DNA from: Sordariomycetes sp. S80-01Y | Taxonomy: Eukaryota; Ascomycota; Sordariomycetes | Reading direction: 5' to 3' | Length of the DNA: 64,000 nt | Assembly: GCA_037042185.1 (NCBI GenBank) | Contig: JAXQJY010000030.1 | Location: 434,001-498,000, forward strand | Shown: positions 1 through 64,000 of the stretch, in pieces | Numbering within the stretch: position 1 is the stretch's first letter | Layout of the letters: each line of letters begins with the position of its first letter | Notes under the pieces: model-generated | Told to the model about the DNA's origin: nothing | The model's database searches: none | Seen by the model: the letters and a program-made list of their open reading frames with translations, nothing else | Made by a program: the position numbers and the translations under genes

Positions 1-146
1 ACTAGCTCCCCTCCGATCCATCGTGAACGCGCCGCCGACCTACTTCAACACCTCGGATTTCGTGCTCTTCTCGCTTCACGCCGCATCTTGAGTCCCGTCA
101 TTCAGGCTGCATCTCCAGCGCGATCGTTGTCGCTGCTTGGCGAGAC

Positions 147-2240
147 ATGGCGCGCCTCAATGAGCCTCCAGTGTCGACCGACAGCGCCGACATAAGTACG
201 TTACCGACGACAATTATTGAGCAGCACCATGCTGATGTTGCTATAGTTCGCAAAAAGCTTCTTCGACAGAATCGCGACCTTGCAAAGACCAACAATCTCC
301 GAGCCCTCAAGATTCGCGAGTTAGAGAACGAATGCGCATGCATGCTTTCGGAAAACGTTCAACTGCGAGGACGCATCATTGAGCTAGAAAAACAGGTCGA
401 CAACAACGAAACACGAAGGATAGCAGACCACGCTCTAGCGATTAAGGCCAAGCTGGAAGCACAGTTGACGGAATGGGGGAGCATGATTGGGGAGCTGGGG
501 CTGGAGCCGCCGCCAAAGAGACATTCACCATACATTCGACGAAGCTCCAAGAGCCGGCCTAGCTTCAGCAAAAGCAGAACCAGCCCCTCTCAGCGACGAC
601 TTCGCGACGTAGCAAAGGATATCGAAGAACTTGGTCAGATCTCAGAGCACAAGTCGTTCCCCCGCAGATCGATGAAGTACGTTGGCACCTGGAGATGGGG
701 ATGAACATCGCTGACATGCTACAGTCCCGAGCAAATCATGGCCCTTCGAACCGAAGCCGACACTGTCGACACCGAGATATCACCGGCCGCTTCGCCAGAC
801 CTCGGACCGCCGCCCATGTCCAAGTTCATCCAGTACGATTCTCACGACGCGCCAGCCCAATTGACCCCTTCCAAGGCGACACCGAAGAGAGCAACGCCAA
901 GCCCAAAGGGGATCCTTCAGCCGCCAGAGCTGCTCCCATCTCCAAAGCCAGACAGGATTGACGCATCGCCGTCCCCCCAGAAGAAGTCGAACCCACTGCC
1001 GCCAACGAAGGGTCTTTCCAAGGCCGAAATCAAGACTGCCTCGGAGCCAAAGAAGCAAGCAGACTCTCAGCCTAAGCCTGCAGAAATTTCCCCGACGAAA
1101 TCACTTAAGCGCAAGCTTTCCACACGAGATGAAACCCCACAGACTCGACCCATCTCCAGAACGAATGAAAACCAAACACCCCGGACCATGGCTGGCAAAC
1201 CTCTGGACAGGTCCGAGAGGAAGCCTTTGAAGGATCTGGCTACGAGGAAGGAAGAGCGTGCCGCCCTAGCTGCGAGTCGCAAGCCACTCTCATCAAAGAG
1301 TACGAACGATGATGTGGCGTCACCGAAGAAGAAGTCCAGGCCTGCGGGGACAGATGAAGTCGCATCAGCCAAGGCAGCTCATAACAAGCTGAAGCCTGGC
1401 GAGGACCGGTCGAAGCCTTCGATCAAGAGGAAACCTGGACGACCACCGCTCGCCCAAATCAAGCCCGAACCTGAGCAAGAGCCTGCTATTGCAGCTGTTG
1501 AGGCCGATCTCGGGACACCACTAGCAGAGCCTGACCTCCTCGCGCCGAATTCGCCCATGTCAGCCCCTCCAGCGGATGCTGCTCGAGGAGACACTCCCCC
1601 ACCTGCCGATATCAGCGCACAGGGAGAGACTGCTCGAGGTAGCAGGCGCAACAGAGCTGTAGTGAGCTATGCTGAACCATCCTTGAACACGAAGATGCGC
1701 AGACCTGGAAAGGAGCTGGTGGATGCCGTGACGGACTCCAGACGCTCGAGCGTGATGAGCCTTCTTGTGCAAGATTCCGCCAAGGATCCAGACAAGGTCG
1801 TTAAAAGGAGCGCCGATAAGATTAAGAAGGAGCCGGTGGAAAATCCTGCTGCGGACGTCGCCCCGGCCCCTGAACCAGGGAGCATACCAGCTAGTCCACT
1901 GGCGAAGAAGTCGGCACCATCACCCCCGTCGCCAGAAGTTCTTCCCCCATCAGTCACAACCCAACGCAAGAAGCGTGTGTCCTCAGCTATGTTCAAGGAC
2001 CTGCTGAATGATGACGACGACGATGACGAAGTGAAGGAGGAGAGCAAGGAGAGCATCACAGTGAGCGATGTTGATGTGTATGACTTCACGCCTACTTCTC
2101 CAAAGGCCGCAAAAGATAGCAAGAAGAGAGGGTCCAGGGCGAAGACTTCCAGGCGGTATTCGACGGCGCTGGAGGGTGAGGACGACGATTTTGAACCAGC
2201 TCCACGACCTGCGTCCAGGCGGAGGAGCATGATGGTATAA
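147..2240 (+). CDS. SGO1: Shugoshin, guardian of centromeric cohesion
   Basis: Shugoshin protects centromeric cohesin and recruits PP2A and the chromosomal passenger complex. Three exons are proposed: 147-195, 247-676 and 725-2240 (664 aa). The first intron (196-246, 51 nt, GTACGT...CTATAG) is a multiple of three, so unspliced reading stays open. Removing it gives an uninterrupted N-terminus MARLNEP...DIIRKKLLRQNRDL, which matches the family's N-terminal coiled coil much better. Intron 2 is 677-724. The coiled coil runs over about residues 15-75. The middle is a long, basic, Pro/Ser/Lys-rich disordered tract. The conserved C-terminal basic shugoshin motif (RRNRAVVSYAEPSLNTKMRR) lies near residues 465-485. 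The tail carries a short acidic Asp run. It is convergent with VPS29, 244 bp away. Family call is firm; the first intron is inference. Confidence 0.9.
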
Positions 2241-2484
2241 TGACATTCGCAACAGCGCAAGGCGTTTGGGACCTTTGGAGCATCCTTTGGCGGCGTTGAT
2301 GATCATGAACATACCAGGATACCAAGCGGCTCAATTTTTATAGTAGTGTATTTGCAGCTCTGCCGCCTGTGCCACATCATCATATCATGGCTAGGCAATT
2401 CAACTTGTTTGGATATTCCACACATCGTCCCGCTTCTCATTAACATGGTATCGACCCTGATTAAACGTGATCTTTCCCTCGTCG

Positions 2485-3168
2485 TCATGACGCGCCGCCA
2501 GCAGGCTCGACTGGCTTCGTATACGTGACCTTCTCCACCGCAACATTCTCATTCCCCTTATCATCCCTCTTCAACTGGTAAACATATAGCGTCAGACTTA
2601 TCCCCTGCACATCCATCAAGCAAAAGCTCGGCGTCACGCCCTCCCCCTCCAGCCCCGTCCCCAAATCCATCGCCCCCGTGGCGCTTCCGGGATTTACGAA
2701 GAACTTGTCCTGGTACTCGAAGGCGTCGAATCTGTGGGTTCCTCCCCAGCACAGCACGTCCACGTCCAGCCTGTTCGCTTCGGCGAGAAGCAGGTCCGGC
2801 TCCGGCGAGACCAGGGTGAAGCCCTCCAGGAAGCCAACTCGGAGGGAGCCGTGCTGCACGATGGAGGTTATAGGCAGGGAGGTGGCCTCGACATCGTGCC
2901 GGCCCTTGACGATCTTGAGGTCCGGGGAGATGGAGCGGAGGTACTCGTAGGTCGTCTTGTCGGTCAGATTGCCGAGGCAGAGGGTCTGGGAGATCTTGCC
3001 GGGGGCGAGGAGCTTCTTAAACTGCGAAGGGGTTAGCTGGGCTTAGTTTCGAGCTGCGGCGCGCGCTGGCGCAATTGGGGTGGTGGGAGGTTACCGTACC
3101 TTTGCTGGTATGTCGAGAGCTCGGTCGGGGATATGCAGGTCCCCGATGACGAGGATGAGGAACGCCAT
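2485..3168 (-). CDS. VPS29: Retromer subunit VPS29
   Basis: VPS29 is the metallophosphoesterase-fold subunit of the retromer, which returns cargo receptors from endosomes to the Golgi. Exon 1 is 3168-3100 and encodes MAFLILVIGDLHIPDRALDI plus PAK. Intron 3099-3022 (78 nt, GTACGG...TCGCAG, phase 0). Exon 2 is 3021-2485. Total 201 aa, slightly longer than animal VPS29 (about 182). Visible family marks are the GDLHIPDR metal-site-like motif, CLGNLTD, the KGRHD segment, and GGTHRFDAFEY followed by FVNPGSATGA. An in-frame GTG inside exon 2 (2859) is not the start, because the GDLH motif lies upstream in exon 1. The start codon faces the ubiquitin hydrolase across about 480 bp. Confidence 0.95.
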
Positions 3169-3651
3169 GCTGTCGGAATCGTGTGGTCAGGCCTGCGCGA
3201 CGTCCTAGGGAGCAATTGACGAGGCAAGTCGAGGGTTGGGCGGCGGGTGGAGGGGTAGTCGGTGATGTTGGAGGTTGGAGTTGACGTTGAGGCTTAGCTC
3301 TAGGCTGGAGATATCGTCATATCGGGGCAATGCCGGAGCTACCCCAGACCACGTATCTGAGACTTGTGTTGGACAGTCAGTACCAACAAGCAGGAGCTGG
3401 CTTGAGCAATTAATTGACAGTGCTACACACTCTGCTGGTATTTCTTTGCTGACGCAAATATATTGTTCGAGCGATCCAATCAAGTAACTCCAGCGAAAGA
3501 TGGCCACGCGTGTCCGCAACTGCCTAGAGAAGCAGTTCCAGGCTTACACCAAGTTCGAACCCCGCCAACTAACACCTGCTCTCATGGACATTACACGTCT
3601 TCTCGAACCTTTTCGACTTTGATCAACGACACGCAGCAAGAATCTATCATC
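3169..3651. promoter_or_regulatory. Divergent promoter region between VPS29 and the ubiquitin hydrolase
   Basis: About 480 bp separates two outward-facing start codons, so both promoters must lie here. The only internal structure seen is the 40-codon uORF candidate at 3500-3622. No clear TATA box was found. Confidence 0.5.
3500..3622 (+). CDS. Candidate upstream ORF (40 aa) in the leader of the ubiquitin hydrolase gene
   Basis: A small ATG-initiated frame opens at 3500 and closes at TGA 3620-3622, 29 bp before the ATG of the ubiquitin hydrolase and in a different frame. It encodes a 40-residue peptide beginning MATRVRNCLEKQFQAYTKFE. It has a mixed, protein-like composition with no low-complexity bias. 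It could be a translated uORF that tunes the downstream gene, a separate micro-gene, or chance. I do not recognise the peptide. Codon use and position are the only support. Confidence 0.3.
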   Translation: MATRVRNCLEKQFQAYTKFEPRQLTPALMDITRLLEPFRL

Positions 3652-4407
3652 ATGCCTACTGAAGGAGTCTGGATCACGCCCGAGGGCAAGAAGGTCCTCA
3701 TCCCCCTCGAAAACAATCCTGAAGTCTTCACCTCGCTCGTGCACGACCTCGGCCTCTCGCCCCTCATGGGCTTCTACGACGTCTACTCTATTGATGAGCA
3801 GTCCCTGCTTTCCATGGTCCCCCGACCTGCCCATGCACTCATCTTCATAACCCCAGCTCCAATGTACTACGCCGTTCGCGACGAAGACGGCATTCCACAG
3901 GCAGACGACAAGTTCACCTACGACAAGAGTGGCAAGGATGAACCCGTTCTGTGGTTCAGACAGACGATCGGCAATGCTTGTGGCCTGTATTCGCTGATCC
4001 ATGCCGTGGCCAACGGTGAGGGGAGGAAGTTCGTCAAGGAGGACAGTTTGTTGGGGAGGATCTTCCACGACGCGGTTGACCTCAAGCCGGAGCCGAGGGC
4101 GAGGCTGCTGTACGACAGCGAGGAGCTGGAGAAGGCTCACATGAAGAATGCTGTGACGGGGGATTCCGCAGCACCGCAAGCTGAGGATCCCTGCGGTCTG
4201 CACTTCATCACTTTCACAAAGGGTCAGGATGGACATCTGTGGGAGTTGGAGGGAGGTTGTGACGGACCTATTGATCGGGGTGTGCTGCCTGAGGATGCGG
4301 ACATGCTGAGTGAAGTGGCGCTGGAGAAGGGCATTCGCAGGTTCCTGAAGCATGCTGATGGGAACTTGGAGTTCAGCATCGTCGCACTTTGCAACAAGGA
4401 AGACTAA
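3652..4407 (+). CDS. YUH1: Ubiquitin C-terminal hydrolase, UCH family (peptidase C12)
   Basis: A cysteine protease that removes small adducts from the ubiquitin C-terminus (UCH-L1/L3/Yuh1 type). Single exon, 251 aa, typical for the family. The oxyanion Gln104 and nucleophile Cys110 sit in WFRQTIGNACGLYSLIHA. The catalytic His184 sits in CGLHFITFTK. The third triad position, normally Asp in an ELDG motif, reads ELEGG here, so Glu200 replaces Asp if the alignment is right. The start at 3652 (MPTEGVWITPEG) is chosen because homologs begin just before this segment. The open frame does extend upstream to 3463, but that extension has no family likeness and overlaps the leader uORF. Confidence 0.93.
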   Translation: MPTEGVWITPEGKKVLIPLENNPEVFTSLVHDLGLSPLMGFYDVYSIDEQSLLSMVPRPAHALIFITPAPMYYAVRDEDGIPQADDKFTYDKSGKDEPVLWFRQTIGNACGLYSLIHAVANGEGRKFVKEDSLLGRIFHDAVDLKPEPRARLLYDSEELEKAHMKNAVTGDSAAPQAEDPCGLHFITFTKGQDGHLWELEGGCDGPIDRGVLPEDADMLSEVALEKGIRRFLKHADGNLEFSIVALCNKED

Positions 4408-4755
4408 GCTTGACGAGCGCAGTCAGCCCGGAATGTAGGAGCTTGCTGTCGACAGAAGGACAGTCAACTCACATCTAACACGTCCAACAAGACTATCCAA
4501 GTCGACAAATACACATCATGCTTCATGTAACTCACAGACTAATTGATACAGATCATGAAGTTGAAGGAAAATAAATAATTCAAACTCGCTGATTAATTAT
4601 ATTCATCGAATTATATCAGCGGTAACCAGCAAGCATCAGCTTTTGGCCACCCGCCTACTACTACTACCCGAAACAGACTCATGCTCATAAGGTATATCCT
4701 CCGCTGGCCTGAACGCCTCTCCGAATGTGCAATCGACTACTAAAACATCGACCGC
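4408..4755. other. Convergent 3' region
   Basis: 348 bp between two converging genes. It is AT-rich around 4560-4620, as expected for 3' UTRs and polyadenylation signals. No gene seen. Confidence 0.5.
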
Positions 4756-6045
4756 TTAGGGGCCAGCAATGCCGGCGACGAGGGCGACGAGAGGGGTCAG
4801 GATGGGGGCAAGGAGACCGTTGCCGAGACCAGCCAGGAGAGGGCTCAGGCCGGCGACGAGGCCAGGCAGGAGACCGGCCAGGAGGCCGTCAACGAGGGTG
4901 AGGAGGTTGGCGACCAGGGAGAAGACGGAGTGCAGCAGGGAGACCAGCTGGACACGGAGACCCAAGACGGTAACGAGGGCGTTGACGGTGGCGAGGAGCT
5001 CAGCAACGAGGACGTTGAGGAGCTCGAGGACGCGGTCAACCTGGCCGGGCATGACGGGGATGCCGGCGTCGCGGGTGATGGAGGAGACGATCTCGGTGAG
5101 GTCGAGCTGGATGCCCTGGACCTGGTCGATGACCTGGGTGTTGGCCTCCTTCTTGCTGAGCTTGGTGCTCTCAACCTTCTCGATGGTGGCGTTGATGACC
5201 TTGGTGTGCTCCTTGACGCTGACGATGAGCTTCTCCATCTTCTCGACAATGTTCAGCTGCTCGACGGCACGCTTCTCCTCGGAGCGCTTGACGGGGAGAG
5301 CCTTGACGATGTCGTTGACGGGAAGGTGGGAGACGAGGCCATCGATGGGGAGCTGGTCAACGATGTCCTGGACGGGGAGGCGCTGGACAACACCGTCGAG
5401 GAGACCGTCGACGGGAAGGCGGTCGAGGAGGGCGCTGACGAGGGGAACCTCGTTGACGATATCGCCGACAACGCGCTTGGAGTTGGTGTTGACGTTAGCG
5501 TCAGCCTTGATGTTGAGCTGGTCGACGATGGAGCCGAGAGGGAGACGGTTCAGGATGTCCTGGACGGGGAGACGCTCGATGATCTCCTGAGCGGGCAGGC
5601 GCTCAACGAGGCCAGAGGTGGGGAGCTTGTTGAGGACGCCGTCGAGGATGTCAGTGACGGCGACCTGGTCGAGCAGGCCACCGACCAGGGGCAGGCTGTC
5701 GACGATGTCGCCGGCACCACGCTTGACGGGGAGGTTCTCAGTGACACCGTTGACAACGGGGATGTTGTCGGTGATCTCGGAGATGGAGAGGCCGTCGACG
5801 ATGGACTTGACGGGCAGGTTGTTGACGATGTCGGTGATGGGGAGGCGGTCGACAAGGCCGTCGACGGGGATACGGGCAAAGATGCCGTCGAGGAGGTCGT
5901 TGGCGGCGACCTGGTCGAGGAGGTCGCCAACGATGGGCAGACCGCCAACGAGGCCCTCAACGGTGTCGATGACGCCGTCGAGGAGAGGGGCAGCAGAGGC
6001 CGCGGTGGCCAGAGTGGCCACGGAGAAGATGCCGGAGGCCTTCAT
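4756..6045 (-). CDS. Secreted repeat protein with dibasic sites, probable Kex2-processed precursor
   Basis: Single exon, 429 aa. The N-terminus is a signal peptide (about residues 1-18, ending ATAASA). Three repeat blocks follow, and each opens with a variant of DIVxxxPLVxxLLDxx...LLDG and ends at a lysine-arginine pair: KR108-109, KR190-191 and KR253-254, with a further KR258-259. Inside the blocks runs a strict nine-residue repeat of the type LPVxxIVDx; prolines fall at 60, 69, 78, 96 in block 1, 142, 151, 160, 169 in block 2, and 224, 233, 242, 251 in block 3. Residues about 260-345 are charged and helical in character. Residues 346-429 are Leu/Ala/Gly-rich and hydrophobic. KR pairs after repeats in the secretory path are the signature of Kex2 cleavage, so this likely yields several secreted peptides plus a hydrophobic C-terminal product. 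Function unknown. Both strands are open over long stretches; the signal peptide and KR pattern decide for this strand. Confidence 0.85.
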   Translation of the reverse strand: MKASGIFSVATLATAASAAPLLDGVIDTVEGLVGGLPIVGDLLDQVAANDLLDGIFARIPVDGLVDRLPITDIVNNLPVKSIVDGLSISEITDNIPVVNGVTENLPVKRGAGDIVDSLPLVGGLLDQVAVTDILDGVLNKLPTSGLVERLPAQEIIERLPVQDILNRLPLGSIVDQLNIKADANVNTNSKRVVGDIVNEVPLVSALLDRLPVDGLLDGVVQRLPVQDIVDQLPIDGLVSHLPVNDIVKALPVKRSEEKRAVEQLNIVEKMEKLIVSVKEHTKVINATIEKVESTKLSKKEANTQVIDQVQGIQLDLTEIVSSITRDAGIPVMPGQVDRVLELLNVLVAELLATVNALVTVLGLRVQLVSLLHSVFSLVANLLTLVDGLLAGLLPGLVAGLSPLLAGLGNGLLAPILTPLVALVAGIAGP

Positions 6046-9000
6046 TGTGGTTGATTAAAGAGTGACTGTGGTATTAAAACCGTAAGGAATGACTGGATCG
6101 AGTTGGTCCGTAAAGGAAAATGAACGACTGAGCTGAGGCTTGATCTGGATGAGAGGGATGAAGAGGAGAGGAAAGACAGTAGCAGCAGGCGCACGCGTTG
6201 CTGTTAAATCCCAGCGTGGCCGTCGACGGGATCCATCGTCGTCGAAAGGAGAGTCAGGGGGGCCAAATGAAGGATGAGGTCACTTCCATGGCGGCGTGAT
6301 CAGTCAACCAGTCTGATGGGAGCCGTGAGAGTCGACCCCATCAAGATCCTTGCGCCCCTGGTGGTTAGGTCTGCTAGCAATGGGTGCCGGCAGATCGTAA
6401 TCAGATGTCCCGACGTGGGGTGAGGGCGGGTCATGATTGCTTAGGAGGTTACCGTTTTCGACGACGAACAACAAGGAGTCAACAAGGGGCCAACAAGGGC
6501 CCAACAAGGAGCTGCTCTCCATCGCCGATGGATTGAGGGCCTGGCATTGCCATTTTGGTGGCTGTTCTTCCCACTGCTTGACAAGCCACCAGGCACCACT
6601 TGCTGCCACAGCTTACATCTCCCATAGGGCGTTGCGTGGTTCCTCATGCCGAGACGCTTGCTCAAACCGTTGGTCCCGTCCGTCCGGACCCGGTATCCAG
6701 AAGTCGACCAAAGCCTTCAGCCGCCGAGTCATCGCCCCAGGGGGATCGTCAGCCAAGCCCTGTCACCCAATCTCTCTCCTCACCGACGACATCTGCCGTC
6801 AGCACAGACGGGCACTGGAGAGCACAGACAACAAACACTGACGGAGCCCCAACCCATGCCCTACGGGAGATGAAGTGAAGTGCCACGCTGCAGCCTCCCC
6901 CGTTCGCCCTGCCCAATCACCATTTTCGTGCTACCCCGGCATTGGGCCCCGCCCTATCCTGTCCCGGAGAGTTCCACCAGACACTGCGCAGACCTGACGA
7001 TCACTGCTGGTTCGAGGAGAGCCGCGCCCTCTAAGTAACGACCTAAACGACGCCGTGCGAGAGCACTTTGGGGACGATCAAGCCTCCGCTGATCCAGTGG
7101 TCTCGTCCAGCCGGCGGCCCTGAAGCTTGAAAGCTGGAGAGCAAAAGAACGTTAAAAACAGACTTGTTCTTCCTCGGGTTGCCTCGCAGCTGCCTGCAGC
7201 GGAACGGACGGGCGAGCTGCTTGCTCAAAGAAACTGAGGCGCTGTTCGCCGCCGAACATCCAGCACCCTTGAATTTGCCCACCCTATTGTTCTCGAATCT
7301 CGGAAGATATGGGAATTGATACATTTTTTTTTCCCTCCAGGGCTCTGGGATCTGTCCGCAGATTTGCGTGCGAGTGGACAGTCCTCGCGAAGAGCCGCAA
7401 GACCCCCCTTGAAGACCTCGCGTGGTGCCTTATCGCCGAATGAAAAATCAATCTCACAATCCCACGAGTCACTTCTCAGAAGCAGCCAGGTGGGCACCGG
7501 CAGGGTCCTGATACCAAAATCTCAACCAGCTCGCATGCATCCTAGGTTTTCAGAACCCCGGACGTTGGGATCCGGAATTGGGCTATTTTGCCTACATTTC
7601 GACTGCTCGATGCGATGAATTTGTCGAGGTTAGAGCGGCTGCGCGGGAGATTGGCCTGTCCCCACGTGCTTCGAGCCATGTCGCGATGACATTTCCGTGT
7701 GAATTCCTCATCATCAAAACCTGCAGAAGGTATTTGATGAAGATGGACCAGCCATTAATTCGCCTTCGGGGTCTGCCTGCCCTGGGCGGCAGATTCGCCG
7801 GCTGGCGACGCTAGCTATGGCGGCTTGGCCGTACAAGTTCCCGGGGCTAAGTGGTTTTCGGGAGGCTAGTCGGAACTCTGAAGACCTAGTTGATGCCAAT
7901 GCCACCGAGGACGGGTGTAGAAGCGTCATGTCTCAGTTGGCTGTCAACATCGTGTGCGCCTTGGCGTTGGGGAAGAGCCCAGGACGGCGTCACCGATGCA
8001 TCGCGCTGAGACATGTCGAAGACTATGCTACATGGCTTGTCGCGGAACCTCCCACATCGGTGACGGCCCTCTCCGCAATTTCCACGCCCGATGGCAATGA
8101 CTCTTGTTAGGCAGCAAGATGGCCGCTGCTGCGCGCGTGCTGTGGGCGATCCAATCTTCCAACCAGCCTCACAAATTTGGATGTAGGGAGCTAATATCTC
8201 AAATCAGGGCAGACGGTGGGTTTACAGGCTGTGAGGTGGCCATGGGAGTCGAGCCTTGTTTAAAATGAAATCAATGTACTTGCTGTGAGAGTCTGCAAGT
8301 GGTGCGGCGTAATGGTATATTGCATCGGCATTCGAAGACGTGCCGTTTACAGGCTACAGCAGACAGCATCATCTTAGCCTTCCCTCCTTGGCGCCCGGAG
8401 AGAACACACTGAAATGCAAGCATTACCAGAAGGACATTGGCAGACATAAGGGTGGAAAGACTCAATTCGAACTCTGCTTTGTTCTCCCTGTCCATTGGCC
8501 TGTGCGTGCAAGACGGACTAGTTTGAGGAATAGGTGCAGAGCTTCCCCTTGCCTTTAAGCCTTCCGTAGCTGAGACTCACCCTTTAAGCCAAAGGTGATT
8601 GTGCGACCCGCTCAATTAAATAAGACAAAAGGACGAGTATTGTACACGTGAGTGTGAATAAATATGTCCAAGCTCTTTTCCACAAGTTCTCAACCCGTTG
8701 ATGCGGCAGACGATGTACGTAGGACGGCGGTACAGGCAGCCCCCTTGCAACACAGAAGAATACAGTTGCGTGCACAAATAATAGTTTATAAAGTGTTTGT
8801 ACAGTACAGTATATTACAGAGCCTAATAGTTTCCAAGACTTCCATTTGCGGTTGGCTGCTGTCGAGACAAGAAGCCCGGAGGTGCACCGGACGACTTACA
8901 GGAATCACGGCCCCACCATTACCGCGAAGCTCCCCAAACCGCCCTGACGCAACTCGTACAGAGTGATGATCCGTCGTGTGCAAAGGTGTAATTCTTGGCG

Positions 9001-9311
9001 GAAGAGCAGCTCAGCATGCATTTGGCGTGCTCGGTCAGTGTGAGTCTATATCAGAAACAGCGTTTTGGTGGCAAGCCCGCCACTGGGCTGGCTCGTGGTA
9101 GCCTGACTGACTTAATAACCACCGCAGGGTAGCGCGGAGTCTCAGGCGGCATCTTTCTGTCAAGCAGACCACGGCCAAAATCCTTATCGCACACCCCGCC
9201 GCCCGATAAGGATTTTTCGCCAGAATTTTTGGTTTTTGCCATGTCCGACCTCACCGACTTGGACTGGGTTGACGGATGCATCCCAGCCTTTTCGATCCAA
9301 CGCCCAGCACC
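6046..9311. other. Gene-poor stretch (about 3.3 kb)
   Basis: No open frame here looks like a protein: all are short, overlap on both strands and lack family likeness. The first part must hold the promoter of the secreted repeat protein, including a CT-rich leader on its strand. The last part must hold the RRP12 promoter. A short T run lies at 7322-7332. No tRNA, repeat or mobile element recognised. Confidence 0.45.
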
Positions 9312-12300
9312 ATGGCTACGCCCACGTTAGCCGAGAAGCTGGATAAGATCAGATCCCCAGGCTTGCAAAGTCAACAAAGGGTAACCCTCCCCTCTGCCCT
9401 GCTCTCCTTGACCCAGCGGCGCTGACAGATCCCAGAGCGCCGTCGTGCTCCAATCCATCGAGGCGACCCTCAAAGACCAGAACCAAACCCCCACACCGAC
9501 AGGCTACTTCGCCGCTCTCCTCGCGCTTCTCCAGCAGGCCTGCCAGGACGACAATGTCAACGCCGAACGCGCGACTCCGGTCGTCTACCTCCTCGATGTC
9601 GTGACACCCTTCGCGCCGCAGCCTCTGCTGCGGTCCAAGTTCACGACCATCTTCGGATTGCTGGCGCCCGTGCTGCTGTTGCAGGATGTTGAGGCTATTC
9701 TTCTGAGGAGCTCGATTGGGTGTCTGGAGAATCTGCTGATTGCGCAGGATACTGCCAGTTGGGAACAGTCCGTTGCGCAGATAGCACCTCGTCGCGCCGT
9801 CGCCGGGCTGCTGAATCTCTGTCTCGACCCTCGTCCCAAGGTGCGCAAGAGGGCTTTGGAAGCCATAAAGAAGGTCCTGCGAAATCCGCCCCCGAGCCCG
9901 TCTCTCGATCACCCCGCCGCAGAGATGTGCGCCCAGACAGCGGCCAAGAACCTCGAGGACCTGGCCAAGGAGCGCAAGGGCAAGAAGGCCGACGCCAACG
10001 ACCCGCCGCTACTTCATGCGCTTCAGCTGGCGAAGACGGTGGCCACCGCCAGTGGAGGTTGGCCGAGCAAGAACATCGAGAGCCTCTGCGAGCTGTTGCT
10101 GGGCATCGCCAAGACGGGCAACGAGTACATGACCATGGCTATCTTCGACATCTTCGAGGTCATCTTTGAGGGAATGACGGATGAGGTTTCTTCGGCGAAG
10201 CTTCCGAGGCTCATGGAAATCATCTCGGAGCTGCGCCCTGCCGCAAACGACACGCAACTCGTACCTCCGTGGTTGGCCATTATTTCGCGAGGCTACGACG
10301 TGTCTGCCCAGGTCGACGCCGACGAGACCTTCCAGAAGCTACCCGAGCTCTTCGAAATGGTTGCTCGCTTCCTCGAGTCCTCATCGGAGAACATTCGAAT
10401 CTCCGCCTCAGAGTGTCTGGTATCTTTCATGGCCAACTGCGTTCCTCAGCAAGTCATCCTCGACCCCTCAATCTACGACGAAAAGACCCTCGAAAAGATT
10501 GCCAAGTCCGCGGAATCCCTCCTCAGCGTCCAATATCAGGCGGCCTGGCTGCAAACCTTCAACGTCCTCGGCGCCATGTTTGAGTCCCTGCGATGGCGCG
10601 CCAACCCCATCCTTCTCAACGTTACGAAGACCATCGGCGAGATCCGCGAGAACTCCGCATTCAGGAACAAGAAGGAGGCAGACGAGGTGCTCGGAAAGGC
10701 CATCCGCGCCATGGGCCCTGATACCGTCCTCACTGTGCTCCCCCTCAACATCGCCAGGCCGGTCAAGGGCCAGAACGGCCGTGCCTGGATGTTCCCCATC
10801 CTCCGCGACTTCATCAGCAACACCCGCCTCGAGCACTTCAAGACGGAGATGCTGCCCCTGATCGACCTTCTCGTTAAGAAGGTCGCCGAGCACGGTGCTG
10901 CGGAGAAGACGATGGAGGTCAAGATCTACGAGACCCTCGTGCAACAGGTCTGGTCCACCCTCCCCGGGTACTGCGACCTGCCCCTCGACCTGACCGAGGC
11001 CTTCTCGCAGTCCTTCGCAGAGCGTCTCGCCAATGTGCTCTACGAGTCCGTTGAGCTCCGTCTCGACGTCTGTCGCGCGCTGAAGACTCTCATCGAGTCC
11101 AACCGCGTCATCGCCGACATCCCCGCCGACGAAGAGGAAGACCTCATCCTGCAAAGCCGCGTCTCCCGCCAGCAAGCCAAGGACAACCTCACCTTCCTCG
11201 GCACCATGGCCGGGAACATGCTCCTGGTCCTCCTGAACGTATACACACAGACTCTCCCCCAGAGCCGCGGCCCCATCCTGCAGACCATCAACGCGTTCCT
11301 CAGCATCACGCCCGAAGCCGAAATCACCGAGACGTTCGATCGCATCAGCACCATGCTCGCCTCTGAGCTGCAGTCCGCCGAGAACGCGGAGAAGCCGGCC
11401 AAGAAGGACAAGGACATGCCATCCACCGCGCAGACGCTGATGGATCTCGTCATCACGATGGGCGTCTACCTCCCGAGGACGAGCTTCACAACGCTCTTCA
11501 ACATCGCGTCCATCGTCATCGTCAAGAAAGACGAGCCGCAGCTGCAGAAGAAGGCGTACAAGCTCATCCCTCGCCTCGTCGAGTCCGACACCGGAAAGGA
11601 GGCTCTGCAGCAGCGATCTGCAGAGCTCCAGGGTCTCATCCTTTCCGCTACCGAGAACGTCTCCGCCCCCGCGCGAAAGGATCGTTTGGTGGCCATCTCG
11701 GCGCTGCTGCACTTCATCCCCGACACCTCCCTCCACTTCATCCCGAGCGTGCTGTCCGAGGTGGTCATCTGCTGCAAGGAGAACAATGAGCGCGCGCGCG
11801 AAGCGGCCTACGACCTGCTCGTCCAGATGGGTCACCGCATGATCGCGGCCAACGGCGCCACGATCGACAACTCCCAGGTCCCCCACATGCCTGACGACGC
11901 AGCGCCGGGCAAGGCCAACATCGAGGAGTACCTGACCATGGTCTCGGCTGGTCTGGCGGGCAGCACGCCGCACATGATCTCCGCCTCCATCACCGCGCTT
12001 TCCCGGCTCTTATTCGAGTTCCGGTCGGAGCTCAGCGAGCAGACGCTCTCGGATCTCGTCCAGACCATGGACCTGTTCCTGACGTCCAACAACAGGGAAA
12101 TTGTGAAGTCGTGCCTCGGCTTCGTCAAGGTCTGCATCATCTCCCTCCCCATCGAGCTCATGACGCCCCGCCTGTCGACCCTGGTCCCCAACCTCATCGT
12201 CTGGTCGCACGAGCACAAGGGTCACTTCAAGGCCAAGGTGAAGCACATCTTCGAGCGCATGGTCCGCCGCTTCGGCTACGACGACATCTACAAGCACACG

Positions 12301-13074
12301 CCCGACTCCGACAAGAAGCTCCTCGTCAACATCCGCAAGAGCAAGGAGCGGGCGAAGAAGCAGAAGGAGGCGAACAAGGCCGCCAACGAGGACGGCGACG
12401 AGGACGAGGAGGAAGAGGGCAAGCGGACGTACGAGAATGAGTACGACCAGGCGCTGTACTCTTCCGAGTCCGAGGATGAGGAGGATTCAGACGACGAGCC
12501 ATCCGCGCCCAAGAAGAAGTCAAAGGGCGCGAAGCAGTACATCCTCGAAGACGAGTCCGAGCCCCTCGATCTGCTATCAAGCTCGGCCCTCGCCAAGATC
12601 TCCAGCACCAAGCCCCTCAAATCCAGGAAACCCACCAAGTCCAAGGTGAAGGTCGACCTGGACGGGAAGCTCATCCTGGACGGCAAGGACGCCGACGCCA
12701 TGGACCTCGACGAGGGCGGCGAGGGCGCCCATGAGGAGAACAGCGGCGTCGGCGCGTACGTCGCCGCCCTCAAGGGCAAGGAAGCCGGGCGGCGCGGCCG
12801 CGGCGGCAAGATCAAGTTCTCCAACAGGAGGGGCAGGGACGACGACGACGAGATGGAGATGGGCGACGACGACGTCCAGGCCGTCAAGAACAAGATCAGC
12901 CCCAGGGGCAAGGGAAACTTCAGAGGAGGAGGCAGAGGCGGCCGTGGTGGTGGTGGAGGTCGCGGTCGGCCGCCGAGTGGCAAGGGCGGCATCGCGGCCG
13001 GACGGAGAGGGCTGGGCGTCGACAAGCGCAAAGGCCAGAGCGTAGGAATCGGAAAGGGCCGAGGCAAGCGGTGA
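9312..13074 (+). CDS. RRP12: RRP12, ribosomal RNA processing and export factor
   Basis: A HEAT-repeat (NUC173-type) protein that supports maturation and nuclear export of pre-40S and pre-60S subunits. Exon 1 is 9312-9380 (MATPTLAEKLDKIRSPGLQS plus QQR). Intron 9381-9435 (55 nt, phase 0, ending CCCAG). Exon 2 is 9436-13074. Total 1235 aa, matching yeast Rrp12 length. The joined segment reads KIRSPGLQSQQR then SAVVLQSIEATLKDQ and PTGYFAALLALLQQ, the family's N-terminal pattern. The closer AG at 9427-9428 would break the frame. Helical repeats fill residues 1 to about 1000. The C-terminal 230 residues are acidic/basic and disordered, ending in an RGG-like arginine-glycine tract and a lysine/arginine tail that suits a nucleolar RNA-binding role. 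Confidence 0.94.
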
Positions 13075-13468
13075 AATGAGAGTGCCTGTCAGAGCAACGA
13101 CGGAGTTTTGGGTCCATAGATAAAAGTGCGGGTTTCACGAGGTAGATATACCCAACAACATGTTCTTTCTTAACGTGCTTGTACTCTTCTGCACCTCGTT
13201 CCTATCGTCGATTCTTAAGGCCCTTAACAGTGGTCGTTCCAAAGGGGGGTATCATATTCTATCTCGGTGCTTGACAAAAATTCCAACAAAATGCTGTCAA
13301 CGCCACAGCTCCGACCGGCAACGCCTCAAAATACAGTGTCCTTCAATGCTAGCGTCCCGTCTAGCCCGTTGTTCATCAAGTCATCGTGTATACACGGTTT
13401 TTGTTGTGTGCCGGGTTTCGGCACAGGCAGTTAGTTCATGGTGGAGAGTGCGACGCGCGTATCCAATC
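13075..13468. other. Convergent 3' region
   Basis: 394 bp between the stop codons of RRP12 and the DUF2293 gene; expected to hold both 3' UTRs. No gene seen. A longer open frame here on the plus strand (13160-13660) is a shadow of the last exon of the opposite gene. Confidence 0.5.
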
Positions 13469-15906
13469 CTACTTAAGGACAATGATATTGCTGTCCGGAG
13501 GGGGATGCACGGAGTGTCCGTGCTGGTCCTGAGGATGCCGCTGCTGGTAGAGCGGCCGACCGGTCTGTTGGTAGGTTGGAGCTGGAGCATGCGGCGGCTG
13601 CCGATGACCGTGCAGCCTATTCCATCGAGGTCAGTAAATGTGCGGCAAGCACAAGCCTGACAACTCAGCAAGAGGTTGAATTCTTACGCTTCCGGCCCAC
13701 CTGGCGGTCCGGTTGGCCTGTGGTGATAGGGCTGCCCATACGCGCTGGAATTCGGAGGCCACTCCTGGCGGTCCCGAGGCTCAGGCACGGGAATGATCTC
13801 GATGTCGCGGTCATTCTGGGCTTGCCGCATGTACCTCGAGCCCTCCTCCCAAGAGACGACCCTGGCAGGCACACGGCTTTCGTCCTGGTGCCAACGACCT
13901 GTAGCATGGTGAGCAGCAGTGGGAGGCTGTGTGTGCACGCGCTCATAGAAACCACCTCGATCCTCCATTAGGATCGGGTTTGATGAGCCACCGGGCCGAC
14001 CGACGCCTACAGCAACCCGCTGGGCGGGAGCCGAAGTGCCGTACGTAGCTTGTTGCCCACGATTGTCAACTGGCAGCGTGGATGGAAGCAGAGACCTTTC
14101 CACAGGGAATGGACTTCTACCATAAGGTTTAGACTCCTCATACATCCTCTCACCAATGGACTCAGCAGGACGATTGTTGCCAACATAGAAAGGTCTGGCT
14201 CTGTTATCTCCTTCGTGAGGGGCTGGGGGATACTGAACGGAGCGTCGGACAGGTGAGAGCGGAGTTCGGGGCGGCAAAGATCGCACAAAAGCAGGTGGCT
14301 GGACACTGTTTGGAGACGCAGGCTCTATGCTGCGGACCAACATGTCTTGCAACCGCGGTTCTGCAGGAGATTGACGAGCCGGTTCAAAGGGTGGTTGTGA
14401 TTGACCATAGGGCACCGGGGTTGCCTGTGGGCGGGGCCTCATTGAGTCCGCTGATGGGTACGGTGCTGGAGCGGCCTGGGCTCGGAGAGCAACGAAGCCG
14501 TTGTACATTGGCGTTGGACCAGGCATTCCCGACATGCCGGGCGGAGCATCGGCATACACATGCTGAGGTCCGCGGCCGGCAGTCGGCCCCTGTTGCAAGC
14601 TGAGCTGCGGAACCTCTCCACGACTGCGCTCAACAGCGTCATCCCAGGCCTGTTGGTACCTTTTGAAACCGCTCTGTTTCTTCCTGCGACGTCCAGGCGC
14701 GGGCTGAGGAGCAGATTGCGCGGGTACAGGTTCGGTCCGTGCCTCAAAGCCAGTGGAATAGGTGTTAGTCATACCATAGTTCTCGCGGGACAGGCCCGGA
14801 ATAACAGGCTGAGCCTGGGAAGCTTGGATTGCCGGGGGCAGATGGTCTCTTTTGGGCGAGGAATCTTCCGAGTCTTCGACTTCACCATCAGATTCGTCCG
14901 AGTCCGAATCGGATATCACAACAACCTCGCGAAGAATCTCGTCGAGCTGGTCTTGGCCGTTCTCATCATCTCCTCGCCACTTGACGAGGACATCTAGGCA
15001 GACCTGCTCGGTGATCTTACGGGAATTGCCCCAGCCGACCTCCTTCAGGAGCTCGTCGTATCTTGTGTGCATGTGGCGAATGTGTGCAAGAACAGCCTTC
15101 TGCACCCGCTTGTGCAGCGGTATAGCTGGGTTCAGGCCTACCTTGTCGTTGTCACGATCACCCTGCGCTAGGTCAGCTAAAGCCTTGGTTCACGCGACAA
15201 CATCGGGCCGTACCAGGTTGAATCCATGTACAATGATAGCCTCTCGATCCGTGTTGGGAATGTTTGGGAACAAGGCCTTGATTGCGCTGTTGACTTGTCT
15301 CGTATATTGCTCTTGCGATTTCGGGATCGGTTCGGGGAGCCCATCTGACAGAGGATCGGGCATGTCTGCTATCATCGTCTTTGCCTCCTCGACGATATTC
15401 CATCGAATGTGGTAGCCGGTGCGGTTTATTTGATGCGATAACCCCTTGGACTTGTCGGCGCCGGTTTGCTGACTTTGTGAGCGTTCACCTTGGGCTGGGG
15501 TTGGCGTCGAGGCATACCGATACTATCCAAATCATGGCATCCTTCTCTCGAGAGAGCTCTTTGCAGGCGTTGGCCAAGTTGACACTGGTAATGGGGACAA
15601 ATATGAAGCCCGGCGGGGGTTCTTCATCTGACGTAGTCTGGAACAGGTAAGCTATGCCAGGTCTCCCACCAGAACTCAAGGAACTACCTCGAACTCGAGC
15701 TTCTTCTTCTTGTGCTTCTTGTTCTCGACAAATTCAAAGTACGAATGGTGCTTGGACTTGACGGCGGGGGCCGCTGGTCTGGCGGTGGCCAGTAGACTGG
15801 GGGGCGGAGGAGCCTTAGGATCAAGCCTATCTTGCTGCTTGCGTTTGTGCTTTTCCTTAGGCCCGCCCGTGACGGCCTTGGGCACCCTCTTCTTTCCTTT
15901 GCCCAT
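13469..15906 (-). CDS. DUF2293 domain protein, five exons
   Basis: Proposed exons: 15906-15688, 15637-15518, 15468-15214, 15162-13688 and 13616-13469, total 738 aa. Introns of 50, 49, 51 and 71 nt all keep frame. The N-terminus is very basic (MGKGKKRVPK, then Lys-rich to residue 73). Next comes PPPGFIFVPITSVNLANACK, then a segment ending in EEAKTMIADMPDP...ALFPNIP...EAIIVHGF, then a helix with AHIRHMHTRYDELLKEVG. This order is that of fungal DUF2293 proteins, whose function is not known. The remaining 430 residues are Pro/Gln/Arg-rich and disordered, with an acidic Ser-Asp stretch near the domain end. The last exon (HGHRQPPHAPAPTYQQ to SNIIVLK) is supported by GTAAGA...AATAG signals and matching phase; reading through instead stops after PEA. 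Molecular role cannot be stated. Confidence 0.8.
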
Positions 15907-16771
15907 ACTGCTACGCGGGAAGAAGCATATTTAAATCCTTCTTGAGAGGGAAGAACGTCTTGGCGGGCTGAAAAGAAGCACAAAAGCAACGAAACCCAGT
16001 GCGCGACGGGTTTAAGTCGAGAGGAGGGGAGAGATGAGAAGAAGTGCGCAGCCAAGGTATCTTGAATGAAGAGGCCGCTGGATTGAGAGTGAGGCGAGTA
16101 CGCAGTTTGTAGATCCTTTCTAGGTCGCGCGTGCCTGAACGCCGACAGTCGGTGTCGGATGGTGATGATGAGGTTGAGCTTGAAGTGCTAAGGTAAGGTA
16201 AGGTTAGGTTAGGTTAGGTAGGGTGTCAAGGATCGGCGCCTAACTTGGAAAGCGCACCCAAATTGAAGATGACGGTGCTGATGACATAAGCCGTAGCCTC
16301 GCCAAGAAGGCCGAGGGAGTGGGCCAATCAGAGACCACCGGCCTCATGATGATTATACCGTCCCCTTCGTTTCTTCAATGAATGAGGATCACCTTGCTTG
16401 CTCACACTCGTTCAGCCATCCTTGGATGAGAATCAGATACGCTTGTTAAAATGCTATGTTGTTGCAACCCTGGTTGCTTGGCTGAGCCCACTTCCAGATC
16501 GTAATAATTTTACGGCCATTGGAGCCACAAAACCTCGGGTATCAAGCCCAAACTGTCCCCAATAGTACGCCCAGACGCCTTTTCGCGGGGATATCCGCAT
16601 CAGATCATGATACCCCGCGCTATATATACAAAAGCTCGAGCCCGTTGGGTATCGCCCTGTGTTGCCCCATATGCCTGAGCTTCAGAATCGCAGCTCTCTG
16701 AAGATTACATCTAAACAGACCCCGCGGTCTGCATCAAGAATTCGAATCCCTGCCGTGAGCTACTTCTGATC
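15907..16771. other. Upstream region of the DUF2293 gene and 3' region of the sulfotransferase-like gene
   Basis: 865 bp without a coding frame. It holds the DUF2293 promoter and, at 16190-16223, a telomere-like repeat listed separately. A T-arm-like string near 16735-16750 is not part of a tRNA. Confidence 0.5.
16190..16223 (+). repeat. Interstitial telomere-like repeat
   Basis: A 34-bp tract reads as AAGGTAAGGT followed by three AGGTT units and then AGGTAGGG. It is a degenerate form of the fungal telomere unit TTAGGG, with five-base TTAGG steps. Such short tracts occur in promoters of filamentous fungi and may bind Myb/telobox-type factors, or mark old end-joining. It lies about 290 bp upstream of the DUF2293 start codon. 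Confidence 0.7.
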
Positions 16772-18672
16772 TCACCGCACGAGACCTTGACGATCAAGCA
16801 TGAAGTTGACCTCGAGCGGAATGTCGACTTGTGTGAGATTGCCGCTTGTAGTCTCCATGAGGTCGGTGCTGCCAAGCAGCTTGCCGTCCGCGTCGAGACC
16901 GGCAACTCGAACGAAGGGATGCTGATGCGGAATCTTCATCTTAGTCTCGAACCCGCCGCGGTAGACAATGTACTGGGGCTCGAGTGAATCCATCGTTTCA
17001 CCCGAGAACTATACGGCGTCAGTCATCGGAATCCTCAGCGAAAAAAGAGCGGACTTACCATTGCCCAGTATGCAAGTTCTGTAGCACCGTTCCAGCTCAC
17101 ATACGCATTGTACTCAAAAAGAGCGATCGAGGGGTTCCACGGAGGGTACGCCTTCCAGTCCATGCTGTAAATACGGTAGACATGGGCAACACCCTCGGTA
17201 GCCGTACTCCATGGGCCGGTCTGTACGTCCAGCAGCACCTCGCCGTCCCTCGAATACTCTGTGAAACCAGGAACCTTGCCCCAGCCGATCAGCATATTGC
17301 CGTTTCCTTGCCTCTGGGCGGATCCCTCGGCGCGAGCTTGAACGCTGTAGGGGTGCCAGTATGACTTGATAACTTCGGCAGTCTTGGCGGTGTGATCCAA
17401 GCGGATCGCAAGACCGCGAGAGCACTGCTCCTTGCAACCAGGCACAGGCTGCGTGGGCGCAAGCTGAGCGTTGTCGAACATGACAATCTCTGTCTGCTCC
17501 TCGTTATCGAAGCGAGCGTGATGCTGGTATCCGAAGTTGGTAGCCCATCCATCCGACAGGTCCCTGTACTGGTTGTTGTTGCCGCCGACCTGCCAGATGG
17601 GACGCCCCGAGGTACCGTTGACGAGGGTGATGACCTTGTGCCGACGGCCAACGACGAGGTAGTTGCCATCCTTGGTCTTCTCCAAACTGTTGATGTGAAA
17701 GAAGTCCCAGCCATCGCCGTGAGTAGGGTGGCCATAGTCTGACTCATCGTTGTAAGGCACAGCAGTGTCGACAATGGAGAACCAGTCCGATGCGCGCCAC
17801 TTGAACCTTGTCTCGCCCGTCTCAATATCGACCTCCTCAAAGCACGAGTCCTGGAGCACACCGTCCCGCGGTCCGCCAACAGGGGTCATGTCGAAGTTGC
17901 GAACGGTCTCGTAGACTGAGAACATGGCGCCGCCATCGTGGGTAAGCTGGAACTCGTGCGAGTCGGCGCGCGAGTTGAAGGCATTGATAGAAATGTTGTA
18001 GGCCAGCTCATACTTGTCATCGAAGAGAACGCCTTGGCCGAGACCGTGACCAGGAGCTGGCTCGCCTTGCCAGAAGGTCAGGTACTGCTTGCCGTTATAT
18101 TCTTGCATGCGGAAGTTGTTGGTGGAGTGGTAGCCGGTCTGGGCGTAGACGAGGGAAAGGTCCTTGCGGGAGAAGATCTGAACACCCGACTTTTGGTCCT
18201 TAACAGAAGGCGTGGCGAAGAAGTATGGACTCCCTTCCGTTGCTCTAGGCTTGAAGGTGTTGACCTGGAACAAGGGCGTCTTGATGTCGGAAGAGTGGAA
18301 TGTCTGCTGTGGGCGCTTTCCGAACTTTTCCTCCTCGTTGTAGATGTGCGAGTTCCAGTGGAGGTTGCTGCTCGAGTCTGGCTGGCTGACCGTCATGACA
18401 ATCGGCTCTGGCTCAGGTTCAGGTTCAGGCTCCTCGGCAGGCTCCTCGACCATGGGAGGATCGGCGGGATCTGGACCATCGTGGTGGTCGTGACCGTGTG
18501 CAGCTTCGGCGACATTGTTGGCATCGCTAGGGTCGAGATGTCCGAAGAAGATGTAGGCGAGGCTGTAAAAGAGAAAAATACAAGCAGCGAGTCCAGCAAG
18601 AATGATGAAGAAGCTCGAGCGTTTGCGACGCTTCTCACCCGACAGGCCGGCGAGCCAAGGCGGCGTCGACAT
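16772..18672 (-). CDS. Membrane-anchored arylsulfotransferase-like (ASST family) protein
   Basis: Exon 1 is 18672-17059 and exon 2 is 17008-16772, with intron 17058-17009 (50 nt, GTAAGT...GTATAG, phase 0); 616 aa. A single membrane segment lies at about residues 20-44 after a short basic N-terminus, giving a type II topology. A Pro-Glu repeat stalk (about 75-95) follows. The large remainder has the arylsulfotransferase-like beta-propeller features of the fungal Arylsulfotran_2 group, for example SPYFFATPS, YLTFWQGEPAPGHGLGQG, DSCFEEVDIETGETRFKWRA, HINSLEKTKDGNYLVVGRR and RPIWQVGG. Bacterial members move sulfate between phenols; the activity of fungal members is unproven, so the name is a family label only. 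It probably faces the secretory lumen or cell exterior. Confidence 0.85.
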
Positions 18673-21600
18673 GGCGCGATCGGGGTTTGCAGGTAAAGAC
18701 GGTATGGGATGCGAGAGAGGTCAAGTAAGACGCAACTTGACACTGAATTAGAAGTGAAGTTAGACAGGCCGACACATGAAAAGAGAGGGGCAGGCTGAGG
18801 CGACGATGCAGACCACGAGCCGTGAGGTTTGCCAAGCTGTCAAACGCAACGAGATGGAGAGGGAAGAAGAAGGAGAGACAACAGGAGAGGAGGCAAGTTG
18901 TGATCACGGAGAGGAGTACAAAACAGGCTGAAGTTGAAGGGCAGGCAGCTCCCACTCGGCATTCTGCCACCGTGACCTGCCAGTACCAGTACCAGTACCA
19001 GCACCGGTTCCTCGCTCGTGGAATGCTCCTGCCCAGTGGCAGCAAAAGCCACTGACTGGCAGTGACAGCCTCCACTGAGCCAGCCAGGGGTCTCCAAGGC
19101 TCTGCAGCAGCTGCAGTACCCCCGGATTAGTGCATGATGGACAGATTGACGTCTCATCAGCTGCGGCAGGGCACAGGTCAAGCTGGATGGCCGGATGGAT
19201 ACCACTCAAACAGAGCCACACCTCCGTTGCAGATCAGTAGGACCAGAGACACGCAGCCCACTTGGCTGCCTCCGAATCTCTCCTTCGGGCCATCGGTTGC
19301 TCCCACGTTGATCAACGTCGGACAAGGCGAGAATGCGACTACTTGACGAGGCATTCCCGTTCTGCTGTTCTCGCCCTCGAACCTGGGTGGTTGTGCTCGG
19401 ACTTTTGTTTGCGTGTCGTCGGACGACTGCGGTTGGGAATTAGTCTAATATTCCGCGCAGCTGCAGTCAGCGCACAGCGGACAGCCACCCCCACCGTTGG
19501 ATTGTAGCTGTCTCCCATTTCGGCACTTAGGTCCAAAGTCCCAATTGTTTCGCCTGCCCTTAACCCACGCAAGATCAACATGCCTGCCTCGCTATTACCA
19601 GCCGCAAGCTCGCCCGAGTGAGACACGAGGGCATTTGTGGTCCTCGTCATGTCCTCGTCAGCCGTGCCTGACTTGACGCTTCACGGTAACAGCCGTCTCG
19701 GCGATACTTGAGTGGCCCCTTTGTTGGCGCTGGGCTGATTAAACTCGAAGACTGCCTGAACAAGCTTAACCGCCAAGAGTGTGGTGCACCGTTGAGCGGC
19801 CCGCTAAGCCATCTTTGGCAGCCTGGGGCTTCCGTGCGCCACTGTGGGGAACCGGCCTGTCGGCATTCCACTGTTCTGTTGGCTTTTCAGGGGGTTTCAT
19901 ATTGGACAGGCTAGTTGATTGGCCCCCATCCATCCTCGTTCCTGGCCGCCAGCCCTCGGGCTGTCGCTGCACGGCCTGTCGCTCGTCGCCGCCTTCGACT
20001 CCTGGTTTCATTGGTTTCATTGGGAGGCTCGCTCAGAATTGCTCGACAAATGTCGTCGCAGGACTTCAACAGAACTGCCCCTTCTCTGCGATGATCATAC
20101 CGAGTCAGTTCCCTTATCGCCCTCGCTCTCACTTTGATTGACTCGAGTGTTGAAGGTGCAAGGAACACCTGGACCAAGAAAGGTACTTCAAGTTACTCCT
20201 CATATTCCCAGTGCTCGAGCCGCCGAACTGCTGATGACACCCAAAATAAGGCAGCCCCGAAGCACCTCCTGAAACCGCCAGCGGACCAAACCCGCCCACG
20301 TCCCGTCCACCTAACTCCGTCGAACCACATGAAAATCTTACCGTGGGCCGTCTCCAAGCACATGCTTCCTCAAGGGTTTGGGCGTTAATTAGTGGTGCCC
20401 TCCCTCCTCCGTCTCTGCCACCCTCGCTTCGAACCCTTATCTAACTGGATGGGACGCCACCCTCTGAGTGTGAATGCACGGTGGAATGGCCTTCAGACAA
20501 TTGAGCCTCCTTGTGCCATCGGACAAGAAGGATCGCCGCTCAGCACATTGACGTCGTGCCGCAGCCCTATCGGAAAGGCCACTGCAAATCCACGGGAGGA
20601 TCACTCGCTGATGGATACTCGTTGCCTCGTACGAAATACTCATGCTCTGATCTCTGGGGTGCTGGGGTGACATCCCCAGGCAGCCGAGAATTGGAAGACA
20701 GAGGCACGCCTCCCTGCAAGGTTTTGTGTAATTGAGTGAAATTTCGGCCGGTTGGTAGATTACCCCAGAGACAGCCGTCTTGCAGAGAACCAGCCGTGGC
20801 TCCGGGAAAAAGACAGTCTCACCGTCGAGGATGGATCCTCATTGGTATTGCTACTGCAACCTTGGCCTCTCGCATCCCGCTGCCAAAACAGGAAGCCTAC
20901 ATTGACGACGCCCGAAGAGATCGCCGCAATGGTCCGACTGATCCGAAAAACCTCTGGCGGCCGGACTTTTCCTCTGGTCGCTGCAAGAAGCCTTGTATCC
21001 GCTGACACATTTGTCGTCTTTGCGGAGCTACTGCCAGACTTCATTAGAAGGCTGAGCTCAGAGAACAGCTTGGTTCCAAGAGAATGCTGACACCCAGGTC
21101 GAAATGCCTGCGTTGGCCGCAAGGCGCTACGGATGCCTGTCAGCGTGGGGCTTGTGGATGCGACGCAAAGGGACCATCAAAGCGACAGGACTTGCAATCA
21201 CCGACGCTCCAGAAGATCACAGAATCTAGGTCGAAATGGCTGGATGTAACAACACCGCCGCTCTTTAGAGGAGCCCCCTAGAGGAAAGGGGGCGTCCCCC
21301 GCGGCAAAGAATGAAGGGCCCGCTGTCAAGGCACCGTGACTCCGAGGACAGGATCCGCGTAATTAGCACCCGCAACTACGGAGAACGCCAATATTATCCA
21401 CAAGATAGAGATCTGCAGCTAAGCTTTCTTTAGACTTTGCATTTGTGTCGGCCTACTACATGAAAATACTCTTCGTATCCCGCCTCGAGCGTTGACGAGA
21501 CGTATTCCATCTGCAGCTGGGTCGTTACATTTCGAGTATTTCATGGACCGAGACGTGGAAGTCTGGTGGTGCCCAGATTAAGAAGTTTACTACACCCGCT

Positions 21601-22183
21601 TCTAGTAACAAGATCGTCTTCACGCTGCCTTCCTTAAGCCATCCCCTGAAGGAACCGCCTTGCCGATCCAGAAAGATCATGCAAGCGAACAACGGCTCCT
21701 GTTCGTCAAAGGCGTCTAACTACAGACGCCGGTCTTTCCAAACCAGCTCAGCCTTGTTGACTCGGACCAAAGAAAATCCAATAGTGATAGACCAGGCCGT
21801 GGTTTTCGGACTGACTGGGCGGCACTCCATCCTCGAGACACTTCAAGATTGATTGATGACCATGAAACATCTGCACTCAAGTCTAGGTATCTCTGTTGAA
21901 GTCGCAGATATATCGCAGGTGACTCACGCCATCATGCATGCTGGCTCAGCTTAAGGTCCGTGTTCTAAGAACAAGAGTCTAGACGCCAATCATGCTTTAA
22001 GGAAAACCCGAAGCCAAGGGCCGAATGAAGCTGCTGTTTGATCAGCTTGTGACGGTCGTCTTGAATAATTCATTATACTTGATGGTGCGTTGCTCTTGTA
22101 GACTAGGCGGCAGAGGACTCCGAGAGTTCAGTGACTTATGGCCTAAATGAAGCGGTATGTGCATCTACTACTTATAATTACCA
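18673..22183. other. Gene-poor stretch (about 3.5 kb)
   Basis: No frame with family likeness or a plausible exon chain was found on either strand. The first few hundred bases should hold the promoter of the arylsulfotransferase-like gene, which has a CT-rich leader on its strand. Composition is mixed and becomes more AT-rich after about 21.4 kb. No transposon ends, target-site duplications or tRNAs recognised. Confidence 0.45.
18981..19004 (+). repeat. Hexanucleotide microsatellite (CAGTAC)
   Basis: Three perfect CAGTAC units followed by one CAGCAC variant, about 310 bp upstream of the arylsulfotransferase-like start codon. Short and probably of no function. Confidence 0.8.
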
Positions 22184-23080
22184 TTATCGGCGTCTTCTAC
22201 GGAGCCTCATGCAATGTACGGTGCGTTTCTCTTTTGATATAGGTATCCCTTCCTCTTCAACCATTTCGTCAAACATTGTCCGATCGGCTACCCTGTCCGC
22301 ATCAGCGTTCACATCGCTCGATTTCTCGAAGAAGATGTGTGGATCTGTCCTCGACGAGCCGAATTCCACCAATTTGGAGTCCCTGAAGTTATCTAGTCGA
22401 ATGTCCATGTTGTAGACACCCCGATAATTGAGCATCATGATGTCGTGGAGAACACTATTGATGGTTTTGCCGTTGACCCCAGGCTCGCCAGATGCAAGGC
22501 TTTTCACGAGTGCCCGAGCACGGCAGCCACCCAAAGTACCTTGTTGATATTCCCAGGGAACTTCACCCAGTTGAAGGTCCATGCCACGATCTTCTAAGAT
22601 GCGTTGATCGTTTTTTGACAAGTACATGTACCCGTAGCATGGAATCACGATATTAGGTTTCAGCTTCTTCTTCTTTATATCGTCGTTAATACGGCCATAC
22701 GCTCGACACTCGTTATAGAACGGATCAGAGTAGTACGCCGTCGTCTCCAGCGAAACATGGCTGCCAACAAGCGGCTTCCATAGCCGCTTTACGCGGGTTG
22801 GATCGTAAAACTTGAACTTGAAAGACGTACAGTTGTCAGACGATGGATAGTGACGAGGCTCTGCCATCCAGGGCACTCTTACAATCTTGATTGCGTAGTC
22901 TCTTCCCTTGATCCTAGCCCGAAATACGAAGCCTTGTGCCGGCGAACTCCGATCATCGTCACCATCCAACCTCTGGAGCCAGCGAATCTTCGCGCTGCGG
23001 TGCTCAAAGGGACACAATTTTGGACCCTCACATGGGGGGAGCTCTTCCGGAGCTGACTTGGAAGGCTGGCGTCTCGGCAT
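22184..23080 (-). CDS. Fta2-like / atypical protein-kinase-fold protein
   Basis: 298 aa as a single open frame. The opening LPPCEGPKLCPFEHRSAKI and the later kinase-like elements resemble the large fungal group labelled Sim4 complex subunit Fta2, most members of which are not proven kinetochore proteins. Kinase landmarks: the N-lobe FRARIKGRDYAIKIVRVP with its lysine; a catalytic-loop equivalent YNMDIRLDNFRD that keeps Asp and Asn but lacks His-Arg; and LVEFGSSRTDPH where DFG has become EFG. The glycine loop is weak. It is therefore either an atypical kinase or a pseudokinase. The 3' end is uncertain: the final residues (LRRRRR) are basic and a GTACAT...TTTAG intron could replace them. It has a strong TATA box and is divergent from the gene at 23509. 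Confidence 0.7.
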   Translation of the reverse strand: MPRRQPSKSAPEELPPCEGPKLCPFEHRSAKIRWLQRLDGDDDRSSPAQGFVFRARIKGRDYAIKIVRVPWMAEPRHYPSSDNCTSFKFKFYDPTRVKRLWKPLVGSHVSLETTAYYSDPFYNECRAYGRINDDIKKKKLKPNIVIPCYGYMYLSKNDQRILEDRGMDLQLGEVPWEYQQGTLGGCRARALVKSLASGEPGVNGKTINSVLHDIMMLNYRGVYNMDIRLDNFRDSKLVEFGSSRTDPHIFFEKSSDVNADADRVADRTMFDEMVEEEGIPISKEKRTVHCMRLRRRRR

Positions 23081-23508
23081 GTCAGGTGGTGCTGGGCTGG
23101 CATTGATGGTGTGTCGCTTGTTGCTAAGTATGACCGCGGCGCACTTTATATATGTTAAAAAAGAACATTATCTGAAGAATGTGCGCTTTTCGGGCAGGAG
23201 CGCATTTGTGCAACACGGAAATGCAGCGTTCCGGTCCGTATTCAGAGACAAGATGGTGTAGCTATGCTACTCTGTGGCCAGTAAGATGCGTCCTTGGTAA
23301 GATCGCGCAACCAACAAACATATGCAACTCCATCGCAGGATACTCCGAGCTGAAAGTTGTCAGTGGTTTACTAAGCCTTGTCCTGCTATCTCAGACCTTA
23401 TAACACCTCATGATCTGTGAATAAATTCCTGTACGCGGCTTGTCTAAGACACGCGCACTAGAGCTCAACCCTCTCCGCCGAAGTTAGTGCTTTCGAGATT
23501 CATTGATC
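23081..23508. promoter_or_regulatory. Divergent intergenic region of the kinase-like/unknown pair
   Basis: 428 bp separate the two outward-facing start codons, so the two genes may share control elements. Apart from the TATA box at 23145-23152, no further motif was recognised. Confidence 0.5.
23145..23152 (-). promoter_or_regulatory. TATA box of the Fta2-like gene
   Basis: On the minus strand the sequence TATATAAA lies 65-72 bp upstream of the start codon at 23080, the usual distance range for a fungal TATA element. Confidence 0.6.
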
Positions 23509-24841
23509 ATGGCCACAAGGAACTTTGCCACCACTATACTCGAGTTTCTAACTCATCAGAACCCGGAGGTGCGCCATCTTAGCCCAAATAGCTCCACAAC
23601 TACTCGAAACGATAGCTTCTACTGGCCCAAAGAAACCAAACCTTGGGACCAATTCGAAAACTTCGATGTCTTCAAGTCTGCCTTCAGGGGCCGTCTGTAC
23701 AAAGCAGCAATCAGAAAGTCAGAACGAAAATTTCACTATCCTTATTACAAAGGCGAAGTTGATCTAAACATTCGAGACGAGAAGAAGACGAGGAGTTTGG
23801 TGGACAAGTGGAACCACACAATCGTCACGCAAGCTTTGGAGGAGGTTGACGAATTCAAACCCAGTTATTGGGCTAATGACGACCCTAATAAGAGCACAAA
23901 GAAGCCAGAGATGTCCTCCTCTCCAGCTTCGGGTGGTGATTCATCGTCACGACACCGGCGAGTACCAGACGCTGGATCAATAATGTTGTACGGGGACACT
24001 GATCAATCGCCTGATGCTGAGTCTCGAGAGAGATTTCCCAAGGAGTACAAGCCTGCTGGAAAATGGTCCAGCACTCAGTCAATCCAGCAGAACTTGCTCG
24101 GTCGCCATCGTAGACCTCACAAATGGGGAAGAGATCTTATCAGAAAGAAGCAAGCGTGGCCCATCAGGCAGGCTTTCACATACTGCATCGACACCATGTG
24201 CCGTTACGGCTGTATCCTGACTTGCAAAGAGGCCTTCATATTCCGGGTAAAGCCAATTGATCCAGAGCCGGATTTCAGTACGTTAGCCACGTGGCAAACC
24301 CTCCCCCCCTCTATATTCTGATAATTGGCAACGTTCACATGCTGACGGCACCCTCCAAGAAGAGCCTCAAGACCCAGAGCAATTGAAGCAAGCGCTAATT
24401 GATAACGGAATGATAGAGTACGTTATCGTCCCGTGGGCAAACCATACTCAAGGCGGGGCCAATAGCACCTGGACGGTGAACTTAGCCTTGTGGTTTGTCC
24501 ACGTGCTGGCCGGGCATCGTTTTGAAGTGGCTTGGGAATATGATGCACACGAGTACGAGGGCCTAGGCGGGGCATTTCTTCCCATCTCAGCTGGCGGAAT
24601 TGACAATGGAAAAACGGACATTCCCGGCGCTGAGAAGGTTGCGGTCCTGGTAGCTACAGAGGAGGGCAAAAACGGCGAAGGAGAGACACAAACAAAGACT
24701 TCAAGTGAGGTTTCAAAGGAAGACAAAATCCGACGTTCAGAAGGAAACCCGTTCACCCCATTGAAGAAGCGGAAACGAGAGTCAAAATCACCGGATGTTG
24801 ATGATAGCCCTAGCCTCCCCTACTCAAAACGTCGCCTCTGA
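23509..24841 (+). CDS. Unrecognised protein, probably nuclear, partner of the Fta2-like gene
   Basis: Exon 1 is 23509-24277, intron 24278-24359 (82 nt, GTACGT, branch-like GCTGAC, ...CCAAG), exon 2 24360-24841; 416 aa. Frame continuity across the join is exact (PDF, Lys, then EPQDPEQLKQ). The TTG-ATC just upstream of ATG 23509 is not needed. Residues about 120-190 are Ser/Asp-rich and disordered. A compact domain spans about 205-350 with QAFTYCIDTMCRYGCILTCK and EAFIFRVKP, then WTVNLALWFVHVLAG. That RYGxxLT...FIFR pattern recalls the restriction-endonuclease-like segment seen in fungal proteins tied to FunK1 kinases and Crinkler-type effectors; this is a weak, by-eye likeness. The C-terminus has a classical nuclear signal (KKRKRESK) and ends in KRRL. 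Function unknown. Confidence 0.65.
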
Positions 24842-27176
24842 GGCGACCAGCTAGCCAGGCGAGGAGACAGATCTCGCGACTGTGGTCGAGCCTGTGCCCA
24901 GCTTACTCGTCCCGAGGCTTGGGAGTTTCTGTATGTTATTTCTAGTCGCTTGTAGAGGCTAGCGCTGGAGAGAATACAAACAAAACCATCAATGTCCCAA
25001 GTTTTGAGAACTCAACGCCGTCACTCCGGCAAAAAATCAGAAGCAACTTAATTACGTGAAGTAGGACCACCAAGAACGCTCGGAGCACTAACGAGCTGAC
25101 AAACCAATCGGTATTTGCCATAATTCAAGTCGGGTTCAGCGCATACTAGGAGCGAAAGAAGGGTTAAGTTGGTACTAAACGGATTGTGACGACGTGAAAG
25201 TGAACAAGATCGTGGCTACGATTCCTGTAAAGCAGCCATTTTTCAGGCGGCGGTCTGTCGCAGAAAATGCTTGCCGAGAAGTCTGAGGCATCGGAGTCCA
25301 GTTCAGCAAAGGCAATAAGTGCATTATACTCTTGAACTATGACGTGCTTTCCAACAGGTTGACATCGAACGCACTGATGCTAGTCGCGAAGCGTGGCGTC
25401 GTTGTAGAAGACTCGTGGCTTCAGCACACATCCGTGGAAGCACTAGCTCCCCATGGCCCGCCCAATTATACCAAGTGTTATTGGCAGCTTTTCCAAACGA
25501 TAGACGAGGGTCATGTCCCATCATTACTTGGGGCTGTGGCGGCGAAGGTATACGATGGTTCGTTGATTCCGCATCGAAACCGCCAAATGGGCTGGAGACT
25601 GCGACATACTCCCCTCAGAGAAGCACACTGCTCAACGTGTGAACTATGAATAGATTCGTGCGGCAGTTCTCACGGTATCCTAGCTGCGGAAGGTGGAGGT
25701 ACAACATACGAAGCTCAAGCCTCGTGGCAATTACGACTTCTCGCAACGGTAAGGCACTCTACAGAGCTCAGGCGTGCGGGCTGGCATATCGAGGAGGCTC
25801 AGATCTATGAAACTGCCGGATTGGGGGACTCGGTCAAATTCGAGAGCCAAATTGAAGAGTGTCCGAGGATCCCGTGCCAGTTATGGCAAGATAGCGGCAT
25901 GTCAAAAGCTCGGAAAGTTCACGACCTATTTTTGGGAACCAGAGACCCATCCGAGATTGAGTTGAGGCGCTGTCAAACGGTGCCCAATCATGAGTGTGAT
26001 TCAGATGCAAGTTGCGCAGCACTGCCACCTCCGTGATGCGAGAAAGTCATATCTCACGTGACCTATCTCACGATGTGAACTGCACAGCCGCAAAGGTCGG
26101 GTTTCAACCAATTTGCCCACTTTCGGGACGACAACACTGTGTTTACGCAGCCCGGATACTGTATTGTGCACTGAAGTTTCTCGGTGTTGTCGCCCACAAC
26201 TCGCATCGGACTCGGCGTGAGCGGGCGTGAGCGCGAGTCGTGCACAGTGAGGAGATCGACAAGTTGCTTCTCGGAATCTTTCGCCGTCATGCTTCGGTGG
26301 CCGCGGGAGACGTCCAGGCACGAAAGTCTTAACTCATTAACTGGAAGCCTAATGGGCACCGACAACGGCGTCGTCTTCTGCTGTGAGACTGTGCTTCTGC
26401 GGCTGTGACCTCGCCAACTGTGGCTCTGGAAACAGGTCGGGTTCTGGTGAGAGGCTTGACCGATCTGGTCGAGGCGTCGTGGCGGCGTCGCGTCCCTTTT
26501 TGTGAAATTCGTCAGCCTGGCAGGACAGCTCAGTGAAAAGAGCGCCAAGGAGCCATCGAAGGCCGTAAAATCAAGTCTGGCTCGAAGTGGTCGTCGTCAT
26601 CCTCTGGCTGCTGCGGCACCGACGGCATCAGGGCAGTGCTAAGTCAGCGTTTTCAACCAATCGACGCTCGAGTCGGGTGCAGCTTACAGCGCCTTCAGTG
26701 GGATGAGCCAGTGAACAGCCCATTGAAACGCTCTGGAAGTGAGGGAGAGCGGGTTTCCATTGGTCGTAAACGGGGCATCGAGGCTTACGCGTCCTCTGCC
26801 ACCTTCCCCCGCTCATCCCTGCTCGCTTCGGCCAGGGGACTCCGGATCGCCAAGGCATCCACACCCAGTCGGCGCTGATACAGGCCGTTTCGCCCTCTCA
26901 CAGCCTCTTTGGCCCGCGTCAGATGCCTCAGGTCTCTTCATCCACTTCCCTCCCCTTCTGCTTCCACCTTTACCATCAACACCAGCATCACCACTTACTT
27001 CGCTTCATCAACGACCATCACGACGACGATACCCACGCTCGACACTCCGATCCGAGAAGTCGAGAACGCAATTTGCATCCGCCAAAGCCAATCCGCTGCG
27101 ATCGTTGAATTGCCCGATCGCTGCCGGAAAACCATCCTAATCGCCTCGAGCGAGACATTCTAGACCACATTATAAG
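24842..27176. other. Gene-poor stretch before the bZIP gene
   Basis: About 2.3 kb. Overlapping short frames at 25.3-26.0 kb on both strands have no family likeness and no convincing exon chain; a decayed gene is possible but not shown. The last 300 bp are CT-rich leader for the bZIP gene and contain an ATG-started 61-codon frame (26923-27108). Confidence 0.4.
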
Positions 27177-28947
27177 ATGTCAGCCCCTGGGCAGAACAAC
27201 GTCGATATCGACGCTCTGCTTGATCTCACCGAGTACGATGGCATGACCAACCAGAGCCTTTCCCCGTCGCCTTCGTCGACGTCAAAGAACAACTTCGCCA
27301 GTCCTGTATCGGCAGCGGTCACAACGCCGGCGATGCCGTCGACCAACACACAGACCTTGAGCGGTCCCAGCCACAACTATGACATGTATCGCCAACAGAC
27401 CGGCTTTGTCCCTGGCGCCCTTGCTACGACCATGGCTGTCAACCAGTCAAACAACACTGGCTATCAGGACTTCGGTAGCCTCGACTATCTGTCCAACTTG
27501 AGCCCCGAGAACGACATCTTCGACTTCAATACGACTCCTTCGCAACCCAACATGGGTGATTCTCAAATCGAGATGGACTTCGAGTCACCCAACGAGACCC
27601 AGAACTTCTTTTCCACCATCAACCCTAGCAACATTGAGCAGGAGGCCAACCTGTCGCCGCCGACGACTGGCAGCGTTGGCCGTCTCTGGCCCGGCGCGCA
27701 TTCGCAGGCCGCCATGGCTAAGGCCAACCAGCAGCGCCAGCAGCAGCAGCAGCAGCAGATGATGCAGCAACAACAGCAACAGCAGGCCCGTCAGAGCCAG
27801 CAGCCAAAGTCGCGCGGCAAGGCTCCCCAGCCGACCGATCCTCTCGTCGAGCAGAAGATCACGCAACTCCTCAACTCCATGCGAGCCAAGCCCCCTTCGC
27901 CTGATTCTCAGAAGAACTTCGCCGTTGCCAACCTGCCCAGGTCTAAGAAGGAAGAGGAGGAGATGGATGAGGACGAACGTCTATTGGCGAGTGAGGAGGG
28001 CAAGAAACTAAGCAGCAAGGAGCGTCGCCAGCTGCGCAACAAGGTGTCAGCACGTGCCTTCCGCTCGAGGAGAAAGGGTAAGCTCACCGAATGCCATTGT
28101 CCCTACTAGACTAACTTTTGCAGAATACATCACTCAGCTGGAGGCTGAGATTGCCGGCAAGGTCAATGAGAACGGTGACCTCCGTGCCCAGAACCGCGCT
28201 CTTCTTGAGGAGAACAAGCGTCTGTCTGACTTGACCCGCATGCTCCTGTCCTCGCCTTCTTTTTCAAACTTTCTCGACCACCTGAGTGCGAACCCTGCGC
28301 AGATTCCCGGGGGGATGGTCAAGCCTGAGCACCAACAGCAGCAGCAGCAACAACAACAGCAGCAGCAGCAGCCACCCAAGGATGTCAGCCCCTACGGTAA
28401 CCAGCCATCGCAGCAGCAGATTGGCATGGCCATGATTCCTGAGCAGACCATGGACTTTTCCATGTTGTCTCTTGACGGCAATGCCTACGCGTACCAGCCT
28501 CAGGTTTTTGTTGTCGACACCCCTGACATGCCTGCTCCCATTGATACTGCTGTCCTCTCTGGCAAGTCCTCCAACTTTGTCGAGCCCGAATCCGACGACG
28601 ACAAGATTGAGGTGCCCGCCATCGAGCGCCCAATTGAGCGTGAGGAGCCCACAGCGGCAATCTCCGCTCCCGTCGACGAGGACTTTGAGAACGATCCCGA
28701 ATTCGCCCTGTACCACTCCGAACCTACCACCGCCTGTGAGCCTGCCAAGGAAATCGACACCGACAGCTTCTCGCATGTTGATATCTTTGGCGGCCTTGAG
28801 ACTGAGAAGGTTCTTGCTCGCTACGATCTCATCGATGCCACCGAAGAGGAAGCATCAGCCACACTATCAATGGCCCGTGTGCAACGCATCAGTGATACAA
28901 TCGAAGGCGTAACTTCGAGGTTGGAACTGCTGACGATGGGCTTATAA
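27177..28947 (+). CDS. bZIP transcription factor, glutamine-rich
   Basis: Exon 1 27177-28077, intron 28078-28123 (46 nt, GTAAGC...TTGCAG), exon 2 28124-28947; 574 aa. The intron cuts the bZIP itself: the basic region KERRQLRNKVSARAFRSRRK ends exon 1 and the zipper EYITQLEAEIAGKVNENGDL starts exon 2. The DNA-contacting NxxSxxxFRxRR pattern is intact (NKVSARAFRSRR). Before it lie a Ser/Thr/Asn-rich N-terminus, a Gln tract (27738-27786) and an acidic stretch; after it a second Gln tract (28333-28371) and an acidic C-terminal half suited to activation. It resembles the fungal bZIP group with a central NKVSARAFRSRRKEY signature; I cannot assign an exact ortholog or targets. Reading through the intron would stop at once after SRRKGKLTECHCPY, so the splice is needed. 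Confidence 0.92.
27738..27786 (+). repeat. CAG/CAA tract encoding polyglutamine
   Basis: A run of CAG and CAA codons broken by two ATG codons within exon 1 of the bZIP gene. CAA interruptions limit slippage. A second tract sits at 28333-28371 in exon 2. Confidence 0.85.
28333..28371 (+). repeat. Second CAG/CAA polyglutamine tract
   Basis: A mixed CAG/CAA run just after the leucine zipper of the bZIP gene, encoding about 13 glutamines. Likely variable in length between strains. Confidence 0.85.
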
Positions 28948-29466
28948 GCGGCGCTCGCTTCTCAGCCATCGCGGCTGATCCAAACTACCTCGTGATGAAC
29001 GCTTTCGAGGGAAACTTGATGACATGAGCTTTCCTTTGTAGGCCAGTGTGTGCATATTAGGATCTATTTTCTCAGGAACCATAGGCGTTTGGCAAAGACA
29101 TGGCGGTCATCTCAATGGCTCTAGGCAGGGTCACGACGACTGCATTTTTATCCTTTTCCCATCTTAGGGATTCTTCGAGCGCGACGCGTATGAGCATGAT
29201 GTGGGTTGTATAGATAGACGGATTGGCTGAGGCCACCCCTCGGATCGAACAGATCAAGAAGTCAAGTTCTCATACTCTGCTGCTGATAACCATGTGAAAC
29301 CATGTGACTGCCCATCCGCGACGTAACATTTAGAGCATGCCAAGCTTCCCATCCCCGACTATTTCGAGCGAGGCTTTCTTGGCTTCGATAGTGCAAACTC
29401 TAAATCAGCTTCGCCTAGAGGTGACGTGCACTGACTCTAGTTGTGCGCTGACTCTAGTTTGGTGGC
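28948..29466. other. Convergent 3' region
   Basis: 519 bp between the stop codons of the bZIP gene and the fucosidase gene. A direct repeat of TGACTCTAGTT occurs around 29430-29460. No gene seen. Confidence 0.5.
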
Positions 29467-31809
29467 CTACCACGATCCAGACAGCTCGAAAGGCTTCCCC
29501 TTTTCCAGCCAGACCTTCGTTTCCCCGTGTCCTGCGTGTAGCTTATGCGGATCAATCCTGATCGTCCTCTCCTGATCAAGGCTTGAGGTAAACCTCGCAG
29601 ACGTCAGCTTGCCATCCTGCCACTCCATGTCGACCTCAACAGAGCCCCTGGCCTTCAACCCTCGCACCCGTCCGCCCTTGGCCCAGCCATCCAGTAAGCA
29701 TGGTAACAGCTCAATAACGTTGCCCTCGTAACTCTGAAGCAACATCTCCGCCAGCGCCGCCGTCAGCCCGAAATTCCCGTCGATCTGGAAGGGCGGATGG
29801 TTGTCGAACAGGTTATCAAGGATGCTATGCTGCAGCATCTTCTGCACAGTCTCCCCCGCTTTTTGACTCTCGCGCAGGCGAGCGTACAGGCAGAGGATCC
29901 AGGCTATGCTCCAGCCCGTGTGTCCGCCCCCCGCAGCTAGGCGTCGCTCCAGCGTGACCTTTGCAGCCGAGTGGAGGGCGGCGGACTGGATGGATGTGCC
30001 AGGGAAGAGACCCCATAGATGAGAGACGTGGCGGTGACCGGGGTCTGCTTCTTCGTACTCCTCCCGCCATTCCAGAATCTGCCCCTGCGAGCCAACTTGC
30101 GGTTCTTGGAGCTTGGGAAGCAGAGAGGATATGTCGGAAACGTCCTCGCCGAGTGTTGAGCCGGCGTCGACGAGGGCGGAGAAGAGCTCGCGCAGAATCT
30201 GGGAGTCCCAGGCCGGCCCGGCACACAGGGAGGCTACTTTACGTGTGTTTGGGACGTAGTACGAGTTTTCAGCTGAGACGCTCGGAGTGGTGATGAGGTA
30301 GCCATCCTTTTCGACCAGGAACTCAGTGAAAAAGTCCGCCGCGCCCTTCATAACGGGGAATGCTCTTCGCAGGAAAGACTCGTCGCGGTTGAAGAGGTAG
30401 TGCTCCCACAGGTGCAGACTCAGCCACGCACCGCTCAGGTTCCAGTATGTTGCCGGCACCCATCGGTCCTGCGGCGCCGTGTCTGCCCAGATGTCCGTGT
30501 TGTGGTGACACACCCAGCCCTTATGGATGCCGTACATTTCCCTCGCTGTCTGCTCGCCCCTCTTCTGCAAGCGCTCGATGTGCTGGAACAAGGGCTCGTG
30601 ACACTCAGAGAGGTTGGTGACTTCGGCAGGCCAGTAGTTCATCTGGATGTTAATGTTAATGGTATACTTTGAGCCCCATATCGGCATGGCATCCTTGTTC
30701 CAGATGCCCTGGAGGTTGGCGGGAAGGCCTGTGAGGGACGAGGAGAGGAGGAGATAGCGGCCGTAGTGAAAGAGAAGGACTGCGAGGCCGCTGTCGATGG
30801 CGCCTTCGCGAACGGCCTGAAGGCGTTGGTCGGTGGGGATGTTGGTCCTGGGGCTGTCCTGATGGATTTGGAGGGACGATCGGTTATATAGGGAGGAGAA
30901 ACGGTTCGTGTGAGCGGATAGAAGGTTGCTCCAAGTCTTTGAACTGGCGGTACGGAGACGGTCTATGACTGCCTGTCCTTCGTCTTTGTTGCGATATGTG
31001 GTTTCACCAGCAATGTAGATTACGACAGTGTCTGCGTCCGAGATCAGGACGTCAATGCCTTCCTCGCACAACTTGCCAGATCCTTGAATTTGGACAACAG
31101 CTCCCATGCTCAAGTCAATACCACCCTTCCCCATAGATGCGAAGAGCTGCAACCCCTGAGGGATATGCACTAGACTGTCGAAAGTCTTGTTCAGCTTCCG
31201 GTTCACATCGTCGTCATCTCCACGGTTGATACTCAGGGCGAAACCCACAGCTCCTTTCCTGTCACTGCTGATTCGAACACAAATCACATCGTCAACTGCG
31301 CTGGCGAAGTACTCCCGCTTGAAGTGCACACCCTTAAAGTCATACTCCGTCGTCGCCATCCCGCTTCTCAGGTCGAGACGACGTCTGTAGTTCCTCGGAC
31401 TCTCATCGTCATCTGGCTTCAAAGCTTCCTTGCTAACCTCGGGCAGCCCCGCCGTCATCTTCTCGTCTCCCTCTGGGTCGAGTCCGTGGTCAAATTTCAA
31501 GAAGACGTCGCCCAGAGGCTCGTAGTGTCTCTGACTCTCCGGCATGCCTGTGAAGGTTCGGCTGATCAGCCTCTCCGCCTCGTTGACTTTGTTCTCGTCA
31601 ATGAGCTGTCGTATCCTGGGAAGAGACGCTTTGGCTGAAGGGTTGACGCGGTTCTGGGGACCGCCGTACCAGACGCTGTCTTCGTTGAGCCAGAGACGGT
31701 CGGTATTGGTGGTGCCGCGGATCATGGCACCCAGACGACCATTTCCTATTGGGAGAGCCTGGGTCCAGAGGGACGCAGGCTGGTTGTAGAGGAGAGTGTG
31801 TTCGTCCAT
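29467..31809 (-). CDS. Alpha-L-fucosidase, glycoside hydrolase family 95
   Basis: GH95 enzymes release L-fucose (some members L-galactose) from xyloglucan and other glycans. Single exon, 780 aa, normal for the family. Visible marks are the N-terminal LWTQALPIGNGRLGAMIRG and LWLNEDSVWYGGPQNRVNPS, the alpha/alpha-barrel motif INININIQMNYWPAEVTNLS, HVSHLWGLFPG, TGWSIAWILCLYARL and the FQIDGNFGLTAALAEMLLQS segment whose Asp677 matches the family's catalytic base. No signal peptide is present at the chosen start (MDEHTLLYNQPA), so the enzyme should be cytosolic and act on imported oligosaccharides. That fits the divergent sugar transporter 1.16 kb away. Confidence 0.93.
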   Translation of the reverse strand: MDEHTLLYNQPASLWTQALPIGNGRLGAMIRGTTNTDRLWLNEDSVWYGGPQNRVNPSAKASLPRIRQLIDENKVNEAERLISRTFTGMPESQRHYEPLGDVFLKFDHGLDPEGDEKMTAGLPEVSKEALKPDDDESPRNYRRRLDLRSGMATTEYDFKGVHFKREYFASAVDDVICVRISSDRKGAVGFALSINRGDDDDVNRKLNKTFDSLVHIPQGLQLFASMGKGGIDLSMGAVVQIQGSGKLCEEGIDVLISDADTVVIYIAGETTYRNKDEGQAVIDRLRTASSKTWSNLLSAHTNRFSSLYNRSSLQIHQDSPRTNIPTDQRLQAVREGAIDSGLAVLLFHYGRYLLLSSSLTGLPANLQGIWNKDAMPIWGSKYTININIQMNYWPAEVTNLSECHEPLFQHIERLQKRGEQTAREMYGIHKGWVCHHNTDIWADTAPQDRWVPATYWNLSGAWLSLHLWEHYLFNRDESFLRRAFPVMKGAADFFTEFLVEKDGYLITTPSVSAENSYYVPNTRKVASLCAGPAWDSQILRELFSALVDAGSTLGEDVSDISSLLPKLQEPQVGSQGQILEWREEYEEADPGHRHVSHLWGLFPGTSIQSAALHSAAKVTLERRLAAGGGHTGWSIAWILCLYARLRESQKAGETVQKMLQHSILDNLFDNHPPFQIDGNFGLTAALAEMLLQSYEGNVIELLPCLLDGWAKGGRVRGLKARGSVEVDMEWQDGKLTSARFTSSLDQERTIRIDPHKLHAGHGETKVWLEKGKPFELSGSW

Positions 31810-32972
31810 GGTGGCGGTGGTGAAGCCTGACGAGTATGGCGTTTGTGATGGCTTGTTGGTGTTCGTGTTGGAGATGCAGAGTGTCTATGCTGCGTTGATG
31901 CTTGATTAAGATGACAAGGAGTCTCTGAAACCCCAGCCTTATTCCTCTCGGACTTGGTCATGATGGTGAGGCTCCATTGTACATCAAAGCCGACGGGTGA
32001 AAGTCGAAGGCCGCCGACTGTGGAGATGATCGTGGGTCGACTCGGCTTGACGGTTCCAAAGCGGCCACAGTCGAAGACATCGCCTCATGGGGAGATACAC
32101 TATGGAGCCCCTGGTTTCAGGCTGAATGGAAAACAACCGATCATAAGATTTGTTTGAATAGTTAGAAGTGCAACTTCGAGCCGTTGAAGTTGGAAAAGGA
32201 CACTGTGCTGGGGAAGATTGGTTTTGTGCGGAACCCATGCACAATCGGCCGTGCACCATTAAGCTTAATTTTGCTGTTAGTACATACGATCCTCGATGAT
32301 GGGACTCAAACGTCGTGTACTCTAGGCTGTGCTTCATGCAGCGAGAAGATATTTGAGGAAAGACACCAAACTCTCACGAGTGTATCACTTGGACCATAAC
32401 GCTCCTTCGTTCCAACACCTCAACACCTCAGTGGCCTTGACATCGGAGCGCTATCGCGCCAAGCCTGTTAGGATCTTCAATCTCGGAGCTTCGACGACAC
32501 CACTTCACAACCGCAAGATTGGTAACCACTCACAGTGGTAAAGTCCCTTCAGGCTGAATAGACTCAAAAATAAGGCCATACTCTTCCTCCATCCCCGCAG
32601 GATTCTGACCCTCCCCCGTGGATATGGACCTGCCACGAGGTCGATTGCTGACTCGTGTCTACCTGAGGCCAAATACCCGTCGGCACCTGGGATATACCCG
32701 CACGTGGGCGCCCTCTCCCTCTTCCTGGTCACTCGACACCAGACCCTGGGTTAAGCTCGTCTTGGCCGCGCTATTGGAACGACGGCCTCCTTGACGCCGC
32801 TTTTCAACCACGAGGCAATCACATTTGACAACACGAAACGGCGGAGTCTTACCCCGGAACCCCAGGCCGCTTGAGCTCACTCCTCATTCTGGGGAGTATA
32901 AAGTACCAGTGCGTCCCCGAAGTGACTTTGACTTTGCTGTGCATTGGAAAAGAACCAACACACATCGCAAAT
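31810..32972. promoter_or_regulatory. Divergent promoter region of the fucosidase and sugar transporter
   Basis: 1163 bp between two outward-facing start codons and free of credible genes. The transporter-proximal end carries CreA-like sites and a TATA box, listed separately. Short frames here are not supported. Confidence 0.55.
32852..32902 (+). promoter_or_regulatory. CreA-like sites and TATA box before the sugar transporter
   Basis: Two matches to the SYGGRG carbon-repressor consensus lie close together: CCGGGG on the minus strand at 32852-32857 and CTGGGG on the plus strand at 32889-32894. TATAAA follows at 32897-32902, about 71 bp before the ATG. Paired CreA sites are typical of glucose-repressed fungal sugar genes. 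The consensus is short, so chance matches are possible. Confidence 0.45.
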
Positions 32973-34645
32973 ATGGCTGGAGGAGATATCGAGCGTCGCC
33001 CCTCGGTCGAGGACGCTCTGCATCACGAGGCCCCTGAGAAGGGCTGGTGGTACAAGCCTCATGTTCTCAAACTGAACTTCCTCATGGTGAGCACAAGATC
33101 TTGTGAGCCTGTGGGATTCCTCCACTAATGACTCCAGCTTGCACCCTTCGTCACGATGGCGGCATGGGGCTTCGACATTTCCATGACCAATTCCCTCCAA
33201 TCCCTCACAGCCTTCAACGAACGCTTCGATCACCCCAGCGGCGCCCGTCTCGGCTTCTATGGCGCTTCGACCCAACTTGGCGGCGCCTTCACCATCTTTG
33301 TCGCGCCCTTCATCATCCAGAAACTTGGCCGTCGCGCCATGTGCCTCATGGGGTCCACCATCATCATCGGCATGGCCATCATGCAAACCTTTGCTCTCAA
33401 CTTCAACATGTTTGTTGCGGCGAAGCTGCTGCTGGGATTCGGCAGCACGGGCGTTCAGATCGCGGCTCCCGTCTTGATCACCGAGCTGGCGCACCCGAGA
33501 CAGCGCGCGAGGATCACGGCCATGTACAACACGACTATCTACGTTGGTCTCATTGCCGGCGCCTGGATTGCGTTTGGAACGCAGGATATCCCGGGGGATC
33601 GGTCATGGCAGATCCCCACGATCTTGCAGATTGTCCTGCCTGCGTACCAGGTCTTGACTATTTTCCTGTGCCCCGAGTCGCCTCGCTGGCTCGTGTCGAG
33701 GGGCCAGGAAGAAAAGGCACGCAAAATCTTGATCAAGTACCACGGAGGCGGCGAGGAGACACCCCTCGTCCGCGCTGAGATGGAGGAGATCATGGCTGGT
33801 ATCGAGGCTGACGCATCTCGCATTCGCTTCAACAAGACCGACATCTCTGCTTTGCTGTCTCACAAGGGTAACTTGCACCGCATCCTGATCGCTACGGTCG
33901 TCGCTGTGGGCTCTCAGTGCACCGGCAGTGGTCTGATCAGCGCGTATTTGCCTCAGATTCTCGACAACGTCGGCTTGACATCGACCCGTGAGAAGACCCT
34001 GATCAATGGCATTATCAACATCTGGACCTGGATCATCGGTCTTGCCGCTGGCTACGTTATTCCCAACTTGAGCAAGAGATTCCTCTTCCTGTTCAGCACC
34101 AGCGGCATGATCTTGACTTTTGTCGTCTGGACCGCCCTGAGCGCCATGTACACCCAACAGGGCGGCTACTCGTACGGCATCGGCGTTGTCGCCATGATGT
34201 TCATCTACAATGCTTTCTACGGCGTAAGTCTCTTCATTCCTACCGTTTCCCCATTCCTGACTAACGCTTTCGACAGATGTGCTGGCTCCCTCTTGTCGTA
34301 GCCTACCCTCTCGAACTCGCCACCACCAAACAGCGCGGCATCCTATTTTCCTGGATGTTCTTCTGTCTTTCCATGTCCACCTTTGCCGTCAACTACATCA
34401 ACCCCATCGGTCTCGAGAACATTGGCTGGAGGTACTACATCATCACCATCATCTTTACCCTGCTCGTCCTGGTCATCATCTACTTCTTTTTCGTGGAGAC
34501 CAAGGGCTTGTCGCTGGAGGAGGTTGCTACGATTTTCGACGGTAGGGAGAACTATGAGGCTGCGGTCACCGCGGTCCATGCCGTCGAGGTCAAGCATGCT
34601 GGTGAGACGGAGTTGCAGGAGGTGGAGAGGCGGGAGGACAGATAA
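32973..34645 (+). CDS. MFS sugar transporter (sugar porter family)
   Basis: Exons 32973-33086, 33138-34223 and 34277-34645, with introns of 51 and 53 nt, both phase 0; 522 aa. Twelve membrane segments are expected from the hydrophobic pattern. Sugar porter signatures: RLGFYGASTQLGGAF and LGRRA between segments 2 and 3, PESPRWLVSRGQEEKA after segment 6, and VETKGLSLEEVATIFDG after segment 12. The intracellular loop is typical in length. It resembles fungal lactose permease-like and hexose/oligosaccharide transporters; substrate cannot be read from sequence. Being divergent from a cytosolic GH95 fucosidase suggests import of a fucosylated oligosaccharide or a related plant sugar. Confidence 0.92.
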
Positions 34646-34727
34646 ACCGCGGTCTTGATATTGGCTCTCTCCAGACAGGAGATCTGTAGAATAGGCATTG
34701 AAGGGATACAGTGTTGCCTGGTGTAAT

Positions 34728-36700
34728 TTATCGAATGGAGAACGTCTCGTCCTCTACATCCCCCACCATTCCTTCCCCTTTCATCATTCCGTGAACATAG
34801 CACTCCCCAATAACATTCCACCCATCATCGTCCTTCCTCCTTCTTAACAAGAACGGGGTTCTCCCACCGTACAATAGGACAACCGCATCACCTTCGAGCA
34901 TGCTGTCCGGGCCTACCAGGTAGTACCCGATGGCTGTCGTCCCAAACCTCCTGTACCTCGTCACGAGCGTTGCTTCATGGCTCCATTTGAATGCGTCGCC
35001 TTTCTTTGCAATCTCGCGAAGTTCAGGAGATATGGAATCTTCAGGGTCGCTAGCCTTCGCCCGGACGATGTAGGCCGCCCCGTTGGCCAGGTGCTCATCC
35101 TCGTGTATAGTGTCGTACTTGCGCAGGCGGTCAATGCCGGAGCCACCGTTACTGAGGGTTTGTATAAGAGCAAAGAATGCAGAGTCCTTGCCGTCAACGT
35201 ATGGTTTGTCCAGGGAGAACGGGATGCCCCGGTTGCCCGTGATGTCCTCCCACAAGGCTTGCGGCGGGGTCTTTGATCCCTTCTCATTCAACCTAAAAGC
35301 GGTGCCGAACATTGCCCACCACGTCCGCTTCACAACGCCAATACGCTTCCCCCTTATGTGTAGGATATTGCGTGTCTCATCGATTTCGAGGTCTGGTGTC
35401 GTGTCGCCGGCAGCCCGATGAGGCGTTTCTGGCGACCCGAGGAGATGGACCGGCAAAGTTCTCCAATCAGGGACCCATGTCGGCAGACGTATCTTTTCCT
35501 GACGCCGCCACGTCCTTGAGGACCCTTTTCCGGCCTGGACCGTGTGAACAGCACTCAACAAGATCAGAGTCTTGGCCCCCTTGAGTGCCCGCACAGCCAC
35601 ATCGGTGTAGACTTCCGCCAGGCCTTTGCTGTAATCCGGTCGAAGGTCTTGAAGCTCCTGCCCACCTTGCTTCAGGGAGAAGTGACCCAAGAATGCGTAG
35701 ACGTGATCTCTTGGATCTTTCGTGTGCATGTGCCGGGCTCGGTGCAGTTCGTAGATGAAGTTCCCACGGTTGTAGTCTTCGTCCCAGCTACAATCTGGCT
35801 CCACGAAGCGCTGGTGGAGATATCGAATGTTTGGCGTAAAGACATGAAAGCGCTGTCGTAAAAGGTGGAAGTTGGTGTTCAGAATACCCGTGACGTGCGA
35901 TAAAAGTGACCAGTCCAAAGTACTGCTGCCCCAATGCAAGGTCGCTGGTGTTGCAGTACCAATCTCCTGGGCGATCCATATTCTGGTGAACTGTTCAATC
36001 AGTCAACGACTGAGCTCAATTCAAACAAGGGTCACTCCATCTTCTGGTTCAAGTGGAAAGTAATAAGCAAGGAGAGGAGCAAGATCGAACTCACCCAGGT
36101 CAGCTTCGTCAGCTTAGAAAGTGGCACCCAGAAGTCTCCATCCTGGCTCCCAAGCTCTTCGCTATACTTCTGCCTGAAGTTGCTTTTCTTTTTCTCATCG
36201 TTGAATATCTCTGCCAACCAATGCACTACCCAGACAGCGTCTTCGGCCACATTGGCTTCATCGTGGCCCAACCATACACGAACGTGGGAGGCCGTTTTGT
36301 AGATAGAATTCATCAGGCGGACCTGTGAAGACCGTTCGGACACAGAAAGCTGATTTATACAAATTTGGTCTGCCCACAGGCGGATCTGCTCGCTCGGCGA
36401 GCGGATCGTCAGCAGGGCATCGTGTATGGATGGTGTGAGCGGGAGGATCGCTTCCAAGGTACCATCACTCTGGGATGGTGAGTCGAGGAGTAGTTCGTGG
36501 CAACGTGGCCCTTTGCCCCATACATACGATATCGCTTCGTACGGTTCTGCGTCAGTTAGCCTTTCAACACTCAGGCTTCCCCGCAATGGTGCTCCATCGA
36601 TCCCAGGCTCCAGCGTCAGTATCCGAATAGCGTCTTCTGAGCCCAAGGAGGCGTAGCTGTACGTGTCGCGCGCCGTCGTTGCAGGTAGGTGGTGAGCCAT
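34728..36700 (-). CDS. HET-domain (heterokaryon incompatibility) protein
   Basis: Exon 1 36700-36095, intron 36094-35991 (104 nt, GTGAGT...AACAG, phase 0), exon 2 35990-34728; 622 aa. The HET domain occupies about residues 45-215 and shows all three family blocks: PYEAISYVWGKGPRC, IRLWADQICINQ, and LTKLTW joined across the intron to FTRIWIAQEIG. The third block is complete only after splicing, which supports the intron. The rest (about 216-622) has the usual HET C-terminal pattern (DPRDHVYAFLG, LPTWVPDW, GDAVVLLYGGRTPFLLRRR). HET domains trigger cell death in non-self recognition when activated; most genomic copies have no known role. Its stop lies only 82 bp from the sugar transporter stop. 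Confidence 0.92.
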
Positions 36701-38118
36701 AAGAGTTCGATGAGAATAACGCCGATTGCACAGCGCTTGCGAGGAGGTCCTGAATTAGGAGCTGTATCTTCACTCCATGCGAAGGTTGACTGAGGACTTC
36801 GATTATCGCGGGATGACCTGCCACTGCATTAATCGAGGTATTGATGCAGTGAATGATTAGGGTGAGACGAAAACCATCGTGAAGAGCAGCGATGGCTCGT
36901 AAGCATCCGTCTCGCAAAAGGGGGAAGGGCCAGCTGAACGAGTCTGACCAGACCAATCAAGAGTATCCGAACGCTACCTATTAGCATAATCGTATAATAT
37001 TTTAATTAATGAATACATATGTTTTGCAGTTGTGCCTGCTTGTAAAGATCTGGGTGCAGGGTAGTTGGCCCAGCTGCAGCCTGACTCGCGCAGTCACGTG
37101 TGTTGGCCATGGGCGTTGGTCAACCGTCTTGTGGCCATCTACGTACACGCTCTAAAATTGATCAACCAATTCAACCCATCTGAAACCAACTCAAATGTTA
37201 CATTGGAACCGGCTCTCTGCATTTACAACTCCGTAGTCCTCTTCAGGCACCCGCGCCGCGCCTGGAACATCCTGGAACTTTGCTTAATGAGAGGGACAAA
37301 GTCGTACTCAAAAAGAACTGAGGCCTTTTCCCCTAACGCATTTCTAATAATGAGTAAATGCTGTGTCGTTATGCTATATTGAAGTCAGCCGGAGACAGGG
37401 TATTTCGGAGTTCAATACCTCACCACACCTTAGCCATGCCTTTTTCGAGCGAGTCCAGAGATGCCTTCAACTCTCCTTTGAGGATCTGGTGTGGCTATTC
37501 CACCATTGGCTTCACAGCGTCCCCATTGCCGACCCACGCTAGAAGAATGTAGTGTTTAGTTCCGCCGACACAATTGATGCGTCCACGGGGGCAGATGCGG
37601 GCAATCGCGCCCCCTCGAGGCCTGCCAAATCGTTCAGTGCCCACTCACTACTTTGGTTTCGGGGTCAAAAGACTCCGGTGACTTTTGAGATTCTCTGCGG
37701 TACCTTGACTCGCCTCCTCATTCGCCCAAAGTGCTGTCCTCCGTCGGGGTTCGGCAGTTGTGAGATCTGCGTGCTGGCGGCATTGGAGGGCCGGAGCTGC
37801 TACTCTGAGCCCCGACGCGGCAATGCAATCTCAGGCTAATGTACCCGTAGAAAGACGACACTGTAATATACGCGTATTGTCAATCCATCCCGACCATAGC
37901 GGACAATTACGGTGATACATTGCCTTCCCGCCTCGGGGAAACGTGACTTTACAAACCCCGAGACCGTCGTATTTTACAGACTCGGAAAACAACACCACGT
38001 TTCTATGGTAGCAAAGCGCAATACAACGTACAGACGGCTCTGGATATTGACAGGTCACCGAAACTAACTGATTGCTCCCACTGAGGCGCCCTCCACCATA
38101 AATGCTGCGTAAAAGAGC

Positions 38119-38157
38119 AGAGGAAAAAAAGGGGGGGAGGGGGGGGGGAAGGGGGAA
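38119..38157 (+). repeat. Purine-only tract with G runs
   Basis: Thirty-nine purines in a row, mostly runs of 5-10 guanines with a few adenines. It could fold as a G-quadruplex or triplex. It is also a likely site of sequencing length errors. Confidence 0.8.
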
Positions 38158-39174
38158 TCGCCGAGAAATAAAGGTATTGTGAATAATAATGATGCGGATT
38201 AGCGAGAGGACGGAGGATGTGCCTGCTCGGTGCAAACAACCTTCTCAGCCGCCGAATAAGATTTTTCTGGTCTACAGAGAAGCTTCTATCGTATCTCGGA
38301 ATTTAGTGGCGCAGGAATTGGATCAAGGATTGTTCTTTCAAAATTAGCACGTTTGCACTCTTTCCAGCAGCTCACCTCCCGGTTCTGTTTGGGTTGGTAC
38401 TGGAGCTTAACCTTACATGCCAGACAGGAACCCAGAGACAACCGCTTCGACAATGTCCATCAAATCGAGCACATTTCTAATTACTCTCCGTCTAAGTAAT
38501 TCAACCCGATTCTGTGACTCTGTAGTCTAGAAGGTTGACCGCTGACGATCTGAGAGCTATCAATTTGACTTTCACCGTTGGAAATCTTCCGGCTCTAACA
38601 CACGATCGACTGAACGAGATTTGTATGGGGTGTATAGATATGCCTAGATATGTGAAATCGATATTTTAGCCCTTCGGAAAGTTCATTTGTCCGAATTCCT
38701 GGGGGCTTTTCTGCTTTCTTAACTATAAGATGCCCTATTTAGCGACTAACGAGGCAATGACTAGTGGAAGCGGGGCGTTTATACTGAAAACATGGAAAGG
38801 ACTGCCGTTGCATTTCGCCATGATATCCAAGTTTGGGACAAAACAGGGCTAATAAAAGGGCAGCAATGGTCTCGCTGGGTTGTTGAGTTATCTACAAGAC
38901 GACAAGGCGAGATGCGACTGCCACGATCAATGGTAGATTGTATCTTGCCTGAGTTCTCGGACTCTCGGGGTCGGGCTCTCGGACTCTAGGACTCTTGGTC
39001 TCTCCGCACTTAGCCTGTGCGACCCAATCCCGGCGGCGGTTGGGCCGAATCTTACCTACCGCATCGCCAAAGAGGTTGCGTGTTAATGCCAAACACGGGA
39101 CAACTGAACAGGGTTCGAGAACTTCGTCTCTGCTTCGAGATTGATATTCGCAGATGCTGTGACCTCATCGGCCC

Positions 39175-39182
39175 TATAAATA
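39175..39182 (+). promoter_or_regulatory. TATA box of the P450 gene
   Basis: TATAAATA, 120-127 bp upstream of the P450 ATG at 39302. A strong consensus match at a plausible distance. Confidence 0.6.
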
Positions 39183-39301
39183 GCTGTTATAGACCCCCAA
39201 GTATTCTGCGAGAATGTCCAGCAGACCATTTTCCTCCCATTAGTGCCATTGTTGCAACCCTTTCACCTCCAAGCCGGCACGCTACGACTATATCATCTAG
39301 A

Positions 39302-41093
39302 ATGTTCTCGTCTATTGACCTCATCGCATCTTGGAGGGACACGGTAGATGAGATATTTGGCAATGTGTTCTCCTATCCAGCGAGATTGATAGCCACGTCA
39401 ATCTTACTTATGGTGCCGATAGCCATACAACTCCTCAAAAAGAAGAGCAACATCCCGGTAGTCAACTCCCCATCCTGGTGGCAGTTTCGCGCACAGAAAA
39501 AGGTCGAATGGATCCGAAGAGGCAAGGAAATTCTATCGGAAGGCAGAGAACGGTTTCCGAGGAAGCCGTTTAAGGTTTTGACAGAACTTGGTGAAGTCGT
39601 CATTCTCCCTCCTCAGTACGCGGAGATCATAAAAAACGACACAAGGTTGAATTTTCGCCAAGCTATTGTAAAGGTCAGTACCGGAATAGAACAAGATCTT
39701 ATGTCGATCTAACATCGGCCAGGACTTCCACGCTCAATATCCTGGCTTGGAGCCCTTCTCATTCCTCACCCATGAATCACTAGTTTTGCAAAAGGTGGTC
39801 CGGAAACAGTTGACTAAACAACTCAGTATGTAAAGGCCTGTGCAGTAAACCACATACCTGCTAACAACTATCACTCTACAGACTTCATTACTGAGCCCTT
39901 ATCATCCGAGGCGACTCATGCGATCGATGTGATATTCGGTAACTCGTCTGGTACTAAGACGCGCGTTTCTCTGCAAGGGGCCATGCTGACTCTTCCCAGA
40001 ATGGAAAGAAATCCTACTTCAGGATGACAGCTTGGATTTGATTGCCCGAATGTCTTCTCGCGTCTTCTTAGGCGAGGAGCTTTGTCGTGATGAACAATGG
40101 CTTCGAATCACCAAGACATACACCATCACGTGCTTCAAAGCTGCGGCGAAGCTCGATATGATCCCGTCCCTCTTCCACCCATTCTTCTTACTCTTCGATT
40201 ATGACTGCCGACAGGCCAGGAAAGCTATCAAGGATTCTCAACGGATCATAGGCGATTTGATCGAGCGACGGCGTCAAGTTCAGAAACAAGCTCAGGACGA
40301 AGGTCGATCTCCGCCCCTGTTTGATGATGCAATCACTTGGGCTGAGACTGAGAGCAACGGTCAAGCTTACGATCCAACTATGTTCCAGCTAACCATGGGA
40401 TTTGCTGCCATTCACACTACCACAGATCTTCTGTCTCAAACCATATTATGCCTAGCAAACCAGCCTGAGCTCATTGAGCCTCTCCGCGCGGAGATTATCG
40501 AGGTATTGAAAGTTCAGGGCTGGAAGAAAAGCGCGCTGTACAACATGAAGCTTCTAGATAGCGCGGTGAAGGAGGCACAAAGAGTAAAGCCACTCAACTT
40601 AAGTAAGTCCTCACTAAACCATTTCATTGAGTGTCAAGGTTGATAATCTGTCAAAGTGTCGATGCGTCGCATAGCGATGGAGGATGTCACCTTCCAAGAT
40701 GATTCCCGCATCCTCAAAGGAGAAAGAACGGCTGTGTATGGGTCTAGTCTGATGAACCCGGACTTGAATCAAAACGTCGAGAAGTACGACATTTACCGTT
40801 GGAAGCGGATCCGCGAGGGAGAGGGTGGCGAGAGCAAGGGCCAGCTGGTGGCAACGAGCCCGGAGCAGCTCTCCTTTGGCCACGGTTACTACTCATGCCC
40901 AGGTCGATTCTTCGCAGCGAACGAGGTTAAGCTGGCATTGTGCCACCTGCTCATGAAATATGACTGGAAGCTAGCGCCTGACAGCAGTTTGAAGCCGATG
41001 ATTGCCGGTGCAAACCAGAACGTAGATCCTGCTGTCAGGGTCATGTTGAAACGTCGCAAGGAAGAAATCGACCTGAGTTCTTTGGAGGTTTAG
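39302..41093 (+). CDS. Cytochrome P450 monooxygenase
   Basis: Five exons: 39302-39673, 39723-39825, 39882-39938, 40000-40602, 40657-41093; introns of 49, 56, 61 and 54 nt, all frame-consistent; 523 aa. A membrane anchor lies at about residues 26-43. The oxygen-binding I-helix reads GFAAIHTTTDLL, the K-helix has E369-A-Q-R372 (ExxR), and the heme loop is FGHGYYSCPGRFFA with the iron-ligating Cys459. Helix-I AIHTTT and the overall pattern recall fungal P450s of terpenoid and indole-diterpene pathways (ent-kaurene-oxidase-like), a loose likeness only. Neighbours are a broken alcohol dehydrogenase and an NmrA-like reductase, but no polyketide, peptide or terpene synthase is in the window, so a pathway cannot be named. 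Confidence 0.92.
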
Positions 41094-41781
41094 CTGGAAG
41101 TATGTGTTGGCATAACCGCAATATTACAACGGTAAATATTCTTCGCGAAGAGAGTGTCACGGACTGAGACTCGGTGGGGCAGACTTGGCGAAGCCGTGTC
41201 CTGAGCTCGGATTCCCAGACCGAAGGCGTCCATCAGTTCGACTACCACACAGGATTTTCAACCCATGAATTGTGGGCATCACTGATTGAATTGTCTGGGT
41301 TAGAATTAGCCTGATTCAATATAATAAAATCATGTGCCAGCCCTCTCACTGTTGAAAAACTCTAGCATTTCTAAAGTCTGATCACGAAGACTCTGCCGTT
41401 ATAGGCTCATGATAAGTTTCGCTTTGCTAAACACAAGCTCGCGTTAGACTGATGTGAAAGCTATAAAGACCCAAAATATGTCGAGTTTCTAATATTCATA
41501 CACAGGGGTTATTTCGACGAGGCGAGAGGGCCGGGCATGGGAGCTCAATGTCAGGGACCTCGTAAAGCGTGAGCTTTCACTTTCTCATTGTCTCTGTCGT
41601 CTCCTCTACAGCTCTTTTTTGCTGCAGGGAGGCATGACCACAGTATGACAACCTTGAAATGCTATAAATAATTGTAGAGCGATTAGTTAAAACGTCATGT
41701 GGCTATTCTAAGGTCACGTAAAGGCCACACAACGAGTCGTAACACCCCTATGTCTTGGCAAAATGCCGCTCTTCCAACTAG
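41094..41781. other. Spacer between the P450 gene and the dehydrogenase relic
   Basis: 688 bp. The missing 5' half of the dehydrogenase would be expected here, but no GroES-like domain could be found in any frame. No other gene seen. Confidence 0.5.
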
Positions 41782-42497
41782 GCAAGCCTCTCTTGGGGTG
41801 CGCCTGATCACGTCCCGGGAGCTGGCCGTACCGTCTTGATTGAAGGGACCGGCGGTGTTAGCATGCTGGCGTTGCAGGTATGTGACTTGCTGTTGTGTAC
41901 ACGACCGAGGTTTCTCCTAACGGGGCCTAGTTCGCCAAGATGGCTGGAAGTAAGGTCATAGCTATAACCTCATCAGACGAGAAGGTCGCGACACTGAGGG
42001 ATCTCAGGGCTGACTACGTAGTCAACCGCAAGACTCAGCGAGACTGGCCAGACAAGGTTCGCGAATGGACAAACGGCCGAGGTCTGGACCTTGTGGTCGA
42101 GGTTGCGGGAGGCAGCACTATGAAAGAGGTATGTGACAATTCCACGACTCATCAGTCCTGATCCTCGGGAACCTACTCTTCAGGGCTGATACTTTTATTC
42201 CAGGCTTTAAACCTTTTGAAGGCATCTGGACTGATGGCCATGGTTGGTATGCTCAGCCCATTGTCTGGAAGTACCGATATGGATCCAACTGCCATGGATA
42301 TCTATTTTGCTTGTACTAGCCTCCGTGGAATTCAGTGCGGTGGTACTCATGACGCGGAGCGTATGGTCAGCGCCATCGAGTATCACAACATGAAACCCTG
42401 TGTAGGGAAGGTCTTCAACTTTGAAGAAGCTCTACTTGCGTACGATTGCTTACAAGGACAAAGCTTCGTGGGAAAGGTATGCATAGTCAAGGAATGA
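41782..42497 (+). pseudogene. 5'-truncated zinc-type alcohol dehydrogenase (C-terminal half only)
   Basis: Three exon-like pieces join in frame: 41782-41877, 41931-42128 and 42204-42497, with introns of 53 and 75 nt. They encode the Rossmann half of a medium-chain dehydrogenase: GAGRTVLIEGTGGVSMLALQ, FAKMAGSKVIAITSSDEK, DYVVNR, DLVVEVAGG, LKASGLMAMVG, and the family's C-terminal GKVFNFEEALLAYDCLQGQ. The N-terminal catalytic GroES-like half, about 150 residues with the zinc ligands, is absent and an in-frame stop precedes the first piece (TAG 41779-41781). The splice sites and downstream frame are intact, so truncation seems recent, or an unseen exon lies further off. It is most likely non-functional. 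Confidence 0.7.
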
Positions 42498-42663
42498 ATG
42501 TCACAGAGAAGATGAGCATCAAGATGCCTTGTTCCTATCGCAAGTTGTCTTCGGTCTACAGTAGACTGCCTTTTAGACCCTCCATAGCTTCTTTGAAAGA
42601 GACGATCTTCTGAGCAACGCCAAGCTCATCAAGACTGAGTACACGCTCAGTGGAAAAGGCGTT

Positions 42664-43611
42664 CTAGTCTGAATAGTGCTCGCCCCATCGTAAGTGGCAT
42701 GCTAATTCCGCGCCAAACGGCCCCCAGACCCTGCTGAAATCTTCGTCCGACACTTCGAGATAGATTGCCGACTTGCCAGTTACGTTTTCAAATTCCGAGG
42801 CAATTTCTTTGAAAGGTACGTAATCTGTGACGAGAACGACAACCTTCCCGAGGGCTTTCGACCCTGCTTCGATGATTGCCTTCACTACGATGCCGCAGTT
42901 GATTTGCATGTCGCCGGCGAGCGGGAAAGCTGACGACGGCGATGCTGGAGCCAATAAGACATAACTTCCAGAGTCCAGCTTCAGATTTATTTTTGTCAGC
43001 TCGAACATACAAGGGAATGCGCTTACTCACAATAGGGACGAACTTTGATATCGGATAGAAGGCCAGATTTGACGTATGGGCCCCTGCCCAAAGCTCTGTC
43101 GTCTTCGCCCATAGCTCGGGCGTATGCGTAGCCATCCACTCAACGCCTTTTGCTTTGTAGTCAAAGTGAGGGACGGGGTATTTGCCCTGGGAGATTTTGC
43201 TGGCAGAAGGCAAGGAGCTGACGACGTAGTGTTGGAGAGTAGGCGTAGCCGATGCTGCCGTGGCCATGTTGATGAATTGCTGAAGCTCCAGCTCTCCGGC
43301 CCCGTCGCGGCCTAGCTCAGGGATGAATTCCCAAAAGCTTGTCAATGCAAAAATTGCGGTGGCACCTTTGAATGCCTGGACCAAGCTCGATTCATCGCCA
43401 ATGTTGGCAGCTACCATTTCGATTCCCTGAACATTTAGTACGAGGGCTTTAAGGACAACTAGTAGTTTACCTGTTGCGACAAGGCAATGGCCTTGTCTCC
43501 TTTGACATTTCGAGTGATTCCCCGGACCTTCCAATGTAAACTTTCCTTGAATTGATTGATCACAGAGCCTCCCTGGGCTCCCGTGGCCCCTACTACCACG
43601 ATGAGAGACAT
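42664..43611 (-). CDS. NmrA-like NAD(P)-binding oxidoreductase
   Basis: Exon 1 43611-43471, intron 43470-43427 (44 nt), exon 2 43426-43031, intron 43030-42979 (52 nt, branch GCTGAC), exon 3 42978-42664; 283 aa, normal for the family. The N-terminus has the dinucleotide motif MSLIVVVGATGAQGGSV. Further marks are VRGITRNV, MVAANIGDESSLVQAFKGA, QHYVVSSLPSASK, and HFDYKAKGVEWM where a Lys replaces the usual YxxxK tyrosine context. NmrA-type proteins act as redox-sensing regulators or as isoflavone-reductase-like enzymes. Without a partner the exact role is open. An alternative acceptor 21 nt upstream would make the last intron only 31 nt and was rejected. Confidence 0.87.
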
Positions 43612-45145
43612 AGTGGTGATCGGTTCAGAAGAGAAAGAAAAAGATACAAAGTGGACGATTTGAGATAGCTAGAATCAGGCAACGGATAAGCCGTCAACAT
43701 CATAGTTGGCAATCTAAGTGGTGGTCCTGGAGCGTATTTAACTGTATTCCTTTTCACCGGCGGGCTCGAGTATCGTTCTGAGGCGTATCGTTTAACTACG
43801 CGGATTCATAAGCACTCGAGCTGCACGCACTCCATTTCTGCGGAGCTAGACTTCTGCTGAAGCCGTCCTTTAGTGAAATAAGTTCATTGGGCAGTGTCTG
43901 TAAGGGTCATGCTAAGCTGTCTGGTCGCTTCTCTCTACGTTCTCACATCCCATTGGAGACCGATCGTCCAAGTGCGTATGGTGGGGTCGTTTCGGGGAGC
44001 CTTTACCGTCTTGGTACAATTTTCAAGGATCTGCTTGAGAACAACTCCGCTCATTCTGTCAATTTGCCGGAGTCGGGGTCGGCGGAAAACCCCGAAGTGC
44101 GAGAGGGATTACACATCTCAAGCCGGGGGTTACACACAAGCGGTCCGTGGAATAGTGATTGTAACTGACTGAGGCTGCCACAGGTGGTGATGGAACGCCG
44201 TGGCCAAGATTCAATGGGTGTGGGTGATGCAACACTTCTGGCATACCTAGTTCTCCATATTGGGCTATAGCTCTGTGGAAATAGCGTCAATTGCGCCATG
44301 ACCACGTTGTACGCGCTTCTTGGCCTGCTTGGACGACTTGGGCCTATAACCAGCTAGTGGCTTTCACCTCCCTAGGCGGACTTGGAAACTTACTCATATT
44401 CCTCGACGTGGACAAGGCTATTGCTCTCTGCAAAGACAGCTGTAGCCAATTTCCAGCAACAATATCTGATGTATCTGATGCCAGGTGAATGCTACTGGAG
44501 CTTCCCTGAAGCCCGCTGGAGAATGGGGCCAGTAACGAGCGCCTCTGAGATAATCGCGGAACGTAGCTGGCGCTATATGTCATTTAAGTATAGGTAGTAC
44601 ACGGGGCCGTCTCCGAAGTGTCGTCTGGAAAGGTCTACTGGAAAACGCCTTTTGAATGCGAAACCGTGGCCACGATTAAATGCCGTCCCTCCTCATTGGA
44701 CACGCCAAGCCAGATGTAAAAACCGCCATTTTGTGCCCCTCACCTGCGCTATGTGCCGCTATCACGGCGAGATGCCCCGCCTTGCTCCAGCTTATCGGTG
44801 CACATGTGTGAGCAAAAGCAGGGAAACTTGAAGTGCAAGGCACCTTTGCTTTTGGGGGTTTCGGGCGGTGCAGGCCGGAAAGTGTCAAGGACCTTGAGTG
44901 ACGCAAGGGACGATCAAGTGCTTATGAAGTCGATGACTTGGCGAGGCTTGCTTTTGCACATGCACATGCATGAGGGCAGCTTCGCCAAGATACTAAAGCT
45001 ACGAGTCGTGGGAGCTCCCCGCTTATTAGAAAGTCTTCGCGCCTCCTTCACGTCTTTTCATCTCCTCATCACCTTCATTGCGCCAGCCTGGGTTTCTTTG
45101 AACCCTGATTGCCGCCAGAGTTGGGTTGAGGCTCATACCGTCGCC
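43612..45145. other. Intergenic region upstream of the phosphatase-like gene
   Basis: About 1.5 kb. The phosphatase frame is open back to 44753, but that extension lacks family likeness and would bury the signal peptide. Other frames are short. No RNA gene or repeat recognised. Confidence 0.45.
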
Positions 45146-46900
45146 ATGGCGCTTCTTCCCTATCTGTCACTCTTCCTCTTGTATGCGCCTCTTTCCATCG
45201 CCCAAGAGGACGACAGGAAGGTCTGGGCCGCCGTAGCTTACATTAACCACGGAGAAAAGACACCTAGCCTAGGCTCCTTGAATGAAGCACTGACGCCCCT
45301 CGGCGCGCAGCAGCTGTACCGTCAAGGTACCGCCTTTCGCACCCGCTACCTCAACACCACAGCAAACGAGCCCTCTAGGGCGCAGATAGCCGGCCTAGAG
45401 ACAGAATGGATCGATAATCGCCAGATTGATGCCTTGGTGGCAGAGGACGAGTGGGTCGTTGCTGGCGCGCTGGCGTTCTTCCAGGGCTTATACCCCCCGG
45501 CGGAGGGGTATTCTGATGCCGTCGGCGGCAATGACTTCGGGAGGAACTTGATGAATGAGAACCAGAGCAGTGAGGAGTGGACATTGTTTCCCATGGATGG
45601 GTACCAGTACCCCCAGTTGCAGACTTTGAGCAGCCTCGACAGCGAAAGTCCGGTTGTGCAGGGCACTGTAGGGTGTGATGCTTGGATGGAGGAGGTCAAT
45701 ATTCCCTTAAGGGGTCGAAAAGACATGCAGGAGCTGCATGATGATACTCTGAACTTTTATGCGGATTTGACCAACGGACCTCTGAAGGGCACGGCGGACG
45801 AGGGCTTTTGGAACTTCTGGAACGCGTGGGAGATCTACGAGTTTGTCAACTACATGTACAGCCACAACCAAACCGTACATGACGGACTCGAAAACGCAAA
45901 CGACACGATCGCCAAGCTGGGGGAGAACGCCTTGAAGCTACAAGAGGCCAAAAATCAGGAGCCCGACAATGGAAGCGATAAGAAGGATGAGCTGTACACC
46001 ATCGCCGGACGCACTCTGGCCATGAGGATAGCAGACCAGTTGCAACGAAATCTCGACTGGGACGGCCAACGCGACAAGTTGAGTGTCATCTTTGGCTCAC
46101 ACGAACCAATATTATCCTTCCTGTCAGTGGGGGATCTTCTCACTCGAGAGAACGTCCGCTCTGGACCTTTCACCAGGCTGCCTCAGCCGGGAGCCAGCTT
46201 GATTTTTGAACTAATTGGTGAGCCGACGGACTCGCAAACACCTCCCGATGCCAACGAGCTGAGCATTCGCTTCCTCTACCGAGCTAGTGCGGATGAAGGT
46301 GAAGAGTTCGAAGGATACTCCCTCTTCAATTCGGGTTATGGCGGGAAGAGCATCCCATACTCTGCATTCTATGATGAAATGACCGAAGCTGGAGTCACGT
46401 CGGACGATTGGTGCGGAGTCTGCTCTCCGACGAATGCCCCATGGTGCCACGATTCGACCAAGGACAAGGACGGGGACAAGAGTGATGGAGATGGGGACGG
46501 AAGTGGTGATGGCATCTTGACGTCCAGCAGCCGCCTGCACCCCGCCCTTGCAGGACTCATCGGGGCTCTTGTGATGGGATTCGTCGTCTCCCTCGCGGCA
46601 CTAGCTCTCTTCCTCTTGGGAGGCTTCCGCATCGCGCGCAAATCCCCGGAGGAACGTCGCAGCACAGGAGGTTTCAGAGAGAGGAAAGGCGACGACCCAG
46701 ATGTCGCGGTCGGGGCGGATGGCGAGAGACAGGAGAGGGTTGGCAGCTGGGAGATGAGAGATGGTGAGGCAGACAATGTGGGGTTCGCGAAAGGACTGGG
46801 CATCTCGGATGTTGGTGTCAGGGATGTGAATGGTGATAGAGCGGGAGATGGGGAGAGCGTCTTTGGAGCGCAGGTTGTGAGGCCCAGAGAAAGTGTTTAG
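45146..46900 (+). CDS. Membrane-anchored histidine-phosphatase-like protein with altered signature
   Basis: Single exon, 584 aa. Signal peptide at residues 1-20, ending SIAQ. The domain belongs to clade 2 of the histidine phosphatase superfamily (acid phosphatase/phytase type). The canonical RHGxRxP signature reads N34-H35-G36-E37-K38-T39-P40: the phosphate-contacting first Arg is Asn and the second is Lys, though the nucleophile His35 stays. The distal HD/HE pair is present as GSHEPILSF. Near the C-terminus an acidic Asp/Gly linker is followed by one membrane helix (about 469-491) and a charged cytoplasmic tail of about 90 residues, so the domain faces outward. Activity may be weak or lost, with a binding or sensing role possible. 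The start at 45146 is chosen for the signal peptide. Confidence 0.85.
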   Translation: MALLPYLSLFLLYAPLSIAQEDDRKVWAAVAYINHGEKTPSLGSLNEALTPLGAQQLYRQGTAFRTRYLNTTANEPSRAQIAGLETEWIDNRQIDALVAEDEWVVAGALAFFQGLYPPAEGYSDAVGGNDFGRNLMNENQSSEEWTLFPMDGYQYPQLQTLSSLDSESPVVQGTVGCDAWMEEVNIPLRGRKDMQELHDDTLNFYADLTNGPLKGTADEGFWNFWNAWEIYEFVNYMYSHNQTVHDGLENANDTIAKLGENALKLQEAKNQEPDNGSDKKDELYTIAGRTLAMRIADQLQRNLDWDGQRDKLSVIFGSHEPILSFLSVGDLLTRENVRSGPFTRLPQPGASLIFELIGEPTDSQTPPDANELSIRFLYRASADEGEEFEGYSLFNSGYGGKSIPYSAFYDEMTEAGVTSDDWCGVCSPTNAPWCHDSTKDKDGDKSDGDGDGSGDGILTSSSRLHPALAGLIGALVMGFVVSLAALALFLLGGFRIARKSPEERRSTGGFRERKGDDPDVAVGADGERQERVGSWEMRDGEADNVGFAKGLGISDVGVRDVNGDRAGDGESVFGAQVVRPRESV

Positions 46901-47710
46901 GAATGCCTTGTGGTTCTTTGGCACGCAAAGGAGACCCTTTACATTTGGAATTTGGAATGAAGATACCCTCTGTACGACTTGGTAGCAATGGTACTTAGCA
47001 GCAACATGAGACGGCAGTGCCTTTCGGCGCCATCAGATCTTATCAATCAGCGGCCCCTGCTGCACCCAGATCCAATCATCCAATCACTGCTCACCAAAAG
47101 TGGCTGCCTTAGGCATCAAAGTGGACAAATCAGCTGCCCGATCGGATCTGGGCTGGCGTCAAACTCAAAGCTGCGTTTTCCTCGAGTCGTTTGCCCAGAA
47201 GACAAACGGCGCAATGGTAAATCGCCGATGAAAGCAACCGTCATGCACTCGTTCCGGGCGTGTGAGATACCTCGCATCAAGGTTTAAAGGAGACGAAATG
47301 GGCGAGGCAGTTAAAGTGGCCGCATTCATGGCTGCAAAAATACCATGCATCGAGCCCCTGTCGCTAACACTTCTCCACTACGCACAGTTGGGGCCAATCG
47401 TGCAGAACTGTGACTCAGGCGCACCTGCAGTGGGCTAATCGCCTCTCACAGCAGGCAACTGCACAGTGCGTCGTACGAGTTCCTGCGGCGCTCTGCTTTC
47501 ACTGGTCTGATCCCACCTCCAACATCCAACCATCATCCTCCCTCGAAACGACATCGAAGCCGACGCTCTTCCATCACACAATATACCGCCACACTGCGAA
47601 TTGGCCGATTGAATCCAACGCCTGCGACAACTCACATGTCGCTGCGAGCCGCCGTGCCGGCACTACCTCCCCATACAGTCGGTCGCATGTAGCGCACAGA
47701 ATCGCCCACC
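46901..47710. other. Intergenic region upstream of the histone demethylase
   Basis: 810 bp holding the phosphatase 3' UTR and the demethylase promoter and leader. No coding frame supported. Confidence 0.5.
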
Positions 47711-50700
47711 ATGTCGACCGAAGCCATCGGCGTCGGAGCCGCAGCGCCAGCGCACGACCCAGTCGCCGGCGCAGCCTCCGTCGCTGCTGCGCAAGAAAGC
47801 CTCTCGACCGACAAGAAGCAGCCCGAGCCGTCCTTCTTACACTCGCCGCCCGATAGCAACAACGCGGCCAAGTCCGATGGCAGCGACTCGGAACTCAGCG
47901 ACCTCGACGAGGAGCCCATCCTGGACGATGCGACGCTGTTTGCACAGGGAGCGCACGCTTTTCAGGCTGAGAAGAGTGAAGCTCCCGGAGAAGGGACGGC
48001 AGAGAAGCAGGATGCGCCGCCGCAACCCGGACAGCAGCCCGAGGAAGAGGACGACATTGGCGAGGTTCTTCCTGATCACTGGTCTGGAAAGGTTGCCGTA
48101 TTCAAGCCTACGATGCACCAGTTCAAGGACTTTAAGAAATTTGTAAGTCACTTGCATCTAGGCAGACTCATCGTTACTCACAATCGCAGATGGACAAGGT
48201 CAATCCCTACGGCATGAAGTCAGGCATCGTCAAGATTATCCCACCCGAAGAGTGGAAATCGCAACAACCACCCCTCGATGAAATGATCAAAACTCTCCGA
48301 GTCCGTGAACCGATCAAGCAGGATATCATGGGATCTAACGGAACATATCGTCAAGTCAACATCCTTCACGGCCGATCATACAACGTCCCGCAGTGGCGCC
48401 AACTTTGCGAACAGAGCGAACACCAACCCCCCGCCCGTCGAGGAGAGCGCCGCGCGAACGCTGCGAAACCGAAGCCGAAGCCCGCGGCACCCAAGCCGGC
48501 CGACGCTGACACACCTGCCCCCAAAAAGCAAGCAAGGGGGAAGCCGGCGAAGAAGGGTCGCGGGGGAAGACGTTCGGTGAAGGAAGAGGAGCGGCCCATG
48601 ACCCCGGTCTCCCCTAAACCTGAAGCTTCGGACGATAAGGATGATGTGGTCGCTTCTGTTGAGCTTGGCGAGGAGGTCGATCCCGATGAACCGTCCGCGC
48701 CGGGTCGCATGGGTGCCGTGAAAGGTAGCAAGTCCAAGACACAGTCGGTATCGGCTCGTCGGAAGTATCAACGTCGAGAGGGTTCCGCCGTCATTGATGA
48801 GGCGGCGTTCAAAGACTTTGACTACAGGATGGACTTGACAGACTACACCCCTGAACGCTGCGAGGAGCTTGAGCGAGCATACTGGAAGACTCTCACCTAC
48901 GCCGCACCTCTGTACGGCGCCGACATGATGGGAACACTGTTCGACGACCGGACCGAAACTTGGAACCTGAACAAACTCCCCAATCTGTTGGATGTGCTCG
49001 GTACCAAGATTCCCGGTGTCAACACGGCTTACCTTTACTTCGGCATGTGGAAGGCAACCTTTGCCTGGCATCTGGAGGATGTTGATCTTTACAGCATCAA
49101 CTACGTTCACTTCGGCGCGCCTAAGCAATGGTACAGCATCTCGCAAGCCGATGCGCGCCGATTCGAGGCTGCTATGAAGAACATCTGGCCCGCAGACGCG
49201 AAAGCTTGCTCTCAATTCTTGAGACACAAAGGGTTCCTCATCTCGCCACAGCACCTTTTGAACCACTATAACATCCAAGTCAACAAGGTCGTTTCGTATC
49301 CGGGAGAATTTGTTGTTACTTTCCCCTACGGCTATCATTCTGGGTACAACCTGGGTTACAACTGCGCCGAGGCCGTCAACTTCGCTCTTGAGCCCTGGCT
49401 CGAAATGGGCAAGATCGCCAAGAGGTGTGAATGTGCACAGGCTCAAGACAGTGTGTGGATCAACGTATATGAGATTGAGCGCAAGCTGCGTGGCGAAGAA
49501 ACCGAGTACGAGGAAACCGACGAAGAGGAAGACGAGGACGAGTCGGAAGACGATGAATCCGGCCTCCCTACTCCGCCCAACAGCCACAGAGTCAAGATCA
49601 AGCTGCCCAGCAAGAAGAGAAAGCGCGCTCCTGGCGAGGCCGGCAAGCCCAAGGTCAAGAGGATCAAGTTGCGCCTCAAGACCAAAGCTGAGCCGCCATG
49701 CTGCCTCTGTCCTAACGACCATCCTGCATTGGAACTTCTACCTACCGACGACGGCCGGAAAGTACACCGAATGTGTGCCCTGTATCTCCCCGAGACGTAC
49801 ATTGACGCCGAAGACGATAAGGAAGTTGTCTTCAACGTCAACAGGATCCATAAGGACCGTGCCGGCCTCAAGTGTCTGTACTGTCGTCAAAAACGCGGAG
49901 CTTGCTTCCAGTGCTCTCAAGGGAAGTGTGCTCGCTCTTATCATGCGACGTGCGCTGCTGCGGCCGGTGTCTTTGTCGAAGAACAGGAAGTACCGATCTT
50001 TGACGAAAATAAGGTTGAGTGGAAGGAACAGGCGTTCGAATTCAGCTGTCGCTTCCATCGCTTGAAGAGGGACAAGAAACTTGAAGGTCATGTGTTGGAG
50101 GAGGATCAACGCATCTTGTCTACAGCGCAGGGGCTCAAGAGTGGAAACGTCTGCCAATTCCAGTACTGGAAAGGCGATATCTTTGCTGGCATTGTGGTCG
50201 AGAACCGTACGGATGAGCAGACATTACTAGTGGACGTTTTGCCGGGTGGTGACCGCCTAGAGGTTGAGTGGAAGTGGCTACTCCTCGCAGACCCCTCGGA
50301 TTATCATCTACCCAAGGCTTCAGCTAACGCCATCCCGATGCCCACTTCACGCTCAGCAAAGGATAAAATCAACGGCAAACGAGTCGACGAGGATCATCCT
50401 CGAAAGGATGATTCATTCACCGCCGGCTGCACTTGGGCCGAGTTCAACTATCATGAGCTCGAGCGCAACAAGGATCAGGTCAAGGTCGACTTGGACAAAC
50501 CCGACCAGTTGTGGCACTACATTGGTGGCAAAGGCTCGACCGATACCAAGGCACAGTACACGGAAGACCCTAAAAAGAGGCGTGTCAACGTCAAGGCAAA
50601 CTTCCTTGACACCGTGCCGAAACCGATCAAACCAGCCAAGATTTCGAAACCCAAGCCTCCGGCCTCACGTCCAGCTCACTTCCAGAGTTACGCCAACCCT

Positions 50701-52595
50701 ACTTCCCACCACGCTCCCGCCACCTTCAACCGCTTCGAAAAGCCTTACGTTTACAAACCTAAGCAGCCTTTGATTCCTACGAACGCGCCGGCCTACACTG
50801 CGCAGCGATTCGCTCTCACGCCACAGCAACAAGCGCAACCGCAGTACCAGAACAGCAACTACTATTACGCGTCGAACCAAGCTTACAGCCAAAGTCAGAC
50901 TCAGAACGACTCCCACTCGAGCCAGACCTTTGAACTCAAGCCACCGCAACCTACGTACCAGCCTATGCACTATACGCGCCCTACAGGACCAACACCGCAG
51001 GCCACGAGCGGCTTCTGGAGTTATCCGCCTCAACCATCCCAACAAGGTTACGGGCAGACCTCATCGCCTCAGGAGAACCACGGGCAGTACCAGCCGCCGC
51101 AGCAACACAGTTTCGCCCACAACCCCGAGGTGCAACAAATCCAGCACAACCCGGTGCCCGCAGCTCCGAACCAGAGCTATCAGCAAAGCCCCGGGGCTGA
51201 TCCGAATTATACGCAGAATCACAATAGTCAATCACAGTCGTCTCAGCCGCAGGGTTCGCTACACGCGTATTCAGAAGGTCTCCGACCCCCTTCAACGCAG
51301 GCCCAGTGCTATTCACACACACCAGCTCAGGGTTCAGTCGACGTGCAAACACCGCCAGCTCCTCAACGGGGCGGGTCTCACGCACCGATGACAAGGCCAA
51401 CCTCCTCTACAGCCACGAAGTCTTCAACCCCTATCCGCAAGCCTTCAGCTAATAAGCTGCCCAGCTGGACTGTAACACCGAAGGTGTATCAGGATTATGC
51501 GTTCTACCAGGCCCATCACAACAGGGACAGTTCAAAGTACCGTACACCGTACGCTCCTCAAGGCGGCTTCGTAAATGGGTTCGAAGGCGATTTGAAGGCA
51601 CACCTTACCGCAAATCCTGCGGCGCTCATGCAGACGCCAAATCATGAGGTGCCTCCAAGACCCGCGCCTCTTCGTCACACAAACTCTCAAGGCAACGCGC
51701 AGTTGAAGAATGTGACAGCGGCATCTGCTACCTTCCCTCAGACCCTACCGCCATTTTCACCTGGCCCGGGCCGGAAGCCTGCCACACCCAAGAAGGGTAG
51801 TCAAAAAGCTGGGCAGAGGAAGAGTGAGCCAGCGGTCAAAGTAGAGGATTCTCGTCAGGGTTCTGCCCATCAACCTATCGCTCCTCAGCAACCCGGCTTT
51901 GCTCTCAAGCCCGCGGTCAAGGTAAGATAGATCTCTTCCCACGCGTGGTACTTGGCTAACATATCCAGGCACTTGTTCAGGCCCCGCCAAAGGAGTCTCC
52001 AGTTCCTCTCCCCGCAAACTTCCTGGCCGCCATGGGCCCTTCTGGTCCGTCTACGTCAGCCCCCGTACCACCACCGAGCAAGACTGCAAAGAAGACGACA
52101 TCGCAGCGCAAGAGCATCACAAGTATGTCGCCAGGGACACCTGCAGCGACACCGGCAGCTCCAACCCTCCAAGCCAGCCCTTCCGCAAATGGAGTGAATA
52201 CTCCATCAGCGACGAGCACCGCGCCCGCTCCAAATGGAAAGATATCAACGACTCCGGTGCCACTGCCGTCTTTCCCTGGTATGACACCGCACCAAGCAGC
52301 CGCACAAGCCGTCAAGCAAACACCTATTTCGATCCCACCCGTGTCGGCGAGGGAAGCATCGACGCCGGGGACCTTGTCGCCGACCACGGCGACGTCTGTG
52401 TCTGAACCGACACCTGCTCCTGAAATGCCGGTGGCTGCTAAGGTCGCGGTGGCGCCTGAAGGACCGGACGTCATCATGCTCGACGCGATGGTTGAATCAG
52501 TCGGGACGCAGGACTTTCCAGATGTGCCAGGCAGTGAATCTATGGAGTTCATGGAGAAGATGATGGCGAATCTGCGGAAGTTGTCTAGTAACTAG
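47711..52595 (+). CDS. KDM4: JmjC histone lysine demethylase, KDM4/JMJD2 type
   Basis: Exons 47711-48142, 48190-51921 and 51969-52595, introns 47 and 47 nt, phase 0; 1596 aa. Domain order: acidic N-terminus; JmjN (VFKPTMHQFKDFKKF joined across intron 1 to MDKVNPYGMKSG); a basic linker; JmjC with iron ligands H438 and E440 in FAWHLEDVDLYSINYVHFG and H527 in YGYHSGYNLGYNCAEAVNFA; an acidic stretch; an extended PHD finger from about 647 to 770 (CCLCPNDH ... CLYCRQKRGACFQCS ... CARSYHATCAAAAG); then a Tudor-like segment; and a long Gln/Pro/Ser-rich tail. This architecture is that of JMJD2A/KdmA/Rph1, which remove methyl groups from H3K9 and H3K36 using iron and 2-oxoglutarate. All metal ligands are present, so activity is expected. 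The JmjN-JmjC linker is unusually long (about 100 basic residues). Confidence 0.94.
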
Positions 52596-53166
52596 CAGCT
52601 CTAGGGGCTTTCGCCTTTCAATGTTTGAAGGACATGACGCGGGATGGACATATGGCATGGCATGATGGATGAATCAGGCGTGGGTAGAATATATCATGGT
52701 CGCAGGCGTTGGTGGTTATTTGCTATCCCTACTGTCCTCGAGCAGAGGGAAATGAAATTCCAGATCAGGAGTTCAGGCGGTTCTCGGTACACCTAGGGGA
52801 ACGACGGGGATGATCAAGACTTAGTGTATGTATATTAATACCCAATGTTTTATGCGAAGAGATTATCCTTGAGCAAGCAGTGATCTTGTATACGTTGATA
52901 ATCCGCACATACTCCTCCCATCGGCTTTGAGTGAAGTGCGCAACGGCTGCGATACCTTGGCCGCTGCGCGCAGCTGGGAGCTATGCCTGTACAGAGTTGT
53001 TACCACTGCCCACGAAAGTTAAAGGGGCACCGCGGCCACCGGAGCTGCAACTGCCGCCTCGCCCTGCCGGCACCCTTTTTTTCACCTGCTTTTGCTCCTC
53101 GGACTGCGCTGGATCACCGTCCTAGAGCATAGCTCATCTAAAACGCCTTGACGGCTGCTTCTCGCC
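52596..53166. other. Intergenic region
   Basis: 571 bp between the demethylase stop and the kinase start. It is expected to hold a 3' UTR and a promoter. No gene seen. Confidence 0.5.
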
Positions 53167-54252
53167 ATGACCTCGTTTATACGCGCCCCTGCGCCCGAGG
53201 AAGGACCCGTGGCGGATGACTTCTGGTCCGCTAAGCTGGACGATACCTCACAACCGACAACAGCATCCGACTGGAATACCGACCGGCATCGTCATGTCGA
53301 CCCATCTTCGAGCCCTTTCGCGACTGAGTTCCCCGGCGCATTCACTTGGACCTCCAAAGACGAAGGCTCCCTCAGAAGATGCAGTGAAGGTCCCATCACC
53401 TACCTGCGAGGCGCAGAACTGGGTGTTGGGGGCTATGCCAGGGTATACAAGACCATCCGACAAACAGACAACAAGTTGTTCGCTGGAAAGACGAGCAGCG
53501 TGACCCGGAAGCTCGTCGACGAGGTTCGGGTGTTGCGCAGATATTCGCATGAGCACCTTCTCAAGTACGAAGGATGGTATGAGGGGGGCGGACCCGAAAC
53601 CACCATGCTGCTCACGGAGCTTTGCGCCGGCGGGAACCTACACGAGCACATCAACGAGATATGCAAAGCCATGGAACCGGACTCGATATTGAGGGTCGTG
53701 GCGCAGACGGCCAGCGCTCTCCACTATCTCCACGAAAAAGGGATGTACCATTCGGACGTCAAGCCGAAGAACATCTTCATCCGCTCCTTCAGCCCTGTCA
53801 ACGTCGTCCTGGGCGACTGCGCGGACATCAAGCTCACGAGCTACCGCGGCGAGCTCCTGGGTACGCCGGGATACTACGCCCCCGAGGTTGTCTCTGCGAA
53901 GAAGCATAGCGGATCGGCGGACGACATCTGGGCGCTCGGGGTCACGGTGCTGGGGATGATGGATCAGTGGCCCAAGGTCATGTACACGCACGAGGTGGGG
54001 AGCAGGAAGGACAAGAGACGCATCGACATGTATCCGAAGCAGTGCTGGGAGCATGTGAAGGACCTAGGAGGTCTGAACCGGAGCAACGGGGTCGTAAGTC
54101 TGCTGGTTAGGATGTTTGGATGGGCTGCGCAGGAGCGTATCGAGGCTGGTGAGCTTAAAGAAGGGGCTGAGTCGTTGATGTGGAAATGGGCCGGCAAGAG
54201 GACTCTTAACCTCGTCGTCCCGGATGATTTCGAGCAGATCCAATTTTGGTGA
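53167..54252 (+). CDS. Protein kinase domain protein with HSD and DCA motifs
   Basis: Single exon, 361 aa, serine/threonine kinase fold from about residue 79. The glycine loop is LGVGGYARVYK. ATP lysine K108 lies in LFAGKTSS and the alpha-C Glu is E119. The catalytic loop is H195-S-D197-VKPKN202, so the HRD arginine is Ser. The metal-binding DFG is replaced by D217-C-A. APE is present at 238-240 followed by DDIWALGVTVLG. The catalytic Lys, both Asp and Asn are kept, so activity is possible, but loss of the HRD Arg removes the usual activation-segment phosphorylation control. The first 78 residues are disordered. The C-terminal 80 residues are shorter than a standard C-lobe. Substrate and pathway unknown. 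Confidence 0.85.
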   Translation: MTSFIRAPAPEEGPVADDFWSAKLDDTSQPTTASDWNTDRHRHVDPSSSPFATEFPGAFTWTSKDEGSLRRCSEGPITYLRGAELGVGGYARVYKTIRQTDNKLFAGKTSSVTRKLVDEVRVLRRYSHEHLLKYEGWYEGGGPETTMLLTELCAGGNLHEHINEICKAMEPDSILRVVAQTASALHYLHEKGMYHSDVKPKNIFIRSFSPVNVVLGDCADIKLTSYRGELLGTPGYYAPEVVSAKKHSGSADDIWALGVTVLGMMDQWPKVMYTHEVGSRKDKRRIDMYPKQCWEHVKDLGGLNRSNGVVSLLVRMFGWAAQERIEAGELKEGAESLMWKWAGKRTLNLVVPDDFEQIQFW

Positions 54253-55102
54253 TCCCTTTGAAGCTTAGCCAGGCCTGAGTAGTCGAAACTATGGGCGAGC
54301 GACAGCGGTAAGATTCATTACCAGAAGGGGGCGAGTTGGGGAGGAGGAATCCCATGTCGTCGACGTGGTGGGATCAGGCCCATTCAGGGGTTCACGTTCC
54401 GGATATCTGATCTCGAGAGTGGCAGTATAAGTGGAAGACTCGGGGGGGATCAAGGCTGCATAGTCTCCAGAAACTCAAGAACTAGATCAAGACGCTGCGG
54501 ACCCATGTCCAATGAGTGACAATAGTCTTGTGCGGCAGCAGAAGAAGGCCTCGTGGTGTATTTTGATCTTTATCCATATTGCGTATCACCTCCCCTTGAT
54601 ATGCTCCTGGAAACCTGACTGAAGTTATGTTGTTGTATTGATCAAAGGATTCTCTATGTGTACTCTAACATCATGCACCTGGCTTGAGTACCTATGGAAC
54701 GATGCCTGCTACTTTCGGTCCATAGCCAGTTCCTCGTCCTCTGCCTCGGACAACCTCTTACAACTTCGGTACTCCGCCTTGGTGACATGACGAGAGCTAA
54801 GAAGGCTTTGGACGAGAGAACACAGCAGAGGGATGGTAATCTCTGATGGGTATTGGCTTTTTGGACACAGCTCAACAGATTCTGAATGACAGGCCGTCGG
54901 GCGTAGTGTGAAACCTGGTAAACAAATCTAATCCCACCTGCGTCGTACATTCCATCTTGGCGCAACATGTGGCGCCGAAACGCCGTGAGAGAACCGGATG
55001 GAGCTCCCACCGTGGGAGGCGGCACCGAACCAGTGTTGTCCCCGAATGATCGGGAACGTGGCCCTAAATCCGCCAGCGGAACCAATGTGCTGGATATGCA
55101 AG
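54253..55102. other. Convergent 3' region
   Basis: 850 bp between two converging stop codons. It is longer than needed for UTRs. Frames on the minus strand around 54.7-55.2 kb have no family likeness and partly shadow the end of homoaconitase. Confidence 0.45.
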
Positions 55103-57484
55103 TTATGATGATGACGCGGCAGCAACTTGGCCCTTAACCCAGGCCTCAAGTCCTCCCGCCGCAATGATCGCTTGGACATTCGCGGGTAGCTGGCCAACCT
55201 GCTCCGTCCACGTCTCGCCGCCCTCGCCCTCGGATACCTCGACAACGCTACGCTTCACATCCCACGTCAGCGTCCATCCGGTGCGCCGCGTCGGCGCCTT
55301 GCTGTTCTGGTCCGCGTCGCCAGTAGAGAAGCGCGCGCGCAGACGCTCCACGAGCTTCGGCACTTCCAGACCCATCAGTGCATTGTTGATGCTGTTGCGC
55401 GCAAAGATGTTGCCGAAGCTCCCCGCAACCACCAGCGGGATCTGGCGCGCCAGAAGCGCCGTCGCGGCCTGCTCGCGCGAGGAGCCGCACCCAAAGTTGA
55501 AGCCTGCCACGAGGATGTCGTTGGGCCGAGCGCTGGCGCCGAAGTCCGGGTCGTAGTTCTCCATGCACGCGGCCGCCATGTCCGCCTGCGACACCTGGTC
55601 CAGGTACGTCATGCGGCCCGGGTAGATAGCGTCGGTGTCGAGGTTGTCGGCGTCGCAGAAGAGGATTTCACCGCTGATACGCTCGGGGAACCCGGGCAGG
55701 ATCTGCGTGGCCGCTGAGTCGGACTCCGAGGCTTCGGGGGCGGCGGATTCGATTCGGTCGATGAGGGACTCCAGCTGCTCGACCATGTTGCCGAGATCGT
55801 TCAGAGGGCTGGCTGGCGCACCATTGCCGAAGCCGTGCACCACGCCCGACCAGCCCTCCGGCACCTCATGGGAGCCAGGTCCGGAAATGACGCCGCTGAG
55901 CGCACTGGCGGCAACGACCTCGGGACTGGCCAGGTAGGCCTTAGCGGAGCGTGCTCCAAGACGTCCCTTGAAATTGCGGTTACTGGCACTTATGCCGACC
56001 TCATTCGGCTCCAGCAAGCCCTTGCCGAGGCCGATACACATGGCACAACCTGATGGCAGCGCCTCGGCGCCCGCTTCTTGGAGAATCTGCCAGTCGCCGG
56101 CCTCCTCAGCCGCCTCCTGCTCTGGCAACGAGGCCGCGGCGATGTAGAGTTGGACGCCGTCCGCCACCTTGGGGACGACGCCGCCATTCGCCTCAGCGGC
56201 GTCTCTGATAACTTTAGCTGCAGCTGCCAAATCCGACGCGCGGCTGTTGGTGCAGCTCACGATGTACGCGCGGTTGACCTTGATGTTCTGCGGGGCCAGC
56301 TCGTTGAGCGGCGTGGCTATTTTAACCGAGTTGGGCCCTGAGACGTAAGGCGACAGGGTAGAGAGATCGAGGTAAAGCTGCTTAGCGTACTGGGCGCCCT
56401 CGTCCGCCATGAGGGGGTTGGCGAACAGCTCATCTACTCTCTCGTGTGTGATGCGTTGTCGCGTCGTCCGATCGTCGAGCATGGCGGCCTCGGTGGCCTT
56501 ACCTCGTAGCCAGCGTTCCAGGGTGCCATCGATGGGGAACAAACCCGTTAGCGCTCCCCACTCACAGCTCATGTTTGCTATGGTCATCCTGCTGTCTACC
56601 GATAGGCTCTCCATGGTCTCCTCGGAACCGGTAAACTCAAGGGCGTGGTTGAGCACGTCGCTCTTAAAAAGCCCGCATAGCGCGACGATAACGTCCTTGC
56701 CCGTCACGCCCTTCGGCAGGGTCCCCTTCAGCGTGACGCGCGCAATGGGCGGGATTTGCCACCACGTCCGTCCTGTCGCCAGGATGCTCGCGGCATCCGT
56801 GCGGACGATGGGCGTTCCGAGGCAGCCCACAGCGCCGTAGTGGGTGCTGTGCGAGTCCGAGGCCACGGCCATGGTCCCTGGCCATGCATATCCTTCCTCA
56901 ACCATGATCTGATGGCCGATACCTCGGCCCGCGGGGTACCGATCAATGCCGTGCTCCTTAGCAAACTCTTCGATGTCTGCATAGCGCTTCAGGTTGGCCG
57001 GGCTGGTGTCCTGTACGTTGTGATCGATTGTGAAGACGATCTGCCCAGGGCGCTTCACCTGCGTAGCCCCCATGGATTTGAACTTGGAAATGATGGCGTG
57101 AGAGTTATCGTGAGACATGGCTCGTTCGGGCTCGAGGCTGATGTAGTCGCCGCTCCTCACGAGCTTGCCCTCAGGGAGGCCGACAGCATAGCGCTGGACG
57201 ATCTTCTCCGTCAACGTCTGCGGCGTTTGCTTCTGAGGAACTTCGGAAGGGAACAGACTCTCTCCATGCGAGGAGAACGGCGGTGGTTTGACCGAGGTGG
57301 ACGTATTCGGGGAAGTGCTAGCGGAGCGGTAATGGGGGGTTGTCGAGAGCGATCGCAACTGGTGAGGCATCCGGCTCGACACTCGGCCGACAAACGGAGT
57401 CCGCCAGGACCGACACTTGAAGAGTTAGTTGGGATGGCTGCTTGAGAAGTACCTTTCGCGGGTACTCACTGGTCTGCATTTCAT
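55103..57484 (-). CDS. LYS4: Homoaconitase, mitochondrial (lysine biosynthesis)
   Basis: Converts homocitrate via homoaconitate to homoisocitrate in the fungal alpha-aminoadipate route to lysine. Proposed exon 1 is only 15 nt (57484-57470, MKCRP), intron 57469-57416 (54 nt, GTGAGT...branch CTAAC...TTCAAG, phase 0), exon 2 57415-55103; 775 aa, normal for the family. The joined N-terminus (CRSWRTPFVGRVSSRMPHQL) is Arg/Ser-rich and suits a mitochondrial presequence. The Fe-S cluster cysteines are in IVSCTNSRASD and SGCAMCIGLGKG. The swivel domain has FNFGCGSSREQAATALLARQ. Other marks are DSHSTHYGAVGCLGTPIVRTD and MSCEWGALTGLFPID. A non-ATG start at 57382 also opens the frame but is not credible. 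The mini-exon is inference. Confidence 0.93.
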
Positions 57485-59174
57485 CGTATGAAAGCAATTG
57501 GGCAGCGGGGCCACACTTTTGAGGTACATGGTGATGTTGTTTTGTCGACCATGACAAAAGCTGGTAAAGTTGCCGTACCCGAGGGACAGGAAAACTTTGG
57601 GGCTTCTTGCGAAAATCGGGGATTATGTCAGCGAAAGTCTTAGCTCGCTTACGCTCTATCCTATCCCACGTGTGCTAATTGGTCATCAATGAATCTTTGT
57701 CGGCGGCCACAGTACGTACCCTACGGGGGAATGCGGGTTGATGGACCCGTAGCTGTTGGTGCCTGAGGCAAGATCTTAGGGAAGAGGGCCCAGATCCCTG
57801 CTTGGTTACCCTGGACCTCCCAAGTAATTTATTTATTGGACCTGCTCTGTGGGGTGCTGGTGGTGATTGGGGTCGCATCTTGGTTTAACGATAGGCGGCC
57901 GTCTAGTCCTAGCGGCCAAGGTACTTGAAAGTAAGCCTGGATCTGGTCAAAAGCAAAGTTCCCATAATGTAGCTATCGTGAACCCTAGTAAGCGACTTCG
58001 AAGTTTGCTTAACATGATCCAAAGAGGAGCCAGCGAGAAAGAACTCCCTCGCGGAATGCCCAACCACGGCCAGTCATGTCCTAACCAGACATAAGCATGG
58101 TCACACTCAGCATCCTTATCTATCGGCAGTGATAGCAAACTACTGGGAAACCAGATTGGCAGAATCAGTTCTTAGTTATGAACAGCTGTACGTTCAAAAC
58201 CACATGATCCTATCACACAACAAGAATATTGGTTGAGTTTTACAAAACGCAAGATTTCCTTACTTGTTTTGGGAAGGCCCATTTTCTACCCATCAGATGA
58301 ACTCCGAATTGAACGGGTTCAATTATTTGTAGTCTTGTTTGACTTACAGAATGCGGCTACCAAATGGTGTTGTGTCTTCTGCATCGCCATTTGGACGCGT
58401 ATTTTGGCGAGTTATCGATGTCTGGAACGGCAACGAGATGCTTCATTTCCAGCACCACCTGGACAGGATGCGATGGTCGTGCTCCGTTGCGCACATAATG
58501 GCTGCGCTGGAGGGATGAAGAGCTGCATCACCCGGAATCATGCTTCACGCATACCTTTCGAGCCGACAAGCTGGACGGCCGTCCACAATTTGGACAGATG
58601 TCTGAGCCGGCCAAGCCGGATAGAGTCCGCCGAAACCTCATTTGGACACGGTCAATACGAGTAAAGAGCGGAATGGCCACGGAGTAATTCAAATACCACA
58701 GTCAACCACATGTCTGACGTGTATTGCCGACAACACTGACCCCGCATCACAGGGCTGGAATGAAGTAACGGCTGTGTGCTATAGCTTACCATGGAGTAAT
58801 GTTCAGGGGAAAGCCGTGTCTCACTACCATGACAGCGCGGGAGCCGAGTGACCGGTAGCGAAACAATTTTCTGGAGACTGGTTGAGTGAGCCCATAAATG
58901 TACCGAGACATCAATCTCAAGTGAATACCTCGAGGCTTAGTACACAGTGATCTAGGAGGGATCTCGTAAGTATTTCCGCGTTCCACAAGAGATAGCGAAT
59001 GCAAAATGGCAGAAGATGGAATCAGGAATGTAGCGCGTCCGTAGAGAACCATCAGCGTAGCTTGAAGTATAAAGGCCTGTGGGAATTGCGGTCGAGCGTG
59101 GCAGCACATGTCGCGGCGGAACTAGACGCTCCACGTCTTGAAACGCCTCTCTGTCTATTCAAGGCACCGAAACT
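57485..59174. other. Intergenic region upstream of the GLEYA protein
   Basis: About 1.7 kb. It holds the homoaconitase promoter on the left and, on the right, the GLEYA gene promoter with a TATA box at 59068-59073. Frames between 58.2 and 59.1 kb are short and not family-like. Confidence 0.5.
59068..59073 (+). promoter_or_regulatory. TATA box of the cysteine-module GLEYA gene
   Basis: TATAAA, 102-107 bp upstream of the ATG at 59175. Confidence 0.5.
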
Positions 59175-62099
59175 ATGAGGTTTCAAGGGATATGCATGAG
59201 CTTGGTAGCCTTGCTACCAGGTCTCATCAGTGCCAACGATTACCTCGCTTATACTGTCACCGAGACCAGCATTACATACGTCGGCCTTGGCCAATGTGAT
59301 GCTCTCTGCGCGGAACCGACTCCTTTCCCCAACCCTCCCGAGCAGCAACACAACTGTGCCGACTGTGAGCAAGGTCACGGCACTTACGAGCATGGCGGCC
59401 ACGGCGGTACGTCGGGCCAAGGGGTTCGTCACAAATGTCCCAACCAAGGGAAATGCAAGCCAGTGCCGTGGACACACCACAAGTACCCGTGCAAGGATGA
59501 ATGCAAGGCCTACGAGTTGGTCGAGACTTGCAACGCAAGCATCTGCTATATCGAGATCCCTGGCTTGGAACGTGGCTGCGAATCCGATGCCGACTGCAAC
59601 GAAGGCCAGGCCTGTGGCTCCAACCGCCTATGTGAACTGCTCAGCGGCCCTGCCTGTCAGGTCAACAATGACTGCCAAGAAGGCACAATTTGCAACACAC
59701 ACGACCATTGCGAGCCGTTCCTTGGTCCCGAGTGTAACGGGGATCAAGACTGCAGAAACAGACAGGTCTGCAGTCCGCAGGGGATCTGCGAGAACAGCTC
59801 TGGCCCCCGATGCGAGTCTTCGGATGATTGCCCACTGAACGAAGTCTGCAACCCTCTGGGCTTCTGCCAAGGTCCCATTCTGCCTCGCGAAGGCTGCCAG
59901 CACACTGCGGACTGTCCGATCGGAGAGTTCTGCACACAAGAAGGCCTGTGCGAGACCTCGCCGGGTGATGGATGCACTTCAAGCGCAGACTGCGATAGCG
60001 GCGAAACCTGCAACGAACAAGGTCTTTGCCAACGAGCGACCTTGCCCCGCTGCACGTCAGACTCTGACTGTGGTCGGGATGAAGTTTGTCAGGGCAGTGA
60101 ATGCCGTAAGGTCAACCCTCCGCAGTGTTCAGCGGATTCGGATTGCGGCGAAGCCGAGCGCTGCTTGAACGGGTCGTGCCAGCCCATTGAACTTCCGCAA
60201 TGCTCCGTCAATGAGGACTGCGAACAGGGAGAGGTTTGCGACGCCGATGGGACATGCCAAATCGCTCCTGGGTGCCAGGTAGATGCCGACTGCGAGCAAG
60301 GGGAGTTCTGCAATGGGAACAATGCTTGTGAGACCAGTCCACAAGGGTGTCGCCAGGATTCAGACTGCCCTGAAGGACAGGCGTGTGCTGAGACCGGCGT
60401 TTGTTTCGCTGCTCGTCGAGGATGTAAGGACGATTCCCAGTGCCCGGACAACCAAGTATGCAATAGCGGCGTGTGCGAAGACTCCGAGAACTGTCGTTCC
60501 GACTCAGACTGCTCAGGCAACCAGATTTGCAACGCCGGGGTCTGTGAAGTCCCAGAAGGCTGCCAGGCAGACTCGGACTGCCCCGACAACGAAATCTGCA
60601 GTGGAGGTGTTTGCCGCGCAGAAGATGAATGCCAAAGCGACTCGGATTGCGCCGGGAGCGAGGTCTGTACAGATGGAACCTGCCAGCCTGGAGAAGAATG
60701 CACCAGCGACTCAGACTGCTCAGGGGACGAGATATGTAACGCCGGTGTTTGTGAAGTCCCAGAGGGTTGTCAGTCCGACTCGGACTGCTCAGGGGACGAA
60801 GTATGCAACGCCGGTGTTTGTGAAGTCCCAGAGGGCTGCCAGGTAGACTCGGACTGCCCCGACAACGAAATCTGCAGTGGAGGTGTTTGCCGCGCAGAAG
60901 ATGAATGCCAAAGCGACTCGGATTGCGCCGGGAGCGAGGTCTGTACAGATGGAACCTGCCAGCCTGGAGAAGAATGCGCCAGCGACTCAGACTGCTCAGG
61001 GGATGAGATATGCAACGCCGGTGTTTGTGAAGTCCCAGAGGGCTGTCAGGAAGACGCAGACTGCCCAGGGAACGAGATCTGCAACGCCGGAGTTTGTGAA
61101 ACCTCAGAGGGCTGCCAGGTAGACTCGGACTGCCCCGACAACGAAATCTGCAGTGGAGGTGTTTGCCGCGCAGAAGATGAATGCCAAAGCGACTCGGATT
61201 GCGCCGAGAGCGAGGTCTGTACAGATGGAACCTGCCAGCCTGGAGGAGAATGCACCAGCGATGGCGATTGCGAGGACAACCAGACGTGTGAGGACGGCGT
61301 CTGTGTGGATGTGCCCGAGCCGGATTGTACAACCAACGCCGACTGCACAGGTGGCCTCGTCTGCAAGGATAATGTCTGTGCCGAGTGTACAGCAGATTCT
61401 GATTGCGACGCGAACCAGTCATGTGGCGATGGGGTCTGTCTCGATCCTCCCAACTGTACACCAGGAACGCAGTGGGAGTTCTTCAAGCTGGCTCAATCGT
61501 CATCCGACACCCAGAGCGAGCCGGGCAGAATTCCTCAGTATTCTGCAGCGAACCCCACGGACTGGGCGACAACATACGTCAACGTGCAGACTATACTTGA
61601 AGGCCAGACGCCTGACTTGACTGGGTCGGCTCGGACGTTCGGAATCACTCAATTCTGCTCAGCCCAGGACGCCACCATCTACGGACAACAGGCGAACTCG
61701 AACGTGGAATACAGCGTCATTCAGCATATCGGATATTTCCACCCGACGAAGGCGGGCACCTACTCATTCAGACCCAACAATGCTGATGAGGTCGTCTATT
61801 TGTGGCTAGGCGACAACGCCAAGTCCGGCTTCACTGTTGGCAATGCCGATGTCGTTGCTGTTGCAGATAACAATGGCCTCGGCGATCAGACACTTGCGTA
61901 CAATGTTCAAGACGCCGATGTTGGTGGATATGTTCCTTTCCGGTTACTCTGGATCAACACGCAAACATGTGGTCAATTCTCTTTGGTCGTCGACGATCCT
62001 GACGGGAATCAGATTGTGTCCCGAGGACTGCAATCGACTGATGATGCGTTTGGGTATGATTGCGGCGCCAATACGGTTGCGCCGCCTTTTGACTTCTAG
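59175..62099 (+). CDS. Secreted cysteine-module GLEYA-domain protein (adhesin-like)
   Basis: Single exon, 974 aa. Signal peptide about residues 1-20 (ends GLISA). Residues 21-130 form a separate Cys-containing N-terminal region. Then come 26 tandem modules of roughly 23 residues, each with four cysteines spaced C-x5-C-x5-C-x4/5-C and a core such as CQSDSDCSGDEVCNAGVC. The C-terminal 210 residues (from CTPGTQWEFF) form a GLEYA/PA14-like lectin domain: YFHPTKAGTYSFRPNNADEV, VYLWLGDNA, GGYVPFRLLWINTQTCGQFS, LVVDDPDG. GLEYA domains bind glycans in yeast flocculins and adhesins. No C-terminal hydrophobic tail for a GPI anchor is seen, so the protein is probably secreted or held by disulfides in the wall. 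Both other frames and the antisense strand stay open across the repeats as a side effect of composition. Confidence 0.9.
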   Translation: MRFQGICMSLVALLPGLISANDYLAYTVTETSITYVGLGQCDALCAEPTPFPNPPEQQHNCADCEQGHGTYEHGGHGGTSGQGVRHKCPNQGKCKPVPWTHHKYPCKDECKAYELVETCNASICYIEIPGLERGCESDADCNEGQACGSNRLCELLSGPACQVNNDCQEGTICNTHDHCEPFLGPECNGDQDCRNRQVCSPQGICENSSGPRCESSDDCPLNEVCNPLGFCQGPILPREGCQHTADCPIGEFCTQEGLCETSPGDGCTSSADCDSGETCNEQGLCQRATLPRCTSDSDCGRDEVCQGSECRKVNPPQCSADSDCGEAERCLNGSCQPIELPQCSVNEDCEQGEVCDADGTCQIAPGCQVDADCEQGEFCNGNNACETSPQGCRQDSDCPEGQACAETGVCFAARRGCKDDSQCPDNQVCNSGVCEDSENCRSDSDCSGNQICNAGVCEVPEGCQADSDCPDNEICSGGVCRAEDECQSDSDCAGSEVCTDGTCQPGEECTSDSDCSGDEICNAGVCEVPEGCQSDSDCSGDEVCNAGVCEVPEGCQVDSDCPDNEICSGGVCRAEDECQSDSDCAGSEVCTDGTCQPGEECASDSDCSGDEICNAGVCEVPEGCQEDADCPGNEICNAGVCETSEGCQVDSDCPDNEICSGGVCRAEDECQSDSDCAESEVCTDGTCQPGGECTSDGDCEDNQTCEDGVCVDVPEPDCTTNADCTGGLVCKDNVCAECTADSDCDANQSCGDGVCLDPPNCTPGTQWEFFKLAQSSSDTQSEPGRIPQYSAANPTDWATTYVNVQTILEGQTPDLTGSARTFGITQFCSAQDATIYGQQANSNVEYSVIQHIGYFHPTKAGTYSFRPNNADEVVYLWLGDNAKSGFTVGNADVVAVADNNGLGDQTLAYNVQDADVGGYVPFRLLWINTQTCGQFSLVVDDPDGNQIVSRGLQSTDDAFGYDCGANTVAPPFDF
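60571..61262 (+). repeat. 276-bp higher-order tandem repeat inside the GLEYA gene
   Basis: Copies start at 60571, 60847 and 61123, exactly 276 bp (92 codons, four cysteine modules) apart. The first about 205 bp of copies 1 and 2 differ at only about four sites by eye, and about 130 bp of copy 3 differ from copy 2 at about two. The fourth module of each copy is more diverged. The near-identity at silent sites points to recent duplication or gene conversion. Confidence 0.9.
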
Positions 62100-63034
62100 C
62101 TTAGGATGAGGTAGCTTTCGGGAGGAGGTGGCTTTCATCGAGGCCTCACGAACAGAGTGTCTTGTCTTACGCCAACCTAGGCCTAAGGCCGCATGTAGGG
62201 CAGGGCCTGTGCGAAGCCAAGGGCGGATGTTGACGGAAAGTGAACAGAGAATTTTACGAAGCATTGATTGACCCTGTCTTGTGCAACACCCAGTAGCTAT
62301 GGAGACAGCCTCAGGCTACCTACCCGTGACCAAGATGCTTCATTTTCAAGAGCAGCGACTGGCATCATGGCTGCCTCTCCGTAGTACGTGCTGCTAGCTT
62401 TGTCCCCCATGAACCATTCCCTTCACCCCTCACCCTCGCCTTTAGTCCTCATTGCGACGCATCAGGAGTTATGGTGAAAATCCAAGCTATGATCCCGGCG
62501 ACATCACCCGGGGTTCGGCGCTTGCAGAGGCGATTCGCAACAAAACAGACAGAAATGGCGACTAGCACGTGTAGCCTTATAAAGTGGATGAGGATGGGGT
62601 TCCGCTACTCAAACGCATGAAGGCAGACTTTCGATTATGCATTTCCCTCAAGACCAGGTTAACACACGATGTAATCATCCAAGTTCCCACGGAGCCGCTG
62701 TACCTCATTTTATCTGGAACAAACATGAATCTGGCCCGTCTTGCTGTCCCCTCTACGTTATAGCTCGAGATTTAGATGGGCTCGCTCGTCGTGAGTCAGC
62801 ATGTGGGGAGGACATGGCCATTGCCCGCGGAGGCTTCCCCAGCCCACCCGTGTCGCGCGATTGGCTGGGGCAGGAGAGCAGTTGGCGTATTTTCCCCCGG
62901 GGGCCCACGGCGATGTCGCAATTGAGCTCACCGGCTCCTGAGTGAAATAGCCTCGACATCCTCTCATTTGTCCATTGTCCACGACCTGAATGTCTAGATC
63001 TGCGTGATCTGGACTGTCTGTATCGGGGGAATTC
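62100..63034. other. Intergenic region
   Basis: 935 bp between the GLEYA stop and the aminotransferase start. It holds a 3' UTR and promoter. No gene or RNA recognised. Confidence 0.5.
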
Positions 63035-64000
63035 ATGTCGCTCCTCGCCACAACCGCAGCACCCATCAGAAGCGCTCTCCGTCCAGGTCCAGCAGCCGTA
63101 ACCCTCAAGGCCTCCCGCGCCCTTCACTCATCCCCAACCGCAACCATGGCCTCTCTCCCTCCACTGTCTTCCAAAATCTCCCCGGCAGCTCGTGTCAGCG
63201 GCCAGCGCAAGGATGTCTGGTCCATCATCAACGAGGCCGCCGAGTCGTCCCCCAACCAACCCATCGTCAACATGGGTCAAGGGTTCTTCGGATACAACCC
63301 GCCGCCCTTCATCCTCAATGCCGCCAAAGCTGCTCTGGATCAGGTGGCGTGCAACCAGTACTCGCCGACCAAGGGCAGGCCGAGGCTGAGGAAGGCGATC
63401 GCGGATGCATACAGCCCGAAATGGGGAAGGCAGCTGGATCCGGAGAAGGAGGTCACCATCACAACGGGGGCGAACGAGGGCATGCTGAGTGCCTTCATGG
63501 CGTTTGTGGAGGAGGGAGATGAAGTCATTGTGTTTGAGCCCTTCTTCGATCAGTGAGTCTTTGTCTGCGGAAGGGAGCGAATGGGGTAGCTGACAGGGCA
63601 AAGATACATCAGCAACATCGAGATGCCGGGTGGCAAGATCGTCTATGTGCCCATGCACCCGCCCGAGACTGGGGCTACGAAGACGTCCTCGGCAGCGGAT
63701 TGGACCATTGACTTTGATGAGCTGGAGGCGGCCATCACGCCCAAGACCAAGATGATCGTCCTCAACACTCCCCACAACCCTGTTGGCAAGGTCTACTCGA
63801 AAGCTGAGCTCCAGAAGATCGGCGACCTCTGCGTCAAGAACGAGATCATCATCCTCTCGGACGAAGTCTACGACCGGCTGTACTACGTACCCTTCACACG
63901 CATCGCGACCCTGTCGCCCGAGATCGAGCGTTTGACTCTGACCGTCGGCTCCGCGGGCAAGAACTTCTACGCTACCGGCTGGCGCGTGGGCTGGCTCATG
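63035..64000 (+). CDS. BNA3: Kynurenine aminotransferase-like PLP enzyme, cut by window end
   Basis: Class I/II aminotransferase of the kynurenine--oxoglutarate transaminase (Bna3/KAT) group; it converts kynurenine to kynurenic acid and may act on other amino acids. Exon 1 63035-63552, intron 63553-63604 (52 nt), exon 2 from 63605 beyond the edge. The first 37 residues are Arg/Ser/Ala-rich (RALHSSPTATM), a likely mitochondrial presequence, and a second in-frame ATG (MASLPPLSS) could give a cytosolic form. Marks: VNMGQGFFGYNPPPFI, QYSPTKGRPRLRKAI, TTGANEGMLSAFMAF, LNTPHNPVGKVYS, ILSDEVYDRLYY, and SAGKNFYATGWRVGW with the PLP lysine. The last about 100 residues are missing. Confidence 0.92.

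Follow-up and report, generated by a model that had tools for sequence, protein, structure and literature searches.

The 64,000-nucleotide window of Sordariomycetes sp. S80-01Y analysed here (contig JAXQJY010000030.1, positions 434,001 to 498,000, numbered below from its first base) contains a repeat-rich open reading frame at 4756-6045, which raises the question of what kind of protein it encodes and what that protein might do. A preliminary description made from the sequence read it as a Kex2-type precursor with a signal peptide and three homologous blocks ending in KR. The gene probably does encode a real precursor of the Kex2 type, made up of amphipathic helical peptides and an independent hydrophobic domain, and its product is probably abundant.

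The gene is one uninterrupted frame of 429 codons plus stop on the minus strand (ATG at 6045, stop at 4756-4758), recognised by ORF translation and codon bias; all of the features below lie on the same strand. Residues 1-18 (5992-6045) form a plausible signal peptide, as first proposed, with typical n, h and c regions and a cleavage point between ASA and AP judged by eye with the -3/-1 rule; the start of a paralogue is similar. Block alignments define block 1 (residues 19-109, 5719-5991, ending in LPVKR), block 2 (residues 110-191, 5473-5718, ending in NSKR) and block 3 (residues 192-254, 5284-5472, ending in LPVKR), which are 91, 82 and 63 aa long. The KR pairs at 108-109 (5719-5724), 190-191 (5473-5478) and 253-254 (5284-5289) are predicted Kex2 sites. 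Block 3 is followed by the spacer SEEKR (5269-5283), then by a C-terminal domain (residues 260-429, 4759-5268) that also occurs alone in the paralogue. This domain consists of the charged helical segment and the hydrophobic, Leu/Val-rich tail that had been noticed earlier; the tail (residues 333-429) has a GRAVY of 1.46 and a best 19-residue hydropathy window of 2.01. The mature protein contains no Cys, Trp or Tyr.

The plus strand of 4756-6045 also carries open frames, two of which start with ATG and run for 273 and 136 codons. One plus-strand antisense frame is stop-free across all 1290 bases; it is taken here as a by-product of codon bias in the 429-codon gene. An origin on the opposite strand, which the preliminary description had raised, is disfavoured because codon usage (strongly) and the distribution of paralogue differences by codon position (modestly) both favour the minus strand. 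The CAI of the gene is 0.804 (repeat region 0.830, C-terminal domain 0.798, paralogue 0.728), against a reference of 497 codons from gene pieces which we take, from their sequence, to be EF2, EF1-alpha and histone H3. Ten other genes of the window, picked for having Pfam matches, have CAI values of 0.232-0.473, and the same protein recoded with their pooled usage never exceeded 0.429 in 1000 trials. Its Nc of 27.3 is the lowest among 27 listed non-overlapping window ORFs of at least 150 codons, a mechanical choice of the longest ORFs that includes this gene and surely some non-genes; comparison values are 29.1 for EF2, 29.6 for EF1-alpha, and 26.0 and 33.6 for two histone H3 exons. This bias strongly supports the minus-strand frame as a genuine gene and suggests that the product is very abundant; it bears on expression level at most, not on function. 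An RRP12-like gene in the window (9925-13071, plus strand) has a GC3 of 0.86 and an Nc of 36.4, yet a CAI of just 0.47. Elsewhere in the genome, the first 4.4 kb of contig C7 hold two histone-like matches with in-frame stops close to the contig end (L018, L022).

The KR pairs are in excess and are placed at the block joints. The protein has four of them, whereas shuffles of the same composition average 0.55, and a fraction of 0.0008 of 5000 shuffles reached four; other dibasic pairs are scarce (RK 0, RR 0, KK 1). The three pairs listed originally are all present, and a fourth at 258-259, in the spacer, had been missed. A KR lies at most three residues before both internal block starts, which has a chance of 0.0011 under random placement; this test is post hoc because KR had helped to define the blocks. 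Local alignments of block against block score 171, 132 and 148 while the maxima of 500 shuffles are 63-70, so that three homologous blocks with KR ends are confirmed; the other two blocks are 46 and 44% identical to block 3. The genome also encodes one protein with a Kex2-type P_proprotein match (E 8.7e-29). The excess of KR, its placement and this match together support the proposed Kex2-type layout.

Within the blocks, a nine-residue period is real. Lag-9 identity across residues 19-258 is 51, compared with 21.1 +/- 4.3 in shuffles (the highest of 5000 being 37), and eight proline pairs are spaced by nine (shuffle mean 1.2, maximum 7). The repeat had been called strict; this part of the claim does not hold, since the runs are interrupted. 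Prolines fall at 60, 69, 78 and, after Ser87, 96; at 142, 151, 160 and 169; and at 224, 233, 242 and 251, with other offsets between the runs. Most of 12 hand-picked units follow the consensus L-P-[VI]-x-[GDSE]-[IL]-V-[DNE]-x. The KR of blocks 1 and 3 takes up positions 4-5 of such a unit (LPVKR); therefore the predicted cut falls within the repeat pattern.

The spacing of hydrophobic residues agrees with an amphipathic alpha-helix of two turns and a proline hinge rather than with a beta pattern. Proline would stand at the start of each such helix, and hydrophobic residues take positions 3, 6, 7 and 10 (position 10 being the Leu of the next unit), that is, i, i+3, i+4 and i+7. Across 14 hand-picked segments, the hydrophobic moment at 100 degrees averages 0.628; shuffling within segments gives 0.357, and none of 2000 shuffles reached 0.628. 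At the beta-strand angles of 160 and 180 degrees the moments of the same segments are below the shuffle means. The amphipathic peptides of the preliminary description are thus supported at the sequence level. It had also proposed predicting the structure of a single block. AlphaFold2 models of the full protein and of block 3 place short helices between prolines; mean pLDDT is only 45.9 and 50.9, respectively, and about 30 across most repeats of the full-length model. These runs were made without a deep alignment, and helix placement in them is a hint only.

A search of the genome (30.9 Mb, 16 contigs) with single-protein queries, scoring the best candidates only, found one relative. It is located about 0.7 Mb away on the same contig, C13 in our numbering (C13:1151799-1152493). 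Read with a predicted 59-base intron (GTATGT...CTAAC...AAG; L004:4234-4292), at a place where the frame stays open in the window gene, this paralogue is 212 aa long. A short linker joins a similar signal peptide to the C-terminal domain, and there is no KR block. No further genomic copies of the blocks or of the C-terminal domain were found by these searches, which are insensitive to distant relatives. The two C-terminal domains are 72% identical along the aligned exon, in slices that begin one residue early, at R259, as do those used for dN and dS (Nei-Gojobori). Conservation is highest in the tail (dN 0.127, dS 0.49), while the charged helical segment has dN 0.576 and dS 0.44. The latter ratio is not accepted as positive selection because dS is lowered by codon bias and the alignment includes some linker of doubtful homology. 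Since the paralogue carries the C-terminal domain alone, the domain is an independent unit, in line with the separate domain first proposed, and the blocks, present in one gene only, are a module gained or lost. The pair, with and without the repeat module, provides a natural comparison.

The tail also bears on a different reading, in which the protein stays uncut as an abundant wall- or membrane-associated protein: the repeats would be a flexible amphipathic spacer, the tail an anchor (membrane or GPI-like) and the KR pairs incidental. Transmembrane-like windows of up to 2.01 and the strong conservation of the tail in the paralogue would suit an anchor, and in blocks 1 and 3 K and R occupy positions 4-5 of the nine-mer, which are variable and polar. 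However, KR number and block-joint placement are above chance, and the fourth KR lies directly before a domain that the paralogue has alone. GPI signals require little sequence conservation, yet no part of the protein is better conserved than the tail. An uncut anchored protein is a serious but unlikely alternative to a cleaved precursor.

No credible relative was found by sequence in Pfam, NCBIfam or PDB; the remark that the pattern matches no named family is borne out by the Pfam and NCBIfam searches. A match to a LIM-domain protein (E 6.4e-8) was rejected as homology because its score adds up many low-complexity nine-residue repeats, no individual stretch of which passes. Viral contigs scanned with the C-terminal domain and block alignments gave 99 and 119 pattern matches, and a scan of prokaryote genomes with the C-terminal domain alignment gave 138; no relatives were confirmed among them, and these scans carry no information on other fungi.

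The C-terminal domain itself has no Pfam family match at the cut-off. It could be a divergent lipid-binding helical bundle of the HsbA/Mp1p type, with the repeats as a pro-region or extension and a product that binds fatty acids or hydrophobic surfaces. HsbA and Mp1p are likewise secreted helical fungal proteins, and the modelled domain appears weakly similar to them; pairwise tests of the domain against the genome's own HsbA copies are mixed and weak, one of four being suggestive, in a test that three of six true HsbA pairs fail. No link was found at the sequence level: PF12296 (HsbA/Mp1p) was not among the matches listed up to E 10, whether the query was the full protein, the C-terminal domain or the paralogue, and a profile comparison with the HsbA copies, using a two-sequence profile, gave a probability of 0.4%. 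This origin is improbable. The genome has a local HsbA cluster, with four HsbA-domain matches in 8 kb (C15:1095437-1103030, L011-L014).

The preliminary description had named pheromone-like and ustiloxin-type cyclic peptides among the known products of fungal Kex2-processed repeat proteins, and the neighbourhood of the gene bears on whether it is a precursor of an alpha-pheromone or a ustiloxin-type cyclic peptide. A convergent ubiquitin C-terminal hydrolase gene is located at 3652-4407 on the plus strand. Nine of ten further long ORFs have Pfam matches (E 1e-5), among them one for an arylsulfotransferase-like protein about 11 kb away (17038-18672, minus strand); UstYa and tyrosinase are not among the matches of these ten at that threshold. 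UstYa is also without a match on contig C13, the genome's three matches being on C2 and C15. A signal peptide followed by KR-separated repeats is what such a precursor would show. The absence of Tyr, Trp and Cys from the mature protein and of UstYa matches from the contig argues against ustiloxin-type peptides and against hydrophobins, and a pheromone is unlikely because the units are 63-91 residues long and the codon bias is extreme, at the level of the most highly expressed genes. A product that seems to be very abundant is a poor fit to a trace signal peptide, and both options are highly improbable. Two other ORFs on the plus strand of the window may be mentioned: a 974-aa ORF (59175-62096) combines matches to DUF7107 and to a Cys-rich (Dickkopf_N-like) domain with GLEYA at its C-terminus, which makes it adhesin-like in architecture, and a 310-aa ORF (27177-28106) has no Pfam matches at 1e-5.

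The reading preferred here is an abundant, secreted, Kex2-cut precursor of helical, amphipathic, surface-coating peptides and a hydrophobic helical domain, to which we assign a probability of about 0.5. Signal peptidase would remove residues 1-18 of an abundant secreted precursor, and Kex2 in the late Golgi would cut after KR109, KR191, KR254 and KR259. If a Kex1-type enzyme then trimmed off K and R, LPV would be the C-terminus of peptides 1 and 3. Processing would release a hydrophobic helical domain of 170 residues together with three homologous peptides, each about 60-90 residues long. Each peptide may form a string of short amphipathic alpha-helices, two turns apiece, with a proline hinge about every nine residues, Val, Ile and Leu on one face and Asp, Gln, Asn and Arg on the opposite one. 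Such proline-hinged chains would be expected to lie flat at interfaces between hydrophobic phases and water; for this reason the products would most probably form a coat on hyphae or spores, a role resembling that of the Ustilago repellents Rep1 and Hum3.

KR-separated amphipathic units and strong codon bias would equally fit membrane-active peptides directed against competitors or hosts and processed like Ece1. The blocks are however net acidic (K+R 5, 7 and 5 against D+E 14, 11 and 9 in blocks 1, 2 and 3) and split by prolines, and most lytic peptides are not net acidic. Membrane-active peptides are a very improbable product.

A surface-coating precursor would matter since fungal water repellency does not always come from hydrophobins: Botrytis cinerea lacking all three hydrophobin genes is described as retaining wild-type-like surface hydrophobicity (PMC3032640). 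A precursor of amphipathic helical peptides with top-expression codon bias would be a concrete coating candidate, and the nine-residue rule is a possible template for surfactant peptides. Against a coating role, the genome already has class II hydrophobins (eight matches in four places on C10, C9 and C2). The eight-cysteine pattern of hydrophobins is absent from the mature protein. Tentatively, and with the odds against it, the protein may stand beside hydrophobins and repellents as a third class of surface-active proteins in fungi. In this class, chains of nine-residue amphipathic alpha-helices with proline hinges, alike in principle to those of apolipoproteins, would be released in bulk by Kex2 and act with a dedicated hydrophobic helical partner that a paralogue also makes separately.

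Several known systems share parts of the layout. KEX2-processed repeat proteins (KEPs) were surveyed as proteins with a signal peptide in which Kex2 sites separate three or more repeats of 8-100 aa (PMC7329392; PMC6339444). The three blocks of 91, 82 and 63 aa agree with the requirement for at least three repeats of 8-100 aa (Umemura 2020), judged apart from the surveys' repeat-scoring code and counting block 1, which is preceded by the signal peptide and not by KR. Unlike KEP repeats, the units are long and diverged and have an inner nine-residue helical period, and the hydrophobic tail (windows up to 2.01) might fail the TMHMM filter described in PMC6339444 (Le Marquer 2019). Ece1 of Candida albicans is described as a Kex2-cut polyprotein giving eight peptides (PMC7329392); by description its layout is similar, while the blocks here are acidic and proline-hinged.

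Rep1 of Ustilago maydis is alike in having amphipathic, imperfect repeats between Kex2 sites and one large product; its reported cleavage products are 10 amphipathic peptides (35-53 aa) and one of 228 aa (PMC4617103). Amphipathic, Kex2-bounded peptides of this type are recognisable here in the sequence, from the moment (0 of 2000 shuffles) and the KR bounds. Rep1, as described in that paper, has 12 repeats of 34-55 aa, in contrast to three blocks of 63-91 aa. Its peptides are reported to form amyloid-like fibrils (PMC4617103) whereas the nine-residue periodicity here is helical; assembly would therefore differ. Hum3, from the same fungus, has amphipathic repeats mostly parted by putative Kex2 motifs and then a hydrophobin domain (PMC4617103). 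The order of repeats and a surface-active C-terminal domain would be shared; the present protein differs in having no Cys and a C-terminal domain without a Pfam match. As interpreted here, the protein is a variation on the known theme of Kex2-processed surface peptides, not a new kind of system.
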